From Bacillota bacterium (lineage in GTDB: Bacteria; Bacillota; Sulfobacillia; JAJYWN01), in contig JAJYWN010000064.1 in NCBI GenBank assembly GCA_021791495.1, positions 136,139 through 200,138 of the forward strand: 64,000 nucleotides of DNA, given 5' to 3'. This document shows positions 1-64,000 of this stretch, one piece after another. The position numbers and the translations under genes were made by a program. Numbering within the stretch: the stretch's first letter is position 1; every line of letters begins with the position of its first letter. The notes below the pieces were generated by a model. That model did no database searches. It was given only the letters and a program-made list of their open reading frames with translations, and was not told where the DNA came from.

Positions 1-332
1 CCGATGATCTCCGGTAGCACGTAGATTCCCACGGTGGTGCTGGCGCCGACGGCCAAGGTGCCGGCTGCGGCGCCGTCCACCTCACCGATGGCCTTCAACC
101 CTTCGTCGTAAGTATTCAGGGTTTTCCTGGCGTAGGGGAGGAAAGCTTTCCCCGCTTCGGTGAGGTAGAGCTTGCGCCCGATCCGGTCGAAGAGCTTGGT
201 GCCCAGTTCTTCCTCCAGTTCATGAATGGCCTGGCTCACGGCCGGCTGGCTCAGGAACAGACGGCTGGCCACCGCGCTCATACTGAGGTGAACCGCGACC
301 TCCTCGAATATGCGGAGCTTGCGATCGTTCAT
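1..332 (-). CDS. LysR-family transcriptional regulator (partial, N-terminal part)
   Basis: This is the first 110 codons of a regulator whose 3' end lies beyond the left edge. The N-terminus has the LysR winged helix-turn-helix: residues 4-60 include SMSAVASRLFLSQPAVSQAI followed by an acidic HELEEELGTKLFDR wing. Around residue 95 the effector domain opens with GTLAVGASTTVGIYVLPEI, a form common in CysL/YeiE-like regulators. The ATG at 332 overlaps the stop of the upstream HD gene by four bases (ATGA), so the two are translationally coupled. The inducer and targets cannot be read from the fragment. Confidence 0.9.
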   Translation of the reverse strand, partial: MNDRKLRIFEEVAVHLSMSAVASRLFLSQPAVSQAIHELEEELGTKLFDRIGRKLYLTEAGKAFLPYARKTLNTYDEGLKAIGEVDGAAAGTLAVGASTTVGIYVLPEII

Positions 333-880
333 TTGGGTGGCGGCGGAGCCGCGCCGGCGGCCGTGCCCAGCGCGTCGATCTTGGCGTCCAGCTTCCTGAT
401 GCGTTCTAGTCCTTCCCGGTAGGACAGCTCCCGCTCGTGGTGGCGGCCGTCACTCTCTTCGAGGACATCGTCGGCCTCTGCCAGCAGGCGCTGGAGAGGC
501 GTCGGGTCGCCCGTGGGTCGGATGGGAGTGGAGCCGGAGTGGAAGAGGATGGCCAAGGCGATCTCGCGGGCCGCCGCCATCTCCTCTCCCTTCAGCACAA
601 GTAGCTGGTGGGCCCGCTCGGCGCCCTTGATGGGGTGGATGTCTCCGGTGGCGTAGAGGTTATAGCTCCATTCCCCATCCACGATGAAATCACCGTGCCC
701 GATATCGTGGAGTAGGCCGGCTTTGCCGGCCAGGTCCGGGTCGACTCCCCACCGTACCGCCATGTCCACCGCCAGTTCCGCCACGCGGACGGAGTGGTCG
801 ATGCCGGCCTTGGGCAGGTGTTTTCGGCAAACACTATCGGTATAGAGATCGGTCAAAGTTACTTGGCGCAAGTAGTTCAC
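329..880 (-). CDS. HD-domain phosphohydrolase-like protein
   Basis: A protein of about 183 residues with an HD metal-binding core: a first His in AGIDHSVRVAELA, the HD doublet in GLLHDIGHGDF, then an HPIKGAERAH helix and a later ILFHSG His. This is the small single-domain HD type (YqeK/nucleotidase-like), predicted to be a cytoplasmic metal-dependent phosphohydrolase with unknown substrate. The C-terminus is a charged helix and a Pro-rich tail. The start is uncertain: TTG 889, GTG 880 and TTG 874 all surround a GGAGG that lies at 883-887. A near-consensus sigma-A promoter lies just upstream. It is coupled to the LysR gene downstream. Confidence 0.8.
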   Translation of the reverse strand: MNYLRQVTLTDLYTDSVCRKHLPKAGIDHSVRVAELAVDMAVRWGVDPDLAGKAGLLHDIGHGDFIVDGEWSYNLYATGDIHPIKGAERAHQLLVLKGEEMAAAREIALAILFHSGSTPIRPTGDPTPLQRLLAEADDVLEESDGRHHERELSYREGLERIRKLDAKIDALGTAAGAAPPPPK

Positions 881-937
881 GTCCTCCAAAAATCAGGCCG
901 CATCCTTGCCACTTCCCTCTGGAGTCGGCCTCTGGCT

Positions 938-966
938 ATTATAAGAGTCTCCCGGAATGCGGTCAA
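938..966 (-). promoter_or_regulatory. sigma-A-type promoter of the HD/LysR operon
   Basis: Read on the minus strand, TTGACC (966-961) is followed by a 17-base spacer and a perfect TATAAT (943-938). The predicted transcript starts near 931 and gives a leader of about 45-55 bases before the HD gene. Confidence 0.7.
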
Positions 967-1028
967 TCCCGGTGGTGCGACCGTAGCCGTTCTTGGGCGG
1001 GGAAGCTCATAACCCCGGAGGGAATTCG

Positions 1029-1163
1029 ATGAAGGTCGTCCTGAACGCCGATGACTTCGGGGCCTCCGCCGGAGTCAACGCCGCCATATGGAAAGCCCAC
1101 CATCAGGGAGTACTCCGATCCCGCCGACCCGTCGGTCCCCGTGATCCGCCGCCTGCAGCGTGA
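1029..1163 (+). pseudogene. 5' remnant of a ChbG/HpnK-type deacetylase gene
   Basis: The reading frame from ATG 1029 begins MKVVLNADDFGASAGVNAAI and continues WKAHHQGVLRS, which is the signature N-terminus of YdjC/ChbG/HpnK carbohydrate deacetylases; the DD pair is the family metal site. After about 30 residues the similarity stops, and the frame runs out at a TGA at 1163. Intact members are roughly 250-300 residues, so about nine tenths of the gene is missing. The sequence passes directly into glycosyltransferase coding sequence in another frame, so this is one side of a deletion junction. Confidence 0.7.
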
Positions 1164-1638
1164 ATTCGACTACGTGATGATCTGCGTCCTGGGGACCACC
1201 TCCTTCCGCGAAAACTGGCGGCGCGAGGTGCGTTGGGCCCGGTGCAACCGCGTGTCGCGCCCCACGGAGTATCCGGGGCTGGTCTTCAGTTTCTGCACCC
1301 CTCTGGCCACGGCCTATGCCGTCTACTCTAAGTTCGACGAGCAGAGCCGGCAGGTTCTGGCCGTGTCGCTTCTCCTTAGATGGATCATGGCCTGGTTGGT
1401 GGCCGGCCACACTGGAGACCGTTCGGTCCGCCGGTGGCTGCGCTGGCTTCCGGTGCGGGACGTCCTCTCGGCCCTCGTGTGGCTGGCAGGGGGAGTGGGT
1501 CGCCGCATTGTCTGGCGCGACGAGGAGTTCATCGTCGAGGGCGATGGCCGGATGCGGCCGGTGGCCGGTCCCGCCGCCCTCAACTCCGGGGGGGTGGCGG
1601 CGGGTGCGGGTGCTAAGAAGAGCCATCCGGGCCCTTGA
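1111..1638 (+). pseudogene. internally deleted HpnI-like glycosyltransferase remnant
   Basis: In the frame used here, DPADPSVPVIRRLQREF matches the substrate-binding segment found about 70 residues into ceramide-glucosyltransferase/HpnI-type GT2/GT21 enzymes. It is followed at once by LGTTSFRENWRREVRWARCN, which carries the late (Q/R)xxRW motif, and by the membrane-proximal tail LPVRDVLSALVWLAGGVGRR. The catalytic D1/D2/D3 middle is absent, so the product cannot be an active transferase. HpnI and HpnK work together on hopanoid or related glycolipids; here both survive only as fragments fused out of frame. The 3' end overlaps the start of the YkoP-like gene. Confidence 0.65.
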
Positions 1639-2314
1639 CCGTCTCCAGTGCCGCCGGCGCGGGATTTTCGAGTTCAGCCAGGACGCCGACTGCATCCTTC
1701 GCCTGTCCAGGTCCCGTGTCCCCTGGGACCTGCTCCTTCCCGACGGAACGTCGGTGCGGCGCGGCGCGACACTAGGTGAAATCCACCTCTGGAACGAACG
1801 GCTGCCTTTGGCGCCTATGGAAGGGCCCGACCTCCTATGGGCGGCGCGCTTCCAGCGGCTCTTCCGGCACTCGCTCCGATGTCTGGCCGAATACGTGCGC
1901 CGGCACGAAGAATGGCAAGACGTATGGGTCTTTGGGGGCGTGACCACACTGGTCAGCCACGAAAGCCGGACGGGCGAGGTCGGGGGCGAGATTGAGGGCC
2001 GGATCGGGAGCAGGCACAGGGGCGAGGTCGGGGGCGCCGCCGGCGGGAAAGCAGGCACGCTGCGTCTGGACCACTTGGCGAAGCGCCTCGGCTTCCAAGT
2101 GGAAGAGCCGCCCTCCGCCGGCCCTTGGCGCCGGTTCGTCGCCTTCTGGGAGAACCCCTACTTCACCGGCCTCAACTGGACTTTCAACCCCGGAAGCCTG
2201 AAAGCCAAGAGCTTCAGGCGCCTGCGCCGCGCCGGAGTGTGGATCTCCCGGGATGCCCTCCTCCGGCGTTTCGGCCCGGCGACGGACTCACGTCACTCGA
2301 ACCTCAGGGCCTGA
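1604..2314 (+). CDS. YkoP-like domain protein
   Basis: About 236 residues from GTG 1604 (GTG 1610 is equally possible), overlapping the glycosyltransferase remnant by 35 bases. The core PWDLLLPDGTSVRRGATLGE followed by IHLWNERLP resembles the YkoP domain, which often accompanies polysaccharide deacetylases and glycosyltransferases in Bacillota. Function is unknown; a role in cell-envelope glycan or glycolipid modification is inferred from context. Residues around 125-145 hold a Gly/Glu-rich insert built from an in-frame duplication: the 16-mer GGCGAGGTCGGGGGCG occurs at 1973 and again at 2021. The 3' end overlaps the convergent permease gene by 22 bases. Confidence 0.5.
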   Translation: MRVLRRAIRALDRLQCRRRGIFEFSQDADCILRLSRSRVPWDLLLPDGTSVRRGATLGEIHLWNERLPLAPMEGPDLLWAARFQRLFRHSLRCLAEYVRRHEEWQDVWVFGGVTTLVSHESRTGEVGGEIEGRIGSRHRGEVGGAAGGKAGTLRLDHLAKRLGFQVEEPPSAGPWRRFVAFWENPYFTGLNWTFNPGSLKAKSFRRLRRAGVWISRDALLRRFGPATDSRHSNLRA

Positions 2315-3603
2315 ATCGGGTCTAACATGGCTGCCTTGGCGGCCGGGTAGACTCCGAAAAGCAGGCCGACCAGGCTGGAGACGCCCACAGCCAAGGCGAT
2401 GGACCCGCCGGTCACCACCGGCGCGAACCCGATGGCGTTGGCGGCCACCCGCCCGACCAGCACCCCCAGGGCAATGCCCACGATGCCTCCGGTGATGGTC
2501 AGTACCACGGCTTCAATGATGAACTGGACCAAGATGTCGCTGGTCCGCGCTCCGACGGCTTTCCGCAGCCCGATCTCTCTCGTCCTCTCCGTGACGGACA
2601 CCAGCATAATGTTCATGATGCCGATCCCGCCGACCACCAGCGAGATGGCGGCGATCCCGGCCAAAACGGAAGTGAGCACGCCCGTCACACTGCTGATCGT
2701 GGACAGGAGGTCCGCCGAGGAAAAGGCGCTGAAGTCGGCCAGCTTCTCGTCGGCGATCTTGTGGTTGGCGAGCAGCGTTCTCCGGATGTCCTGTTTTGCG
2801 GCGTCCACCGCGCCTTCGGTGGTGGCTTGGGCGGTGATGGAGCCGAAAGTCTGGACCCCGAAGGTATCGAAAGCGGAAGAGTAGGGGATATACGCCTGGT
2901 TATTCGGATTGCCGAGGCCGCTCTCACTGGCCGGCCCCAGGATCCCGACGACGCGGTAATCCGTTCCCGACACACTCAAGGTCTGCCCGACCGCGTTGGT
3001 CCCTCTGGAAAGGTCGGCCGCCATCTGGCTGCCCAAAGCGATGACCTTGGCCCGATTGTCCACGTCCGCCTTGGTGAAGAAGGAGCCCTGGGTGGCAGCC
3101 AGGCCGTGAATACTTGGATAGGTTTCGGAGGTACCGACCACGGCATAGCGCCGGTCCCCGCCCGGGGTCTGGAGAACGGTCGTACCGGATATCTGTCCCG
3201 ACACCTGGCTTATCAGGGGATGAGCCGACCGGTCGGCCAGGGATTGCAGGTCGGAGACAGTCAAGGTGGACGCCGCTTCTCCGAAACCGCGTCCGGCGCC
3301 GCCACCCCCGAACCCTCCCCCGCCGGCCCCGCGTCCTCCCATGCCGCCGGCGCCTCCGGTACCCCCGACACCTCCGCCTCCACCGATTGCGTTGCCGAAC
3401 CCCCCGCCCGGCACCACGGTGATGTTGGTGGCTCCCAGCTTGGAAATCCGCTGACTGATATTGGCCCGGACGCCGGCACCCAGAGAGATCAAGGCGATGA
3501 CGGAAGCGATGCCGATGATGATACCAAGGACAGTGAGGAAGCTCCGCCCCTTGTTACTGAAGATGGCCTTAATGGACTGGCGGAACAGCGTCACCAGTTT
3601 CAT
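2293..3603 (-). CDS. MacB/YknZ-type ABC transporter permease
   Basis: A 436-residue permease. The N-terminus SNKGRSFLTVLGIIIGIASV is the first membrane helix typical of MacB/FtsX permeases. A large extracytoplasmic domain follows (to about residue 310), then three C-terminal helices including GGIGIMNIMLVSVTERTREI and GLRKAVGAR. The periplasmic part contains an unusual Gly-rich run (residues about 65-105). ATG 3603 is chosen because AAGGAG precedes it. Its start lies 35 bases inside the end of the ATPase gene, so both are made from one transcript. The likely substrate is a peptide, antibiotic or lipid; no periplasmic adaptor gene is adjacent. Confidence 0.88.
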   Translation of the reverse strand: MKLVTLFRQSIKAIFSNKGRSFLTVLGIIIGIASVIALISLGAGVRANISQRISKLGATNITVVPGGGFGNAIGGGGGVGGTGGAGGMGGRGAGGGGFGGGGAGRGFGEAASTLTVSDLQSLADRSAHPLISQVSGQISGTTVLQTPGGDRRYAVVGTSETYPSIHGLAATQGSFFTKADVDNRAKVIALGSQMAADLSRGTNAVGQTLSVSGTDYRVVGILGPASESGLGNPNNQAYIPYSSAFDTFGVQTFGSITAQATTEGAVDAAKQDIRRTLLANHKIADEKLADFSAFSSADLLSTISSVTGVLTSVLAGIAAISLVVGGIGIMNIMLVSVTERTREIGLRKAVGARTSDILVQFIIEAVVLTITGGIVGIALGVLVGRVAANAIGFAPVVTGGSIALAVGVSSLVGLLFGVYPAAKAAMLDPIQALRFE

Positions 3604-4327
3604 CGTAGCGGCTCCTTTCGAATGGAAGCTGCCAGTCCTCGTCGGACACGATCCGCCCATCTTTCAGTCGAATGATGCGCCGCGCGTACCTGGCGATGTC
3701 CTCCTCGTGCGTGATGAGGACGACGGTCGCTCCCTTGGCGTTGATCTGCTGAAACAGCTCCATAATCTCGCCGGACTTCTCCGTATCTAGATTGCCCGTG
3801 GGTTCATCGGCCAAGATCATCGAAGGTTCCATGATCAGGGCGCGGGCGATGGCCACGCGCTGTATCTGGCCGCCCGACAGTTGGTTGCTCCGGTGGTTGG
3901 TGCGGTCCCGCAGGCCCACTTCGTCGATGACCCGCACTGCGCGGAGTAGGCCGTCGGGCACTCTCCCGTACAGCGTCGGCAGCAAGACGTTATCGAGGAC
4001 GGTGGTCCGGGGGAGCAAGTTGAATTGCTGGAAAACGAACCCGATCTGCCGGTTGCGAATGGCCGCCTGCTGGTTTCGGGTCAGCCCGCTGACGTCTTCT
4101 CCATTAAGGAAATACCGGCCGCCGGACGGCCGGTCCAGCAGCCCCAGGATGTGCATGAGGCTCGACTTTCCCGAGCCCGAGGGGCCCATGATCGCCACGA
4201 ACTCCCCTTTGCGCACGGTGAGATCGACGTCTCGCAGGGCGACGGTGTCCTCCTCGCCGGTCGGATACACCTTGGCGATTCTCCTCAGTTCAATAATGGG
4301 GGCCACCGCCGGCCATCCCTCATTCAA
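3569..4327 (-). CDS. MacB/LolD-type ABC transporter ATP-binding protein
   Basis: A 252-residue ATPase of the MacB/LolD group. Walker A is GPSGSGKSS, the Q-loop is in [14 protein letters not shown], the signature is [15 protein letters not shown], Walker B is [11 protein letters not shown] and the switch His is in [24 protein letters not shown] is the usual N-terminal strand of the group. It energises the permease encoded just downstream. The C-terminus runs about 25 residues past the usual end and overlaps the permease start. The start could also be the internal GTG before the APIIELRR strand. Confidence 0.92.
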
Positions 4328-4438
4328 GCTGCATCAACTCCCAGCTAGAGGCGCTACACGTCTCCGATGATTAGCGTTTTCCATCGCGCGCCAGAACCAT
4401 GAGCGGCCGCCGGCGGAAACTCCGCCGCGACAACGCCA

Positions 4439-4462
4439 AAAATCACCCCCAAGGGTGATTTT
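4439..4462. promoter_or_regulatory. perfect 10-bp inverted repeat between divergent genes
   Basis: AAAATCACCC and GGGTGATTTT flank a four-base CCAA loop. It sits between the ABC exporter (minus) and the S-layer gene (plus), where neither gene needs a terminator, so an operator or leader hairpin is as likely as a terminator. Nothing else stands out in 4328-4519 except the S-layer gene's GAGGGGGAG ribosome binding site. Confidence 0.4.
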
Positions 4463-4519
4463 CAGAGGGGTGCCCCTGTCATAGGGTCTTATTCAAGGGA
4501 ATTGAGGGGGAGTGCCTAC

Positions 4520-6409
4520 GTGAACCTGAGACGTCTTGCCGTGACCATTCTTGCCGCCATCGTCCTCGCGACGTCGGCGGCGGTCCCAGTGGCGGCCGTT
4601 GCCCTAGACACCAACGGAAGAGCCGGCACCTTGAACCGGCTGCAAATCCTTCGGGGCACCGGCACCGACTATAACCTGGGCGGGCAACTGCGGCGGAGCG
4701 AGGCGGCCACTTTCATCGTGCGGATCATGGGAAAGGAAGCTCTTGTACTACAAGACAAGCCGCGGTACACACAGACCCCCTTCACCGATGTCCCGGCCGA
4801 CCAGTGGTACGCGCCTTATGTGGGGTACTGCTATGCGAACCGCATTATCAGTGGTTTTGACGACGGTACCTACCGGCCCAACGACTATGTGAGCGAGAAA
4901 GCCTTCCTGAAGTTGGTCCTGGGGTCTCTGGGCTACCAGCAGAACACCGACTTCACCTGGGCGGACGTGTATCGGAAGGCCTTGGCGGTGGGTCTGGTCA
5001 CCGATCCGGCTTACGCTTCGAAGAGCGCCGACGACCCGCAATATCGCCGCGAGGGAGTCGTGAACGTCCTGTACTCCGCCCTTGATAAGAAGGAGAAGGG
5101 TGGCACCAGGACCGTCCTGGCCAGGCTCCGCAACGAAGGAGCGATCACCAAGGAGACTTCGGACGCCGTTGAAGCTGAGCTGAGGCCGGCCGGGGCCGGA
5201 AACGCCACCGCGGGAGGTGCGGTCTCCGGAGGCACGCCGCCCGGCAGCTCCGCCACCTCCTCCGCTTTCCAGCCGGCGTCTCCCATATCCACTTTCACGA
5301 AGGAAGACATCGACTACCTTGGGGCCAGTTTCACCGGCACCCCGGCCCAGATCGCCGACGCCATCTATCAGTGGCAAGGCGACCACATGACCTATCAGGC
5401 AAACGGCGGTGATGTGTCGGACCCCATGCGCTGGAACTACTTCCTACCGGGCATCTATCCTACGAGCGAAATGATCCGCGAAATGCGCCAGGACGGAAAG
5501 GTCTACGGTCTGTGCTATGGTTTCGCGACCATCTACGTGTCTCTGGCCAAGTACTACGGCCTGGAAGCCAGGGTCACCGCGATGAACGAGAAACCCAGCC
5601 AGTTGGATCCCACCATCGACAAGAACACCACCACCGGCCTCGGTCCGGACGAGTACGACCGCCTCAAAGTCAAGCTGGACCGGCGAGGGCTGAACTACTC
5701 CTACGAGACCATCAGGGGAGTGGCGCAAGAGACCTCCGCCCACTACCGGGCCGAGGTGAAACTGAACGGCAACTGGGTGGTGAAAGACGCCACCGAGCTT
5801 TTCTTCCCGAACACCTATAACTCCAGGTACACCTTCTACGAGGTCGACTGGATGGAAGGGTACCATCCCGAGAAACTGGCGGCCGCGGCGGGCTCCGGTT
5901 ACGGGACAGGCTACGGTTTTAGCGGCGCTTACGGCTCGAGTGGCGGCACAGGTTCGACGGGCGGCACGGGTGCCACAGGTGCCACGGGTGGGGCGGTCGG
6001 CTCCGGTGGCTCGACCGGCTCGGCCATATCACTGGAGGGTATCACGGCTGCCCGTCTGCGTGCCCAGCAAGACGGATCGTCTGCGTCCTACCAGGGTATC
6101 ACCGATGACCTCGGCCAAAACCACCGGGCCGCCAGCATCGACGACCTAACCAAGGGCCTGGGGCTGGTACCGTACTACCGTAACTGGGCCGACGCGGCAC
6201 GGTTCCTGAAGATGCAGACCGATTTCACCAAGGAATTCGCTCAGACGCAGGCGGTGGAGAAGATGTACTTCGCCACGACCGGAAAACACTTCTACGCCAT
6301 TTGCGGCTACATCATCGGTGACGATGTGGATAACGCCACCTATAGCCAGTGGTACGAAGTCCTGACGGGTGAGAAGATCGACCTGCGGTACGTCGACCTT
6401 TTCAGGTAA
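4520..6409 (+). CDS. secreted S-layer homology protein with transglutaminase-like domain
   Basis: 629 residues from GTG 4520, preceded by GAGGGGGAG. A signal peptide (MNLRRLAVTILAAIVLATSA and on) is followed by SLH-type repeats at about 30-170, the clearest being TPFTDVPADQWYAPYVGYCY and RIISGFDDGTYRPNDYVSE, which would anchor the protein to secondary wall polymers. A Pro/Ser/Thr/Gly linker leads to a transglutaminase-like fold: the nucleophile Cys in VYGLCYGFATIYVSLAKYYG, the His in SAHYRAEVKL and the Asp in WVVKDATELFF. A second low-complexity segment (GSTGGTGATGATGG) interrupts the C-terminal part. Predicted to be a wall-anchored thiol protease or cross-linker; the substrate is unknown. 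Confidence 0.8.
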   Translation: MNLRRLAVTILAAIVLATSAAVPVAAVALDTNGRAGTLNRLQILRGTGTDYNLGGQLRRSEAATFIVRIMGKEALVLQDKPRYTQTPFTDVPADQWYAPYVGYCYANRIISGFDDGTYRPNDYVSEKAFLKLVLGSLGYQQNTDFTWADVYRKALAVGLVTDPAYASKSADDPQYRREGVVNVLYSALDKKEKGGTRTVLARLRNEGAITKETSDAVEAELRPAGAGNATAGGAVSGGTPPGSSATSSAFQPASPISTFTKEDIDYLGASFTGTPAQIADAIYQWQGDHMTYQANGGDVSDPMRWNYFLPGIYPTSEMIREMRQDGKVYGLCYGFATIYVSLAKYYGLEARVTAMNEKPSQLDPTIDKNTTTGLGPDEYDRLKVKLDRRGLNYSYETIRGVAQETSAHYRAEVKLNGNWVVKDATELFFPNTYNSRYTFYEVDWMEGYHPEKLAAAAGSGYGTGYGFSGAYGSSGGTGSTGGTGATGATGGAVGSGGSTGSAISLEGITAARLRAQQDGSSASYQGITDDLGQNHRAASIDDLTKGLGLVPYYRNWADAARFLKMQTDFTKEFAQTQAVEKMYFATTGKHFYAICGYIIGDDVDNATYSQWYEVLTGEKIDLRYVDLFR

Positions 6410-6529
6410 GCGGATGAGGCGATGAACAACTAACAAGGAGAGGACTCCCTCCTTCGCCACCGAAACCCAAGAGGTGCGGCCCGACGAAGGTTGATCCTAT
6501 TCCCGTCGCGGTGGAGGAGGGGGCCTTTC

Positions 6530-8182
6530 TTGTCCACTAACGCATCCCACCACAAGCATTCCAGCCATCTGCTGAGAAACGCTTTCATTTACGACGGTAG
6601 CGGCCGGCCACCGGTCCGGGGTTCCGTCTTGGTAGTCGACGGCCGGATCGCGGCGACCGGCGATGTCCCGCTCTCGGCCACGCCGGCCGGCACCCGAGAG
6701 ACCGACCTCCATGGCTTGGCCATCGCCCCAGGCTTTATCAACGTTCATTCCCACTCGGACTTGCAGATGCTGACCCATCCGCAGGCCAAGACCCTCCTCA
6801 TGCAGGGCATTACCACCGAGACCGTGGGGAACTGCGGTGGCGGCGCCGCCGACACCTCCAAGTGGGACGATTCCACGTGGAACATGATCTTCGAGCGCAC
6901 CCTCTTGAAGCGGCGGTTTGACGGTATGCGCGGGTACCTTACCGCTATCGACCAGGTAGGACCGGCGGTGAATGTGGCCGCCTTGTTTGGACACGGCGAT
7001 ATCCGTCGCTTGATAACCGGGGACAACGGGCGACCCATGACGGCGGCGGAGAAGGCGCGGGCCGGGCAGATGGCCGCGGCCTACATGGCCGAAGGCGCCT
7101 TCGGCGTCAGCAGCGGTCTGGAGTACGTTCCCGGCCGGTTCGCCGACGTCGACGAACTGGCCGCCGTGTCGCGGCCGGTGGCCGCGGCCGGTGGCCTTCA
7201 CGCCTCCCACATCCGGAACGAGGGTCCCGAACTCCTTGAAGCCATTCAGGAGTGCGTGGCCGTCTCCGCGCGGTCGGGGGTGCGGTTCGAGGTCTCGCAC
7301 ATCAAGGCTTGCGGCCCGGAGAACTGGGGGAAGGCCAAAGAAGCCTTGGACATGTTGGACCTGGCGGGCGCGGCCGGCGGACCCGGGGCGGCGGGCGGTT
7401 CGGGGACGGCCGCAGGGCCGGAGATGACGGCCGACTTCTACCCCTACCTTGCCTCCTCGACTGAACTGGCCATCGTCCTCCCGGACTGGGCCCTGGAGCA
7501 GGGGAAGCGAGCGGCCTTGGAGACGCTGAAGGACCCTGGGGTCCGGCGCAAGGCCGAACTGGAGTCACACTACCGCACGGAGCGGCAAGGCGGCTGGGAT
7601 AAGATCGTCATCACGGGAGTGCGAAAGCCGGCCGGCAAATGGATGGAAGGCCGGAACATGGCCGAGGTCGCGGACAGAATGGGGAAGGAGCCGCAGGTGG
7701 CGGCACTGGATGTCCTCCTCAGCGAGGAAATGCAGGTGCGGATCGCCCGGTTTGCCATCGGCGAGGACGACATGGTCACCATTTTGCGACACCCGAAGAC
7801 CTGCGTGGTCACGGACGGCAATAACGCCGTCCCCGAGGAGGGCAAGCCTCATCCCCGTTCGGTCGGGACGTTCCCCAGGGTCCTCGGGCACTACGCCCGG
7901 GACAAGGGTTTCATCTCCATGGAAGAGGCCATCCGGAAGATGACTTCGCTGCCGGCGTGTCGGCTGGGCATCCGCGACCGTGGTCTGGTGGCTCCCGCCT
8001 ACTGGGCCGACTTGGTCATCTTCGACCGGGACACCATCATCGACCGGGCCACTTATGACAACCCCTGGCAGTACCCGGTCGGGATCTACGGCGTCTTCGT
8101 CAACGGCCGTCCGGCGCTCTGGGAAGGGGAACTCACCGGTGAGCGGCCGGGCCAGGCCCTGGCGCACCAAGTCTCGCCGTAA
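6530..8182 (+). CDS. N-acyl-D-amino-acid deacylase (D-aminoacylase family)
   Basis: About 550 residues of the amidohydrolase superfamily. Landmarks in order: NVHSHSDLQML (metal His pair), GITTETVGNCG (the D-aminoacylase metal-ligand Cys), GVSSGLEYVPG, HASHIRNEG, EVSHIKACGPENWG, the late catalytic Asp in VVTDGNNAVPEEGKPHPRS, and MTSLPACRLGIRDRG. The enzyme releases D-amino acids from N-acyl derivatives and is probably cytoplasmic. TTG 6530 is chosen because GGAGGAGGGGG ends seven bases before it; a TTG at 6491 is in frame but has no such site. A Gly/Ala-rich insertion (about residues 281-304) lies just before the TADFYPYL strand. Confidence 0.85.
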   Translation: MSTNASHHKHSSHLLRNAFIYDGSGRPPVRGSVLVVDGRIAATGDVPLSATPAGTRETDLHGLAIAPGFINVHSHSDLQMLTHPQAKTLLMQGITTETVGNCGGGAADTSKWDDSTWNMIFERTLLKRRFDGMRGYLTAIDQVGPAVNVAALFGHGDIRRLITGDNGRPMTAAEKARAGQMAAAYMAEGAFGVSSGLEYVPGRFADVDELAAVSRPVAAAGGLHASHIRNEGPELLEAIQECVAVSARSGVRFEVSHIKACGPENWGKAKEALDMLDLAGAAGGPGAAGGSGTAAGPEMTADFYPYLASSTELAIVLPDWALEQGKRAALETLKDPGVRRKAELESHYRTERQGGWDKIVITGVRKPAGKWMEGRNMAEVADRMGKEPQVAALDVLLSEEMQVRIARFAIGEDDMVTILRHPKTCVVTDGNNAVPEEGKPHPRSVGTFPRVLGHYARDKGFISMEEAIRKMTSLPACRLGIRDRGLVAPAYWADLVIFDRDTIIDRATYDNPWQYPVGIYGVFVNGRPALWEGELTGERPGQALAHQVSP

Positions 8183-8215
8183 CAGCGCGGTCCAGGGCGG
8201 CGGTGGTCCGACGCC

Positions 8216-9244
8216 TCAGTCGGCCGACAGTTTGCCGGACTTCGGCTTCCGCCCTCTGGCGCTCTTCGTCTTCACATGCTCCTCGACACTACGGAGGGTG
8301 CTGACCCATTGGCCTCCGGTCTTAAGGGCATGGAGCTGGCCGCGGTCCGCCAGTTTCCGTAGGTACGTGGAAGTGTACGGCGTCCTTGGCGCCAGCTCGC
8401 TGAGGGGTACATAGGCTTCCTCGGCGGTGGAAAGGTGCGGTAGTAGGAGGCGGTTCAAGTTGTCCAGCACCGCCTGTCCCACCAGTTCGGTGAGGGGACG
8501 GTAGTCCCCACGCGTCTGGGCCCGCTGCAGGGCGACGATATACCTTGCGCGCTGGCTCTGGCGGATGATCGCCGGCGGATAACCGGCGAGGATCAGCAGA
8601 TAGTCCATGACCAGCCGGCCCACCCGGCCGTTCCCATCCGAGAAGGGCTGGATGGCCTCGAAGTCGGCATGCAGCTTGGCGACCCACTCGATCGGGTGTT
8701 GCTGGAGAGAGGGTCCCACCTTGACCCCGCGGACCCATTCGCCGACGTGAGACTCCACCAGCCCCCCGGGCGGGGGTTTCACCTGAAAGCCGGCGATCTC
8801 CACAGTCCCGCGCCGCCACTCACCAGGGCGTTCGGAGCCCGGAGATGGCCGCACGGCCCAGATCGGGCCCATGAGTTGGGCATGGATCTGGCGGACGTGT
8901 CCCATGTTGAACCCACCCCAAGGGGACGGGCCCGTTTTCGAATGTTGGACCGCCTGCTCGTAGACCCATCGCGCCGTACGGGCGTAGCCTTCCACCGCGA
9001 GATAGTGGACCAACTCCTTGGAGCCGGTAGCCAGGCGGCGTTCGACCAGTTCGGAGATTTCCCTCGGGGTCAGAGTGTGGCCTTCCAGGGCCGTGGAGTG
9101 GTGAGTCTCTTCCAGCCAGATGTCCTTCCAAACGGTATTTCCCTCTACGGAAGGGGGGAGTCCCCCCGATTGCCTTGAGAAGGTCTCGCTCGTTCGTGTC
9201 AGAGACTCCAGCAGCTGCCTGATCATCAGACGCCCCGCCGCCAT
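8216..9244 (-). CDS. Fic-family protein with catalytic His replaced by Gln
   Basis: A 342-residue Fic protein. The active-site loop reads FEAIQPFSDGNGRVGRL, where the family norm is HPFxDGNGRxxR; the codon is CAG, so the catalytic His is Gln. The N-terminal STALEG matches the (S/T)xxxE(G/N) autoinhibition motif of class II Fic proteins. A C-terminal region of about 80 residues (LSELAPRTPYTSTYLRKLAD and on) looks like a winged helix. Fic enzymes transfer AMP or other phosphoryl groups to protein side chains; without the His, ordinary transfer should fail. ATG 9244 is chosen for its GGGAG; ATG 9304 is in frame upstream. No partner toxin or antitoxin gene is adjacent. Confidence 0.85.
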   Translation of the reverse strand: MAAGRLMIRQLLESLTRTSETFSRQSGGLPPSVEGNTVWKDIWLEETHHSTALEGHTLTPREISELVERRLATGSKELVHYLAVEGYARTARWVYEQAVQHSKTGPSPWGGFNMGHVRQIHAQLMGPIWAVRPSPGSERPGEWRRGTVEIAGFQVKPPPGGLVESHVGEWVRGVKVGPSLQQHPIEWVAKLHADFEAIQPFSDGNGRVGRLVMDYLLILAGYPPAIIRQSQRARYIVALQRAQTRGDYRPLTELVGQAVLDNLNRLLLPHLSTAEEAYVPLSELAPRTPYTSTYLRKLADRGQLHALKTGGQWVSTLRSVEEHVKTKSARGRKPKSGKLSAD

Positions 9245-9373
9245 GGCCAACACTCCCTTCGGACCTCGGTCCCCTACGGGACCTAGACCGACCAGACAAG
9301 CCATTCTTCGACAATTGTCACGCCTTCACCTTGAGTTCTGACCCGGTACAATCACCTTTTGTGCGGTTGCCTT

Positions 9374-10288
9374 TCAGCCCGACGGGCGCGCCCCGGAATC
9401 TCCGTTCGCCGCGTTCATGGTGAGCATCTGCCGGGTCAGGGAGGTGAACAGACTGGCTCTCCCCGACCGGAGCCCGGCCCGCCGGCGCAGGAGGCTGATC
9501 TGCCGTCCCTTGTCCGGCCAGTCGGCGATGGCCGAGGAAACAAGGGTTCCTCCCGCCACCTGCGCCTTCACCGCCGACCAGGGCAACAGGGCCACCCCCA
9601 GCCCCAACAGGACCATGGTCTGGATGGCCTCCACCGAGTCAAACTCCATGGTGGAGTCCACCCGGATGTCGCGCGTCTCCAGCACCTGGTCGAGGTACTG
9701 CCGGAAGCCCGATCCGCTCTTGAAGGTGATGAGCGGCATCCCTCCGAGGTCGGCCAGGGTCCGTGGCATCTTGTACCCGGCCGCGCCCACGGCCACCAAG
9801 GGATCGAAGAAGAGCGGGAAGGTCTGGACTTCCGGATGAGCCAGCGGAGAAGTGACCAGGGCCACATCGGCCTCGAAATCTAGGAGCCGTGCCAGGCACT
9901 CCCGGCTATCACCGGTCAGGAGTTCAAGGTGCACCCCCGGAGCGGCGGCGCGGAAAGCCTTGATCACCGGCGGCAGCGTGTAAAGAGCAAGGGTCAGTCC
10001 GGCCGCCACCACCACCCGCCCGCGGTCGGGCTGTCGCCACTCCGCCGCCACCCGCGCGCACTCCCGGGCCGCCGCCACGGAGCGACGGGCCAAACGGTGG
10101 ACGCGACGCCCGACGGGCGTGAGGGTTACCCCCTTAGGTGTGCGGACCAATAGCTTGGCGTCCAGTTGCGTCTCGAGGGCCTGGATCTGCTTGGTGATGG
10201 CCGGTTGGGAGACATGGGCCCGTTCGGCGGCCAGGTTTAGACTGCCCGCCTCTACCACGGCGCAGAAGGTCCCCAGCCACCTCACCGA
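9374..10288 (-). CDS. LysR-family transcriptional regulator
   Basis: About 304 residues. The helix-turn-helix is NLAAERAHVSQPAITKQIQA with the following LETQLDAKLLVRTPKGVTLT wing. The effector domain opens at GRVVVAAGLTLALYTLPPVI and contains FKSGSGFRQYLDQVLE, typical of type 2 periplasmic-binding folds. GTG 10288 places the HTH at the usual distance from the N-terminus and has a GGAG upstream; longer starts (ATG 10333, ATG 10378) lack a ribosome site. It is divergent from purA, but LysR control of purA is not a known pattern and the target is unresolved. Confidence 0.88.
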   Translation of the reverse strand, partial: SVRWLGTFCAVVEAGSLNLAAERAHVSQPAITKQIQALETQLDAKLLVRTPKGVTLTPVGRRVHRLARRSVAAARECARVAAEWRQPDRGRVVVAAGLTLALYTLPPVIKAFRAAAPGVHLELLTGDSRECLARLLDFEADVALVTSPLAHPEVQTFPLFFDPLVAVGAAGYKMPRTLADLGGMPLITFKSGSGFRQYLDQVLETRDIRVDSTMEFDSVEAIQTMVLLGLGVALLPWSAVKAQVAGGTLVSSAIADWPDKGRQISLLRRRAGLRSGRASLFTSLTRQMLTMNAANGDSGARPSG

Positions 10289-10365
10289 CAGCTCTCCGAC
10301 CTCTTGAGGCACGTCTCCGCTCCCTCCGCTCATTCGTACTAGCTTTATCTTCAGCGCGGCGTTTT

Positions 10366-10394
10366 TTGACCCGATCATAACGACAGGTTAGAAC
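10366..10394 (+). promoter_or_regulatory. candidate promoter of purA
   Basis: TTGACC (10366-10371), a 17-base spacer, then TAGAAC (10389-10394). The -35 is good and the -10 is weak. It lies within the 215-base region between the divergent LysR gene and purA. Confidence 0.35.
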
Positions 10395-10503
10395 GGTATG
10401 CCAGTTCCATATTGGTAAGTTATAGTCCTGCGTGGTTAGATGAGACTGGCCGCGACGCCGGCGTCTTCACGCCAGAAGAAGAAAAAGACAGCAAGGAGGG
10501 GTT

Positions 10504-11787
10504 ATGATGCCCGCTACAGCCGTTATCGGGGTACAGTGGGGTGACGAGGGAAAGGGGAAGGTGGTGGACTACCTTGGGAGCGACGCCTCACTGGTCGTTC
10601 GCTTCCAGGGTGGGGACAACGCCGGGCATACCGTGGTCAACTCCCACGGCACCTTCGTTCTTCGCCTGGTCCCGTGCGGCATCTTCCATGAAGGTACCCG
10701 GTGCCTCATCGGGGCGGGGGTGGCCGTGAACCCGCGGACCATGCTGTCGGAAATGGACCGACTGGCGGACCACGGGGTTAAGACGGGCGGCCTGCTGGTC
10801 GACCGCCGGGCTACTCTGGTCATGCCCTGGCACCCGACTCTCGACCGCCTGGAGGAAGAGGCGAGGGGGGAGGCCTTCATCGGCACCACACGGCGCGGCG
10901 TGGGTCCGGCTTTCACCGACAAGGCCGGCCGGTGGGGATTGAAAGTCGAGGACCTCCTGGAGAAAGACTGGTTCGCCCGGCGTGTGCGGCAAAGCCTCGA
11001 CCTGGTTAACCCGCTCCTGACGCGCCGGTTCGGGGCGCCCGCCGTGGACCCCGACGCTGTGGTGGAGCAGTACTGGGCCCTGGGCGCGGGCCTGCGCGAC
11101 CTGATCGTCGACTCGGTGCCCGTCGTTCGGGAAGCCCTGGCCGACGCCAAGCCGGTCGTCCTTGAAGGCCAGTTGGGCGTAATGCGCGATCCCGACTGGG
11201 GCACCTACCCTTACGTGACGTCTTCGTCGCCCACGCCGGGAGGCGCGGCCGCGGGCGCCGGAGTGCCTTCCTGGGCCATTACAAGGGTCATCGGGGTGGC
11301 CAAAGCCTACAGCACGGCTGTCGGCGAGGGCCCCTTCCCGGTCGGCGAGGAGTCGGAAATCGGAGCTTACCTCATGGACCGCGGTAGGGAATACGGAGCG
11401 GTGACCGGGCGCCCGCGGCGCTGCGGGTGGTTCGACGCCGTGGCGGCCCGCTACGCCGTCACCGTAGCTGGGGTGACCGAGCTGGCGCTGACTAAGGTTG
11501 ATATTCTGGATGGGTTGGACCGGGTGGGTATCTGCATCGGTTACCAGGTCGGGCCGGGCGTCACCTGCGGGGTGGGCGATTTCCCCACGGTGCGCCTGCT
11601 GCAGCGAGCCAAACCCGTCTTCGAATACCTGCCGGGATGGACCACTCCGACCGCCGGCATCCGAAACGCCGCCGAACTTCCAGCGGCGGCGCGCGCGTTC
11701 ATCCGTCGCCTTGAAGAACTGGTGGGCGTTCCGGTGCGCCTGCTGTCCACCGGGCCGAACCGGGAAGAGGTCATCAGGTTAACCTAG
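10504..11787 (+). CDS. purA: adenylosuccinate synthetase
   Basis: 427 residues, full length. It joins IMP and aspartate with GTP to give adenylosuccinate, the first committed step to AMP. Motifs: GVQWGDEGKGKVVDYL (the GTP loop with catalytic Asp), GGDNAGHTVV with the catalytic His, GTTRRGVGPAFTDKAGR (IMP binding), WGTYPYVTSSS, STAVGEGPFP and TGRPRRCGWFDAV. An AAGGAGGGG site lies immediately before ATG 10504; ATG 10507 is the alternative. No other purine gene is adjacent. Confidence 0.98.
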   Translation: MMPATAVIGVQWGDEGKGKVVDYLGSDASLVVRFQGGDNAGHTVVNSHGTFVLRLVPCGIFHEGTRCLIGAGVAVNPRTMLSEMDRLADHGVKTGGLLVDRRATLVMPWHPTLDRLEEEARGEAFIGTTRRGVGPAFTDKAGRWGLKVEDLLEKDWFARRVRQSLDLVNPLLTRRFGAPAVDPDAVVEQYWALGAGLRDLIVDSVPVVREALADAKPVVLEGQLGVMRDPDWGTYPYVTSSSPTPGGAAAGAGVPSWAITRVIGVAKAYSTAVGEGPFPVGEESEIGAYLMDRGREYGAVTGRPRRCGWFDAVAARYAVTVAGVTELALTKVDILDGLDRVGICIGYQVGPGVTCGVGDFPTVRLLQRAKPVFEYLPGWTTPTAGIRNAAELPAAARAFIRRLEELVGVPVRLLSTGPNREEVIRLT

Positions 11788-12005
11788 CAGACCATCATGC
11801 CGCCAGCGGCGCCACGGAGGATGAAAACGGGCGGCAGACGCGAGCGACATCACCGCCGCCCAGACCGCCACCACGCTTGGAATCGTTCGACCAGCGTGTC
11901 GGGGCCGGTGTCGGCAACAGAACGGCGAATTTCCCAACGGAGCAGGTCGCGAAGTAGGTCGCTCCCCGGCGTCATTCCTGGGCGATAGTGGGAATTGGAA
12001 CTACA

Positions 12006-12057
12006 GTGTCCGCTCAGGACACATTTCTGGGGAATCACGTGTGTCTTGAATACACAC
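12006..12057. repeat. left copy of a ~52-bp inverted repeat pair
   Basis: Contains a perfect small palindrome GTGTCC-N5-GGACAC (12006-12022), a 16-base linker with TTTCTGGGGAATCAC, and GTGTGT-N7-ACACAC (12039-12057). Its reverse complement matches 12302-12354 at roughly three quarters of positions, including the linker. Such nested ends resemble termini of mobile elements (IS21-like ends carry multiple repeats), but no transposase reading frame lies between the copies. Confidence 0.6.
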
Positions 12058-12301
12058 TTCACCACCGAAGCCGTCGGCGGCGACCGATGAGCCCTTGTTC
12101 GGGGTCGGGAGTTCGTCCGGCGGGGTAGGAGAAGCAAGGCCGACCGGTCGGCGCATCGCGCCAGGATAGGCCGCCGACCGGCACCACCCTCATTTAGCTG
12201 CGGTAATTCGTGTCCATGGGCAAGTCGGAGGATGCCTGTCATCCGGGAGCACCCAGCGGCGCCCTCCGGGAGCCACCCCGGGAGACGGCATCGGACCCCG
12301 A

Positions 12302-12354
12302 TGTGTATTCGGGACACACGCGTTTCCCCAATCGTGTGTCCCGAATCGACACAC
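12302..12354. repeat. right copy of a ~52-bp inverted repeat pair
   Basis: TGTGTATTCGGGACACAC (12302-12319), the linker TTTCCCCAAT, then GTGTGTCCCGAATCGACACA (from 12334). It is the inverted counterpart of 12006-12057, with about 245 bases between them. The pair may be a MITE-like relic or a deleted insertion sequence. Confidence 0.6.
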
Positions 12355-12745
12355 TAGTTCCCGCAGACACAAGCGACGCCGGAACGGTCGAAAGGTCCGA
12401 ACGCTTATCCCTCTGGCGCGGCGGAAAGTTCGGGAAGCCACCCCTCGGCCCGCCCCCTCCCCGCGACCCACGTGGGGAAATATCACCTGCCGCCGGCCGG
12501 CGCCACCCATCAGGCCACCAAGCCGTTTAGGAGCTGTTCTACTAGTCTCTGAGGCGCGTCCCCTCTCAACACGGTGCGGAATCTGGCGAATCCTGTCGCC
12601 CAAAACGGGTTTTCCAATGGCAGGATATCCCAGGGCTGCAGCTAAATGAGAATAGACTATCATCTCCGGTCCAATTCCCGCTCGCAGTCCGTGTTCCGCT
12701 TCGCCGGCCTCGCCATCCATACCCATCGAGAGGGGGGTCCCGTCC

Positions 12746-13225
12746 ATGAAAACCCTGGTCGTGAACCAGGAGAAATGCACCGCTTGTCGCCGGTGCGAGT
12801 TGACCTGCTCGTTCCAGAAGACCGGTGAGTTCAATCCGGCCAGTTCGCGGGTGACCGTCGCCATCTTCCCCGAAGTGGACTTCTACATGCCCATCACCTG
12901 CCAGCAATGCGAGGACGCGCTCTGCCAAAAGGCCTGCCCCGCCGGGGCGATCAGCCGCAGCGAGACCACCGGAGCCGTCGTCATCGACGAGGACCGGTGC
13001 ATCGGCTGCCAGATGTGCGTCATGGTGTGTCCCTTCGGAGCGGTGGCCTATTCGCCGGGCGAGAGCAAGGTGGTAAAGTGCGACCTCTGCGGGGGAGACC
13101 CGGAGTGCGCCAAGTTCTGCGCCTGGGGTGCCATTGAGTATAAAGAGGCCGACCGCGTCACCCTTGCCAAACGCAAGCAGGTGGGCGCCAAACTCCGCGA
13201 CCTCATGAAGGAGGTGTCGGCGTGA
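12746..13225 (+). CDS. polyferredoxin subunit of aldehyde oxidoreductase (AorA-like)
   Basis: 159 residues with sixteen cysteines in four groups: [11 protein letters not shown] near the N-terminus, [26 protein letters not shown] and [14 protein letters not shown]. This is the four-cluster [4Fe-4S] electron-transfer subunit of the HycB/CooF/AorA type. Its stop overlaps the start of the aldehyde:ferredoxin oxidoreductase gene by one base, so it most likely passes electrons from the tungsten site to the FAD subunit encoded two genes on, as in the NAD-linked AorABC complexes of Aromatoleum. Confidence 0.9.
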
Positions 13226-15027
13226 TGTTCGGATGGGTGGGCAAGATCCTGCGCGTCGACCTAACCTCCGGCTCGCTGAAGACGGAGGACCTGAATCCTG
13301 CTCTGGCACGGCACTACGTGGGCGCGCGCGGGCTCGGCACGAAGATCCTGTATGACGAGATGGACCCGACCGCGGACGCCCTGGGCCCCGAGAACAAGCT
13401 GCTCTTCGTCACCGGACCCCTGACCGGCACGGGCGCCATCTCGTCGGGGCGGTATAACGTGGTGACCAAGTCCCCACTGACCGGCGCCATCGCCGCCTCG
13501 AATTCCGGCGGGTACTTCGGCCCCGAACTGAAGTACGCGGGCTTCGACCTCATCATCTTGGAAGGTAAGGCCGCCGCGCCGGTCTACCTTTACGTCGAGA
13601 ACGGCCGGGCCGAACTGCGGAAAGCGGCTCACCTGTGGGGCCGCACCACCAGTGAAACCGAGGATACCATCAGGGCCGAGACCGATCCCGACGCTTGCGT
13701 CGCGTGCATCGGACCGGCGGGCGAGAAAATGGTCCTCTTTGCGGGGGTCATCAACGATAAGACCCGTGCCGCCGGACGGTCCGGCGTCGGCGCGGTCATG
13801 GGGAGCAAGAACCTCAAGGCCGTGGCCGTCAGAGGCACGGGAAGCATCAAGGTGGCCGACCGCGACGGTTTCCGTGCGGCCATGGTGAAGACCTTGGACA
13901 TGGCCAAGGCGGCGCCCGTCACCTCCAGCGGTTTGCCCACCTATGGCACCGCCGTACTGGTGAATGTGATCAACGCCCACGGAGCTTTCCCCACTCGCAA
14001 CTTCCAGACCGGGACCATGCCCACAGCGGATAAGATCAGCGGCGAGACGCTGGCATCGACCCTTTTGGTCCGGAAAAAGGCCTGCCTCGGTTGTCCGATG
14101 TCCTGTGGGCGGCCCACCGAGATCAAGAGCGGGCCCTACCGGGGCAAAGGGGAGGGGCCGGAGTACGAAGCCATCTGGGCCATGGGTGGCTCCTGCGGCG
14201 TCGATAATCTTGAGGCTGTGACCAAGGCGAACTACATCTGCAATGAGCTGGGCTTTGACCCCATTTCCTTTGGCGCCACCCTGGCCTGCGCCATGGAACT
14301 CGCGCAGCGCGGCGCCCTCCCGGCGGACCTGACCGACCTGCCCCTGGAATTCGGGAATGCCGATACCCTGGTGGAGGCGGCCCGCTTGACCGGTCTCCGC
14401 GAGGGCATCGGCGACCTGCTGGCCGAGGGGTCCTTCCGGCTGGCTTCCCGCTTCGGCCATCCCGAGCTGTCCATGAGTTCGAAGAAGCAGGAGTATCCAG
14501 CCTACGATCCCCGCGGCATTCAAGGGATGGCGCTGCAATACGCCACCAGTAACCGCGGCGGCTGCCACGTCCGCGGCTACATGGTCTCTCCCGAGATCCT
14601 GGGAGTCCCGGAAAAGCTCGACCCCTTTGTCACCGAGGGCAAGGCCTCCTGGACCAAGGCTTTCCAGGACCTGACGGCGCTGGTGGACTCCTCCGGCATC
14701 TGCCTCTTCACCACCTTCGCCATCGGCGGCCCGGAAGTCGCCGAGATGCTCACGACGGCGACCGGGGTGAAGTACACGACGGAGCAGTGGGTGCAGGCCG
14801 GCGAGCGCATCTGGAACTTGGAGCGGCTTTTCAACCTCAAAGCCGGCTTCACCGCGAAGGATGACACGCTGGCGCCGCGCCTCCTGAAAGAACCACTGCC
14901 GGAAGGCGCGCCCAAAGGTCGTGTCGCCGAACTGGCGGCCATGCTTCCCGAATACTACCGGCTGCGCGGTTGGGATGAGGATGGGGTGCCGACGGCGGAG
15001 ACCAAGGAGCGGTTGGCGCTGGCCTGA
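13225..15027 (+). CDS. tungsten aldehyde:ferredoxin oxidoreductase
   Basis: About 600 residues, normal for the family. It oxidises aldehydes to acids at a tungsten bis-pyranopterin centre. Landmarks: the N-terminal [19 protein letters not shown] and [20 protein letters not shown] with [14 protein letters not shown] of the cofactor domain; the cluster ligands [23 protein letters not shown]; and the distal Cys ligand in [14 protein letters not shown] 13225 gives the usual N-terminus; GTG 13222 is in frame. Translation is coupled to the ferredoxin gene. The physiological aldehyde is not evident; amino-acid-derived aldehydes are plausible given other catabolic genes in the window. Confidence 0.95.
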
Positions 15028-15066
15028 CGCCGCGAGGACGCCATCCCGCCGACCGGACACACTCCC

Positions 15067-15366
15067 TTGCCGAGAGTACGGGTGTCTGTCTTTTCGCTGC
15101 TGCGCCGGGCCGCCGGCACGACGGCAGAGGACTTCGAGGCGGCAGACCTGCGGCAGTTGTTGGCCGCGGCCTGCCGCCGGTTTGGTCCTGCCTTCACCGT
15201 CCTGGTCCTGGAGTTTCCCGGCAGCCCGCCCGGAGAAGCCCGCCTGCGAGGCGGCTGCAATGTTCTCGTAAACGGGCGCAACGCGCATTTCCTGGCCGGC
15301 CTGGACACGCCCCTGCAGGAAGGGGACGAGGTGATCTTCATCCCGCCGGCGGCGGGGGGAGACTAA
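15067..15366 (+). CDS. MoaD/ThiS-family small sulfur carrier
   Basis: A 99-residue beta-grasp protein: VRVSVFSLLRRAAGTTAE at the start, NVLVNGRNAHFLAGLDTPLQ in the middle and EGDEVIFIPPAAGG near the end. In the AOR context it should supply sulfur for the tungsten pterin cofactor. The chain ends Gly-Gly-Asp rather than the usual terminal Gly-Gly that is adenylated and thiocarboxylated, so either trimming or a different chemistry is needed. The TTG start at 15067 has no strong ribosome site. Confidence 0.8.
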   Translation: MPRVRVSVFSLLRRAAGTTAEDFEAADLRQLLAAACRRFGPAFTVLVLEFPGSPPGEARLRGGCNVLVNGRNAHFLAGLDTPLQEGDEVIFIPPAAGGD

Positions 15367-15398
15367 ACGTTACCGCCACGCAACTGGGGGGCATTTCT

Positions 15399-16688
15399 GT
15401 GCGTCATGTGATCATCGGCAACGGCGCCGCCGGAATCTCCGCCGCGCTGGCCATCCGAGACCGCCGGCCCACAGACCGGATCGACATCATCTCGGACGAG
15501 CCGCACCGTCATTACTCCCGGGTGATGCTGACAGACCTCATCGCCGGGTCGGTCTCGGAAGAAAAGGTCTACTTGGTCGGGCCTGACTTCTACCGCGAAC
15601 ACGGCCTGGTTGCCCATCTCGGAAACACGGTCGGCGCCATTGAACCCGGCGCAAAAACGGTCCACCTAGCGAGCGAACCTCCATTACCTTACGACCGGCT
15701 CCTCCTGGCGGCGGGAGCCGCCCCCAACGCCCTCAGCGCGCCCAGCACTTCGGACGCCCGCGTGGCGTCCAGTACACCGGGCATCACCGCTCACACGACA
15801 CAGGGGGTTTACACCCTTCGCACCCTGGACGACGCGTTGCGCGTCCGCCGGCGGGCTCTGGAAAGCCGAACCGCTCTGGTGTCCGGTGGTGGGATGGTGG
15901 GTCTGAAAGTGGCCACCGCCCTCACTCGCCTGGGCCTGGCCGTCACCGTGGTCGCCGCTTCCCGCCGGGTGTTCTCTCAGGTCTTGGAGGCCTCAGCCGC
16001 GGAGGTGTTCCGGCACCTGTTGGAGGAGGCGGGCATCCGCATCTTGACGGGCGATGAGATCCACACCTTGGAAGGGCGGGGCTGGGTAGAGCGGGCGCAC
16101 CTCAGGTCGGGAGCGTCCGTGGCTTGCGACCTCGTGATAGTGGGAAAAGGAGTGGCGCCCCGGTTAGACTTGGCGCGCCGGGCGGAGATCGCCTGCGAAC
16201 GTGGGGTATTGGTGGACGAGTACCTGGAGACTAACCGTCCGGGAATCTTCGCGGCCGGAGACGTTGCGGAAGCTTTCGATCCCAGCCTTGACGGGAGGAG
16301 CCCCCACGCCCTCTGGCCTCTGGCCATTGAACAGGGAGAGCTGGCCGGGGCCAATATGGCGGGGGACCGGCGCCCTTACGCCGGCGGAGTGCCCATGAAC
16401 TCTTTCCACTGGGATAGAATCGCCGTCATCACTTTGGGTGCTTCCGTGCCCAGAGGTCCGCAGGACCATGTCTTGTCCAAGATCGATGCCAGACGGGGGA
16501 TCGTCCGTCAGCTGGTCTTCAAGGGAAACCGGCTGACCGGCGCGGCCCTCATCGGCGACGTGGACGGAGCCGGCGCTTTGCGCGCCCTTATCCAGACGGG
16601 CGCGACCCCGCCCGTTGGGCTGATGGAAAGCCTGCTCGACGGGAAGCTCAGAAAAGCCTGGGCCCGCTGGACTATGGCCCGCGCTTGA
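15399..16688 (+). CDS. FAD/NAD(P)-binding oxidoreductase, AorC-like subunit
   Basis: 429 residues of the pyridine nucleotide-disulfide oxidoreductase fold. The first Rossmann motif is GNGAAGISAALAIRDR (FAD); the second is VSGGGMVGLKVATAL (NAD); FAAGDVAEAFD is the second FAD motif. There is no redox-active CxxxxC, which fits a nitrite-reductase/rubredoxin-reductase-like type. As the last gene of the ferredoxin-AOR-MoaD cluster it probably couples aldehyde oxidation to NAD reduction, like AorC. GTG 15399 follows a GGGGGG site. The 3' end overlaps the convergent DUF885 gene by 17 bases. Confidence 0.88.
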   Translation: MRHVIIGNGAAGISAALAIRDRRPTDRIDIISDEPHRHYSRVMLTDLIAGSVSEEKVYLVGPDFYREHGLVAHLGNTVGAIEPGAKTVHLASEPPLPYDRLLLAAGAAPNALSAPSTSDARVASSTPGITAHTTQGVYTLRTLDDALRVRRRALESRTALVSGGGMVGLKVATALTRLGLAVTVVAASRRVFSQVLEASAAEVFRHLLEEAGIRILTGDEIHTLEGRGWVERAHLRSGASVACDLVIVGKGVAPRLDLARRAEIACERGVLVDEYLETNRPGIFAAGDVAEAFDPSLDGRSPHALWPLAIEQGELAGANMAGDRRPYAGGVPMNSFHWDRIAVITLGASVPRGPQDHVLSKIDARRGIVRQLVFKGNRLTGAALIGDVDGAGALRALIQTGATPPVGLMESLLDGKLRKAWARWTMARA

Positions 16689-18579
16689 CCCTTATGTAAT
16701 CGTCCACCACGCGTTCGAGAATACCTAAGGGCATACTGCCGTTGGTCAGGACCACATCGTGGAACTCCTTCAGGTCGAACTTGGCTCCCAGTTGGTCTCT
16801 GGCCTTCTGGCGCAGTTCGAGGAGCTTCAGCATGCCTAGTTCGTAGGCCACGGCCTGCCCCGGCCATACGCTGTAGCGGGTAATCTGCTGCGTAGGGTCG
16901 ATCAGGTCGCCCGTGGCGTAACCAGTCTGTTCGCTAAAGAAGCGAACGGCCTCGTCGAAGCTCCACCCCTTGATGTGAATGCCGACGTCGGTCACCAAGC
17001 GGGCGGCCCGGAAAGCCTGGGCCTGCAGATAACCCAACTCACCCAGGAGATCGCCCTTGTACCAGCCCAGTTCCCAGGCCAACTGCTCGGCGTAAAGCGC
17101 CCAACCTTCGGTGTATCCTTGGAAGGAGGCCATGTTACGGAAAGCCGGTAGTTGGGATTCGGCGGCCAAGGCGATCTGAAGGTGGTGACCGGGGACCGTC
17201 TCGTGGTAAGCCAGAGTGGGCATGGCGAAGAGGGCTTCGTCCTTGTTCGCCATGCCGGCCAGGAAGACTCCGGGACGGGAGCCGTCCAGGGAGGGAGGGT
17301 CGTAGGCGCCCATAATTGGGCTCTTCACCGCCACGACCCTGGCGCGTGGCAAATGGTCAAAGGCGGTAGGCAGTCGTTTCACGGCCGCGGAGATGATGTC
17401 ATTGTAGGTGTCGATGACCTTCGCCGCCGCGACGCGCGGGCTATCCTTTGCCACCCGGTCGAACAGCTTTACCAGGCTATCGCCCTTCGGATATCCCAGC
17501 CGGTCGAAGACCGCACGCATCTCCGTATGGATGCGGTCTAACTGCTCCGTTCCCAGACGATAGATATCGTCCGCCCCCATGTCGATCGTACTGTAGTGCT
17601 TCAGGAGGTAGGCGTAGTACCGCTCTCCGTTGGGGTATTGGGAGATGCCCACTTCCGGCGGAGCCACGGTAACCTGATGTTGCAGGTATTGCTCCAGGGA
17701 TCGGTAGGCGGGGATGACGAATCTGTCGATGGCCAGGCGGGCGTCTTTCAGTAGTTCAACCTTCTCGGCCGGCCCCACACCCCCCGCCTCAGACAGCGCG
17801 TTCACCTTGGTCTCGAAAACGGTGTAAAAGGGAGTGCTTGTGGCGCCGGCCCGCGCCAGGGAGTCCACCCCCGGCAGCGCCCACTGGATGGCGAAACGCG
17901 GCGGTACGACCCCGGCTTTCTCCCGGAGCTTCAGCCCTTCAATCAGTTGGTCAAACTTCGTTCTTACCTGCCTTAGGCGGGTTACGTAATCACGGGCATC
18001 TCGCTGGTTCGCCACGGGATGGAGGTCCGTGAAGAAGTGGAGGGTCATGAGGTGCACGGAGGTAACGTCTACGACCGTGGCCGGGAAGTCGCTATACATG
18101 AACTCCTGACCCCGGACCGCGTCGTCCAAGTACCATTCGTAGACGTCGTAGGAGACCTGGTCTTTCGCCCCAAGTTTGGCGCGGTCGTAGTTCCGCCGCA
18201 GCAGATCCAGGACTGCCGCGCACATCCGGTAGGTCTCGCGGACGTACTGATCAGAGAGGTCGGTGAGCTCGGCGTCTTTGAGCCCATAGACGCCGGACAG
18301 CCCGTTCGTCAGGACAGACTCGGGGTCCCGCAGGGACAGCTCCCGCCAAGAGACCTCAAAGAAATCACTCAAGCTGAGGCCCTGTAGCTTGGCAGCCAAG
18401 GCCTCGGCTGTAGAGTGCGTGTTCGCCCGACCGGCACCGGACGGGCCACCGGCCTGCCCAATGCCGCCGCCCTCGCCGGAGATCCGCCGGCACCCGCCGG
18501 CCGCCACGGCTACCAAGGAAAGAAGCATGGCCGCCAGCATCAAGGTCGCACCGGCCGTCCTTTTGAGTCTCCCGGTCAC
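16672..18579 (-). CDS. DUF885-family lipoprotein, predicted metallo-carboxypeptidase
   Basis: 635 residues. A lipoprotein signal (MTGRLKRTAGATLMLAAMLL, lipobox ending AGGC at about residue 29) is followed by a Gly-rich spacer. The mature part has the DUF885 hallmarks: YHETVPGHHLQIAL (HExxH-like zinc motif), EGWALYAEQLAWELG with the third ligand Glu, and QPA-like segments toward the end. Related proteins act as M32/thermostable-carboxypeptidase-like zinc enzymes; the substrate is not known. It is predicted to sit on the outer face of the membrane and is divergent from the S41 gene. Confidence 0.85.
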   Translation of the reverse strand: MTGRLKRTAGATLMLAAMLLSLVAVAAGGCRRISGEGGGIGQAGGPSGAGRANTHSTAEALAAKLQGLSLSDFFEVSWRELSLRDPESVLTNGLSGVYGLKDAELTDLSDQYVRETYRMCAAVLDLLRRNYDRAKLGAKDQVSYDVYEWYLDDAVRGQEFMYSDFPATVVDVTSVHLMTLHFFTDLHPVANQRDARDYVTRLRQVRTKFDQLIEGLKLREKAGVVPPRFAIQWALPGVDSLARAGATSTPFYTVFETKVNALSEAGGVGPAEKVELLKDARLAIDRFVIPAYRSLEQYLQHQVTVAPPEVGISQYPNGERYYAYLLKHYSTIDMGADDIYRLGTEQLDRIHTEMRAVFDRLGYPKGDSLVKLFDRVAKDSPRVAAAKVIDTYNDIISAAVKRLPTAFDHLPRARVVAVKSPIMGAYDPPSLDGSRPGVFLAGMANKDEALFAMPTLAYHETVPGHHLQIALAAESQLPAFRNMASFQGYTEGWALYAEQLAWELGWYKGDLLGELGYLQAQAFRAARLVTDVGIHIKGWSFDEAVRFFSEQTGYATGDLIDPTQQITRYSVWPGQAVAYELGMLKLLELRQKARDQLGAKFDLKEFHDVVLTNGSMPLGILERVVDDYIRVKRGP

Positions 18580-18664
18580 GTCGAGCCACCTCGCTCAAGA
18601 AGGAGTGGCTTTCATGCACCGCCAATATCCATCCCCGGCGTTTTTCCAAACGGGGGCGTGATTA

Positions 18665-19960
18665 GTGACACCCAAGCATCGTCAGGTGTCGTCTTCTCTT
18701 CGTACACTTATGGCCGCCTTGGCCGTCCTAGTAATCTTTGCTTTGACAGTTGCGGGCTGTGCCCCCGAGCCAGGGAAGCCGGGTCAACAGGGCCCGGTCT
18801 CCGTTCCTTTCTTAGAGGGGAAGGCCGTCACCGGACGCGCCAAGGACATCCAGTGGCTGGCCCGTGAACTGCCGCGCCGGCACAGGAACCTCTTCTTCTC
18901 CCTCTCCTCCGCCGACTACGGTAAGGCCCTCGATGACCTAGCCCGCCGGGCCGACCAATTGTCTGACGTCCAGTTTGCCGTGGCTCTGGCCCAGGTGGTT
19001 GCTAAGTTGGGCGACGCCCACACCAGCGTGCGCGTGGGACCGCCTTCTCCCGGGTTTGGACGCCTACCGGTGGATTTCTACGCCTTCTCCGACGGCCTGT
19101 GGGTAACACGCACGGGCCGCGACTTCCCCCAGCTACTGGGTGCCAGGCTCGTCCGAATCGGCGATACCCCGGCCGACAAGGCTTTGGAGCTGGCCGCCAC
19201 CATCGTCTCCCACGAGAACGACAACTGGGTGCGGGCCCGCGCGCCGGTCTACCTGGCCATTCCCGAGGTGCTGGAGGGGTTGGGCATCGTCCCCGACGGA
19301 AGGCGGGTCGCCATGGAGTTCGCCAAGGACGGAGCGACCTTCACCGTCACCCTCGATCGCCAGGAGTATAACGCCATTCAATGGCTGGACACGGCCTATC
19401 CCTCCTGGTGGGGGAAAGAGACCGTCCTCTCCTACTCGTACCTGGCAGCGGAGAAGGCGCTGTACATCAAGTACACCAGCTGCTCCGGGGACCTCTCCAA
19501 GGACACCGACGCCATCCGGCGGCTCCTCGACGAGAAGCACCCGACGCGCATCGTCTTCGACCTGCGCCGTAACACCGGCGGGAATTCCCAGGTGGCCCAG
19601 GGCCTCATAAAGATGCTGGCCTCCCGGCCAGAGGTGAAGGAGCCGGGGCGCCTCTTCGTCCTGGTCGGTCGGGAAACGTTCTCGTCCGCCATCCTGAACT
19701 CCTACGACTTCAAGGAAAGGACCAACGCCATCTTCCTCGGTGAGCCCACCGGAGGCAAACCCAACGGTTATGGCGAAGTGAAAACAGCGGAATTACCCTT
19801 TTCCGGTCTAACCGTCGGTTACTCGGTTAAGTATTTCAAGATGGTTGAAGGGGACCCACCATCGCTATCCCCCGACCAGGAGGTCCCTCTCACGGCACAG
19901 GACTTCTTCGCCGGCCGCGATCCGGTTCTGGCTGCGGCCCTGGCCTACAAACCCCGGTAG
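18665..19960 (+). CDS. S41-family peptidase-like lipoprotein
   Basis: 431 residues from GTG 18665. The signal peptide ends in a lipobox (LTVAGC, Cys about residue 32). The S41 core is recognised by VFDLRRNTGGNSQVAQGL and by GRETFSSAILNSYDFKE followed by IFLGEPTGGKPNGYGEV, where the Ser of TFSSA is the predicted nucleophile. This is the tricorn-core-like S41 form rather than a PDZ-containing CtpA; no PDZ domain is evident. Predicted extracellular serine peptidase or scavenging protein. No good ribosome site precedes the start, so an internal ATG at 18710 is possible. Confidence 0.8.
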   Translation: MTPKHRQVSSSLRTLMAALAVLVIFALTVAGCAPEPGKPGQQGPVSVPFLEGKAVTGRAKDIQWLARELPRRHRNLFFSLSSADYGKALDDLARRADQLSDVQFAVALAQVVAKLGDAHTSVRVGPPSPGFGRLPVDFYAFSDGLWVTRTGRDFPQLLGARLVRIGDTPADKALELAATIVSHENDNWVRARAPVYLAIPEVLEGLGIVPDGRRVAMEFAKDGATFTVTLDRQEYNAIQWLDTAYPSWWGKETVLSYSYLAAEKALYIKYTSCSGDLSKDTDAIRRLLDEKHPTRIVFDLRRNTGGNSQVAQGLIKMLASRPEVKEPGRLFVLVGRETFSSAILNSYDFKERTNAIFLGEPTGGKPNGYGEVKTAELPFSGLTVGYSVKYFKMVEGDPPSLSPDQEVPLTAQDFFAGRDPVLAAALAYKPR

Positions 19961-19994
19961 CCGCTGATGTTGTATTTGAAAGGCGGGTACATCC

Positions 19995-21947
19995 ATGCGT
20001 CGCACCTACCGTCTCTGGGCTGTCTTGCTGTCCCTCCTCCTCCTACTTTCCGCTTTCTCCAGCCTGGCTTACGCCGCCACCGAGATCCAATTGGTCGTCG
20101 ACGACGACCCCTTGGACCCCTGGTTTCCACCGGTGCTCCACCGCGGAGTCGTCATGGTCCCCCTGGACGACCTGTGCGCGTACCTCTCCGTTCCTTGCGC
20201 CCGCGAAGCCAACCGTGTCTTCAGCCGGTCGTCGGCCGGGGAGGAGGTCGAAGTGGTCAAGGCTTCGGACCGCGCCTGGATCGGCAGTACAGAGAGGCGG
20301 CTGTCGGTGGGGGCGGTTTTCCTTGACGACGTGGTCCTGGTCCCGGCAGCCTTCGCCGCCGAGGTACTGGGGCTGGCGGTTTCCTGGAATCCCACGACGA
20401 GAGTCATCAGTTTCACCACCCGCGAAGAGGTTACGAACAGTGACGAGAAGGTCGCCGCCCGGAACTGGAACGCCGAGCTGACGGCCGAGGCTGAGAGGTC
20501 CATGGGGCGGTTCGACAGCGCCATCATTGGTGGGTCTGAAGTCACTCTGCAGTTACCCGTCCGATCGGGCATCCCCGTGAACGGCTTCGTCCGCGTGAAG
20601 GGTGACACCGATCAACCCCTACTAAAGGCCATGGTGCAGAAGGGTTCCTTAGAAGACTGGCAGGATCTGAACGTGTCCCAAGGGACCTTCAACACCCGTG
20701 TCTGGCTGAGTGACGGCCCGGGGGTCTATACCGTCAAGATCGGCAAGCCCCTGACGGACAGACCCGGCTTCTACGAGTTCGTCACCACCTTCGAGGTTTC
20801 CAATAGTGACGAGAACAAGGTGGGTAACAACATCGTCCTCTTCCGTCCGGTGGAGGGGCGTGCCACCGGGAGCTTCACCCTTGAAGGGTGGGCCGGCTTT
20901 CGGAACCTGCAGGTCGTCATCAACGGACCTGGGGCGGTCCAGAAAGTATGGTTCGACTGTCTGGCCGATGGCAACGGGTATTTCAAGCGAGACGTCCCGT
21001 TGCCCTTCGGGCCGGTGGAACACGCCATCACGGTGTATGACGCCGTCCCCGGAGACCCGACTATGCTCCTCCGGCTTAAACTGGCCGTTCAGAACTCAGG
21101 TTCTGCCTATCTGGGCAGCGGCTCCGTACGGCTGACCAACCCGACCACCACCAGCGTGAGAGTGACGGACGTTCTACGCCTGGAAGGGACCAGCGAACTC
21201 CCCGTTCTACAGGCGTGGCTGAAGAAGGACGGGAGCGTGTACTATTACAACATCCAGGTGATGGAGAACCATTTCAGCGCCTCCATACCCCTAACCAAGG
21301 GGGCCGGGAAGTACCAGGTGGAAATCCGCTCTCCCGCGTCGGCGGTGCGCTGGTGGTACCAGGAAGCGGCCTTTGACGTCACGTTCAGCCCCGTGGCCCA
21401 AAACGCAGAATACCTGACTCCGTCGGACCAGGTGCAGTCGGATGACCCGAGCGTCAAGGAGCTGGCGGCCACTTTGACGGCCGGCCTGACGTCGAACACG
21501 GAGAAGGCGAAGACCATCTACCAATGGGTCACCAACAACATCTCCTACGACGTGGCCAAGAGCCGCATGAACCGGTTATGGTGGCAGCCTTCGGCCTCCC
21601 TGTGCCTTCGGACGAAAACCGGGGTCTGCGAGGATTACGCTTTGCTGTTCGCGGCGTTGTGCCGGGCGGCCGGCATCCCAGCTCAGGTGATAACCGGTCG
21701 GGCGCCGCAGTCATCGTCATCGTCATCGTCATCGTCGTCGTCGCCGTCATCTACGTCGGTGGGCCACGCCTGGGACGCCTTCTACTCGGGTTCCGCCTGG
21801 GTGTTGTGCGACCCCACCTGGGACGCGGGGTACGTGGACGGCGACCGTTTCATCAAGGAACCGGGCCTGAATTGGTTTGATAGCCCCGAGAAATTCACCA
21901 ACCGCGTGGCAGGGGAGGACCAGGGCTGGGTCAAGGAGGGCAGGTGA
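19995..21947 (+). CDS. secreted stalk-domain protein with transglutaminase-like domain
   Basis: 650 residues with an AGGCGGG ribosome site. A signal peptide (to about residue 27) is followed by a copper-amine-oxidase-N-like stalk domain (EIQLVVDDDPLDPWFPPVLH and VLGLAVSWNPTTRVISFTTR). Two Ig-like segments follow, each opening with VRV. The C-terminal transglutaminase core has KTKTGVCEDYALLFAALCRA-like sequence with the nucleophile Cys, then GHAWDAFYSG (His) and LCDPTWDAGY (Asp), so the triad is complete. Between Cys and His lies a run of eleven Ser encoded by a TCATCG microsatellite. Predicted wall or surface thiol peptidase/cross-linker. Confidence 0.82.
   Translation: MRRTYRLWAVLLSLLLLLSAFSSLAYAATEIQLVVDDDPLDPWFPPVLHRGVVMVPLDDLCAYLSVPCAREANRVFSRSSAGEEVEVVKASDRAWIGSTERRLSVGAVFLDDVVLVPAAFAAEVLGLAVSWNPTTRVISFTTREEVTNSDEKVAARNWNAELTAEAERSMGRFDSAIIGGSEVTLQLPVRSGIPVNGFVRVKGDTDQPLLKAMVQKGSLEDWQDLNVSQGTFNTRVWLSDGPGVYTVKIGKPLTDRPGFYEFVTTFEVSNSDENKVGNNIVLFRPVEGRATGSFTLEGWAGFRNLQVVINGPGAVQKVWFDCLADGNGYFKRDVPLPFGPVEHAITVYDAVPGDPTMLLRLKLAVQNSGSAYLGSGSVRLTNPTTTSVRVTDVLRLEGTSELPVLQAWLKKDGSVYYYNIQVMENHFSASIPLTKGAGKYQVEIRSPASAVRWWYQEAAFDVTFSPVAQNAEYLTPSDQVQSDDPSVKELAATLTAGLTSNTEKAKTIYQWVTNNISYDVAKSRMNRLWWQPSASLCLRTKTGVCEDYALLFAALCRAAGIPAQVITGRAPQSSSSSSSSSSSPSSTSVGHAWDAFYSGSAWVLCDPTWDAGYVDGDRFIKEPGLNWFDSPEKFTNRVAGEDQGWVKEGR
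21711..21743 (+). repeat. TCATCG hexanucleotide microsatellite in coding sequence
   Basis: Four perfect TCATCG copies (21711-21734) followed by three TCG, coding for eleven consecutive Ser. The unit is two codons long, so copy-number change would keep the frame and only alter the length of the Ser run in the transglutaminase active-site region. Confidence 0.95.
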
Positions 21948-21948
21948 G

Positions 21949-22563
21949 TCAGGGAGGGCAGGTGATGCCCAAGTAACTCTTGACCGCATCCACACTCGCC
22001 AAACCACGGTCCAGGACAGCTTCATAGATTCGACAACTGAGACCATCTCTCAGCAGGCCCTGGCTGTGTAGCTGCCGTTTGACCTCTAGAATCAGAGCCC
22101 GGCTATCCGGCGTCAACCGTGACAGAACGTGCTCAACTAGCGTGAAGCCCGTGTTGGACGGGACCTCCGTTAGCCAAACATCTATGGACCAGTTCCCTGA
22201 CCCGCCGGGAAACTGGTCGATGGCCACTTTGAGTGCCGCTTTGCCCTGACGGTAGTCGGTGATACGGATCTCACGGACCTTGGGGGAATCGAGGAGAGTG
22301 TGGCAAGCCTTGTCGGCCGCCGCCGTCAAGGCGCCACTTTCCACAGCCACATGGACATCGATGTCTCGCTTCACGATGAGGCCAACGGCGACACTGCCCA
22401 CCACACGGGCCTCTCCCAAGCCCGAAAAGCAGTTTAGCAGGCCAAGTTTAGTGACAATCCGGTGTGCCTCGGCCTGAAGGGCGACTTGCGGTTCCTCTTC
22501 AGACCGGTGCTCCGTGCCAGCTGGGGCCGCCGGCAGTACCTGGGGACTCGCGGAACCTGGCAT
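21949..22563 (-). CDS. nucleotidyltransferase-fold protein
   Basis: 204 residues. VVGSVAVGLIVKRDIDVHVA fits the polymerase-beta superfamily signature GS-x(9-10)-DxD, and NWSIDVWLTE supplies a third carboxylate. The C-terminal half is helical (VEHVLSRLTPDSRALILEVK). It resembles small aminoglycoside or MNT-type nucleotidyltransferases, but no specific family is recognised. It begins 12 bases after the zincin gene, so the two likely form an operon. Substrate and role are unknown. Confidence 0.65.
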   Translation of the reverse strand: MPGSASPQVLPAAPAGTEHRSEEEPQVALQAEAHRIVTKLGLLNCFSGLGEARVVGSVAVGLIVKRDIDVHVAVESGALTAAADKACHTLLDSPKVREIRITDYRQGKAALKVAIDQFPGGSGNWSIDVWLTEVPSNTGFTLVEHVLSRLTPDSRALILEVKRQLHSQGLLRDGLSCRIYEAVLDRGLASVDAVKSYLGITCPP

Positions 22564-22575
22564 TCGACGCTTCTC

Positions 22576-23151
22576 CTATGACCGGACGACCCGGTCGCGG
22601 CTGTCATCTTCGAGGGTCTGCCAACTGGGGCGCGGCTCCTTCCCGGCCGCCCGCAGCAGGGCTTTGGCCAGCGCGTGAGTAGTGAACTCCAGGTCCTCCA
22701 TGAACCGGTTGTAGGCGAAAGCGTAAGACCTGCGGAAGGTGGGAACGGGGGGCGCGGCTTCATCCCCCGTGAACGCGGCCATCCCTTCCGGCTCGCCATC
22801 CGGCAAGCCGTTGACCGGTCCGCCTGTCGCCCCGCCGGCGGAGGCTTCGTCCCCGAAAGCCAGGCCGATGAGTTCCTCGATCATCTGGTCCAACTTCCAG
22901 AGGCGGAGATGCACCAACTCGTGGACCAGCGTCAACTCCTCGTCCTCACGAAAAGGCTCGCGGGCCATCAGCACGAGGGCCTGCTGGTTCGGCTCGTCGA
23001 TCTTGATGTCTCCTGACTGTCGTTCCCGTCTGAAGTCGACCATTTCGAGTTTCAGATCCCAGTCTGAAAACCCGAGGATTCCCTGCCACTTGGTCATGAT
23101 CTCTCTCAGGCGCCCTTCACCGAGCCCCTCGCTACGCCGCAACGCCGCCAT
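22576..23151 (-). CDS. small zincin-like metallopeptidase domain protein
   Basis: 191 residues. LTLVHELVHLRLWKLDQMIE contains an HExxH zinc motif, and a C-terminal helix (YNRFMEDLEFTTHALAKALL) could give the third ligand. The N-terminal region (KWQGILGFSDWDLKLEMVDF) resembles the wHTH-free part of SprT/phage zincins. A Gly/Asp/Pro-rich insertion separates the two halves. There is no signal peptide, so it is probably cytoplasmic. It precedes the nucleotidyltransferase-fold gene by 12 bases. Confidence 0.6.
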   Translation of the reverse strand: MAALRRSEGLGEGRLREIMTKWQGILGFSDWDLKLEMVDFRRERQSGDIKIDEPNQQALVLMAREPFREDEELTLVHELVHLRLWKLDQMIEELIGLAFGDEASAGGATGGPVNGLPDGEPEGMAAFTGDEAAPPVPTFRRSYAFAYNRFMEDLEFTTHALAKALLRAAGKEPRPSWQTLEDDSRDRVVRS

Positions 23152-23239
23152 CTCTACCCCTCATTCCCGGGCCCCATTTTCGCATCGAGGTCCTTTCGGA
23201 ACACGCGGGAGACTGGCTGGTTCCACGCCTGGCCGCCTC

Positions 23240-24070
23240 CTACGCTTCAAGTCGCTCAAGAATCGCCGGCACCTCGGACAGGCCGGAGGCGCGGATCAAG
23301 TTCTCAGCCCTAGCTGAGCCAGGATGAGCCGCCGCCTCCCGTTCCCACACTCCCTGGACCTCCGTCGCGGCCTTTCCGACGGCCACCACCGCGCGGGCAC
23401 CCGTCTCCAGCGCCCAGGCCAATGGACTGGGCGAATCGTCCACCACCACGCACTGGTCCGGCGACCGGCCGGTGATCTGGAAAGCGCGCCGGTAGTACTC
23501 GGGCCCGGTCTTTAGCGTATCGACCACGTCCGGGCCCAGCACCCGAGCGAAATGGATCAGGACGCTCGCACTCTGCAGGCATTGCTTGGTGTAGGATGAG
23601 GGCGCCCCGGAAGCGATGAACAGTTGGCGGCCGTTGTGGTCGGCCAAGGCACTGATCAGTTCCAGAGCGCCCGGTAGCGGCGCCATCTTCGAGGGGACCT
23701 CGTCTTCGAGACGGAGGGCCATTTCCAGGGCTTCCCGGTCTCCCGGCACGGTTAGCCCGGCTTCCCGGAACAGGTCCTGCGCCCAAAGGGTGAGCTCACG
23801 CCGCCGATAGGTGGCGTATCCCGGCCACGTCTCGGGATGTCGCGCCGCCGCGACCTGGTTTCGGAAGACGCCTTCCATCGCCTTGGTCAGCGCCGCCGCC
23901 CACACTGACGCGTCGATCGGGTAAACGCCGCGCGCCCAGGAGACGAAATCTCGAGCGTACAACCGGCCGCTGCCGACCACATCGTTCAGTGTGCCTTCGA
24001 AGTCCAGGAACACGGCAAGGGGTTTCGTTTGCGGTCTCTTGTCGACCACGGTAGACGTAACAATCACCAT
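23240..24070 (-). CDS. HAD-superfamily hydrolase
   Basis: About 276 residues from ATG 24070. Motif I is AVFLDFEGTLNDVV, motif II is LFIASGAPSSYT, and motif IV is VVVDDSPSPLAWALETGARA. The cap is alpha-helical (insert after motif I), as in phosphonatase or beta-phosphoglucomutase-like enzymes. The second Asp of DxDGT is Glu, which should weaken general acid/base catalysis or change specificity. The substrate is unknown. An ATG at 24208 is in frame but would add an uncharacteristic 46-residue extension. Confidence 0.8.
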   Translation of the reverse strand: MVIVTSTVVDKRPQTKPLAVFLDFEGTLNDVVGSGRLYARDFVSWARGVYPIDASVWAAALTKAMEGVFRNQVAAARHPETWPGYATYRRRELTLWAQDLFREAGLTVPGDREALEMALRLEDEVPSKMAPLPGALELISALADHNGRQLFIASGAPSSYTKQCLQSASVLIHFARVLGPDVVDTLKTGPEYYRRAFQITGRSPDQCVVVDDSPSPLAWALETGARAVVAVGKAATEVQGVWEREAAAHPGSARAENLIRASGLSEVPAILERLEA

Positions 24071-24238
24071 CCTACTGGGACACGCTACCAGTAATCCTTC
24101 CCCGTTGCTATTCGGGAAACCCTCGGCGGCGTCCTGCCCCACCGGATGGCGGGTCGCCCTGAACCGCAAAGGCATCCACCCAGGAAGAGGTCGCGGCCAG
24201 GGTCCCACGAAGTGACGCTGTTCCAGCCGCGGAGGGAG

Positions 24239-24283
24239 GTGTCAAGTTTCCAATACACGGTCGCCCTCCCCGGTGTCAAATCT
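24239..24283. repeat. two GGTGTCAA-type motif copies
   Basis: GGTGTCAAGTTTCC at 24239 and GGTGTCAAATCTCC at 24272, in the same orientation. A third copy, GGTGTCAAATCT, starts at 24549. Repeated short motifs of this kind often mark insertion-sequence ends, but no transposase is present. Confidence 0.5.
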
Positions 24284-24548
24284 CCTATGCATCCCCGATG
24301 CACCCGTCGGGAAATGGTACCTGTAGGGGTATTTGGGGCGGCATTCAACGTCAGATGGACGTGGTTTCCAAAAGACGAGTCTCACCTGCCGCTGGTCTCT
24401 ACCGCCACCGAGACCTCGCATAGCTGTACTTTCCCTTCAGATCGGCAATCGTCTACCGTGTCTCCTGGTCCTCTAGAGTCAAGCTGATCCCATGAAACTC
24501 TGGCCGGCGGCCCGGGTGTAAGCGAGTTTTGACTACAGGCGGCCCGAA

Positions 24549-24570
24549 GGTGTCAAATCTACTTGACACC
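24549..24570. repeat. GGTGTCAA/TTGACACC inverted repeat
   Basis: Perfect 8-base arms around ATCTAC. It shares its left arm with the copies at 24239 and 24272. It could be an operator or an element end. Confidence 0.5.
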
Positions 24571-24650
24571 CCCGTCCGTCGACTACTGAACGCCGCGCCG
24601 GCTTCCGCAAGGATGGCATCCGCCCGCCGCAAGGCAAATGCCCCAGATGG

Positions 24651-24679
24651 TTGACAGGCTGACCGCAAAAGCGTAGTTT
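24651..24679 (+). promoter_or_regulatory. candidate promoter of pdxST
   Basis: Perfect TTGACA (24651-24656), a 17-base spacer, then TAGTTT (24674-24679), a weak -10. It would give a leader of about 155 bases that includes the tandem repeat at 24776. Confidence 0.4.
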
Positions 24680-24775
24680 TAGGGTCAGACGCAGAAGTTC
24701 ACGTAGCTGTGGTTTCAGCGCCTGGCGGGCGATGAGCGCCGGCTCTTGGCGGCAAGACTACGAAACAGAGCCCTA

Positions 24776-24805
24776 CTGGACAGAGCACAGCTGGGCAGAG
24801 CACAG
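24776..24805 (+). repeat. 15-base tandem direct repeat in the pdxS leader
   Basis: CTGGACAGAGCACAG is followed at once by CTGGGCAGAGCACAG, one mismatch, about 35 bases before the pdxS start. A shorter ACAGAGC occurs just upstream. PdxR/MocR regulators are known to bind direct repeats near B6 genes, but no such regulator is in the window. Confidence 0.7.
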
Positions 24806-24840
24806 GATCGTGGAATTCGCATATCGAGAGGATGGGCGAC

Positions 24841-25725
24841 ATGGCAGAGCAGGGAACTTTCTTAGTGAAAAGCGGGCTGGCCGAAATGCTGAAGGGCGGC
24901 GTCATCATGGACGTCACCACTCCTGAGCAAGCCCGCATCGCCGAGGACGCGGGTGCGGTGGCCGTCATGGCCTTGGAACGCGTGCCGGCCGATATTCGCG
25001 CCGCCGGCGGCGTGGCCCGTATGGCCGACCCCACCATCATCACAGCGATCATGGAGGCCGTGACCATCCCGGTCATGGCCAAAGCCCGCATCGGGCACTT
25101 CGTCGAAGCCCAGATTCTCGAGTCCCTCGGGGTGGACTACATCGACGAGAGCGAAGTCCTCACCCCGGCCGACGAGGAGCACCACATCAATAAGTGGAAG
25201 TTCACGGTCCCCTTCGTCTGCGGCGCCCGGAACCTTGGCGAAGCCCTGCGACGCACGGCTGAAGGTGCGGCGATGCTCCGCACCAAGGGTGAACCCGGCA
25301 CCGGCAACGTGGTGGAGGCTGTCCGCCACATGCGGACGGTGATGGACGAGGTCCGCAAGCTCCAGTCCATGGACGACGATGAACTGGCCACCGAGGCCAA
25401 GAACCTCGGCGCCCCCATCGAACTGGTGCGGGAAGTGAAGCGGTTGGGGCGTCTTCCCTTGGTGAACTTCTCGGCCGGTGGCATCGCCACCCCCGCCGAT
25501 GCGGCTCTCATGATGCAGCTGGGCTCCGACGGCATTTTCGTGGGGTCGGGCATCTTCAAGTCCTCCAACCCGGCGGCGCGCGCCCGTGCCATCGTTCTGG
25601 CCACCACTCACTTCAATGACCCCAAGGTGCTGGCCGAAGTCAGCCAGAACCTTGGGGAAGCCATGCCAGGCATCGAGATCGCCAAGATAGCCGACAAGGA
25701 TAAAATGCAGCTCCGCGGGTGGTAG
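24841..25725 (+). CDS. pdxS: pyridoxal 5'-phosphate synthase subunit PdxS
   Basis: 294 residues. It builds PLP from ribose 5-phosphate, glyceraldehyde 3-phosphate and ammonia as a dodecamer with PdxT. The (beta/alpha)8 barrel shows [20 protein letters not shown], the catalytic Lys in [14 protein letters not shown], the second Lys in [15 protein letters not shown], and the phosphate site [23 protein letters not shown] 24841 lies ten bases after GAGAGG; ATG 24832 is in frame but too close to it. It forms an operon with pdxT. Confidence 0.98.
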
Positions 25726-25735
25726 GCCGGCGACC

Positions 25736-26401
25736 ATGCCCCAGCAAATGGACTACAAGCCCAGGATCGGCGTCCTTGACCTCCAGGGAGCGGTGCGCGA
25801 ACACGTCAACCTGCTAACCGCCGCGGGCGCCGAAGTGGTGCGTATCAAATGGCCCGCCGAGTTGCGGGGATTGGACGGTCTGGTCATCCCGGGCGGCGAA
25901 AGCACTGCCATCGGCAAGCTCATGGACCATTACGGTTTCTTTGAGCCGGTGCGTGAGGCCTATCGGGCGGGCATGGCCATCTACGGGACGTGCGCGGGGC
26001 TTATTCTCCTGGCGAAGGAAATCGAGGGCGGGGGCGAAATTAGCAGGACCCAGCCCCGTTTGGGCCTGATGGATATCGTGGCGAACCGCAACGCTTTCGG
26101 GCGGCAGCGAGAGAGCTTCGAGGCGGACCTGGACATACCAGAGATCACCGGTGCGGGCGCGACCGGTGTCACCGGCGCCGGCGGTTCCTCAGGCGCCGGC
26201 GCAAACGGCCGGCCGTTCCACGCCGTCTTCATCCGCGCCCCCTACGTCGACCACGTCTATGGGGAGGCGAAGGTCATGGCCACCTTCGACGAGAAGATCG
26301 TCATGGCCCATCAGGAGCGGCTCTTGGTGACTGCCTTTCATCCGGAACTGACAGGCGACGACCGGGTGCACCGCTACTTCATCAAGATGGCCACGGCTTG
26401 A
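25736..26401 (+). CDS. pdxT: pyridoxal 5'-phosphate synthase glutaminase subunit PdxT
   Basis: 221 residues. A class I-like glutaminase that supplies ammonia to PdxS. IGVLDLQGAVREH and LVIPGGESTAI are the N-terminal motifs; the nucleophile is the Cys of YGTCAGLILLAKE, and the His/Glu pair lies in TAFHPELTGD. A Gly/Ala-rich insertion of about 20 residues (GAGATGVTGAGGSSGAG) sits between LDIPEITG and PFHAVFIRAP, a position where homologues have a short loop; it is on the surface and probably tolerated. Confidence 0.97.
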   Translation: MPQQMDYKPRIGVLDLQGAVREHVNLLTAAGAEVVRIKWPAELRGLDGLVIPGGESTAIGKLMDHYGFFEPVREAYRAGMAIYGTCAGLILLAKEIEGGGEISRTQPRLGLMDIVANRNAFGRQRESFEADLDIPEITGAGATGVTGAGGSSGAGANGRPFHAVFIRAPYVDHVYGEAKVMATFDEKIVMAHQERLLVTAFHPELTGDDRVHRYFIKMATA

Positions 26402-26871
26402 GCGAGCGCGCTCGGGCGGGATACTTCCCGAAGGCTATGCCCGTTTCCCAATGGGTCAGGAATTCGGCCGCGTTCTGGAGGGAGTACCTGGCAGGGAAGC
26501 CTTCCGATTGCTGGGTGTACATTGAGAACGTGGCCGACGAAGAACCCGGCCCCTTGATGGAGCTGGTCAATGAGATCGAAGACCCCAGAATTTCGGTATG
26601 CCTTGATGTCGGGCACGCCCGGGCCAATTCACCGGTCCCACTATGCCAATGGATCGAGGGGTTGGGGCCTCGGATCGGGCACGTGCACCTCCACAACAAT
26701 GACGGACAAAGGGACAGTCACTGGCCACTGAACCGCGGGGTTATCGACATGGCGGAGACCCTGGATTCGCTGGCCCGATATGCTCCAAACACGACCTACA
26801 CCTTGGAGTGCGACCCCGAAGAATCTCTGGCTTGGCTAGCGGAGTATCGCGGGCGGACTGATGCCCGTTAG
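26398..26871 (+). pseudogene. N-terminally truncated sugar-phosphate isomerase/AP-endonuclease-2-like TIM barrel
   Basis: 157 codons from a TTG that overlaps the pdxT stop. VYIENVADEEPGPLMELVNE, ISVCLDVGHARANSP and IGHVHLHNNDGQRDSHWPLN are the metal-ligand strands of the second half of the xylose-isomerase-like barrel. The first roughly 100 residues (strands one to four) are missing, so a barrel cannot close. It is most simply a 5'-deleted gene left behind pdxT. A functional half-barrel cannot be excluded, because the frame is open and the TTG is coupled to pdxT. Confidence 0.65.
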
Positions 26872-26911
26872 CTGGTCTTCATAGCCAAGTCTCAAGCCAG
26901 CTATCCCTTCC

Positions 26912-27757
26912 TCATGGTACGTTACGGAAAGCCAGTACCGGGTATTCCCGTGTCAGTTCGAACCCCAGTTTCCCGGCCAGCCCCACGGAGGCGGCGTTAT
27001 TGGCCCAGCTATCCCAATGTACAGTCATGCCCCTGGAGAACGCCTGTTCCAGGCACGCGGAGGCGGTGATCCAGCCGTATCCATTGCGGTAGTGCTCTTC
27101 CGCCGTCTCGATGCCGATACCGCGGCGGTCGCCATTGGGGTACTCTGTGAGGCACCAGCTTAGGACCTTGCCGCCGCCGACCAGGCAGTACCCGAAAGCA
27201 CGGTCGAAGAACCGGTCCAGCGCCGCCCACATGATACCCAGCTCGTGCTGGAGGCTCGACTTCTCTATGGCGGGGTCGGCCAACAGCTCGGGAGTGACCC
27301 GGTGCACCACGCATCCGCCTGGTACCACCGCCCGCCAGTCTCCGCGCGGGTGATATTCCGACGAACGCAGAGTGTAGAAATGGCGTATCCACTTCTTGAC
27401 GCCGAAGGGCGCCAGCGCCTCCGTAAGCGCCGGCTCCCAGGCCTCCTCCGGCCAGTAAGAAAAGCGCCCGCCCCAGGGTCCCAGTTTCGGTAGGAATTCC
27501 GTCTCCAAAAGCCGCCCCAGACTGGCGCTAAGGGCACCGGGTAGTGGGCCGGCCAGATAGAACGTGGAACCCTCCCAAACCAAACCCGCTCTCGGCTCGT
27601 CTATATCATCGACGAAGGCCCGCCCCCGGCAACTGCCTTCCACCACGGGGCGGACCGCCAAGGCGTGGCTGAACCCGGCGAAAACGGGGAGGAGGCGCGC
27701 ATAGTCCCGGGGGGCAAGTTCGTGGAAATCGCGATTTTCACCGCTTTGGCTACTCAT
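26912..27757 (-). CDS. GNAT-family acetyltransferase
   Basis: 281 residues from ATG 27757. The C-terminal half carries the acetyl-CoA fold: KSSLQHELGIMWAALDRFF, YCLVGGGKVLSWCLTEY, RGIGIETAEEHYRNGYGWIT as the V/Q-x-x-R/G-x-G-like loop, and the last strand GLAGKLGFELTREYPVLAF. It resembles the GNAT_acetyltran group of Bacillota. The substrate is unknown. No strong ribosome site is visible and no neighbour points to a role. Confidence 0.75.
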   Translation of the reverse strand: MSSQSGENRDFHELAPRDYARLLPVFAGFSHALAVRPVVEGSCRGRAFVDDIDEPRAGLVWEGSTFYLAGPLPGALSASLGRLLETEFLPKLGPWGGRFSYWPEEAWEPALTEALAPFGVKKWIRHFYTLRSSEYHPRGDWRAVVPGGCVVHRVTPELLADPAIEKSSLQHELGIMWAALDRFFDRAFGYCLVGGGKVLSWCLTEYPNGDRRGIGIETAEEHYRNGYGWITASACLEQAFSRGMTVHWDSWANNAASVGLAGKLGFELTREYPVLAFRNVP

Positions 27758-27885
27758 GATTTGTCTAGTTTGCCGGGAACGGCGTCGACCCTTTTTATCC
27801 CAGCGAACCTTTTCGGCCGGTGAAAGGCTATATAAGGCAGATAGGACGGGTGCGGCGGAGTACCGGAAGAACACCGGAAGGCCAG

Positions 27886-28082
27886 GAGGTTTCCCCCGAT
27901 TCAGGACGATGCGGATTTGGTTAGGGCTTGCCAGGTCTTTCCTGCGGGTGCCCGCCGGCACTGTGAAATCCCGCCTGCACCGAGCCAAGCAAGCTCTGGA
28001 ACAGAAGCTGGCTTCCATAGAGAACAGCCGGCCCGCGGGTCAGACATCAAGGAGGTCGTACCCCAATGAATCTCAGCGATGA
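27886..28082 (+). pseudogene. internally deleted ECF sigma factor gene
   Basis: After a GGAGG at 27885, one frame reads IQDDADLVRACQ, the usual start of ECF region 2. About a dozen bases later, in a different frame, the sequence continues VPAGTVKSRLHRAKQALEQK, the second half of the region 4 helix-turn-helix, and runs to a stop at 28082. Regions 2.2 to 4.1 are gone, roughly 130-140 codons. The gene cannot encode a sigma factor. Its stop still overlaps the start of the next gene, as in a sigma/anti-sigma pair. Confidence 0.75.
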
Positions 28083-29271
28083 CGTCCTTCGGCAATCGCT
28101 TCACCGGGAAGTTGAACGGAGTGGACCATCGCCCAATTTATGGAACCGCATCCGGCAGGCTCGCTCGGAGCAAGTGGGATGGAAGAGGCGGCGCCTCGCT
28201 GTGCAGGCGGGTGTGGTGATGGCGGCCGGCCTTGTAGTCTTGCTGGCTTTCCCGGCGCCGCGTGGTATGGCTACAGCCCTGATCCACTCGGTCACCAATG
28301 TCCTGGATTGGCGCATTCCCGCGGTGGTATCGGACGTTGGTTGGGAGACGTTGCCCACAGTCGTCCAGGAAGTGCTGGGCAGCGGCCTGCGCTCACCCGA
28401 TGGCCGCTACGTGGCGGCGGGATGGTCGTGGGACCAGATTCCCCCCGATGTCAGGCTGGCCATCGAAAACGGGAAAGCTTCGATCGACCCTGTCAAGCTC
28501 AAAGGCGGTCCCCAGCTCTGGATCGCCACTGCGGATCTGTCAAAAGCGCGCCTGGTCGCGGCCTTCCCTGGGAGCCCAGTAGGGCCCTGGTTTGAGTGGA
28601 GCCCCCGCGGCACGCTCCTGTATTACCAGCCAAAGGACGATTCCTGGCAGGAGTACAACCCGCAAAACGGCCGAACCGGTACGTTCCTGGCATCCCTACT
28701 GAAAGGGCACACTGCGGGCAACCTGCGGTTTTCTCAAGATGGAGAGCAGCTTCTCTACGATACCGGGATTGTCTACTTCACCAATAAGCCACAGTATGCG
28801 CCGACCACCACCTACGTGGCCCCGTCCACCGGCAAGGGCGCACCCCGTCTGGTGGGTGTGAACGTGCAGGCCGCCTGGGAGGGGGACCAGGTCACGTCCA
28901 CCGTCATGGAACCCGACATCATCTTCGCCACCCCGTTTCCCGCCGGGCCGGTGTGGTCGCCGAAGGCTGGGGATGAGCTCGACGCCATGGTTCGGTCGGC
29001 CGCCGGCGTTGAGTGGCGCGTCTACGACTCACCTTCCGGGGAGCGAGCTCCGATAAAAGTCCTGGTGGCGGCGGAGAAGCAACCTGGCCTATGGGTAACC
29101 ACCTGGCCCGGCCTGTCCGCCTCTGCCGATGGCCCTCTCTATGTGGAGCTATTCGCCCAGGTGAGGCCCGGCGTGCCGGCCAAGCCCTATTTCGTGGTGG
29201 AAGAGAACTCTCGGAACTCCTGGAACTCTTGGGTAACGCGGGGCCCCTTCCAAGTGCGCCAAGCGCCCTAG
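28066..29271 (+). CDS. single-pass membrane protein, probable anti-sigma factor orphaned by loss of its sigma gene
   Basis: 401 residues from ATG 28066, with AAGGAGG upstream. About 45 cytoplasmic residues (LSDDVLRQSLHREVERSGPS) precede one membrane helix (VQAGVVMAAGLVVLLAFPAP). The rest is extracytoplasmic and beta-rich, with propeller-like segments such as LLYYQPKDDSWQEYNPQNG. The position directly behind an ECF sigma remnant, overlapping it by 17 bases, argues for an anti-sigma role. No zinc HxxxCxxC motif is present. The outer domain may sense an envelope signal. Confidence 0.6.
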   Translation: MNLSDDVLRQSLHREVERSGPSPNLWNRIRQARSEQVGWKRRRLAVQAGVVMAAGLVVLLAFPAPRGMATALIHSVTNVLDWRIPAVVSDVGWETLPTVVQEVLGSGLRSPDGRYVAAGWSWDQIPPDVRLAIENGKASIDPVKLKGGPQLWIATADLSKARLVAAFPGSPVGPWFEWSPRGTLLYYQPKDDSWQEYNPQNGRTGTFLASLLKGHTAGNLRFSQDGEQLLYDTGIVYFTNKPQYAPTTTYVAPSTGKGAPRLVGVNVQAAWEGDQVTSTVMEPDIIFATPFPAGPVWSPKAGDELDAMVRSAAGVEWRVYDSPSGERAPIKVLVAAEKQPGLWVTTWPGLSASADGPLYVELFAQVRPGVPAKPYFVVEENSRNSWNSWVTRGPFQVRQAP

Positions 29272-29494
29272 CGGCCACGACGCCCCATGGCGCGCCGGCC
29301 AGAGTCAGTCGGTTTCTTCCCTTGGCATTTGCATGCTAGCATATGTGATATCACCCAACCGCTCAGGTGGTGAAAACGAAATCCCTCCCTATACGCCATC
29401 AACCTTTTGCCAGTATGGCGGTTATAGAGAGTGGGAGAGGACTTGGAGTGACGGCGGACGGCTGTTCGAAGGCAAGACAACAGGCCTCACGGCC

Positions 29495-30070
29495 ATGACT
29501 GAAGCCGAACTGGTGCGGCGTTGCCAAGGCGGGAGCGTCGACGCCTTCGCTGAACTATACCGCTCCACGGCGGCGCGCGCCCTCCAGACGGCCAGGCTCA
29601 TCGCCGGCGATTGGGCCACGGCAGAGGACTGCCTGCAGGAAGGGGCCATTCGGGCCTGGCGGGCCATCGGCCGCTTTGAACCGGGCCGTCCCTTCGCACC
29701 CTGGTTCCTGAAGATCGTGGTCAACGAGGCCTTGAAAACCCGCCGCCGTTCGCCGGTCTACGAGTTACCGGACAACCTGGTGAGTCGACCAGGGTCCGCT
29801 ATCAACGCCGATCCGGACGCACAATCGGGCGATGCGGACCTCCACCTGGAGCAACTGGCGGCCCGCCAGGCGGTGGCCGCGGCTCTGGCTTCCTTGGATG
29901 CGGCACACCGCGCTCCGGTCGTCCTCTTCTACTTCAACGACCTGTCCGAGAAGGAAATCGCCACGCTGTTGGGCCTCCGGCTTTCCACTGTGAAGTCAAG
30001 GTTACACACAGCCCGGCGGCGTATGGCCGAACACCTACGCATTGAGGGGGCAGACACCTTTGAGTGGTAA
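29495..30070 (+). CDS. ECF-type RNA polymerase sigma factor
   Basis: About 191 residues from ATG 29495. Region 2 is LVRRCQGGSVDAFAELYRST to EDCLQEGAIRAWRAIGRFEP, with a PFAPWFLKIVVNEALKTRRR segment; region 4 is LDAAHRAPVVLFYFNDLSEK followed by EIATLLGLRLSTVKSRLHTA. It is complete, unlike the remnant at 27886. The start is uncertain because no strong ribosome site precedes it; the frame stays open upstream to 29333. Its stop overlaps the next gene by 11 bases, the standard arrangement with a cognate anti-sigma factor. Confidence 0.92.
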   Translation: MTEAELVRRCQGGSVDAFAELYRSTAARALQTARLIAGDWATAEDCLQEGAIRAWRAIGRFEPGRPFAPWFLKIVVNEALKTRRRSPVYELPDNLVSRPGSAINADPDAQSGDADLHLEQLAARQAVAAALASLDAAHRAPVVLFYFNDLSEKEIATLLGLRLSTVKSRLHTARRRMAEHLRIEGADTFEW

Positions 30071-31250
30071 TAGCTCCATTAGGGCGACCCTGGAGCTCTT
30101 AGCTCAGCCCACCGCCACCGCCACAGCCCCGGCACGCGCCGCGGGCGAAGCGGCGGGGTCAGCCGCCGCTGCAGGCCTGGACGAGATGACGTCCCGCGTC
30201 TGGTCGCGCGTCGCGCCCAATCTGGTGGGAGTCTACCAAGGTCAGGAAGCGTTGCCCCGAGGCCCGCTCGGCATCGGTCTGGCCCGACCCGCCCTAAGCC
30301 TGGCGGTGGCCATTGCGCTGGCCATCACCATCCTCCACGCCTGGCCGGCGCCCACCGCGCGCGGTCCGGCCGCCTACTTTCCCCCGAACGCTCCTCTGGC
30401 CGAGCTGAAGCCGCCACTGTCCGCCGGTGGCGCCGGTGGCACCGGCGGCATCATCCAACCCGGCAACCGCCCGGCCCCGTTACCCTTTCCCAGCCAGTTC
30501 CGGGTCGTGGCGGACCCCTATCCGGTGCACGTGGGGCAGGCCGTGACCCTTGAATCCGCCGGCACCTGGCCCGGACAGTGGGTCTGGCTCTACGGAGTGT
30601 CCGCCGACCAGCAATCCACGGTGTTCTACGATCGAAAACTCCCGCGGAACGCGATCTTGATCTCCCGCATCCCTTTGACAGCTCTCTCGCCCGCCGGCTT
30701 GCCTGTCGGAACGGGTGGACGCTGGGCTTTTGACTGGATGGTGCCACCGAGTCTGACCCACGGCGAGGACACCATCGACTTGACAGCAGCCGCCACCGGC
30801 GGCGATACCTTCGCCTACCTGGTGGCGGTCACCGACACCGGTTACCTGGCGGCCACCGGGCTTTCGGTCGCGCCCAAACGGACTCTGACCATCCAGCCCG
30901 ACCCGGTGAAAGTGGGGGAAGCCCTGACCATCAGCGGTGCGGATTACCCGCCCGGCACCAAGGTGCGCCTGGACCTTTACCACGACCGTTCGGTGGAGGC
31001 CGGCGGCGGGACCGACATCGCCTTGACCATCGGGTGGGTCACCACGGACGACGGCGGGCGGTTCAGCTTCCGCTATGCAATGCCTGTCCGGCTGAATTGG
31101 GCTTTCGCCGACGGTCAGGGCCAAATGGTGGACCACCCGCTGACCGTGAACGGGGATGGGCAGTTCAGCATCATCGCCGTGGAGATCCATGACGACACCG
31201 GTTTGCGTCGTGCCTTGCGCAAGCTGTTCAGCGTTAGCTCGGCACCGTAA
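30060..31250 (+). CDS. probable membrane-bound anti-sigma factor
   Basis: About 396 residues from TTG 30060, ten bases after a GAGGGGG inside the sigma gene. A cytoplasmic segment of about 80 residues is followed by one membrane helix (ALSLAVAIALAITILHAWPA). The extracytoplasmic part is beta-rich: two Ig-like/IPT-like repeats, VVADPYPVHVGQAVTLESAG and LTIQPDPVKVGEALTISGAD. The overlap with the ECF gene indicates that it holds that sigma factor at the membrane. No zinc anti-sigma motif is visible. Confidence 0.65.
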   Translation: MSGNSSIRATLELLAQPTATATAPARAAGEAAGSAAAAGLDEMTSRVWSRVAPNLVGVYQGQEALPRGPLGIGLARPALSLAVAIALAITILHAWPAPTARGPAAYFPPNAPLAELKPPLSAGGAGGTGGIIQPGNRPAPLPFPSQFRVVADPYPVHVGQAVTLESAGTWPGQWVWLYGVSADQQSTVFYDRKLPRNAILISRIPLTALSPAGLPVGTGGRWAFDWMVPPSLTHGEDTIDLTAAATGGDTFAYLVAVTDTGYLAATGLSVAPKRTLTIQPDPVKVGEALTISGADYPPGTKVRLDLYHDRSVEAGGGTDIALTIGWVTTDDGGRFSFRYAMPVRLNWAFADGQGQMVDHPLTVNGDGQFSIIAVEIHDDTGLRRALRKLFSVSSAP

Positions 31251-31252
31251 TG

Positions 31253-31405
31253 GTGCGCGCAGTCCAGAAGACGTCCCGCATTACCGTGGATGGGCAGGTG
31301 GGACCGGCGACCTATTACCAGCTTGGGCTACGGAAGGTGACCCCGGCTCCCGTCCCATTCCCCCTCTTCCCGCTGCATAGTGTCCGATATGCGTCTTTGT
31401 TCTAA
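31253..31405 (+). pseudogene. 3' relic of a peptidoglycan-binding gene paralogous to its neighbour
   Basis: The frame 31253-31405 reads ITVDGQVGPATYYQLGLRKV and then PAPVPFPLFPLHS. The intact gene 270 bases on has ITVDGQVGPQTFFKLGQNNQ and PFPLFPL at the same spacing. The relic begins abruptly two bases after the anti-sigma stop and lacks all earlier repeats. It is the remnant of a tandem duplicate removed by deletion. Confidence 0.7.
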
Positions 31406-31520
31406 GTTCTGGCGCCTTAGCAGGGTTCGGTAACCTCTGAGCGGCCCTATACATAACCTGTTTACCGGAGGAACGCATGGGCGATTTCCCCATGCTACCA
31501 TCACAGAAAGGAGCGAGGAT

Positions 31521-32708
31521 ATGGCTCTCTTCGAAAACCTTTACGGGCCGTACGTGCCATTCGGCAGCCGTAACCTGTCATTGCAGACCCCCAACCTGAA
31601 AGGCACCGATGTCGCTATTCTCCAGGGTGTCTTCAACCTGCTCCTGCAGGTTATGAACCCACCGCTCGGGCCCATCGGCCCGCCGGTCACCGTTGACGGC
31701 ATATTCGGGGCCTCGACCAGGCAAATGGTGATGAACATCCAGGCGTACTTCGGATTACCGGTAGACGGCATTGCCGGACCGCAGGTCTACTTCGTCTATG
31801 GTCAGGGCGTCGGGCCGAACACCACCTACGGAGGTCCCGTCTACGGTAGCCGCAACTTGCAGCAGGGTGTGAGTGGCGGCGATGTGAAGATCCTGCAGAA
31901 CCGTTTGAACACGTTCCGGTATTCAAGCATCATGGGAATACCCGCCGACGGCATCTTCGGTCCCAAGACCGCCGCCGCTGTGGCCGCCTTCCAACAGGAT
32001 GCCATTGCCAACGGAGACACCGGCTTGACCGTTGACTCCATCGTCGGCCCGGCCACCTTCGATGCGACGTGGATCTACACCTTCGCCGGCGGTCGGGGCA
32101 TCCTGTCGGGGCGCAACGGCTTCGACGTGGTCTTCGTCCAGAATGTACTGCAGCTGAACGGCTTCTACGCCGGCCGCTTGACCGGCTACTATGACGCGGC
32201 CACGCAGGCGGCGGTGCGGGCCTTCCAGACGGCTATGGGGATCACCGTGGACGGCCAGGTCGGCCCTCAGACCTTCTTCAAACTGGGCCAGAATAACCAG
32301 AACCCGGCGCCCAGGCCGTTCCCCCTGTTCCCGTTGGTGGTCGCGCCGAGCCAGTGCAACGTCGTCCTAACGAACACGGGCGTCGTGCCTCAGGCGACGG
32401 GGACGTTCTTCGTGCAGCAGTCATCCACCGGCTCGCAACTGTTCTTGACCGCCATCAGCCTGCCGGAGCCTGGCACCTTCAACCCTGCCTTCACGAACTA
32501 CTCGTTCACTTTGAACATCCCCGGTCAGCTACCGATCACGGTCTCCATGGGTGAGGCCGACGCTTCCGCCGGTCTGTGGTCCGGCGGTCTGGTCTCGCCG
32601 TCGCTGCGCTTGCCCAATACCACGACCATGACGGTCTACCCCGCCGGCGGCGGGCTGACCGGGCCGGTGGTCTTCTCAGGGAGTTTGGCGAACTGCCCTC
32701 CGCTGTAA
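31521..32708 (+). CDS. protein with three peptidoglycan-binding (PG_binding_1) repeats
   Basis: 395 residues. Each repeat ends in a DGIFG/DGQVGP turn: PVTVDGIFGASTRQMVMNIQ, GIPADGIFGPKTAAAVAAFQ and GITVDGQVGPQTFFKLGQ, with a degenerate further copy (TVDSIVGPATFDATWIYTF). The last 110 residues form a beta-rich domain of unknown type. No signal peptide is seen, although the ribosome site AAAGGAGCGAGGAT fixes the start. It is similar to spore- or wall-associated PG-binding proteins of Bacillota. A hairpin terminator follows. Confidence 0.82.
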   Translation: MALFENLYGPYVPFGSRNLSLQTPNLKGTDVAILQGVFNLLLQVMNPPLGPIGPPVTVDGIFGASTRQMVMNIQAYFGLPVDGIAGPQVYFVYGQGVGPNTTYGGPVYGSRNLQQGVSGGDVKILQNRLNTFRYSSIMGIPADGIFGPKTAAAVAAFQQDAIANGDTGLTVDSIVGPATFDATWIYTFAGGRGILSGRNGFDVVFVQNVLQLNGFYAGRLTGYYDAATQAAVRAFQTAMGITVDGQVGPQTFFKLGQNNQNPAPRPFPLFPLVVAPSQCNVVLTNTGVVPQATGTFFVQQSSTGSQLFLTAISLPEPGTFNPAFTNYSFTLNIPGQLPITVSMGEADASAGLWSGGLVSPSLRLPNTTTMTVYPAGGGLTGPVVFSGSLANCPPL

Positions 32709-32827
32709 AGGCGCCCACCGGAACGCGGAAACACTAGAGCGCCGAAACACTGGTGCACCGGACCATCGAAACAGGGGCGGCTCAACCAGGCACAAACCTG
32801 AAGCGGCCGCCGCAAGGAGGCTACCAC

Positions 32828-32863
32828 AAAGGGGCCATCACCATATCGAGTGATGGCCCCTTT
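32828..32863 (+). terminator. hairpin terminator after the peptidoglycan-binding gene
   Basis: A perfect 14-base stem, AAAGGGGCCATCAC with GTGATGGCCCCTTT, and an eight-base loop. The following T-run is short. Confidence 0.75.
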
Positions 32864-32945
32864 AGATTGCCGGAAAAGCCCCTTTCAGACTGGATCCACG
32901 GAACACAGTTCGCCTTGGCTGCGTCTAGTGAGAAGGGGGCCAGAA

Positions 32946-33697
32946 ATGACCATTGGAGGAACGAAGGCAATTAGCTACGCGGCACCAAAGCTACCGAACG
33001 CGGCACAACCCAGAGTTCTGAAGAGCCGGTTGAAAGCCAGAGCCCTTACCCTGGGGCTAGCCATCCCGCTAGCCGCCGTCCTCGCCTTGGCGGTCATGGG
33101 ATGCCAGAAGAGCCGCGGCGCCGCCAATCCGCCCACCGGCAGCAGCACCCACGCCTACGAAGTGGTCACCGACCTGAAGACCCTTCCACTCTCGATCCAG
33201 CAGAGCATCGAGCTGCTAAAGCACTCTCGCGGCGCAACTTTCTTCAAGGAAGACCCGCCCAGCGAGTTCTACACCGTCGTGGTCGGGCTTGGCCCGCGCC
33301 CCACCAGCGGCTACAGCGTCACGGTCCAGTCGGTGCAGGCGGCGAGTAACCTCACGACAGTGGTGGTTGAGGAGAAGGCGCCCACAGGCGCGGCCAACGA
33401 CGTCATCACGTATCCCTTGGTGGTCTTCCGTCAAGCTCGGAAGATCGAACAACTGGAAGCGAAGGATAGCAAGGGGAACGCTTTCCCGCTTCTGGGTATT
33501 GGGAGCGGCGCCTACACCGGTCGCATCGACAATAATTCCGTGGAGATCAATACGGCCCGCGGGCTTTCCGGCTCACGGAAGAGCTGAAATCCTGGGCTTT
33601 CTGGGACGAGATTGGGAAGAGCGGGCCGGTGGTCTTCACCTACTTCAGGAATAGCACGGGACAGGACACTCTGAACTACATAGCCAAGGCGAAGTGA
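32946..33697 (+). pseudogene. PrcB-domain lipoprotein gene with a frameshift near the 3' end
   Basis: From ATG 32946 (GAGAAGGGGG upstream) the product has a basic N-terminus, a membrane segment and a lipobox LAVMGC. It then has a PrcB_C-like domain: EFYTVVVGLGPRPTSGYSVT with VVVEEKAPTGAANDVITYPL. The frame stops at 33587 just after INTARGLSGS. In another frame from about 33562 the sequence reads FRLTEELKSWAFWDEIGKSG and on to NYIAKAK with a stop at 33697, clearly coding. One base has been lost (or two gained) between about 33540 and 33565. It is either a real mutation or a sequencing error; the truncated form may still be made. Confidence 0.7.
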
Positions 33698-33768
33698 ACC
33701 ATATATTCAAAGCCAGGTGACCCTGGCGGCCGCCGGTGTGACCACGAGGCGGCGAGTCATTGCCGCCT

Positions 33769-34221
33769 TCAGAAATACCCCCGCATCAGCCGGTCCACCC
33801 ACTCCGGCACACGGGCGTCGTCCCGGCGGTCGTAGGCGGGGAAATAGGGCTTGATGTCCAGGACCGGCGTACCCTCGATGGCGTCCAGCCCCCGCATCAC
33901 CAGGCACGCCGGCTCCACCGCCACCACCTCCGCCGCCGTTACGCCGATGGGGTTGGGTCGGTGCCGGGCCCGCTGAGCCAGGAACCCCACTTCCGGCATA
34001 TCCGCCAGCCCGCGCGGTCTTCTCTTCACGCCGGGGACGGTCGGGGCCTCATGCAGCCAGTAGATAATGAGGGCGTGGGAGAACCCTTCCAGCCCATCCA
34101 GGATGCCGGCCAGTTCCGGCCGCAGTTCCACCCGGGAGGTTACCTCTCCCCAGCCCTCGTCCACCGGTTCGGTCTGGCCGTTGTGGACGACGCCGATGGG
34201 GGTCATCCTTATCTCGTTCAC
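33769..34221 (-). CDS. trmO: tRNA (N6-threonylcarbamoyladenosine37-N6)-methyltransferase TrmO-like
   Basis: 150 residues, the TsaA/TrmO beta-barrel: PIGVVHNGQTEPVDEGWGE at the N-terminus, GFSHALIIYWLHEAP, and the SAM-site motif RHRPNPIGVTAAEVVAVE, ending in LDIKPYFPAYDR. It uses S-adenosylmethionine to methylate t6A37 in certain tRNAs. Archaeal and Bacillota members are often this short, lacking the C-terminal domain of E. coli TrmO. It lies 57 bases after the methyltransferase gene on the same strand. Confidence 0.88.
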   Translation of the reverse strand: MNEIRMTPIGVVHNGQTEPVDEGWGEVTSRVELRPELAGILDGLEGFSHALIIYWLHEAPTVPGVKRRPRGLADMPEVGFLAQRARHRPNPIGVTAAEVVAVEPACLVMRGLDAIEGTPVLDIKPYFPAYDRRDDARVPEWVDRLMRGYF

Positions 34222-34278
34222 GGTGTAAGCCTCCCTTGATCGCCTTGATCCGTACGCGCTCTCCCGGGGCCCGACAAG

Positions 34279-34965
34279 CTAATAGATACCAGGGAAAAGA
34301 CGCGCCCGCCCCGCGGCGTAGCGGCGGTAATCGTCTCCAAAGGCCGCCGTCAGCATCGTTTCCTCCACCTTCAGATGACTGACGATGAACAGAGTAGCGG
34401 TTGCGGCCACGGCCAGTCCCCCAATGCTCCCCATGGCCAGCCCGATTCCGGTGAGGCTCAGAATGTAGCTGGCGTACCCCGGATGGCGCACGAAGCGGTA
34501 TGGCCCTCCAGTGACCAGGCGGTGGCCCGGCTGAAGCCCCAGCCGCACGGTGAAGAAACCGCGGAGCGTCCACATGGCCCACGCCTGCATGGTGATGCCT
34601 GCCGCGAACAGCGCCAGCCCCACCCAGGCAACGGCGCCGTCCCTCGGGATCGGGCCGGGGAGGTGGGCATATTCCCAGGGCGGCAGGAAAACCAGGGTGG
34701 GGACCAGCACCACACCGAGAAGAAGCACGAGCCATCTCTGTCCACGGTCCTCGGCGGATCTTACCCCGGAGCGCCGCCCGAGGAAGGTGACGGCCCACCA
34801 CACGGTCCAGAGTACAAGGTACACCGCTCCCACCGGCCGGGCGAGAAAAGGCACCTCTTCCGTTCCATGGCGGCCCCCGTTTCCGGCGGCTAACGCGACC
34901 ACATCGGCTGCCGTCAGGAAGATCAGGCGCCCCAGGACCATACCAGCCAATCGGATAGGCGACAT
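34279..34965 (-). CDS. isoprenylcysteine carboxyl methyltransferase/PEMT-like membrane protein
   Basis: 228 residues with five or six membrane helices. LVTGGPYRFVRHPGYASYIL is the ICMT/PEMT-type SAM-binding motif (GPYrxvRHPxY), and the tail EETMLTAAFGDDYRRYAAGR matches the family. Bacterial members methylate lipids, isoprenoids or unknown membrane substrates. The start codon lies one base after the stop of the ABC permease, so it is probably co-transcribed with the YxlEFG-like module. Confidence 0.82.
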   Translation of the reverse strand: MSPIRLAGMVLGRLIFLTAADVVALAAGNGGRHGTEEVPFLARPVGAVYLVLWTVWWAVTFLGRRSGVRSAEDRGQRWLVLLLGVVLVPTLVFLPPWEYAHLPGPIPRDGAVAWVGLALFAAGITMQAWAMWTLRGFFTVRLGLQPGHRLVTGGPYRFVRHPGYASYILSLTGIGLAMGSIGGLAVAATATLFIVSHLKVEETMLTAAFGDDYRRYAAGRARLFPGIY

Positions 34966-34966
34966 T

Positions 34967-35737
34967 CTATAGCTCCTGCCGCTCGAAAGCCGCGCTCCCT
35001 AACGCTACCAGCACCAGCCCCAGCGCCACGGCCACGGCCATGGTCGGGACGGCATCTTTCAGCATCGAGGCCTTTCCTGTCAGGAGGTCTGTCTGCAGAC
35101 CTACCAGCGCCCCCGGAGTCCATTTGGCAAAGAAGCGGCCGAAGATGGGCAGGAGAGAGATCACGAAATAGCCGGCCAGGGCCAGGCCGCCGGCCGCCAC
35201 CTGGCTGCGGGCCACGGCGCTGGCCGCGATGGTCATTGCGCCGACGAAGAGCAGGTAGACCAGAAGAGCCAGGGTCCCGAAGAGCGACTCCCGCACCGGC
35301 GTGCCCGGAAACAGGATCATCGTGTAGTAAAGAGCCGCGACGTAGGCCAGCGCTGTGGCGAAGATGATCAGAAGGCTGTTCGACGCGAGCTTCGTCCAGA
35401 CCATGGCCGTCCGCGAAACCGGTTTGGAGACCACCAAGACGGCTGTCCCCCGGTTCTTCTCTTCCGCCAGGGCTCCCATGACGGTTAGGATCACCGCGAT
35501 GACTCCCGTTTGGGCCAGGTTCTTGAATAGCTGCGTGAAGGCATCCCGCGCCACGGGCGGCGGCAAGGTGATCTGCACCCCACCCGGTGCGCTTAGGGAT
35601 CTCAGGAGTTGGGGCATCATCTTCGCCGTAATGGGGCTGAGCAGGCCGAAGAATAGGAACAACCCTGGGATGACATAGATGCGCGAAGTGCGCAGGATTT
35701 CCCGGATCTCCTTGCGGAAAAGGACCCCCCGGCTCAT
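34967..35737 (-). CDS. ABC-2 type transporter permease (YxlG-like)
   Basis: 256 residues with about six membrane helices. The N-terminal LFRKEIREILRTSRIYVIPG is the amphipathic entry typical of ABC-2 permeases, and an NRGTAVLVVSKPVSRTAMVW coupling helix follows. The start overlaps the ATPase stop by four bases. Gene order YxlE, YxlF, YxlG matches the Bacillus subtilis sigY operon, where these proteins act with SigY; no SigY gene is present here. Confidence 0.88.
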   Translation of the reverse strand: MSRGVLFRKEIREILRTSRIYVIPGLFLFFGLLSPITAKMMPQLLRSLSAPGGVQITLPPPVARDAFTQLFKNLAQTGVIAVILTVMGALAEEKNRGTAVLVVSKPVSRTAMVWTKLASNSLLIIFATALAYVAALYYTMILFPGTPVRESLFGTLALLVYLLFVGAMTIAASAVARSQVAAGGLALAGYFVISLLPIFGRFFAKWTPGALVGLQTDLLTGKASMLKDAVPTMAVAVALGLVLVALGSAAFERQEL

Positions 35738-36723
35738 GGCTTATTCACCAGCCTCATGAAGACATCTTCCAAGGTCGGCTCCGCCGTCTCGAAGCGGGCC
35801 AGCGGCAGCCCGCGCTCGACGATGAACTTAGGGATGGCCCGCTGGGCCGTCTCCGCCTCCCGCGCCACGATGCGGATCACGCTCCCGGCGCCCGAGCCGG
35901 CCTCGGCCCCTTCGCCCGCCTCGCCCGCCGCCTCGGCCTTTTCCACCCACTCCAGACCGCTCAGCGCCGCGGCCAGCTCCGCCGCCTGCCGGCCGTACCC
36001 GTTAGCCAGGGTTACCAGAAAGATAGGCCGCGCGTACCTGGCCTTGAGGTCGTGGAGCAGCTCGTCCGCCACCAGGTGCCCCCGGTCAAGGATGGCCACG
36101 CGCCGGCAGACCCGTTCCACGTCGGCCAGGATGTGCGTAGAGAAGAAGACGGTGGTGGAAGTGTTCTGTCCCAGCGCCTTGATGGCGTCCAGCACTTCCC
36201 GGCGGCCGATGGGGTCCAGGGCCGACGTCGGCTCGTCCAGGATGACCAGATCGGGGCGGTTGATCAGGGCCTGAGCCAGTCCAAGACGCTGCTTCATGCC
36301 CCGCGAGAACCCGCCGACGCGCGTTTTCACCCCGGTCAGGCCGGTGAAATCAAGGAGTTCTCCGACACGTTGCTTCAGCAGTGGTCCGTCCAGCCCGAAC
36401 AGCCCACCGGCGAACTCAAGGTATTCCGAGGCTTTCATCCAGCCGTAGAACGCCGGAACATCCGGCAGAAACCCGATGCGCCGCTTCGCCGCGCTGTCAG
36501 GTCCGGTCGGTATTCCGAAGATCAGGGCCTGTCCCGCCGTGGGGCGGGCCAATCCCATCAGCATACGAATGGTGGTGGTCTTGCCCGCGCCGTTCGGACC
36601 CAGGAAACCAAAGATCGAACCGGCCGGAACCGTGAGGTTCAACGAATCAACGGCCACAGCCGTCTTGTAGCTCTTGGTCAGACCGCGGGTTTGCACCGCG
36701 GGAGCGTCACTTGTTCTTTCCAT
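35734..36723 (-). CDS. ABC transporter ATP-binding protein (YxlF-like)
   Basis: 329 residues. Walker A is GPNGAGKTTTIRML, the signature FSRGMKQRLGLAQALI, Walker B LVILDEPTSALDP and the switch His FFSTHILAD. The C-terminal domain of about 90 residues is typical of the DrrA/YxlF group. An acidic Gly/Ala run (AGEAGEGAEAGSGAGSV, about residues 270-286) interrupts it. It pairs with the permease downstream. Confidence 0.93.
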   Translation of the reverse strand: MERTSDAPAVQTRGLTKSYKTAVAVDSLNLTVPAGSIFGFLGPNGAGKTTTIRMLMGLARPTAGQALIFGIPTGPDSAAKRRIGFLPDVPAFYGWMKASEYLEFAGGLFGLDGPLLKQRVGELLDFTGLTGVKTRVGGFSRGMKQRLGLAQALINRPDLVILDEPTSALDPIGRREVLDAIKALGQNTSTTVFFSTHILADVERVCRRVAILDRGHLVADELLHDLKARYARPIFLVTLANGYGRQAAELAAALSGLEWVEKAEAAGEAGEGAEAGSGAGSVIRIVAREAETAQRAIPKFIVERGLPLARFETAEPTLEDVFMRLVNKP

Positions 36724-36724
36724 C

Positions 36725-36934
36725 CTAGCCTTCCTGTCTCCGACCGAAGGCCAGATAAGCCAAAGGGCCCAGGGTCGTAACGAAAACGATGACCAGACCC
36801 CAGACCAGCTTGTTGCCGCCCGTCACCTGCTCGGCGGGCCGGGGGACCAGGTCTCTTAGAGCCACCGCAATCAGAACCAATTCGAGGATCACGATGGGGA
36901 GCAGAAGGGCCATGTTCTCACGGAAGAAATCCAT
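36725..36934 (-). CDS. PLDc_N (YxlE-like) membrane protein
   Basis: 69 residues from ATG 36934, with AAGGAGGGA upstream. Two membrane helices (LLLPIVILELVLIAVALRDL and LVWGLVIVFVTTLGPLAYLA) end in FGRR, the PLDc_N pattern. In Bacillus subtilis YxlE is a negative regulator of SigY activity. It starts the minus-strand module YxlE-YxlF-YxlG. Confidence 0.85.
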   Translation of the reverse strand: MDFFRENMALLLPIVILELVLIAVALRDLVPRPAEQVTGGNKLVWGLVIVFVTTLGPLAYLAFGRRQEG

Positions 36935-37058
36935 GTCGCTCCCTCCTTCCGAAACGATTATACTCATAAACCGCCGGACGGGTTTCTCACAGTCTGCCAA
37001 GATTGCCACATTTTCCAGCAGGAATATTCTTGGCAGGCGTTCTAATAAATCAGCCATC

Positions 37059-38276
37059 ATGTGGAAGCCCGTCGATCGGACGGACCCTCGGCCTCATTCG
37101 CGGTCACGGAAGACCCCGTTGCGTCTGGCGTTGGCCTTTGGTTTGGCCTTCGCCTTGGTTCTGTTTGGTCCGCCGGACACGGGGACCCCGGCCGTCTCTC
37201 ACGCGGCCGCGGCCACCGCCTCCTCCGCCGCTTCCGCCGCCAAGACCACCAAAGGGCGGTACACTTCCGCCACGCGGGGGCGCATTCACCCATCCAAGGG
37301 CCGCGCCGCCACCACCACGCCGCGACGCGGCTGGATCACCACGGTCGACTGGACGGGCACGGGCTCCAACCGCCTTGCTCTCGGCGACTCGGCTGCCGAC
37401 GGTGGTACCAGCGGGGGAAGCGTCATTCTGAGCGGCAGCGCCTTTGCCGCCGCCATGGCCTCTTCGCGCGGCGCCTTTCTGCGCGGGCCATTGGCGTCCC
37501 ACCTTGGTATTGAGGTCCCGGCGACGGCAGTGACTATCGCGTCGGTGGTCCCCACGCCCACACTCACACCCTCGCCGCCGCCCCTGTCGCCGTCCCCGCC
37601 GCCGCCCGCCCGCGTGAAAGTGCCTGTCCTGATGTATCACGAGATCGGTGACGGTCCGAACGAACTCTATGTTAGCGTCGACAGCTTCGCGGGGCAGATG
37701 GATCTCTTGGCGAAGCGGGGGTTCACTACAGTCTCGTTGGACCAGCTCTACGCCGCGCTGGTACAGGATGGCCCTCTGCCGGAGCACCCCGTCGTCCTGA
37801 CCTTTGACGACGGGTACCAGAGTGCGTACGAAGTGGTCTTCCCGATCCTGAAGAAACACGGTTTCAGAGGGGTGTTCTTCGTCCCGACCCAATCCGTCGG
37901 TTCCCGTAACCGCCTCACCTGGGACCAACTCAAGGAAATGCAGGCCGGCGGGATGGACATCGAGTCCCACACCGAGCACCACGTCGACTTGGAGGTCATT
38001 TCGAGCGACTGGACCCGGCTCGCGCAAGAGACTTCGGGCGCCCGGGAGACCCTCCAATCCCAGCTAGGGACCAAGGTGGAGTACTTTTGCTATCCATCGG
38101 GAAGGTACAATGACAAGGTGTTGGAGGCCGTCCAGGCGGCCGGCTACAAAGGAGCTTTCACTACCAAGCCCGGCTGGACCACTTCCGCCCAGAGCCCGCT
38201 GGAGTGGCGCCGGATACGGATCAACCGGTCCGATAGTCTGGCAGGCTTTGGGTCAAAGCTGGGGCTCGAACCGTAG
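37059..38276 (+). CDS. secreted polysaccharide deacetylase (NodB homology)
   Basis: 405 residues. An N-terminal signal/anchor (LRLALAFGLAFALVLFG) and a long Ala/Thr/Pro-rich spacer (to about residue 185) precede a carbohydrate esterase 4 domain. Motif 1 is VVLTFDDGYQSAYEVVFPIL (catalytic and metal Asp), motif 2 is DIESHTEHHVDL, motif 3 is EYFCYPSGRYNDKVLEAVQA, and a late AFTTKPG follows. It removes N- or O-acetyl groups from peptidoglycan or another wall glycan. No strong ribosome site precedes ATG 37059. Confidence 0.9.
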   Translation: MWKPVDRTDPRPHSRSRKTPLRLALAFGLAFALVLFGPPDTGTPAVSHAAAATASSAASAAKTTKGRYTSATRGRIHPSKGRAATTTPRRGWITTVDWTGTGSNRLALGDSAADGGTSGGSVILSGSAFAAAMASSRGAFLRGPLASHLGIEVPATAVTIASVVPTPTLTPSPPPLSPSPPPPARVKVPVLMYHEIGDGPNELYVSVDSFAGQMDLLAKRGFTTVSLDQLYAALVQDGPLPEHPVVLTFDDGYQSAYEVVFPILKKHGFRGVFFVPTQSVGSRNRLTWDQLKEMQAGGMDIESHTEHHVDLEVISSDWTRLAQETSGARETLQSQLGTKVEYFCYPSGRYNDKVLEAVQAAGYKGAFTTKPGWTTSAQSPLEWRRIRINRSDSLAGFGSKLGLEP

Positions 38277-38351
38277 ACTACATAAGTTAGAAGATTGAGG
38301 TTGCGGTTTCCACACAAGAACAGGGCGGGGGGTCTGTGGTCTGTGAGTCCG

Positions 38352-39428
38352 ATGATGAAGCGGCGCGTCACCGCCGTCGTGGCGGCGGCTCTGGCCGTAG
38401 CCCTTGTCCTCCCTCTCGCCGCCGGTTGCTCCTTTTTCGGCCGAAGCGCCGGCGCCAAGGGCAGCCAGAACCCCGGCCCGGACCCCGGCAGTAACACCGC
38501 TCCATCCGATACGCCGGCTCAGCCACCGCCACCGCCTCCGCCAAAGAGCCCCATTTCCGGGCTGGAGTACAAGCCCGAGAACGCCGGCCCCCTGGTAGCC
38601 GTGATGGTGGAGAACCATCCCGACGCCCGCCCCCAGAGCGGGTTGGTGGACGCCGACCTGGTATACGAGGCCTTGGCCGAAGGCGGCATCAGCCGCTTCA
38701 TGGCCCTTTACTTTGGGCGCACGCCGTCGGTCATCGGGCCGGTGCGCAGCGCGCGGCCGTACTACGTTGTCCTCGCGAAGGAGTGGGATGCCATCTACGT
38801 CCATTGCGGCGGCGACCCTAAGGACCGCGAGCCCATCAAGCAGCTGGACCTAGCCGACGCCGCCGAAATCTACACCGCCGGGGAGGCTTTCTGGCGTTCG
38901 AAGGACCGGGTGGCGCCGCACAATCTATACACCACGGTGGCCATGGACCGCGCTCACGTCGCGAAGTTCGAACCTGAGCGGAAGTTGGCCGCTACCCCGC
39001 CCAGCCGTTGGGAGTTCGCGGGGTGGGCGGAGACGCCCCTCTCCGAGATCAGGGTCGACTACGGGTGGGGCTATGTTGTCTCCTACAAGTACGACGCCTC
39101 TGACAAGGCCTACCGGCGTTACATGAACGGCGACGCCCACACCGACAAGGAAACGGGCAAACAGATCGAGGCGGCCAATATCCTCATTCAATACGTGCCG
39201 CAACGTGTCGCCTACCCCGACGGCGGTCTCGTCATGGACCAGGTCGGAACGGGGCAGGGGCTCTACGTGGCGGGCGGGCGCCTGATCAAGGGTACCTGGG
39301 CGAAAGCCGGTCTGAACAGCACCACCCAGTTCTTGGATGGGGACGGCAAGGCCATCTCGCTGGTGGCCGGCCAGACCTGGGTCCAGATCGTCCCGACGAC
39401 GGCAAAGGTGACCTACTCAGGCCAGTAA
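38352..39428 (+). CDS. DUF3048-domain lipoprotein (YerB-like)
   Basis: About 358 residues from ATG 38352. The lipobox is LAAGC (Cys about residue 25), then a Pro-rich spacer. The DUF3048 domain shows VAVMVENHPDARPQSGLVDA, VYEALAEGGISRFMALYFG, IGPVRSARPYYVVLAKEWDA and YVHCGGDP. YerB-type proteins are surface lipoproteins of unknown biochemical role in Bacillota. The downstream gene is convergent and no terminator hairpin is evident between them. Confidence 0.85.
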   Translation: MMKRRVTAVVAAALAVALVLPLAAGCSFFGRSAGAKGSQNPGPDPGSNTAPSDTPAQPPPPPPPKSPISGLEYKPENAGPLVAVMVENHPDARPQSGLVDADLVYEALAEGGISRFMALYFGRTPSVIGPVRSARPYYVVLAKEWDAIYVHCGGDPKDREPIKQLDLADAAEIYTAGEAFWRSKDRVAPHNLYTTVAMDRAHVAKFEPERKLAATPPSRWEFAGWAETPLSEIRVDYGWGYVVSYKYDASDKAYRRYMNGDAHTDKETGKQIEAANILIQYVPQRVAYPDGGLVMDQVGTGQGLYVAGGRLIKGTWAKAGLNSTTQFLDGDGKAISLVAGQTWVQIVPTTAKVTYSGQ

Positions 39429-39514
39429 CCTACAAGCCGACCGCCGTTGGCCGGAAGCGACGCCAAAAAGGATGGCCACTTCTGATTCCTCCTCCACGCT
39501 GCCGGCGCCCGTGC

Positions 39515-40726
39515 TCACCAGAGCAACGGCGAGGCTAAGGCTACCCACAGACTCCAGACGGCGGCCACCGGCATGCCCAGGACGATGGCCCGGCGAAAGG
39601 CGAAGATCCAGCCGGATTTGTTCAAAGTCCCCAGACGCGCCTGTCCCACCAAGACCATTCCGAGGACAAACAACGTCACCAGGTTCCATCCCAGCACCAC
39701 GTGGCGGTTGGCCGTCAGGCCCAGGCGGAAGACGCGTTCGGCATTGGCCGCCAAAGCATAGATGTTCAGCAGGAAGGTGGCGCCCGCCAGCGCCAGCATC
39801 CCCCGGCGGAGCAGGCGCGAGACTCCTTGTGGCAAGTTCTCTCCCCTGGCCGGAAGCACCAGGACCAGGAGGGCCAGGATGGCCGCGATGGTGCCGTTAT
39901 AGACGAGGAGTACGGCCCGGTCTTGAAACGCTTTCACGAAGAAAAGGGGGATGAAGACGACCACATAGGCGGCCAGGATGGCCAGCGCCGGGACCATGGC
40001 CAGGCGGGCAAAAAGACGCAACCAGCGCAGGGGACCGCGACTCAGGTCCTGTTCGGAAAGGTCGGTGGCCGGGTCGTAAGCGGCAGCCACGGCCAACACT
40101 GGGATGATCCCGAAGGCCAGGTTCACCCCTATCTGGACCATGTTCCGCGGCACCACCACGCCGAGCACGCTAAAGATGCCCAGCGTCAAGCCACCGGCGA
40201 TTCCCAGGATGGCGAACAGAATGTTCGCGGCCACCAGCACCTCCAGGGCCTTGGTTAGGGCGGCGAAGCGGTCATTGGCGATGTCGCCGACTCCCCACGT
40301 GAGGGCCAACCCGAGGCAGGCCGTGGAGACGATGGCCAGGTGGGCTGAGGACAGGACTGCGGCGTCGCCCGAGCGGCCACCGGCGGCCAGACCGACCATG
40401 GCGGCCACCAAGAACGGAGCGGCCCCGGCGGCGACAAAGACTGGAAACCCGTTCGCCGCGCGGCCTCCGGAAATCGGTGATCTCCGGGGCCTCCGCCAGG
40501 TGGGGGACTTGCTCCCCGCGGCAGTAAGAAACCCCAGTATCGCGGCCACCGTCGCCGGCGACCAGAAAAGCCAGAACTGCGGCGTCGATGCTCCCGGAAC
40601 AGGCACGGCGGGGCGGTCCCACGCCAAGAGAGCCCAGGAGGCGCTGAGGCCCAGGGCCCAAACCACCGCCCAAAGCCACACTCTTCCGGATGCAGCGGCA
40701 GGGCCGTTTCTCGTCTGACCGTCCAC
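39515..40726 (-). CDS. polytopic membrane protein, possibly DUF4153-like
   Basis: 403 residues with about ten to twelve predicted membrane helices. The C-terminal NAERVFRLGLTANRHVVLGW resembles the conserved (Y)GLTxNR segment of DUF4153 proteins, but the match is by eye only. It ends 14 bases before the ArsR-type regulator begins upstream, so the two may be co-transcribed. Function is unknown. Confidence 0.5.
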   Translation of the reverse strand: MDGQTRNGPAAASGRVWLWAVVWALGLSASWALLAWDRPAVPVPGASTPQFWLFWSPATVAAILGFLTAAGSKSPTWRRPRRSPISGGRAANGFPVFVAAGAAPFLVAAMVGLAAGGRSGDAAVLSSAHLAIVSTACLGLALTWGVGDIANDRFAALTKALEVLVAANILFAILGIAGGLTLGIFSVLGVVVPRNMVQIGVNLAFGIIPVLAVAAAYDPATDLSEQDLSRGPLRWLRLFARLAMVPALAILAAYVVVFIPLFFVKAFQDRAVLLVYNGTIAAILALLVLVLPARGENLPQGVSRLLRRGMLALAGATFLLNIYALAANAERVFRLGLTANRHVVLGWNLVTLFVLGMVLVGQARLGTLNKSGWIFAFRRAIVLGMPVAAVWSLWVALASPLLW

Positions 40727-40740
40727 TTGCTTACCCCTTT

Positions 40741-41649
40741 CTAGTCTTCTTCGGGTGACTCCTGACGTTGCAGCATGAAGCTCTTGACCCCGGCCACCAG
40801 TTGGTCCAGCGTACCGGGCTGGACGCCGTAGTAGATGAGTTTGCCTTCCTGTCTCTGGCGGAACACCAGCCCGGCCTCGGTCAGCAGCCGCAGGTGTCGG
40901 GACACGGTCGACTCATTAACTCCCAGACGGCGGGCCATTTCCTGCGCCGGCAACGTCTCGCGGGCCACCAACCGTAACAGCCGCAGCCTGGTCCCGTCGG
41001 CCAGCGCCGCGAAGCCCAAAGTCAGACTCTCGGGCACGGGGGCGTCCACCGCCGGGGCCGCTCGCTCCACCGGGTAGAAGAACAGTTGCACGGATCCCAA
41101 ACGGTAGAACATGATGCGCCGCGGGCAGAAGACCGAAGGAACGAAGATGATGCGCTCAAGGTCGGCCACGGGCACGCGTACCCCCTTGCCCCAATGGAGG
41201 ACGATGCTTTCCCCGTCGCCCGCCACACTGATCCGGTCGGAAAAGCGCCCCAGAAAAGCTCCGACCTCCATGGTGGCCAGCTTAGCCGGTTCGTCGCGCA
41301 CGCTATCGGCTAAGAGTCCAGCCTTGGCCGCGATCTCCGGTGCCACGGCGTTCCAGTAGCCGGCCAGCTGCTTCCACATCTCGGCGGCTGTGATCGCGCC
41401 GTTCTCTTCTTGCTCGAAAGCCAAGGCAAAAAGGTCGTTCGACTGCGCTTCCGCCAAGGCCGCCGCCAGCGCGTCATCGCCGGCCGCCCCGTCGCCCAGC
41501 CGCCCTCGCACCCGTTCCGCCCAGGCCAGATCAGAGCCGAAGCTCTCGGGGTTGCCCAAGACCAGCAACGAAAGGGCCATGTCGAGAAGGGGGTAGTACC
41601 GGAAAACCAGCTTTGCCTTGAGCGTATCTTGTGTGGTCAAGCAATGCAC
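40741..41649 (-). CDS. ArsR-type helix-turn-helix regulator with a large N-terminal domain
   Basis: About 302 residues from GTG 41649 (GAAGG upstream; ATG 41682 is the alternative). The C-terminal ArsR winged helix is LADGTRLRLLRLVARETLPA then EMARRLGVNESTVSRHLRLL and GKLIYYGVQ. The N-terminal 200 residues form a mixed domain of the kind found in DUF5937-like regulators. No metal-binding Cys cluster is seen, so the ligand is unlikely to be a soft metal. It is divergent from glyA; a 17-bp hairpin lies in the intervening region. Confidence 0.82.
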   Translation of the reverse strand: MHCLTTQDTLKAKLVFRYYPLLDMALSLLVLGNPESFGSDLAWAERVRGRLGDGAAGDDALAAALAEAQSNDLFALAFEQEENGAITAAEMWKQLAGYWNAVAPEIAAKAGLLADSVRDEPAKLATMEVGAFLGRFSDRISVAGDGESIVLHWGKGVRVPVADLERIIFVPSVFCPRRIMFYRLGSVQLFFYPVERAAPAVDAPVPESLTLGFAALADGTRLRLLRLVARETLPAQEMARRLGVNESTVSRHLRLLTEAGLVFRQRQEGKLIYYGVQPGTLDQLVAGVKSFMLQRQESPEED

Positions 41650-41729
41650 CCGCCCTTCGCTTGCGCTCTCGCGCAACCTCATTCTACCAAGGTGCCGACC
41701 GTGAGTCAAGAGAGGGGTTGCCCAAAAAG

Positions 41730-41772
41730 GCCTCATAGGCATTTCGTCAATTGTCGAAATGTCTTATGGGGC
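41730..41772. promoter_or_regulatory. long hairpin / extended palindrome between arsR-type gene and glyA
   Basis: GCCTCATAGGCATTTCG (41730-41746) pairs with 41755-41772 over 17 base pairs with a single bulged T. The centre CATTTCGTCAATTGTCGAAATG is a 22-base near-palindrome. Read on the minus strand the hairpin is followed by TTTTT, so it could be an attenuator of the ArsR-type gene; as DNA it could be an operator. Confidence 0.6.
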
Positions 41773-41897
41773 GAAAATGATCTCCCCCCAATAGGTTGCA
41801 GGAGATGACACCGGCGGAAGGAAATGGCCCCCAAGATGCAAAAAGGGCACTCTAACCGCAGGATTGTGGTAGCCACGTTCAAGGAGGCAAGCGCCAG

Positions 41898-43154
41898 ATG
41901 GAGACACTGGAAATCGTCAAGAAGCAGGACCCGCAGGTATACGACGCACTAGTCGCCGAACTCGGCCGGCAGCGTGATCACCTTGAGCTGATCGCCTCGG
42001 AGAACTTCGTCAGCCGGGCGGTCCTGGAAGCCCAGGGCACCTGGCTCACTAACAAATACGCCGAGGGCTACCCGGGCAAGCGCTACTACGGCGGTTGCCA
42101 GTACGTCGACGTGGCCGAGAACCTCGCCATCGAACGGGCGAAAGCCCTCTTTAGCGCCGACCACGCCAACGTCCAGCCCCACTCCGGCGCCCAGGCCAAC
42201 ACCGGCGTCTACTTCGCCGTTCTGCGCCCCGGTGACACGGTCCTTGGCATGGACTTGTCCCACGGTGGCCATCTCACCCACGGCCATCCCTTGAATATCT
42301 CCGGTTCCTATTACCGCTTCATCGGTTACGGGGTGGACCGGAACACCGAGACCATCGACTACGAGGCCTTGGAGGAACTGGCGGAGAAAGAGCGGCCGAA
42401 GCTCATCGTGGCCGGCGCCAGCGCCTATCCGCGGGTCATCGACTTCCAGCGCATCGCCCGCACCGCGGAGAAGGTTGGTGCCATGTTCATGGTGGACATG
42501 GCCCACATCGCCGGCCTGGTGGCCACGGGCCTGCACCCCAGCCCAGTGCCCTACGCCGACTTCGTCACCACCACCACCCATAAGACTCTGCGCGGCCCGC
42601 GCGGCGGGATGATTCTCTGCAAGAAGAAGTGGGCGAAGGACATCGACCGCGCCATTTTCCCCGGCATCCAGGGCGGCCCACTTGAGCATATCATCGCCGC
42701 GAAAGCTGTGGCCTTCGGCGAGGCGCTGCAGCCATCCTTCCGGGAATACCAGGCCCAGATCATCAAGAACGCCGCCGTGCTGGCCGACGCCCTGAAGGGA
42801 TTTGGCTTCCGCCTAGTTTCGGGCGGTACCGATAACCACCTGATGCTGGTGGACCTCGGTCCTAAGGGGGCGACGGGCAAGGACGCCGAGAAGGGCCTGG
42901 ACGAAGCGAACATCACGGTGAACAAGAACGCCATACCCTTCGACACCCAGCCACCCATGGTCGCCAGCGGCATCCGGCTCGGCACGCCGGCCGTGACCAC
43001 GCGCGGCATGCGCGAAACCGAGATGCGGAAAATCGCCGACCTTATTAACCGCGCCGTGGAAGGGCTGAAGGAACATGCCGGGTTCGATTCTATCCGCGAA
43101 GAGGTGCTGGCGCTCTGCGCCCAGTTCCCGCTGTATCCCGACCTCCGGTCGTAA
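41898..43154 (+). CDS. glyA: serine hydroxymethyltransferase
   Basis: 418 residues, full length. It converts serine and tetrahydrofolate into glycine and methylene-tetrahydrofolate with PLP. Motifs: [58 protein letters not shown], the PLP Lys in [15 protein letters not shown], and [26 protein letters not shown] lies before ATG 41898. It needs PLP, supplied by the pdxST pair in this window. Confidence 0.98.
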
Positions 43155-43295
43155 CTCATCCAGCTTCCCTCTGAGGACGCGGCATCGACGAGACCCATCC
43201 GAAAGTTGCCTGACGGCGAAGGGTATTTGGGGGTGCCACGAAGAAGAGCAGGTGGGTGAATTTCCCTTTTCTCCCGAGGCCGAGGGGGTGGCCCA

Positions 43296-44489
43296 GTGCT
43301 ACCGGACAACGAACTTGAAGGAATGCTGACCGACCTTGAGTCTGATAGGGTCGAGCGCAAGAGTTCATTTGCCGAGAAGAACAAGGTCAGGCAGGCGATC
43401 TGCGCTTTCGCCAATGATCTTCCGGACTATCGGCTGCCAGGAGTCTTGTTCATTGGTGTTAGTGATAGCGGGGCACCCACGAACTTGGCGATCACGGACG
43501 GGCTTCTCAGAGAGATATCGGATCTCCGACAGGATGGGAACATTCTTCCCTTTCCGACCATGACTGTACAGCGGAGACGACTTCGCGGCTCGGATATCGT
43601 TGTTGTAGAAGTTCAACCCTCGTCTTACCCTCCAGTAAGGGCTGACGGGAGGGTTTGGATTCGCGTCGGGCCGAGGCGAGCAATAGCCACCCCAGACGAG
43701 GAGCGTCGTCTAGTCGAAAAGCGCCGGGCTTTGGATGTCTCGTTTGACCAGCGAGAGGTGCAGGGAGCATCCCTTGATGATCTTGATCTCGAGCGGTTCG
43801 AGAAGGAGTATCTTCCGTTTGCAGTGGCCCCTGAGGTCCTAGAACAGAACAATCGTCCATTGGAACAGAGACTTCAGGCACTTCGTCTGCTAACGCGATC
43901 GGGGATGCCGAACACAGCCTCAATCCTAATAATCGGGAAAGAACCTCGGTCATGGGTCCCCGGGGCATACGTCCAATTCTTGAGAATTGACGGGACCAGA
44001 TTGACCGACCCGATCCTTAACCAGAAGGAGATAGCTGGAACGGTTCTGGATACAATCCGGGTGACAGAAGACATGTTGCGCGCCAACATCTCGACATCCG
44101 CCGACATCGAATCCGGCTTAGTTGAGGAATCCCACCCGGATTACCCTTTTCTGGCCCTGCAGCAGTTGTTCCGAAACGCCGTCATTCACAGGACTTACGA
44201 ATCCACAAACTCGCCCATCCGGATATACTGGTTCTCCAACAGGATCGAGATATATAGTCCGGGCGGTCTTTACGGGATTGTGACTCGCGAGAATTTCGGA
44301 ATCACTGGGGCGACTGACTACCGCAATCCTCTGCTGGCGGAAGCCGCAAAGATTCAGGGCCTCGTACAGAAATTCGGTGTGGGTATTCCCACGTCCCGTA
44401 GGCAATTGGAGATGAACGGCAACCCGAAGCCAGACTTCGTCTTCTCGGAGAACAGTGTCTTGGTGACTATATATCGGAGACCACAATGA
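43296..44489 (+). CDS. AlbA_2 (Schlafen-like) domain protein with Bergerat-type ATPase C-terminus
   Basis: 397 residues from GTG 43296 (GAGGGGGTGG upstream). The N-terminal AlbA_2 domain shows ESDRVERKSSFAEKNKVRQA, FANDLPDYRLPGVLFIGVSD and VWIRVGPRRAIATPDEERRL. The C-terminal half has LQQLFRNAVIHRTYESTNSP, IEIYSPGGLYGIVTREN and KFGVGIPTSRRQLEMNGN, as in RecG-C/HATPase_c_4 proteins. Such proteins act as regulators or defence factors; no transmembrane segment or DNA-binding HTH is visible. Its ATGA overlap with the ParA-like gene shows coupling. Bases look visibly less GC-rich than flanking genes, suggesting transfer. Confidence 0.85.
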   Translation: MLPDNELEGMLTDLESDRVERKSSFAEKNKVRQAICAFANDLPDYRLPGVLFIGVSDSGAPTNLAITDGLLREISDLRQDGNILPFPTMTVQRRRLRGSDIVVVEVQPSSYPPVRADGRVWIRVGPRRAIATPDEERRLVEKRRALDVSFDQREVQGASLDDLDLERFEKEYLPFAVAPEVLEQNNRPLEQRLQALRLLTRSGMPNTASILIIGKEPRSWVPGAYVQFLRIDGTRLTDPILNQKEIAGTVLDTIRVTEDMLRANISTSADIESGLVEESHPDYPFLALQQLFRNAVIHRTYESTNSPIRIYWFSNRIEIYSPGGLYGIVTRENFGITGATDYRNPLLAEAAKIQGLVQKFGVGIPTSRRQLEMNGNPKPDFVFSENSVLVTIYRRPQ

Positions 44490-45475
44490 AGACCATAGCT
44501 TTCTTCAACAACAAGGGCGGCGTGGGCAAAACCTCTCTGGTCTATCATTTGGCCTGGATGTATGCGGATCTGGGGTTGGCGGTTGTTGCGGCCGACCTAG
44601 ACCCCCAGGCTAACCTGACATCAGTATTCCTCGATGAAGACCGCCTTGAAGCGCTGTGGCCGGATGATGGGCACCACCAGACGGTCCTGGGTGCCATCCA
44701 ACCCTTGCTGAAAGGAATTGGCGATGTTAAGAGCCCACATGTGGAGGAAATAGCCGATTCCCTAGGACTAGTTGTTGGCGACCTAGGTCTTTCCACTTTC
44801 GAAGATGAGCTGAGTTCTCAGTGGCCCGATTGCCTGGACGGCAAAGAACGTGCCTTCCGAGTTATCTCCGCATTCTTCCGTCTCCTAAGATTGGCAGGGG
44901 AGGGACGAGGGGCCGATATCGTGCTAATGGACGTAGGTCCCAACCTCGGCGCGATCAACAGAGCAGCCATAATAGCCGCTGATGCCGTTGTGGTTCCGTT
45001 GGCGCCGGATCTGTTCTCCCTACAAGGTCTCAAGAACCTTGGTCCCACTCTTCGCCATTGGAAGAAGGGATGGCGCGAGAGACTTGATAAGAGTCCCGAA
45101 CCCAGTCTGGAATTGCCCAGACTCAAGATGGAGCCAGTCGGATACGTGGTGCAGCAGCATTCGATGCGGATGGACCGTCCGGTCCAAGCCTATGGTCGAT
45201 GGATGTCCAGAATTCCCAACGTGTATCGACAATCCGTACTCGGCACGGCCGCCTCTTCCAGCAAAGTCAGCGTAGAAACCGACACGCATTGTCTGGCCCG
45301 AATCAAACACTACAGAAGTCTCATGCCCATGGCGATGGAAGTCAGAAAGCCCATGTTCCACCTTAAGCCGGCGGATGGGGCTATTGGAGCGCACTCAATG
45401 GCCGTACAAGAATGCCAATCCGACTTCAAGAACCTTGCGATGAAGATAGCAGCCAGGTGTGATTTGCAGGTCTAG
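44486..45475 (+). CDS. ParA/Soj-like ATPase paired with AlbA_2 protein
   Basis: 329 residues. The deviant Walker A is FFNNKGGVGKTSLVYHLAW, A' is VVAADLDPQANLTSVFLD, and the Walker B region is DIVLMDVGPNLGAINRAAII followed by DAVVVPLAPDLFSLQGL. This is the Soj-like ParA group that includes phage- and plasmid-associated ATPases. There is no ParB, CopG or centromere-like iteron array nearby, so partition is unlikely. The coupled AlbA_2 gene upstream and unusual composition suggest a mobile two-gene module, possibly defensive or regulatory. Confidence 0.88.
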   Translation: MKTIAFFNNKGGVGKTSLVYHLAWMYADLGLAVVAADLDPQANLTSVFLDEDRLEALWPDDGHHQTVLGAIQPLLKGIGDVKSPHVEEIADSLGLVVGDLGLSTFEDELSSQWPDCLDGKERAFRVISAFFRLLRLAGEGRGADIVLMDVGPNLGAINRAAIIAADAVVVPLAPDLFSLQGLKNLGPTLRHWKKGWRERLDKSPEPSLELPRLKMEPVGYVVQQHSMRMDRPVQAYGRWMSRIPNVYRQSVLGTAASSSKVSVETDTHCLARIKHYRSLMPMAMEVRKPMFHLKPADGAIGAHSMAVQECQSDFKNLAMKIAARCDLQV

Positions 45476-45520
45476 AAGCTCACCCATGCCACTGTCTGAA
45501 GGAGAGGGCTTCGTTCCGAT

Positions 45521-46708
45521 ATGCCGCAGTCTCTTGAATGCTTGCGCGTCCTCGACTTGAGCCGCGTCCTCGCCGGCCCTTACTGCGCCATGGTCCTGGC
45601 CGACCTGGGTGCCGACGTCATCAAGGTGGAACTGCCCGGCACTGGCGACGACGCCCGCGCCTACGGCCCCTTCATCAAGGGCGAAAGCGCCTACTACATG
45701 AGCATCAACCGCAACAAGCGCGGCATCACCCTGAACCTGAAGCATCCCGAGGGGCGGGCGCTCTTCCTCCGCCTGGCGCGCTGGGCGGACGTGGTCATCG
45801 AGAACTATCGCCCCGGCACCATGGACCGCCTCGGTCTCGGTTACGCCGACCTGGAGAAAGAAAACCCGCGCCTCATCTACGCCGCCGTCTCCGGCTTCGG
45901 CGCCACCGGCCCTTACCGCCACCGCCCCGCCTATGACATCATTGCCCAGGGGATGGGCGGTCTGATGAGCATCACCGGCCATCCCGGCGGGCCGCCGACC
46001 CGCGTCGGCGCCTCGGTGGGCGACATCACCGCCGGCTTGTACACTGCCGTCGGCATCTTGGCGGCCGTGGTGGAGCGGGAGCGGAGCGGGCGCGGCCAGT
46101 TCATCGACGTGTCCATGATGGATTGCCAGGTGTCCATCCTTGAAAACGCCATTTCGCGCTACCTGGCCACCGGCCAAGTTCCGCGGCCCCTCGGTAACCA
46201 CCACCCGTCCATTACGCCCTTCTCGACCTTCAAGACGGCCGACGGCTACATCATCATCGCCGCCGGGAATAACGAGGTTTTCGGGCGCCTTTGCGGTGTC
46301 CTCGGCGTACCGGGGCTGGCGACCGACCCGCGCTTTTCCACCAACCCCGCCCGGACGCAGAACCGCGACGCCCTGGCGGCCGCCCTGGAAACGGCCATGG
46401 CTGGGGCTGGCACGGACCATTGGCTGACGGCGCTGGAGGCCGGCGGCGTTCCGGCGGCGCCCGTGCAGACGGTGGACAAGGTTATCGGCGACCCCCAGGT
46501 GGCGGCGCGCGACATGGTGGCCGAAGTCGACCACCCGGTGGCCGGGCACACCAAGATACCCGGCGTTCCAGTGAAGATGTCCCGGACCCAGGGGCGTGTG
46601 CGCCGTCCGGCGCCGACCCTCGGCCAGCACAATGAAGAGATCCTGACGCAGGTGTTGGGCCTGTCGAAGGCCCAGGTGGACGAGCTCCGTTCCAAAGGAG
46701 CCCTGTAG
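45521..46708 (+). CDS. CaiB/BaiF (family III) CoA-transferase
   Basis: 395 residues. N-terminal RVLDLSRVLAGPYCAMVLAD with LGADVIKVE, then INRNKRGITLNLKHPEG, and the catalytic Asp in RVGASVGDITAGLYTAVGIL. IDVSMMDCQVSILENAI and a C-terminal DHPVAGHTKIPGVPVKMS follow. It moves CoA between acyl or hydroxyacyl acids; the exact substrate (formyl, carnitine, succinyl and others) is not resolvable. The class III aminotransferase lies 70 bases on. Confidence 0.93.
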   Translation: MPQSLECLRVLDLSRVLAGPYCAMVLADLGADVIKVELPGTGDDARAYGPFIKGESAYYMSINRNKRGITLNLKHPEGRALFLRLARWADVVIENYRPGTMDRLGLGYADLEKENPRLIYAAVSGFGATGPYRHRPAYDIIAQGMGGLMSITGHPGGPPTRVGASVGDITAGLYTAVGILAAVVERERSGRGQFIDVSMMDCQVSILENAISRYLATGQVPRPLGNHHPSITPFSTFKTADGYIIIAAGNNEVFGRLCGVLGVPGLATDPRFSTNPARTQNRDALAAALETAMAGAGTDHWLTALEAGGVPAAPVQTVDKVIGDPQVAARDMVAEVDHPVAGHTKIPGVPVKMSRTQGRVRRPAPTLGQHNEEILTQVLGLSKAQVDELRSKGAL

Positions 46709-46778
46709 CACGTAGTAGTCTGACGGATCTGTCATGGCGTAGGGCGGTTGTTCAGGTACAAGGAGGCGGATTTTTATC

Positions 46779-48206
46779 ATGCCAGCTAAAGACCAGGACG
46801 GCGCGATGGGTCATGGCACGGTAGGTCGCGGCGGCGCGGCCAAGGCCGAAGAGTATCGCCGCAAGCAGATGGAGTATCTATTTCCGTGCGTCGGCACCTA
46901 CTACGAGAAACCTATCGTGGCGGACCACGCCTCCGGGATGCGGGTCTGGGATGTGGAAGGCAACCAGTATCTCGACTTCTTCGCCGGTATCCTCACTGTC
47001 AGCGTGGGCCACTGCAACCCCGAAGTGACCGAGCCGGCTACCGAGCAGATGCGCCGGCTGCAGCACCTTTCCACACTCTACATCAACATGCCCCAGGTAG
47101 ACTTGGCCGTGAAGCTGGCCGAGATCACGCCGGGCCGGCTAAAGAAGTGCTTCTTCACGAACAGCGGCACGGAGGCTAACGAGACGGCCATCCTGCTGGC
47201 GAAGCTGTACACCGGCCAGCAGGAAGTCATCGCCCTCCGCCACAGCTACAGCGGCCGGTCCATGTTGGCCATGTCGCTGTCGGCCCACGCGGGGTACCGC
47301 CGCGGTGGCACTCACATCCTTGGCATCAAGCACGCCCACAGCGGCTACTGCTACCGCTGCCCCTTCAAGGCCACCTATCCCAGCTGCGATCTCATCTGCG
47401 CCAGGGACTTCGAGGAGCTCATTCAGACCGAGACCTCGGGGCGCGTGGCGGCCTTCATCGCCGAGCCCATCCAGGGGATGGGCGGCTTCGTCGTCCCGCC
47501 GAAGGAGTACTTCCAGGAGGCCGTCCGCATCGTGCGCAAGTACGGCGGCGTCTTCATCAGCGACGAGGTCCAGACCGGCTTCGGCCGTACCGGCAAGTGG
47601 TTCGGCATCGAGAACTGGGGCGTCGAGCCGGAGATCATGACCTTCGCCAAGGGTTTGGCGAATGGCTCGCCTGTCGGTGCCACCATCGCTTGGCCCGAGG
47701 TGGCCGACGCCTTCGGCGGTTCCACCATCTCCACTTTCGGTGGGAACCCCGTTACCGCCACCGCGGCCTTGGCCACCTTGAAGGTCATGGAGAAGGAAGA
47801 CATCCCCGGAAACTGCGCGCGCATCGGCGCGTTCCTGATGGACGGGCTCCGGGCCCTCCAGCAGAAATACCCCTTCATCGGTGAGGTGCGCGGCCTGGGC
47901 CTGATGATCGGCATGGAGCTGGTGGGGGAGAGGAAGGCGCCGGCGGCCGACATCGCCAAGAAGGTCCTGGAAGCCACGCGGCGCAACCGCCTGCTGGTTG
48001 GGAAGGGCGGTCTTTTCGGCAATGTGTTGCGGTTGACCCCTCCGATGACCGTCGGGAAGGCCGAGGCGGAGGAGGCGCTGCGCCTGCTGGACAAGAGTTT
48101 TGAGGAAGTGGCGCGCGAGGAAGGCCTCACCTACGGCGCGGCGGCGGCGGCCAAGGGCGCGGCGGCGCTGAAAACGGCGGCGGGCGGGATGACGACCGCA
48201 AACTGA
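46779..48206 (+). CDS. class III aminotransferase (AGXT2/4-aminobutyrate type)
   Basis: 475 residues. Fold type I PLP enzyme: LDFFAGILTVSVGHCNPEV, FFTNSGTEANETAILLAKLY, FIAEPIQGMGGFVVPPKEYF, ISDEVQTGFGRTGKWFGIEN, and the PLP Lys in MTFAKGLANGSPVGATIAW. Closest in style to alanine-glyoxylate aminotransferase 2, with an extended Ala-rich C-terminus. It probably acts with the CoA-transferase in amino-acid or beta-amino-acid breakdown. An AAGGAGGCGG site lies upstream, and a hairpin terminator follows. Confidence 0.92.
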   Translation: MPAKDQDGAMGHGTVGRGGAAKAEEYRRKQMEYLFPCVGTYYEKPIVADHASGMRVWDVEGNQYLDFFAGILTVSVGHCNPEVTEPATEQMRRLQHLSTLYINMPQVDLAVKLAEITPGRLKKCFFTNSGTEANETAILLAKLYTGQQEVIALRHSYSGRSMLAMSLSAHAGYRRGGTHILGIKHAHSGYCYRCPFKATYPSCDLICARDFEELIQTETSGRVAAFIAEPIQGMGGFVVPPKEYFQEAVRIVRKYGGVFISDEVQTGFGRTGKWFGIENWGVEPEIMTFAKGLANGSPVGATIAWPEVADAFGGSTISTFGGNPVTATAALATLKVMEKEDIPGNCARIGAFLMDGLRALQQKYPFIGEVRGLGLMIGMELVGERKAPAADIAKKVLEATRRNRLLVGKGGLFGNVLRLTPPMTVGKAEAEEALRLLDKSFEEVAREEGLTYGAAAAAKGAAALKTAAGGMTTAN

Positions 48207-48231
48207 CTGGGAGCGGACCATTAACAATCCA

Positions 48232-48272
48232 AAAGGCCCTGACCCGCAGTTGAAGTGCGAGTCAGGGCCTTT
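48232..48272. terminator. bidirectional hairpin terminator
   Basis: AAAGGCCCTGAC (48232-48243) pairs perfectly with GTCAGGGCCTTT (48261-48272), with inner CGCA/TGCG pairing in the loop. It lies between convergent genes (aminotransferase plus, stalk-domain protein minus) and is flanked by A and T runs suitable for both. Confidence 0.85.
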
Positions 48273-48308
48273 CGTCCTCCCGAAAGCCTCCGATTCCTGC
48301 GTCAACGC

Positions 48309-49238
48309 CTACTCCGTGTAGGTCGAACCAGAATTGACTTGAATAACCTTGTTCGTGGAGTCCCAGGTGATTCCGACGTTGAGAGCCTTCGCGAGGTCTC
48401 TCAGCTTGAAGTAGTTGTTCCCACGCACGTTGAAAGCCGTGAACTGAACTTCCTGGCCGTTGACATAAACCTTCGCCGCGGTCGGTACGGCGCTTTGGGC
48501 TAGCCTCTGGGGCAGTGAAGACTCGCCGCCGACAGATGTATACGCCTTGCCGGTCTCGATGTAGATGGCGTTCTTCTCGCCATCCCACTTCACCTCAAAT
48601 GGTTTCTGCGTTCCCTTCATGGCCATGGCCACGTCACGCAGCTTGAAGTAGTAGTTGTCGCTGACGTTATAGGCTTCGAGCATGGCGCCCCTCCCGTCAA
48701 CGAATACGTCGGCGCCTGCCGGAACCGCCATGCCGGCATCGGTCTGGGCGGCGATCTTAATGAAGAAAGGCACCTGGGGCGCGTTGATATTCTGTTGCCC
48801 CACCACGGCGTAGAAACCGGGATTGGTCAGTGTCGCACGGTTACCCGTTACCCAGAGCGGGGGCTCTTGGGGCATCTCCACAAGAGCGTCGTGCACTTGC
48901 GGATTGCCGTAGTAAGTGTACTTCATCACATCGAAATTGGGCCGTCCGGCGAACTTGGTGACCACAAAGCTATTGCCCCAAAGCTCGCCGTGCCTGTAAT
49001 ACTCAATCTTCTCCAATCCGAAATTCGTCCCCTCGAAGGTGACGGTCGCGGGGGCATTCGCTACATAGAGATGGGCAGCCGGATTCTCGTCCACGACGTT
49101 GGTCACCGTTACGGACAGTCCTGTGCCAACGTCAACACGCGCATCCTTTGCAGCAGCAAGAACAGGCACAGCCGCAAATACCGAAACCACGAGTGCTAGA
49201 ACGACGCTTGCAGACAATCCCTTCAGTATTCGGTTCAT
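48309..49238 (-). CDS. secreted stalk-domain (copper-amine-oxidase-N-like) protein
   Basis: 309 residues from ATG 49238 (GGGAGG upstream). A signal peptide (LSASVVLALVVSVFAAVPVL) is followed by a beta-rich N-terminal domain. Two stalk repeats follow: AYNVSDNYYFKLRDVAMAM with EVKWDGEKNAIYIETGKAY, and AFNVRGNNYFKLRDLAKALN with WDSTNKVIQV. Stalk domains are widespread in Bacillota surface proteins and are not copper oxidases. Predicted cell-surface role, partner unknown. Confidence 0.83.
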   Translation of the reverse strand: MNRILKGLSASVVLALVVSVFAAVPVLAAAKDARVDVGTGLSVTVTNVVDENPAAHLYVANAPATVTFEGTNFGLEKIEYYRHGELWGNSFVVTKFAGRPNFDVMKYTYYGNPQVHDALVEMPQEPPLWVTGNRATLTNPGFYAVVGQQNINAPQVPFFIKIAAQTDAGMAVPAGADVFVDGRGAMLEAYNVSDNYYFKLRDVAMAMKGTQKPFEVKWDGEKNAIYIETGKAYTSVGGESSLPQRLAQSAVPTAAKVYVNGQEVQFTAFNVRGNNYFKLRDLAKALNVGITWDSTNKVIQVNSGSTYTE

Positions 49239-49345
49239 CTTCTGCCTCCCAACTACATATTGTGACAAATTGCTTGGGTCAACCCTACCCAATAATACCA
49301 AAAAAATGATGCATATGACCGTTTGGTTCTCTCACCGCAACCGAC

Positions 49346-49382
49346 AGAGAGCCCGGTGACCTCCCCAGCCACCGGGCTCTCT
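49346..49382 (-). terminator. hairpin terminator of the LysM/M23 gene
   Basis: A perfect 13-base stem, AGAGAGCCCGGTG with CACCGGGCTCTCT, and an 11-base loop, 32 bases after the stop of the minus-strand M23 gene. The trailing T-run is weak. Confidence 0.75.
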
Positions 49383-49413
49383 GTGATCTTCTTCCGCTAA
49401 CCGCGGCTCCCCG

Positions 49414-50562
49414 CTAGGGCAGATATCCGAGGGGGTTCTGCCTGGTCCCGTTGACCCTCACCTCAAAATGGACGTGCGGTCCGGTGGAGTTGCCGGTGGA
49501 GCCCACCTTGCCGATGGTGTCTCCCTGATTGACATACTGGCCCACAGTGACGAGGATCTGGGACATGTGCCCGTACAAGGTCGACACGCCGCCTCCGTGG
49601 CTGATCTCCACGGCGTAACCGTAGTCACCACGCCACCCCGCCTGGATGACAGTACCGGAGCGAGATGCGGCGATGGGGATGCCGTAGGGGACACCGATGT
49701 CGATACCCGAGTGGAAGCTGCCCCAGCGCGGGCCGAACCCCGAAGTGATTGGTCCGCGCACCGGCCAGACATAAAGGCCAGATCCGTTGCTACCTCCGCC
49801 GCTCGGGGGTGGCGAGGAGGACGAGGACGAGGAGCGATCCCCGTCTCCGCGCGAGGCCACCGCTATTCCAGCTACGGCCACCGGTGTCGGTGTGGCGCCA
49901 GGTAGGACCAACTCTTGGCCGGGAAGGATCGCTCCGTCGGAAGTAAGCCTGTTGAAAGCGAGGATGTCGGCCTCGGCGATCCCGTATTGCTGAGCGATAT
50001 CCCACAGGGTATCGCCGCGGACCACCGTGTAGAGAACCCCTTGGGCGGTCGGCACCTTAAGTGTGGTCCCGATCTGGAGCAAGTCTCGGCGCACCAGGTT
50101 ATTGGCGGCCACCAAGCTGACGACGTCGGTGTTGTAGGCCTCGGCTATGCCGGAGAGGGTGTCGCCCGCTTTGACCACATAGTCAATGACCGGTGGGAGG
50201 CCCGCGTCCAGATTATCCCCCGCCGGCACAGGCGGCACAACTACTGAACTAGCGTCTGGCTGCTCCGATTCTTCCTTACCGGAGCCCGACCCGGGGATGG
50301 GTTCACCCACGCCGTCCATCGGTTGCCGGCCGTCCGTGGACGCGCGCGGGGTCAAGGTGTACTGTGGAGCTCCCATGGAACTGGAAGGTTCCGCGCCCTC
50401 CGCCGCAGTCACATCGTTCGACACGAGTGGACCGGGGCCGCCCACTCCCAAAGCGACCGAACCTCGCTTGGGGATGAGAACTACGGCCAAGACCAATACT
50501 CCGCACATGATCCACCCGGATCGTTTCAGAAGTCTCGCCAGGGACTTCAAGGCGTCACCCAC
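49414..50562 (-). CDS. M23 peptidase with two LysM domains
   Basis: 382 residues from GTG 50562. One membrane helix (WIMCGVLVLAVVLIP) acts as anchor or signal. Two LysM repeats are VVKAGDTLSGIAEAYNTDVV and VVRGDTLWDIAQQYGIAEAD. The M23 domain has SGFGPRWGSFHSGIDIGVPY (zinc His/Asp), YGHMSQILVTVGQYVNQGD and STGPHVHFEVRVNG, with all three ligands present. It is a peptidoglycan endopeptidase or activator outside the membrane. It is divergent from a second M23 gene, and a Ser/Gly-rich linker precedes the catalytic domain. Confidence 0.93.
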   Translation of the reverse strand: MGDALKSLARLLKRSGWIMCGVLVLAVVLIPKRGSVALGVGGPGPLVSNDVTAAEGAEPSSSMGAPQYTLTPRASTDGRQPMDGVGEPIPGSGSGKEESEQPDASSVVVPPVPAGDNLDAGLPPVIDYVVKAGDTLSGIAEAYNTDVVSLVAANNLVRRDLLQIGTTLKVPTAQGVLYTVVRGDTLWDIAQQYGIAEADILAFNRLTSDGAILPGQELVLPGATPTPVAVAGIAVASRGDGDRSSSSSSSPPPSGGGSNGSGLYVWPVRGPITSGFGPRWGSFHSGIDIGVPYGIPIAASRSGTVIQAGWRGDYGYAVEISHGGGVSTLYGHMSQILVTVGQYVNQGDTIGKVGSTGNSTGPHVHFEVRVNGTRQNPLGYLP

Positions 50563-50867
50563 CTTTCGCTGGTGCTTTGTGCAAGCAGTTCCAACATTGT
50601 TATTTAGACATCAACATACCTGGCCCTTTTGAATACATTGTGAATAATGGATGGCAAATCCTAACAAGCCCCTGGAATGCTTGGGTATCGATGTAATAAG
50701 CAAATGGCAGTTTGGGAAGTCTAGTGTAAGGGAGGAAGCGGATTCCTTTGCAACGGAAAATTCGACCGTTGAAGGAAATCTCTATCCGGTTTTCGAATCT
50801 AATTCGACACCGTCTTCCAGGTATCACTCATATCGCCCATTTTTGTGTTCTTTTTGGGGGAGAGGCG
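50563..50867. other. AT-richer divergent intergenic region of two wall hydrolases
   Basis: About 305 bases, visibly richer in A and T than the genes on either side. No c-di-AMP (ydaO) riboswitch core is recognised, although such elements often precede wall hydrolases of this kind. It must contain the promoters of both M23 genes, but no convincing -35/-10 pair was found. The TTG start of the plus gene has GGGGGAGAGG upstream. Confidence 0.5.
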
Positions 50868-52526
50868 TTGCAGCCAGCTTTGAAGACCCGGGTCAGGCGC
50901 TGGCGGTGGAAGTGGCTGCCGGTACTGCAGAACCTGTGGCTGCTCCGAAAACGGCAGATCATCATCGGTGGCTCCGCCCTGGTTGTGGCGGTGGCCGCTT
51001 TGGTCTATTTCAACGAGGCAGGGTCAAAAGCCCTGCTGGTCGACGGTAAACCCATCGGAGTCGTCGCCAGCAAGAAGGCGGTCACCCAGACCCTGGATGT
51101 GCTCCTGGCCGAAGCCCGCCAGAAGTACGGTCCCGATGTGGCCCTGTCGGGCCGGCTCCAGTACCGACGCGCCCCGTTGGCCAGCCGCGGAGGCGAGCGG
51201 CCTTCGACTCCCGCCGCCGGCGGGGCGTCTTCGGCACCCAATGCCGCTAACGCGCCGACGGGCCAGGCCTCTGGGCAAACCGGGGCCAAGGCCGCCGCGA
51301 CCACGGGCACCGGCGGCGGCGCGACCTCGGGTTCCGGCCCGACTATCACCGTAACCGTGGGTGGAGCGGCGCCTCCTAAGAATGGAAACGCGACGGACGG
51401 CGGCGCCTTGGACCTGGCGAACCTGCCGGTGATCGATGCCGAGCATATGAAGAACGTGCTAGCGGCGAATCTCCCCATCATGGTCAAGGCCGCCGTCATC
51501 GTTTCCAACGGTAAAGACGCGGTGGCGGTGAAGAACACCGACGACGCCAAGGCCGTCTTGGACGGGCTGAAAGCGGACTACCGGAAGTCCTTGCTCGAAG
51601 ATAATAATGGTACCGAGGTCCGGAGCATCAGCTTTAAGGAGAAGATCACCGCCGTCGAGAAAAAGGCCAGGGTCATCGACATCAAGACGGTGGACCAGGC
51701 CAAAGCGGTCATGCTGCGCGGCACCGACCAAGTGAAGGAACACGTGGTGGACAGCGATGAGTCCTTATGGTCCATCGCCATGGCGAACCGCACCACCGTA
51801 GAGGGCCTCTATAAGGCCAACCCTCAGCTGAAGGGCTCGGATCTCATTTACCCGGGGCAGAAGCTGAACCTCATCGTGGCCGAACCTTTCGTCCACATCG
51901 AAAGCTCGGAGCGCCGGGTCTACACCGAGGGCATCCCCTATTCGACGAAGGTCATCGATGATCCGACCAAGTGGCCCTGGCAGCAGGTGGTGACCACGGC
52001 CGGCGTCTACGGCCAGCGGCAGGTCACCAAGGACACCGAACGCGAGAACGGGATGGTCACGGCGACCAAGATCGTGGAAACGAAAGTCCTGAAAGAGCCG
52101 GTCACCCAGGTCATGCTCCAGGGTGTGAAGACCATCCCCGACTTGGGCACGGGCAGTTTCGTCTTCCCCGCGCTGGGCGGGATCACGTCGCCTTACGGCT
52201 GGCGGCCGGGCGAATTCCACACCGGGGTGGACATCGGAGCGCCCTACGGCGCCCCCATCCGCGCCGCCGACTCCGGGACAGTGGTCCAAGTCAGCACCAG
52301 TTGGGGCGGGTACGGGAAGCAGGTCGTCATTGACCACGGCGGCGGGCACATCCTGACGCGCTACGCGCACATGTCGGCCTTCGCGGTCCAGGTGGGCCAG
52401 ACGGTCACCAAGGGCCAGGTCATCGGGTACGTCGGCAGCACCGGACGCTCCACGGGGCCGCACCTCCATTTCGAGGTGATCGTGGATGGAAAGACGACCA
52501 ACCCACTCAGCTACTACCCGCAGTAA
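50868..52526 (+). CDS. M23 peptidase with LysM and G5 domains
   Basis: About 552 residues from TTG 50868. A membrane helix (QIIIGGSALVVAVAALVYF) and a Gly/Ala/Thr-rich segment (residues about 95-175) come first. A LysM repeat follows (HVVDSDESLWSIAMANRTTV with LIYPGQKLNLIV), then a G5 domain (FVHIESSERRVYTEGIPYST to EPVTQVMLQGVK). The M23 domain has SPYGWRPGEFHTGVDIGAPY, RYAHMSAFAVQVGQTVTKGQ and STGPHLHFEV. All zinc ligands are present. It is a peptidoglycan endopeptidase; G5 probably binds glycan. Confidence 0.92.
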   Translation: MQPALKTRVRRWRWKWLPVLQNLWLLRKRQIIIGGSALVVAVAALVYFNEAGSKALLVDGKPIGVVASKKAVTQTLDVLLAEARQKYGPDVALSGRLQYRRAPLASRGGERPSTPAAGGASSAPNAANAPTGQASGQTGAKAAATTGTGGGATSGSGPTITVTVGGAAPPKNGNATDGGALDLANLPVIDAEHMKNVLAANLPIMVKAAVIVSNGKDAVAVKNTDDAKAVLDGLKADYRKSLLEDNNGTEVRSISFKEKITAVEKKARVIDIKTVDQAKAVMLRGTDQVKEHVVDSDESLWSIAMANRTTVEGLYKANPQLKGSDLIYPGQKLNLIVAEPFVHIESSERRVYTEGIPYSTKVIDDPTKWPWQQVVTTAGVYGQRQVTKDTERENGMVTATKIVETKVLKEPVTQVMLQGVKTIPDLGTGSFVFPALGGITSPYGWRPGEFHTGVDIGAPYGAPIRAADSGTVVQVSTSWGGYGKQVVIDHGGGHILTRYAHMSAFAVQVGQTVTKGQVIGYVGSTGRSTGPHLHFEVIVDGKTTNPLSYYPQ

Positions 52527-52539
52527 GCCTTCGGTCGCG

Positions 52540-53466
52540 CTACTCCGAGTGGCCGCAGTAGCTTAGGAAGATCTCCTCGAGGCTTTGGTCGTACACTTGG
52601 ACTCCGGCCACGCCGGACACTCCGAGGATACGCCGGCGCAACTCCTCTGGATCGCCCGTGGCATGTAACAAGAAGCCGGGCCCTTCGGGGACGACGAGGC
52701 GGATTCCCGTCACCTGCCGCAGCTCGCCCGGATCGGGCCTCCCGCTGACCCGCAGCCGCTTCTCCCGTTCCTTCAACACATCCAGCGGCCCGCACAGGAC
52801 CAGCGCGCCCCCGTTCAAGATAGCCACATGGTCCGCCAGACGCTCCACCTGTTGAAGGTCGTGGCTGGACAGAATCACGGTGCGCCCGGCCTCCATGCTG
52901 TCCTCCAGGAGCACCTGAAAGTACTGATGGCGGTGGCCCGGATCCAGCCCCTGGGTGGGTTCATCGAGAACGAGCAAGTCCGGGTTCCCGCCCATGGCGA
53001 GAGTGAGAGCCAGTTGGGCTCGGGTCCCGGCGGAGAGATGCTTGACGATCACGTCCATGGGAAAACGGAAAAGGTTCAGATACCGCTGAATGGTGGCCTC
53101 GTCCCAGCGGGGGTTGAGGTCCCGGCAGAGATCCAGCAGCTCTCGAGCCGTCTGTCGCTCGTAAAGCGAGTTGCGCTCAGGCACGTAGCCGATGCGCCGT
53201 TTGAGGGCAACCGGAGGATAGGAAGATCTACCCGCCACGGTGCCAAGCTCGTACCCCAGCACCTCGCCGTTTCCGCCCTCCGGACGGATCAGTCCCAGCA
53301 AAATCCGCAGCGTCGTGGTCTTCCCGGCGCCATTCGGCCCGAGGAGGGCGAAGATGGAACCCCGCGGCACCGTCAGAGTGAGCCCATTTAGGGCACGCCG
53401 GCCCCCGTAGCTCTTCGTGAGGCCGTCAAGGCGGACAGCCGTCTCCTTACTCTCCACGTTCTCCAC
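52540..53466 (-). CDS. ABC transporter ATP-binding protein
   Basis: About 308 residues from GTG 53466 (GGGAGGG upstream). Walker A is GPNGAGKTTTLRILLG, the Q-loop sits before YVPERNSLYERQTARELLDL, the signature region is LSAGTRAQLALTLAM, Walker B is LLVLDEPTQGLDPGH and the switch His SSHDLQQVE. The C-terminal 80 residues are a regulatory extension. It is the last gene of a minus-strand operon and overlaps the GntR gene by 20 bases. Confidence 0.92.
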   Translation of the reverse strand: MENVESKETAVRLDGLTKSYGGRRALNGLTLTVPRGSIFALLGPNGAGKTTTLRILLGLIRPEGGNGEVLGYELGTVAGRSSYPPVALKRRIGYVPERNSLYERQTARELLDLCRDLNPRWDEATIQRYLNLFRFPMDVIVKHLSAGTRAQLALTLAMGGNPDLLVLDEPTQGLDPGHRHQYFQVLLEDSMEAGRTVILSSHDLQQVERLADHVAILNGGALVLCGPLDVLKEREKRLRVSGRPDPGELRQVTGIRLVVPEGPGFLLHATGDPEELRRRILGVSGVAGVQVYDQSLEEIFLSYCGHSE

Positions 53467-53869
53467 GGGCGCGTTCCCTCCCCATCGTGGTGATCTTATT
53501 GCGCACCAGGCGCTCGACCTCTTCACCCTCCAGCCCCAGATGGTAGCCTTCGGCCACCAGCCTTTCCACCAAGGGCTCCAGCCGCTTCAGCCGTTCATCC
53601 AGGGGCATGGCCGCCGCTACTCCCGCCGCGTCTCGCTTGGCGACGAAGGTACCTTTACCCCGTGGCGTTTCGATAATGCCGGCCCGTTCCAGCTCCTGGT
53701 ACGCCTTGGCAATGGTGTTCGGGTTTACGGCCAGTTCCACGGCTAGTTCTCGGACGGAAGGCAAGCGGTCGCCCGTCGCCAGCGTCCCGGCCGCCACAGC
53801 ACTGCGGACTTGGTCCATGATCTGGCGGTAGATGGGCGTGCCGCCGGATGGGTCAACGTGGAACCACAT
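53447..53869 (-). CDS. YtrA-type GntR-family repressor
   Basis: 140 residues. The GntR winged helix is TPIYRQIMDQVRSAVAAGTL, SVRELAVELAVNPNTIAKAY and GIIETPRGKGTFVAK. The short helical C-terminal domain with no ligand barrel is the YtrA subfamily. Such regulators sit in ABC transporter operons and repress them. The matching operator at 56513 lies at the head of this operon. It probably responds to wall-active antibiotics or other membrane stress, but the signal is not visible. Confidence 0.92.
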   Translation of the reverse strand: MWFHVDPSGGTPIYRQIMDQVRSAVAAGTLATGDRLPSVRELAVELAVNPNTIAKAYQELERAGIIETPRGKGTFVAKRDAAGVAAAMPLDERLKRLEPLVERLVAEGYHLGLEGEEVERLVRNKITTMGRERARGERGE

Positions 53870-53935
53870 GCGCCCGCTCCTCGAATGCAGTCATGTCGGA
53901 ATTCCTCCTCGGCGTCCGCCTGGACGGAGCCGGAG

Positions 53936-54733
53936 TCAATTGGCTATCTGCTTCCGCGAAAAGATGTAGAGCGAACCCGCCAGAAAAACGGCCGTCGCGC
54001 CCGCGAGCACCGCCAGGTTTCCCCAAGGGACCGCGTTACCCGACATGACCTTCACCGTATCGAAGTAGTACTGGGGAAGGACGCGGCGGATGGCGGCCCC
54101 GGGGGAGTCCTGCAAGACGAAGTTCAGGAAGAACATGGCCAGCGCCAGCCCCAGGGACACGGCGGTCCCCCGGGGGTAGTCGTCGATGAACAGGGAGATC
54201 AGGAGAAGCAGGCTACCCACGGCGGTGAACATGAGGAACATGTTGACGTTGGCCCAGACAAACCCGGGTAGCGAGGCCAAGGCGGTCTTTCCCACGCTCA
54301 CGGCGACGATGGTGGCCAGGACCACCTGCAGCGTCGCCAGGCCGGCTAGGAGGCTGAGCCACTTCGTCAAGATCACCTGCACCCGCTCGACTGGTAGAGA
54401 GAGTAGGAACTCCAGGTTATGCTGATCGGATTCGCGGGTCACCAGACCGGCCACGTAAGTGCCCACATAGATGGTGAAGATCAGGGGCCCGATGATCCCA
54501 TAGAGGAAGTCCCTGGCCCACCCGCCGAGGCTCAGAACGCCGGCGTTGCCGCCCCAGACCGCCCTCCAGGCCGGCGGCATGGATTCCACGAGTTGGGACA
54601 GGTAGTCCAGAATACCCGAACTGACCATGATGTCGAACATGTAGACCATGAACCAGGCCGTCAGGCCCGTCAGCACCGCCCAGGAGATCAGGCCGCCCCG
54701 GTCGGACTTCACTTGATGGCGCAACAAGGTCAT
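53936..54733 (-). CDS. ABC-2 type permease
   Basis: 265 residues with six predicted membrane helices; opens MTLLRHQVKSDRGGLISWAV, the same start style as its neighbour, which suggests duplication. SLPVERVQVILTKWLSLLAG is the coupling-helix region. It follows the other permease by 13 bases, and 66 bases separate it from the GntR gene downstream. Confidence 0.88.
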   Translation of the reverse strand: MTLLRHQVKSDRGGLISWAVLTGLTAWFMVYMFDIMVSSGILDYLSQLVESMPPAWRAVWGGNAGVLSLGGWARDFLYGIIGPLIFTIYVGTYVAGLVTRESDQHNLEFLLSLPVERVQVILTKWLSLLAGLATLQVVLATIVAVSVGKTALASLPGFVWANVNMFLMFTAVGSLLLLISLFIDDYPRGTAVSLGLALAMFFLNFVLQDSPGAAIRRVLPQYYFDTVKVMSGNAVPWGNLAVLAGATAVFLAGSLYIFSRKQIAN

Positions 54734-54746
54734 GATGATCGCCTCC

Positions 54747-55538
54747 TCATGCCCGGATCTGCTTGCGGGCGAAGAAATGGACCGCCAGGGCCAGTGCTAG
54801 GGCGGCTATGACCGCCAAGGCAGCGGCGTCTCCCCAAAGAAGACGGTTCTCCATGATCGAACGGGCCGAGTTCGCGTGGGCGAAAGGGTTCCAAACCAGC
54901 GCCCACCACGGGGGCGGGTTGATGCGGAAGCCCATATCCAGGGCGAAGAGCGCCCCTACACCGGCTAGGCTGTATTTGGTTCCGGCCCCATAATCGTCGA
55001 TCCAGACGGAGGCCAGGAGAGCCAGGGAACCTACGGCCACTCCCAGAAGCCAGGTCTGGGCGATCATCCAGAAATAACCCGACCACGACCCGGTGACGCC
55101 GACGCCCTTGAGGCCCGCCACCAGGGCCACCCAGATACCAAGGCCCAAAATGGCGATGTCCGCCACCATCACCGCCCACCTTGATACGAGCAGGCGGGCG
55201 CGGTCGATGGGCAGTGTGAACAGGAAGTCCGCCGTGTGCCGGTCCACCTCCCTGGTGACGGCCGATATGGCCAGCAGGCACCCGTAGATGGGAAAGGCGA
55301 GGATGATCCAAAACCCCAGTTTGGCCTGAATGAAAGAGTCGACCGCGCTCAGTCCGGGCGCCAGGCCGAACAGCGCCTGGATGTTTGCGGGGAGCTTCTC
55401 CACCAGTTTAGGCAGAGCCTGGCTCTGGCTGACGGAGTTGCCCAGAGAAGCCACCATCAGCGTGGCGGCGACATTTGCCCCGAGCCAAATCAAAAGCCCC
55501 GTGCGCTGGCTGCGGAAATGCTGCCGGAGAAGGGTCAT
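54747..55538 (-). CDS. ABC-2 type permease
   Basis: 263 residues with six predicted membrane helices. The start MTLLRQHFRSQRTGLLIWLG and the segment TLPIDRARLLVSRWAVMVAD parallel those of the next permease, so the two look like a duplicated pair forming a heterodimer. Its ATG overlaps the ATPase stop by four bases. Confidence 0.88.
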   Translation of the reverse strand: MTLLRQHFRSQRTGLLIWLGANVAATLMVASLGNSVSQSQALPKLVEKLPANIQALFGLAPGLSAVDSFIQAKLGFWIILAFPIYGCLLAISAVTREVDRHTADFLFTLPIDRARLLVSRWAVMVADIAILGLGIWVALVAGLKGVGVTGSWSGYFWMIAQTWLLGVAVGSLALLASVWIDDYGAGTKYSLAGVGALFALDMGFRINPPPWWALVWNPFAHANSARSIMENRLLWGDAAALAVIAALALALAVHFFARKQIRA

Positions 55539-56479
55539 CGGGAACCCCCCTGTTCGTAGAAGGCCCGGAAAACCTCTTCGAGCGGCGGATCGGTGACGGT
55601 GAGGTCGGAGAGACCGCGACCCGCCAGAGACTGCACCAGGGAGTCAAGGGACCCGGTGAAAGCGAACGAGAAACGGCGGCCCTGCCCGGAAACCTGCAAG
55701 TCCCGCACGCCCGCCACCGCGGCCAGATCGGGCACCGGCTCCGAGCCGGCAAACTCACAAGTAACGTATTTCATGCGCTGCTTGCGCAGGTGCTCCACGC
55801 TGTCGACCGCCACCATCCGGCCGTCACGGATAACCCCCACCCGGTCGCAGAGGGCCTCCACCTCGCCCATGATATGGGAGGAAAGGAAGATAGTCTTGCC
55901 GCGTGAGTTCTCTTCCCGCATCAGGTTCTGGAAGGTTTCCTGCATCAGAGGGTCCAGCCCGGAGGTGGGTTCGTCCAGGATGAGCAGGTCCGGGTCGTGG
56001 GCCAGAGCGGCGATGATGGCCACCTTCTGCCTATTGCCGTGGCTCAGGGTTTTTAGCCGGCGGCCGAGGTCCACGTCCAAAACTCCCGCCAGCCGCTTCA
56101 ACCGCGACCTGTCGGCCACACCCCGCACCCGCAGGGCGAAGTCGACGTTCTGATAGCCCGTGAGCCAGTCGTAGAGGGACGCCTCGCCCGGCAGATAGCC
56201 CACCCTACGCCGGAGTTCGCGGCTCTGGCCGACAATGTCCAGGCCGAGGACCTGCCCCCGGCCTCCGGTGGGAGCGATCAGGCCCAAAAGCGTCCGGATG
56301 AGGGTGGTCTTGCCGGCGCCATTCGGTCCCAAGAAGCCGAAGACCTCTCCTCTTCCGATGCGCAGGTCCACGTTCTTCGCGCCGCGGCCGTTCCGGTAGA
56401 CATGGCTCAGGTTCTCCAGCGCGATCGCCGCCGCCGAACCGCTCTCGGCATAGCCTTCAGTAGGGGCAAAATCGCCCAT
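55535..56479 (-). CDS. ABC transporter ATP-binding protein
   Basis: About 314 residues from ATG 56479, with GGAGG nine bases upstream. Walker A is GPNGAGKTTLIRTLLG, the signature LSHGNRQKVAIIAALAH, Walker B LLILDEPTSGLDP and the switch His LSSHIMGEVEAL. DrrA-like in form. It is the first gene of a five-gene operon (ATPase, two permeases, GntR repressor, second ATPase), with promoter and operator just upstream. An ATG at 56494 is a possible alternative start. Confidence 0.93.
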   Translation of the reverse strand: MGDFAPTEGYAESGSAAAIALENLSHVYRNGRGAKNVDLRIGRGEVFGFLGPNGAGKTTLIRTLLGLIAPTGGRGQVLGLDIVGQSRELRRRVGYLPGEASLYDWLTGYQNVDFALRVRGVADRSRLKRLAGVLDVDLGRRLKTLSHGNRQKVAIIAALAHDPDLLILDEPTSGLDPLMQETFQNLMREENSRGKTIFLSSHIMGEVEALCDRVGVIRDGRMVAVDSVEHLRKQRMKYVTCEFAGSEPVPDLAAVAGVRDLQVSGQGRRFSFAFTGSLDSLVQSLAGRGLSDLTVTDPPLEEVFRAFYEQGGSR

Positions 56480-56512
56480 CGTCAGCGCCTCCATTCTCGG
56501 GACACTGTCATA

Positions 56513-56534
56513 GTGTACTAATATTGTAATACAC
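56513..56534. promoter_or_regulatory. YtrA/GntR-type operator
   Basis: GTGTAnTA-N6-TAnTACAC is a 22-base palindrome overlapping the -10 of the ABC operon promoter. It closely resembles the published YtrA operator AGTGTA-N13-TACACT, here with a 12-base gap. The repressor is encoded inside the same operon, so autorepression is expected. Confidence 0.75.
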
Positions 56535-56554
56535 CCTTGCCCCTGAACTGTCAA
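56526..56554 (-). promoter_or_regulatory. promoter of the ABC/GntR operon
   Basis: On the minus strand, perfect TTGACA (56554-56549), a 17-base spacer, then TATTAC (56531-56526). The operator covers the -10 and start site. Confidence 0.75.
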
Positions 56555-56611
56555 GGCAGGTACTGTCGGCCGAGCCAATTCTTGATCATGCCCATGGTGA
56601 GGCCGCTACTT

Positions 56612-56617
56612 TATAAT
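56612..56617 (+). promoter_or_regulatory. candidate -10 box upstream of the MA-like peptidase
   Basis: A perfect TATAAT; the hexamer 17 bases before it (TGCCCA) is a poor -35. It lies 128 bases before the peptidase start. Confidence 0.3.
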
Positions 56618-56744
56618 TGATGTAGATAGCCGCACTTTTGTCAGATCGGGATCGGTCCCCACGAATTCTTTGGCGATCACAGCTTCACCACGATTGCACA
56701 GCTTCGACCCATTGCACTTCTTCCAATCCGGAGGGCGCCCGGCC

Positions 56745-57716
56745 ATGTCCCAACTGACGGTTGATCCTACGCCCGGCATCGAACTGACGCCGGAAGCCTC
56801 GCCGAAACCCAGGCCCAATCGCCATGGAACGTTGGCGGTCGCCTTGGCGCTGGCGGTATGCCTGGCGTTGGCCTTGGGAGCCGGTGCCCCCGTGTACGTA
56901 GCCTTCCGCAATGCCGGCTACGACATTTTCCGCTCCTACGAATACTACAAACTTGTCCGCTCCACGGAGAACATGGTGGTACGGACCAGCACCAACTTTG
57001 AACTGCGCATGGACAAGAGCGACGCCGGCTGGGCGTCCATGGTGCTGAACACAGCGGAACAGGCCGCCGCCACGGAGGCGACAGACCTGGGACTGGACAT
57101 CCAACAGGTGCGGGCACAGCAGGGTGGGCGGCGCGTCCTTCTGGTCATGTACCCCACTAAGGAGGCGCTCTCCAGCAGTTTCGGGTGGCCCGCCGGCGAG
57201 AACGCCCTGGGCGCCTATTGGGCCGGCGCCATCCGCCTGCTGTCGCCCACCAGCTGGCTCGGGGACATGCCGTCACAGCGCGTCACCTACGTCTACCGTA
57301 AGGATGGACCGGTGGCCCACGAACTGGCCCATATGCTGTTCGACTACGCATCCAAGGGTAACTACCCGCGCTGGTTCACTGAAGGCGCGGCGGAGTATGA
57401 AGAATGGAAGGCCAACGGTTTCCTGTGGATCGAAGGAGATGGCCGGGAAGTCCTCCAGTCGCGCTACACTCTGGACCAACTGGAGGATTTCGATTCCCTG
57501 GACGACCAGGCTCTGGCCTACCGCCAGTCGCTACTCATGGTCGCCTTCATCAAGGAGAAAGCGGGACCGGACGGGCTGAAGGGGCTGTCCTTGGACCTCG
57601 GGCGCCGGCCGTCTTTCTGGCAAGTCGTCAAAGAACGTACCGGTTTGGATCGCCAGAATTTCGAGGCGGCTTTCGCGGCATGGCTTCCGAAAAACATCGA
57701 CCGGTGGAGCAACTAG
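56745..57716 (+). CDS. membrane-anchored peptidase MA-like zincin
   Basis: 323 residues from ATG 56745 (GGAGGG upstream). An N-terminal helix (LAVALALAVCLALALGAG) anchors an extracytoplasmic domain. The zinc motif is VAHELAHMLFDYA, with the third-ligand segment WFTEGAAEYEEW (gluzincin type), and the tail matches the family. It is a predicted metallopeptidase on the outer face, substrate unknown. It lies upstream of murA but separated by 126 bases. Confidence 0.82.
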   Translation: MSQLTVDPTPGIELTPEASPKPRPNRHGTLAVALALAVCLALALGAGAPVYVAFRNAGYDIFRSYEYYKLVRSTENMVVRTSTNFELRMDKSDAGWASMVLNTAEQAAATEATDLGLDIQQVRAQQGGRRVLLVMYPTKEALSSSFGWPAGENALGAYWAGAIRLLSPTSWLGDMPSQRVTYVYRKDGPVAHELAHMLFDYASKGNYPRWFTEGAAEYEEWKANGFLWIEGDGREVLQSRYTLDQLEDFDSLDDQALAYRQSLLMVAFIKEKAGPDGLKGLSLDLGRRPSFWQVVKERTGLDRQNFEAAFAAWLPKNIDRWSN

Positions 57717-57842
57717 AAACTGGAACAAGGCTTTCGCGAACCGCGTCACATAAGGGGCCGAAAGGTTATGCTAGGTGAAGGGAAAGCCGTTCCAGACGCA
57801 GAATAAGCGGGTGTTTTGTCGGTCTGAAAGCGGGGGGAACTC

Positions 57843-59102
57843 TTGGCGAGGCTGGTCATCACAGGGGGGAAGCGGCTTTCGGGCAAAGTCAGTATCGGCG
57901 GTCGCAAGAATTCCGCGGTAGCGGTCATGCCGGCGACGCTTCTCTGCCAGGAACCCTGCACTCTCGAAAACATCCCAGACATCGAAGACGTTCAGGTCTA
58001 TCGCTCCATCCTCAAGGCCATGGGCGTGCCCATCTCCCACACATCGGAAGGTCGCTACACCATCGACGGCGGCGCCTACGTACCGGACGGGCCGCCCCCG
58101 CACGATCTGGTCAAGAAGATGCGGGCCTCCTATTATCTATTGGGGGCGCTCCTCGGCCGGTACGGCCGCGCCGAAGTGGCCCTGCCGGGCGGCTGCGACA
58201 TTGGTCAGCGCCCCATCGACCAGCACCTAAAGGGCTTCCGGGCCCTCGGCGCCGAGTGCGAGGTGGAAGGCGGCACCGTCCGCGCCCTCGCACCTTCAGG
58301 CCTCAGGGGCGCCAACATTTACCTCGACGTGGTCAGCGTCGGCGCCACCATTAATATCATGCTGGCCGCGGCGCTGGCCCAGGGGACCACGGTCATCGAG
58401 AATGCCGCCAAGGAACCGCACATCGTCGACCTTGCCAACTTCATCAACGCCGCCGGCGGCCGGGTGACCGGTGCCGGTACCGACGTCATCCGGGTCGTCG
58501 GGGCGGAAGCCCTGTACGGATGCAATCACGCCATTATCTTCGATGAGATTCAAGCGGCCACGTACATGATCGCCGCCGTGGCCACGCGCGGGGACGTCGT
58601 GGTCGAAAACGTCATCCCGAAACACTTGGACCCCATCTCCGCGAAGCTACAAGAAACCGGGGCCCAGGTCCTCGAGAACGGGGATTCCATCCGCGTCATT
58701 ATGGATGGGCGGGCCAAGGCCGCGAACATCAAGACTCTCCCATACCCCGGTTTCCCCACCGATGCCCAACAGCCCATGAGCGCGCTGCTCAGCGTGGCGG
58801 AGGGCACCAGTTATGTCTCGGAGACCATCTGGGAAGGGCGTTTCAAGCACTTCGAAGAACTCCGGCGGATGGGTACGGATGTCCGCATCGAGGGGCGTAC
58901 GGCCATCATCGAAGGCGTGGAGGAACTGACCGGCGCCTCGGTCCGAGCCACCGACCTACGCGCCGGCGCGGCGCTCATCGTCGCCGGACTGCTGGCCCAC
59001 GGGGATACGGAGATAACAGGCATCGAGCACATCGACCGGGGATATGAACACACCACCGAGAATCTGCAAGCCTTGGGAGCGCAACTGCGCCGCGTAGAGT
59101 AA
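57843..59102 (+). CDS. murA: UDP-N-acetylglucosamine 1-carboxyvinyltransferase
   Basis: 419 residues from TTG 57843 with GGGGGG upstream. It transfers enolpyruvate from PEP to UDP-GlcNAc, the first committed step of peptidoglycan synthesis. SIGGRKNSAVAVMPATLLC, then the fosfomycin-target Cys in LPGGCDIGQRPIDQHLKG, and ALAHGDTEITGIEHIDRGY-like C-terminal sequence. The Cys is retained, so fosfomycin sensitivity is expected. Placement just upstream of the atp genes is common in Bacillota. Confidence 0.97.
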   Translation: MARLVITGGKRLSGKVSIGGRKNSAVAVMPATLLCQEPCTLENIPDIEDVQVYRSILKAMGVPISHTSEGRYTIDGGAYVPDGPPPHDLVKKMRASYYLLGALLGRYGRAEVALPGGCDIGQRPIDQHLKGFRALGAECEVEGGTVRALAPSGLRGANIYLDVVSVGATINIMLAAALAQGTTVIENAAKEPHIVDLANFINAAGGRVTGAGTDVIRVVGAEALYGCNHAIIFDEIQAATYMIAAVATRGDVVVENVIPKHLDPISAKLQETGAQVLENGDSIRVIMDGRAKAANIKTLPYPGFPTDAQQPMSALLSVAEGTSYVSETIWEGRFKHFEELRRMGTDVRIEGRTAIIEGVEELTGASVRATDLRAGAALIVAGLLAHGDTEITGIEHIDRGYEHTTENLQALGAQLRRVE

Positions 59103-59117
59103 CCGGCGGAGGGCTTC

Positions 59118-60377
59118 GTGAAAGCAAGAATCGCCACCTGGCTGGGGCTGACCGAATTGCCCCCCGATGTACGGCATAATTTCGCCATGGACTCCCTTTC
59201 GGCCGTGGCTGTCGGCGCTTTCGTCGGACTGGCCCACCCTTTCATCTCCGTCATCGCCGTCCGGATGGGCGCCGGCAGTATGCTCATCGGGCTGATCTCG
59301 GCCAGCTGGGTCATGGGGATGCTCCTGTCGTCGTTCTGGGCGCACCTGGCGGAAGGGCGGCCCAAGCTGCCGTTTAACGTTTGGCCAACCATTTTCGCGC
59401 GGTCGCTGCTTCTTTTTGCCTTGATCGTCCGGACGCCGCTGACCTACACGCTGATGATCCTGGCCTATAACTTCACCGCGGCGGTCCCTGGGCCGGCCTA
59501 TACGGCCCTGATCCAAAAAATCTACCCCGCCAGGCAGCGGGGGCGGCTGATGGGTTACGTCCGGCTCTTCATGGGCCTGGTTTTTGCGGTCATGAGCCCC
59601 CTGGGAGGCCGCATCCTGGACCGGTACGGCTTCCGGCCGTTGTTCGCCGTGGCCGTAGTCTTCGGGGTGGCGTCATCCCTGGTCTTCGCCATGATCAGGG
59701 AGCCGCCGGAGGGAGCCGAATCCGTGCCGGAGCGGCGCCGGTTCAGCGTCGGTGAACTGTGGGACATAATCGCGAAAGACCACGTCTTCGCCTGGTATCT
59801 GGTGGGTTTCACGGTGTTCGGTTTCGGGAACCTATTGCTGGGGCCGGCCTACCCCATCTTCCAGGTCAAGGTGTTGGGTCTGACGAACCTGCAGATCGCG
59901 CTGCTGCCGCTGAGCTGGTCGCTAGTGTGGCTGGCCACCTATCCTCTCTGGGGTGTAGTCGCGGACCGCTCCCGGCCCGGTACGGCCATCTTGGCGGGAG
60001 TGGCCCTGTACGGGGTCGCGCCGGTCATCTACCTGCTGAGCCGGAACCTCACGCCGCTGTTGTTCGCTTCAATGGCCATCGGCGCCGCCGACGCCGCTAT
60101 GGACATCGGCTGGCTGGCTCAGGTCATGAAGATGGGAAAGAACCGCGTCGCCACCTACGCCGGCATCCACCAGACGGCCCTGGGGATCCGGGGAACGGTG
60201 GCGCCGCTGCTCGGCGCCGCGCTGATTCCCAGCTACGGTGTGAAAACAGTCCTGTTCGCCGGGGCAGTACTGATTCTGACGGGACTCCTGCCGCTCAGTT
60301 GGGCGGGAAAGACGGAAGCCCGCGCCGGAGGAAAAATGTCGGATAATTCCCCGGCAGGATTTGACCTTGCCCGATGA
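59118..60377 (+). CDS. MFS transporter
   Basis: 419 residues with twelve predicted membrane helices. The loop between helices 2 and 3 has HLAEGRPKLPFNVWPTI, that between 4 and 5 PARQRGRLMGYVRLFMG, and the second half repeats the pattern (WGVVADRSRPGTAILAG). The substrate cannot be told from the sequence. It starts 15 bases after murA, with GGCGGAGGG upstream, so both are probably one transcript. Confidence 0.88.
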   Translation: MKARIATWLGLTELPPDVRHNFAMDSLSAVAVGAFVGLAHPFISVIAVRMGAGSMLIGLISASWVMGMLLSSFWAHLAEGRPKLPFNVWPTIFARSLLLFALIVRTPLTYTLMILAYNFTAAVPGPAYTALIQKIYPARQRGRLMGYVRLFMGLVFAVMSPLGGRILDRYGFRPLFAVAVVFGVASSLVFAMIREPPEGAESVPERRRFSVGELWDIIAKDHVFAWYLVGFTVFGFGNLLLGPAYPIFQVKVLGLTNLQIALLPLSWSLVWLATYPLWGVVADRSRPGTAILAGVALYGVAPVIYLLSRNLTPLLFASMAIGAADAAMDIGWLAQVMKMGKNRVATYAGIHQTALGIRGTVAPLLGAALIPSYGVKTVLFAGAVLILTGLLPLSWAGKTEARAGGKMSDNSPAGFDLAR

Positions 60378-60543
60378 GAATGAACGTTGCTGGTATTTTG
60401 CGGCTAGACGGTCATCTGTGGCATATGTTACGTCGTTGGTGACATAGGTCCCAGGACACGAGAGCCGCGGTTGGAGGGTTCGCTGCAACGGCAGGACCGT
60501 CGGGCGGAGAGGACTTGTTCCGACAAGGACAGTGGAGGTCGGG

Positions 60544-60885
60544 ATGGCGGAGGATAATGGTCCTCGAAAACCCCGCGGGCTGCTGCGACGGATGACCGGC
60601 CTGGGGTCTGAAGACGGAGCCGAGGAACGCAGCCGAAGCTTGAGTCAGATGAACCTGGCTTTTTCGCTGGGAGTCGCCAGTCTGCTGGCTTTGTACCTTG
60701 GGTATCTGTTTGGCCGGTGGGTGGACCGGATGCTGGGCACGGCGCCTTTCGGAATGTTCGGCGGAGTGCTTTTGGGGGTCGGGGCTTCGTTCAAGATGAT
60801 CATCACCGACATCCTGGAGGCGAACCGTTCGAGCCAGAAGAAGGAAGGGCCACCCGAAGATCACCCGGAGGACAGGAAACCTTGA
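60544..60885 (+). CDS. atpZ: AtpZ/AtpI-family F0F1-ATPase associated membrane protein
   Basis: 113 residues from ATG 60544 (GGAGG upstream). A charged N-terminus precedes two membrane helices: LAFSLGVASLLALYLGYLFG and MFGGVLLGVGASFKMIITDI. The GxxxGxxxDxxxGT pattern in GYLFGRWVDRMLGTAPFG is the AtpZ signature. In Bacillota, AtpZ and AtpI help assemble the c-ring and import Mg2+ or Ca2+. It overlaps the next gene by four bases. Confidence 0.88.
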   Translation: MAEDNGPRKPRGLLRRMTGLGSEDGAEERSRSLSQMNLAFSLGVASLLALYLGYLFGRWVDRMLGTAPFGMFGGVLLGVGASFKMIITDILEANRSSQKKEGPPEDHPEDRKP

Positions 60886-61181
60886 AATGGCTGGCGGGCA
60901 TCCCGCCCCTTCCCGCTTTCGGGGCGGGACTGATTTTGGGGCTGGTTGTGACAGTTTTCTCTGATGGCTATATGCGCCGCGCGCTGGCATCGTCCCCCCC
61001 CGCGAGGAAAGGGACATTGAGCCAAAAGATGGTTAGAGCGTTTTTGCTCAAATACGTCCTTGACGTGGTGGCGCTTTTCTTGGTATACAGGAATGTCACG
61101 ATGTTATTGGGTGTAGCTGCGGGTTTGTCGGTTTCGGTTTACCTGCAGGTGAAGCGGGCGCAGGCCCGCAAACGGGGTTAG
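60882..61181 (+). CDS. atpI: ATP synthase subunit I-like protein
   Basis: 99 residues from TTG 60882, overlapping the atpZ stop (TTGA). Helices at about 8-25 (LPAFGAGLILGLVVTVFSDG) and about 50-90 (LLKYVLDVVALFLVYRNVTM with MLLGVAAGLSVSVYL). Its identity rests mainly on position between atpZ and atpB and on the helix pattern. AtpI acts as a chaperone for c-ring assembly in Bacillota. Confidence 0.7.
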   Translation: MKWLAGIPPLPAFGAGLILGLVVTVFSDGYMRRALASSPPARKGTLSQKMVRAFLLKYVLDVVALFLVYRNVTMLLGVAAGLSVSVYLQVKRAQARKRG

Positions 61182-61219
61182 ACAGGGCCGGCCAGGTCCC
61201 GAGGGAGGCCGACGCCATT

Positions 61220-61963
61220 ATGGCAACTAATCTATACTACTTCTTGGCCAGTGCAGCATCGACTGCCGAACACGGCGCCTCCGCCGCCGGCGAGGGCGGG
61301 CACGGCGCGCCCTTGTTCAAGCTGTTCGGTCTGGATGTCACTGCCCAGGTAACCACGACCTGGGTCGTGATGGCCCTTTTGATTCTCCTCGGGTGGCTGG
61401 CGACCCGGAACTTGAAGCGCGAGCCCCACGGCCTGCAGAACGTCATGGAGTTCGTGACCGAGGCACTGGTGAGCTTCCTCTCCTCCGTCATGGGTCGGGA
61501 GAAGGCGAGGAAGATGATGCCCTTCCTTGGAACCCTTTTTCTGTTCATCTTAGTGAGCAACTACTCCGGCCTGATCCCAGGAGCGGGCTACGTGAAGGGC
61601 TTTGCCGCCCCGACTTCGGTGTGGGGCGTCACCCTGGGGCTGGCCATTTGCGCCATCGTCGCGGTGCAGGTCTACGGCGTCCAAAAGAAAGGGATCCGGT
61701 ATTTCAGCCACTTGTTCAAGCCGATCTACCTGACCCCCATCAACATTCTGGAGGAAATCGCCCGCCCGCTTTCCCTGTCTCTCCGTCTTTACGGCAACGT
61801 GTTTGGTGAGGAAACGGTCACCCTGACGCTCCTGTCGGTAGTGCCCTACGTCCTCCCCATGGCTGCAATGCTGCTCGGTGTCATCTTTGGAGCCGTCCAG
61901 GCAATCATCTTCACCACCCTCACCGCGGTGTACATTGCCATGGCCACGGCCGAACACCACTAG
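61220..61963 (+). CDS. atpB: ATP synthase F0 subunit a
   Basis: 247 residues. The essential Arg lies in IARPLSLSLRLYGNVFGEE; SNYSGLIPGAGYVKG and the last helix (VQAIIFTTLTAVYIAMATAE) match the family. It forms the proton half-channels facing the c-ring. A GAGGGAGG site precedes ATG 61220. Confidence 0.97.
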   Translation: MATNLYYFLASAASTAEHGASAAGEGGHGAPLFKLFGLDVTAQVTTTWVVMALLILLGWLATRNLKREPHGLQNVMEFVTEALVSFLSSVMGREKARKMMPFLGTLFLFILVSNYSGLIPGAGYVKGFAAPTSVWGVTLGLAICAIVAVQVYGVQKKGIRYFSHLFKPIYLTPINILEEIARPLSLSLRLYGNVFGEETVTLTLLSVVPYVLPMAAMLLGVIFGAVQAIIFTTLTAVYIAMATAEHH

Positions 61964-61987
61964 TTCTCGGAAAGGAGGGGACGGCTA

Positions 61988-62227
61988 GTGATTAGTGTAG
62001 GTGCTGGTTTAATCGCCCTTGCTGCGGGTCTCGGGGTCGCCTTCGCGGCCATCGGAAGCGCAACAGCCCAAGGGAGGACAGCGGCCGCGGCTCTGGACGC
62101 TATGTGGCGCCAGCCGGAAGCCTCTGGCGCTATCCAGACGGCGATGATGTTGGCCCTAGCCTTCATGGAGTTCTTGACCATTCTGGTTCTGCTCGTCGCT
62201 TTCATGATCGTCGGCAAGATAGGCTAA
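61988..62227 (+). CDS. atpE: ATP synthase F0 subunit c
   Basis: 79 residues from GTG 61988 (GGAAAGGAGGGG upstream, a strong site). Two helices joined by the polar RQPEA loop; the ion-binding carboxylate is the Glu in LALAFMEFLTIL. The Gln and Ser partners of sodium-type c subunits are absent, so the ring is predicted to bind protons. A 136-base gap with RNA hairpins follows before atpF. Confidence 0.96.
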   Translation: MISVGAGLIALAAGLGVAFAAIGSATAQGRTAAAALDAMWRQPEASGAIQTAMMLALAFMEFLTILVLLVAFMIVGKIG

Positions 62228-62248
62228 TCGGCGAACGTACGTCCGGGC

Positions 62249-62330
62249 GGTGGCCCCCGCCCTGCATACCTGTGGCCGGCCATGAGGTTCAGCGGCGGGC
62301 GCGCGGGTGCAGCGGGTGCGGGGGGCCACC
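62249..62330 (+). promoter_or_regulatory. nested stem-loops between atpE and atpF
   Basis: GGTGGCCCCCGC (62249-62260) pairs with GCGGGGGGCCACC (62318-62330) with one bulge; inside it CTGCA (62262) pairs with TGCAG (62308), and a GGCCGGCC palindrome lies near the apex. Such a structure could stabilise the c-subunit message or attenuate reading into atpF. Confidence 0.5.
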
Positions 62331-62363
62331 CCTGGCTGACGTCGCCGGGCGGAGGAATGCCCG

Positions 62364-62852
62364 ATGCCTGAAATCAACACCAGCGTCCTTATTTGGACAA
62401 TCATAAACTTTACCATTTTGCTGATCGCCCTGGGCAAAGTGATGTGGAAGCCGCTGCTGAAGATGCTGGAGACCCGGGAACGGGAAGTCGCCGGGAATCT
62501 GGCCAAGGCGGAAGAGGCCAAGCAGGTGTCTGAGAAGATGCGTCAGGACCTCACGGAGCAGCTGGCCAAGGCTGAGACGAAGGCCCGCGACATCATCAAC
62601 CAGGCCATGAGTGAAGCCGAGGCCGCGCGTCAGCAGACGTTAGGCCGGGCCCAGAGCGAGGCCGACCATCTTCTTGAAAAGGCCCAGGAGACCATTTCCC
62701 GCGAAAAGGACCGGGCCCTGGCCGAGCTGCGCGAGGAAGTGGCCGGGCTGGCCGTGGACGCCGCGGCCAAGGTGGTCGGCAAGGTCATGACCCCCGATGA
62801 CCACCGGCGGCTCATGAACGACGCCGTCCGGGAAGTGGGGGATGGGCATTGA
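62364..62852 (+). CDS. atpF: ATP synthase F0 subunit b
   Basis: 162 residues with GGAGG eight bases before ATG 62364. One N-terminal helix (LIWTIINFTILLIALGKVMW) and a long charged coiled coil (about residues 35-135, Ala/Glu/Arg/Lys rich) that forms the peripheral stalk. The end contacts the delta subunit. It overlaps atpH by four bases. Confidence 0.96.
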   Translation: MPEINTSVLIWTIINFTILLIALGKVMWKPLLKMLETREREVAGNLAKAEEAKQVSEKMRQDLTEQLAKAETKARDIINQAMSEAEAARQQTLGRAQSEADHLLEKAQETISREKDRALAELREEVAGLAVDAAAKVVGKVMTPDDHRRLMNDAVREVGDGH

Positions 62853-63421
62853 TCAAGAGTTCGGTGGCCCGCCGCTACGCGCTGGCCCTGTTCGACCTCG
62901 CCCGTGAGGGCGACGTCATCGACCAGGTCGGCGCGGAACTCGTGGCGTTCGCCGGCGCCGTGGATCAGGACCGCCGGCTGAGAGCGCTCTTCTACGGGAG
63001 GGCCTTCCCTCCCCGCCAGAAGAATGGCCTGATCCAGCGGGCTATGGGGGACAAGCTCTCCCCCCTGGCTTCGCAGTTCATCGCCCTCCTCGTGGATAAG
63101 CAGCGCGAGGACTATCTTGGTGGAATCATGGCCGAGTACGGCAAGTACGTCGACCGTTACCGTGGTGTGGAAGAGGTCGCGGCCACCACGGCCGTTCCCT
63201 TGTCCGACACGGAAGCGGGAGAACTGGCTACGAAACTGTCCGGGGCCATTAAGAAGCAGGTGCGGCTGGTCCGCACGGTCGACCCCAAGCTGCTCGGTGG
63301 CCTCGTTTTGAAAATAGGCGACCGCCGGGTTGACGCCAGCATCCGCGGACGGCTGGACCGCTTGAAGGAGCGGCTGGCCGCGTCGACCGGCGCCATCTCC
63401 GGCGAAGCGGTTCAGAAGTAG
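62849..63421 (+). CDS. atpH: ATP synthase F1 subunit delta
   Basis: 190 residues from TTG 62849, which overlaps the atpF stop. N-terminal SVARRYALALFDLAREGDVI, the middle FIALLVDKQREDYLGGIMAE, and the C-terminal DPKLLGGLVLKIGDRRVDAS are the delta/OSCP landmarks. It links the stalk to the alpha subunits. Confidence 0.96.
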   Translation: MIKSSVARRYALALFDLAREGDVIDQVGAELVAFAGAVDQDRRLRALFYGRAFPPRQKNGLIQRAMGDKLSPLASQFIALLVDKQREDYLGGIMAEYGKYVDRYRGVEEVAATTAVPLSDTEAGELATKLSGAIKKQVRLVRTVDPKLLGGLVLKIGDRRVDASIRGRLDRLKERLAASTGAISGEAVQK

Positions 63422-63475
63422 ATAGAGTCTTGGGAGTCTCTTAGTTTAGAAGGACCAGACAGAGGTGACAACGCA

Positions 63476-64000
63476 GTGAGCGGGAGCCTTAGACCTGAAG
63501 AAATCAGTTCCATCCTGCGCCGGGAGATCGAGCAGTTCAAGGGGCAGGTAGACGTCTCCGAGGTCGGCACCGTCATCCAGGTGGGCGACGGTATCGCCCG
63601 TATTTACGGCCTGGAGTCGGCCATGGCCTCGGAACTCCTCCAGTTCCCCAGCGGCGTTTACGGGATGGCCTTGAACCTGGAAGAGGATAACATCGGCTGC
63701 GCCATCCTGGGCCCTTACGCCGACATCAAGGAAGGCGACCAGGTCAAGCGCACCGGGCGCGTCATGTCGGTCCCGGTGGGGCCGGCCTTGCGCGGGCGCG
63801 TCGTGAACTCCCTGGGTCAGCCCATTGACGGCAAGGGACCCATCCAGACCACCGAATACCGGCCCTTGGAGATCGTCGCCCCCGGCGTCATTCACCGGAA
63901 GGGCGTCCACCAGCCGATGTACACCGGACTCAAGGTCGTGGACTCGATGTTCCCCATCGGCCGCGGCCAGCGTGAACTGGTCATCGGTGACCGCCAGACC
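63476..64000 (+). CDS. atpA: ATP synthase F1 subunit alpha (partial)
   Basis: The first 175 codons from GTG 63476 (AGAGGTGA upstream). The N-terminal beta-barrel has [20 protein letters not shown] and [20 protein letters not shown]. The window ends in [17 protein letters not shown], one residue before the Lys of the Walker A loop. The remaining F1 genes should lie beyond the right edge. Confidence 0.97.

What the first reader, a model, noticed from the sequence alone, without database searches (positions are those of the whole stretch)
43296..45475. Two-gene AlbA_2/Bergerat-ATPase plus ParA-like module
Seen: two coupled genes (ATGA overlap at 44486-44489), an AlbA_2 domain fused to an HATPase_c_4-like C-terminus and a Soj-like ParA ATPase, with no parB, centromere repeats, replication or phage genes around. 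The bases look poorer in G+C than glyA and the CoA-transferase on either side. Known: Schlafen/AlbA_2 proteins and ParA-like ATPases both occur in anti-phage and mobile modules. Inferred: a compact mobile cassette, possibly defensive, inserted between housekeeping genes. I do not recognise this pairing as a named system.
Basis: partly seen in the sequence, partly recalled or inferred. Interest (0 to 1): 0.72.

Follow-up and report, generated by a model that had tools for sequence, protein, structure and literature searches.

The report
Mobile ParA-Schlafen toxin-regulator gene pair
Two overlapping genes, one for a Schlafen-type RNA-cutting protein and one for a ParA-like ATPase, form a mobile unit that inserts between genes in many bacterial phyla, including inside known anti-phage operons; related ParA genes in phage-classed DNA sit beside two other kinds of toxic enzyme, so this ParA type looks like a general switch for suicide-type defence toxins.

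Summary
The pair is real: a SLFN_AlbA_2 + HATPase_c_4 gene (43296-44489) and a ParA-like gene (44486-45475) sharing a 4-base ATGA overlap, about 9 GC points poorer than their neighbours. It is a conserved, horizontally spread unit. The 80 best ParA relatives, from more than a dozen phyla, all have the Schlafen gene just upstream, and 73 of 77 scorable junctions have the same overlap. In Gallionellaceae the pair sits between gyrA and serC in 4 of 30 inspected loci; the other 26 are empty sites. Fifteen of 80 copies lie inside Hma, BREX-2, DISARM or DUF1156/PLD-helicase defence operons, and one more (virus-classed contig) inside BREX-1. More distant ParA relatives in IMG/VR contigs sit directly before a SIR2-like gene (19 of 36 distinct partners), a RelA/SpoT-type gene (16) or a HEPN gene (1), all toxic-effector classes. 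Best reading: a two-gene effector-regulator module of abortive-infection/toxin-antitoxin type, Schlafen RNase as effector, ParA as ATP- and probably DNA-dependent switch. Linkage, spread and sequence conservation are shown; toxicity, defence and switching are inferred. I found no description of the pairing in the literature I could search; Schlafen-histidine kinase-wHTH effectors of BREX are its nearest relatives. New variant of a known kind.

The parts
43296..44489 (+). Gene A: Schlafen-type (SLFN_AlbA_2) protein fused to a GHKL/Bergerat ATP-binding domain (HATPase_c_4), 397 aa; proposed toxic effector
   Evidence: AF2 model pLDDT 92.6; Foldseek best 3LMM (DIP2311), also human SLFN11 7ZEL/7ZEP and 2KYY
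43338..43676 (+). SLFN_AlbA_2 domain, aa 15-127; holds E15, E20, K22, D57
   Evidence: Pfam; E15 and E20 in 87 of 88 (the other row has a gap), D57 in 78 of 88; spacing 5/37 compared with 5/38 for the SLFN13 catalytic E205/E210/D248
44211..44471 (+). HATPase_c_4 (GHKL) domain, aa 306-392; N-box residues just upstream (Q290, N294, H298)
   Evidence: Pfam; N294, H298, G323, G327, R343, N344, G363 invariant; position 290 is Q in 38 and E in 50 of 88
44486..44489 (+). ATGA stop/start overlap (translational coupling inferred)
   Evidence: same -4 junction in 73 of 77 homologous pairs
44486..45475 (+). Gene B: ParA-like ATPase, 329 aa; proposed regulator/switch
   Evidence: AF2 pLDDT 92.1; best PDB relative 3PG5 DIP2308 (profile E 1e-42; Foldseek E 1e-17)
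44513..44533 (+). Deviant Walker A KGGVGKT (signature Lys K10)
   Evidence: K10 in 86 of 88, K15 in 84 of 88, D39 and D149 invariant
43155..45520 (.). Interval between glyA (ends 43154) and the CoA-transferase gene (starts 45521) that holds the low-GC cassette; exact ends of the insert unknown

Best explanation
A horizontally mobile, promoter-poor two-gene effector-regulator cassette of the abortive-infection / toxin-antitoxin type. Gene A is a Schlafen-type endoribonuclease with a GHKL ATP-binding domain (proposed effector, probably cutting tRNA or rRNA); gene B is a ParA-like ATPase, translated in coupling with it, that holds the effector inactive, or places it on the nucleoid, until infection changes the ATP or DNA state. 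Shown: domain content, overlap, co-inheritance, spread, empty sites, nesting in known defence operons, and related ParA genes paired with SIR2 and RelA/SpoT-type genes. Inferred: RNase activity, toxicity, the ParA switch, the trigger.
For: Pair linked in 80 of 80 best ParA relatives, -4 overlap in 73 of 77. Gammaproteobacteria sample of 321 genomes: 11 have ParA, 10 have gene A at E<=1e-40, 9 have both, adjacent. Distance matrices of the two proteins correlate, r=0.80, 0 of 2000 permutations as high. No recurrent third gene. Patchy spread: 2 of 249 genomes of the own phylum; the ParA tree mixes phyla. Insertion inside defence operons: Hma, BREX-1, BREX-2, DISARM and DUF1156/PLD-helicase. 36 of 36 distinct genes sitting directly behind related IMG/VR ParA genes are SIR2_2 (19), RelA_SpoT (16) or HEPN_RiboL-PSP (1); the SIR2- and RelA-type ParAs each form supported clades. 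Schlafen active-site acids kept. Solo ParA occurs, while the one gene A hit without ParA in the gamma sample is a fragment, as expected if A is harmful without B.
Against: Most copies sit among ordinary metabolic genes rather than in defence islands. In the gyrA-serC clade the pair looks vertically kept. The Schlafen Lys (K22) is Thr in 44 of 88 relatives and the GHKL N-box Glu is Gln in 38 of 88, so catalysis may differ between subgroups. No activity data. 0 of 11 Hma loci sampled in Gammaproteobacteria carry the pair, so it is not a core Hma part.
Confidence: 0.6

Rival explanations
1. A selfish toxin-antitoxin (addiction) cassette: gene A toxin, ParA antitoxin, kept because loss is harmful, with no direct role in phage defence.
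For: Two genes, overlapping; solo ParA occurs but gene A without ParA was seen only as a fragment; relatives pair with RelA/SpoT-type genes, a class known as toxSAS toxins (PMC11782079, abstract).
Against: Recurrent nesting inside Hma, BREX and DISARM operons; window-type ParA not on sequenced plasmids, where addiction modules are common; SIR2 partners resemble ThsA-like defence effectors.
Confidence: 0.17
2. A regulatory or stress-response pair (Schlafen/AlbA_2-HATPase protein as nucleic-acid-binding regulator with a ParA partner) that serves the host operon rather than phage defence.
For: Many copies lie co-directionally inside housekeeping operons, e.g. gyrA-[pair]-serC, a few bases from the upstream stop codon.
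Against: Unrelated host operons, patchy presence, no HTH domain found in gene A, empty sites in relatives of the same family, related ParA genes paired with toxic enzyme classes.
Confidence: 0.13
3. A ParA partition or positioning system with gene A as the ParB-like partner.
For: Complete ParA motifs; ParA fold close to Soj and McdA.
Against: No centromere-like repeats, no ParB-type domain in gene A, no plasmid or phage carriage of the window-type ParA, chromosomal insertions between unrelated genes, partner genes swapped for toxic enzyme classes in relatives.
Confidence: 0.05
4. An auxiliary effector dedicated to modification-type defence systems, watching the DNA methyltransferase and killing the cell when the parent system is blocked.
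For: In BREX-1, BREX-2, DISARM, DUF1156/PLD-helicase and the compact Hma locus L065 the pair abuts the methyltransferase gene; Schlafen RNases are described as backup effectors of BREX/BR systems (PMC12839542).
Against: Only about one copy in five is in such an operon; most stand alone, so the pair need not depend on a methyltransferase.
Confidence: 0.05

Closest known systems
Schlafen RNase - minimal histidine kinase - wHTH auxiliary effectors of BREX and BR systems (PMC12839542; COG2865-like proteins)
   Same: SLFN_AlbA_2 plus GHKL ATP-binding domain; lies inside BREX/BR operons
   Different: Here no HTH domain was found (Pfam lists only the two domains), there is a nearly invariant overlapping ParA partner, and the pair also lives outside BREX. 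The paper's main text has no 'ParA' as a whole word.
Bacterial Schlafens (Taboada et al. 2025 preprint, bioRxiv 10.1101/2025.07.24.666596, known here only through its citation in PMC12839542)
   Same: Schlafen RNase domain reported in anti-phage defence
   Different: I could not read the preprint; whether it includes ParA-paired members is unknown
C. diphtheriae DIP2311 (3LMM) and DIP2308 (3PG5)
   Same: Closest solved structures of gene A and gene B; locus tags three apart, so probably one neighbourhood (inferred from the numbering only)
   Different: About 20-23% identity; function not described in the papers I could find
Hma / Type-1 BREX-related systems (PADLOC 2021, PMC8565338; PMC12839542)
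   Same: Some copies are embedded between hmaA and hmaB
   Different: The pair is an occasional insert, absent from 11 Hma loci sampled in Gammaproteobacteria
toxSAS toxin-antitoxin modules (PMC11782079) and SIR2 effectors such as ThsA of Thoeris
   Same: Partners of the related IMG/VR ParAs belong to the RelA/SpoT-synthetase and ThsA-like SIR2 classes
   Different: A ParA ATPase, not a small antitoxin or a TIR protein, is the partner; the main text of PMC11782079 does not mention ParA
Hyperpromiscuous antitoxins (Panacea/HTH; PMC8832971, PMC10440598)
   Same: One regulator family paired with unrelated toxins
   Different: The regulator here is a P-loop ParA ATPase; the main text of PMC10440598 does not mention ParA; PMC8832971 known here from its abstract only

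Membership tests
Schlafen / SLFN_AlbA_2 RNase family | SLFN_AlbA_2 domain above the curated cut-off | tested here: met
   60 bits against a 25.3 cut-off; Foldseek hits SLFN11 and 2KYY
Schlafen / SLFN_AlbA_2 RNase family | Acidic catalytic triad (E205, E210, D248 in rat SLFN13) | tested here: met
   E15 and E20 in 87 of 88, D57 in 78 of 88; spacing 5/37 against 5/38. Assigned by spacing and motif, not by superposition.
Schlafen / SLFN_AlbA_2 RNase family | tRNA/rRNA cleavage | not testable with these tools
   needs biochemistry
Schlafen-HK-wHTH auxiliary effectors (BREX/BR) | C-terminal wHTH after the kinase-like domain | tested here: not met
   Protein ends at the HATPase_c_4 domain; no HTH in Pfam
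ParABS partition systems | ParA-type deviant Walker ATPase | tested here: met
   AAA_31 E 8e-26, KGGVGKT, D39, D149
ParABS partition systems | parB and parS/centromere next to parA | tested here: not met
   No recurrent third gene, no centromere-like repeats at the locus
Hma / BR type 1 system | HmaA helicase, HmaB methyltransferase and HmaC ATPase in one operon | tested here: not met
   Absent beside the window copy; present, whole or in part, beside 11 homologues
Toxin-antitoxin / abortive-infection two-gene module | Two co-directional, co-inherited, overlapping genes | tested here: met
Toxin-antitoxin / abortive-infection two-gene module | One protein toxic and controlled by the other; protection from phage | not testable with these tools
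   needs expression and plaque assays

The most novel reading that the evidence does not exclude
A distinct ParA-like ATPase subfamily is a general switch for cell-suicide effectors (Schlafen RNase, SIR2 NADase, RelA/SpoT-type synthetase, HEPN RNase), sensing the state of cellular DNA through its ATP-dependent DNA binding; the window pair is the chromosomal Schlafen branch, which also plugs into BREX, Hma and DISARM operons.
Probability: 0.35. Interest if true: 0.9.

Novelty: new variant of a known kind. Interest (0 to 1): 0.74.

Why it matters
Genes annotated 'ParA' are routinely read as DNA-partitioning genes. If this subfamily is instead the shared control protein of several unrelated toxic enzymes, many 'partition' annotations in prophages and chromosomes are misread immune or toxin-antitoxin modules, and a P-loop DNA-binding ATPase becomes a candidate infection sensor. 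The pair also gives a bacterial Schlafen with a near-constant partner, a convenient system for asking how Schlafen RNases are kept off, and its insertion into BREX, Hma and DISARM shows how defence operons acquire extra effectors. It is directly testable with three small two-gene constructs.

Tried and rejected
Partition system: rejected (no parB or centromere repeats; the window ParA has no plasmid or phage match). A transposon with terminal repeats: none found at the window copy. A missing third gene: 96 immediate neighbours of the unassigned loci (about 55) share no recurrent family and few defence hits. An empty glyA/CoA-transferase site: not demonstrable, no held relative keeps that order; shown instead for gyrA-serC. 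A known named system: no NCBIfam model for gene A, and PADLOC only shows weak partial matches to pAgo-associated models and to the P-loop of PDC-M28B. Literature: AlbA_2 + ParA, AlbA_2 + HATPase_c_4, ParA-like ATPase + anti-phage, ParA + SIR2 + prophage hotspot, and DIP2308/DIP2311 gave nothing relevant; toxSAS + ParA gave 17 papers matched by word start, of which I looked inside one and found no ParA, nor in a related antitoxin paper. The ParA-SIR2 pair of L156 was not found again in 356 genomes of its class; the wider evidence came from IMG/VR. Whether the toxin-paired ParAs as a whole exclude all partition ParAs is not settled: three long-branch short ParAs attach near the RelA clade with weak support.

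Full report
WHAT IS THERE. The window holds two co-directional ORFs, 43296-44489 and 44486-45475, joined by ATGA. Gene A has SLFN_AlbA_2 (aa 15-127) and HATPase_c_4 (aa 306-392) and no further Pfam domain; gene B is a ParA-type AAA_31 ATPase. Both are 54-55% GC with GC3 near 0.60, in a window whose long ORFs average 63.6 +/- 3.0% and 0.77 +/- 0.07. glyA lies 141 bp upstream and a CoA-transferase gene 45 bp downstream, on the same strand. A consensus promoter/terminator scan gave no more than chance, and no terminal repeats bound the pair, so expression probably depends on read-through from upstream or on a promoter of another type.

THE PAIR IS A UNIT. A scan of 84,980 species genomes with the ParA kept the best 80 loci. 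All 80, from Pseudomonadota, Acidobacteriota, Planctomycetota, Nitrospirota, Chloroflexota, Cyanobacteriota, Chlorobiota, Gemmatimonadota, Myxococcota, Actinomycetota and others, carry a gene A homologue immediately upstream on the same strand, a few of them truncated or decayed. Of 77 junctions that could be measured, 73 have exactly the -4 overlap. In a sample of 321 Gammaproteobacteria, ParA was found at E<=1e-40 in 11 genomes and gene A in 10; nine have both, adjacent. The exceptions are one intact solo ParA (G497), one ParA of only 31% identity, and one truncated gene A. Distance matrices of the two proteins correlate with r=0.80, no permutation of 2000 coming near. Pair-type gene A is sharply set off from the ordinary Schlafen-HATPase proteins of the same genomes (E about 1e-100 against 1e-15 to 1e-26).

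IT MOVES. Only 2 of 249 genomes of the own phylum have a ParA match at 1e-30, the window's own and one at 38% identity. The window ParA's nearest relatives are in other phyla and the tree mixes phyla. In Gallionellaceae, 26 of 30 inspected loci have gyrA directly followed by serC, while 4 carry the pair after gyrA; where the junction was read it starts a few bases after the gyrA stop codon and is followed by serC: a clean occupied/empty-site contrast. Where the upstream neighbour lies within 400 bp it is co-directional in 53 of 58 loci, the downstream one in 38 of 47 (gene calls by a simple script). No plasmid or phage record holds the window-type ParA at the limits used.

IT ENTERS DEFENCE OPERONS. 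In 15 of 80 loci the pair lies inside or against a known modification-type defence operon: Hma/BREX-related type 1 (L023, L040, L065, L087, L095, L096, plus L043, L074, L084, L092 and L099 with partial or broken hma genes), BREX type 2 (L028 between pglW and pglX; L080 between pglX and pglY), DISARM (L038 between drmD and drmMI) and DUF1156/PLD-helicase (L076). An IMG/VR contig has brxC-pglX-[pair]-pglZ-brxL (L102). In L065 the pair overlaps hmaA and hmaB by 4 bases on both sides. In the BREX, DISARM, DUF1156 and L065 cases the pair abuts the methyltransferase gene. Yet 0 of 11 Hma loci sampled in Gammaproteobacteria carry it, so it is an insert, not a core part. The remaining copies sit among unrelated metabolic genes, with no recurrent third partner and few defence hits.

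RELATED ParA GENES SIT BESIDE OTHER TOXIC ENZYMES. The ParA profile found some 55 more distant relatives (26-38% identity, most matched over nearly the full length) in IMG/VR contigs. Several lie beside integrase or portal-like genes, judged by eye. Wherever a co-directional gene of 150 aa or more starts within -60 to +40 bases of the ParA stop codon I took it as the partner: 36 distinct proteins, 17 of them with the -4 overlap. All 36 match a toxic-effector class: 19 SIR2_2 (also ThsA-like by PADLOC), 16 RelA_SpoT and 1 HEPN_RiboL-PSP. ParAs of the Schlafen, SIR2 and RelA types fall in supported groups, so each branch has largely kept its effector type. A cellular ParA-SIR2 pair with -4 overlap (L156), a ParA beside a SacI-type restriction-modification pair (L155) and a ParA beside a RelA/SpoT-domain gene (L159) also occur. 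Virus-classed contigs can be prophages or mis-sorted bacterial DNA, so 'phage-borne' should be read with that caution. In phage SE1 a ParA-like gene of this wider group lies in the immunity region without an annotated effector.

MECHANISM. Gene A keeps the Schlafen acids E15, E20 (and D57 in 78 of 88), spaced like the SLFN13 catalytic triad. Its AF2 model matches 3LMM best, and SLFN11 and histidine-kinase ATPase domains more weakly. The ParA has complete nucleotide-binding motifs and is closest to 3PG5, then to Soj and McdA. The best solved relatives of the two proteins, DIP2311 and DIP2308, carry nearby locus tags in one genome, which suggests a divergent version of the same pair (inference from the numbering). 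The simplest reading is an effector under a ParA regulator. Solo ParA occurs, for instance in a Streptomyces-like clade (genus not confirmed), while gene A without ParA appeared only as a fragment in the sample; this fits an effector that is harmful without its partner, but it would equally fit an effector that is useless without it. Whether ParA restrains the effector until infection or activates it on infection cannot be decided from sequence. I favour restraint on the nucleoid with release when DNA or ATP state changes; this step is inference.

SUBGROUPS. Two forms of gene A exist: K22 with Q290 (37, including the window) and T22 with E290 (43), with 7 mixed and one gapped. Loss of the N-box Glu in the window type suggests ATP binding without ordinary hydrolysis; loss of the Lys near the active site in the other type suggests altered catalysis. 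The split follows phylogeny in part, so it is a lead only.

VERDICT. Schlafen-kinase-HTH effectors in BREX (PMC12839542) are the nearest described relatives; this family lacks the HTH domain and has the ParA partner. I found no description of the pair or of the ParA-SIR2 and ParA-RelA variants in the papers I could search, but subscription journals and preprints were out of reach. No function has been tested.

Noticed in passing
L222, L223, L224, L236-L240, L243, L251, L255-L257, L269, L275-L277, L279, L280: ParA-like gene directly followed, usually with a 4-base overlap, by a ThsA-like SIR2 gene in virus-classed contigs; 19 distinct SIR2 partners in all, an apparently undescribed module
   Followed up: partly
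L241, L244, L246, L247, L254, L258-L262, L264, L266, L268, L270, L274, L278: ParA-like gene directly followed by a RelA/SpoT-synthetase-like gene (about 220-315 aa) in virus-classed contigs; possibly a toxSAS-type module with a ParA partner
   Followed up: partly
L265:2710-4380: ParA relative followed by a small gene that by elimination is the one HEPN_RiboL-PSP match, a fourth effector class (single case)
   Followed up: no
L126, L128-L144 (larger stretches L146-L151, L154): Clade of solo ParA genes in Actinomycetes with an insert near residue 64 and no Schlafen partner within the stretch read; a regulator that may have lost or changed its effector
   Followed up: partly
L306:3995-5068: ParA-like gp23 in the immunity region of Salmonella phage SE1 (similar gene in ST160), annotated as a partition protein although no partition locus is annotated around it; groups with the HEPN-type ParA
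   Followed up: partly
L155:6463-9812: Distant ParA relative next to a SacI-type restriction enzyme and a C5 methyltransferase
   Followed up: no
L085 and L089 (one Chlorobiaceae contig): Two copies of the pair about 18 kb apart, with type I restriction-modification-like genes nearby
   Followed up: no
L050 and L091: Decayed pairs with in-frame stop codons in both genes
   Followed up: no
window 43359-43361 and 44163-44165 (gene A residues 22 and 290): Residue 22 (K or T) in the Schlafen domain co-varies with residue 290 (Q or E) in the GHKL N-box: 37 K/Q, 43 T/E, 7 mixed, 1 gapped; partly phylogenetic
   Followed up: partly
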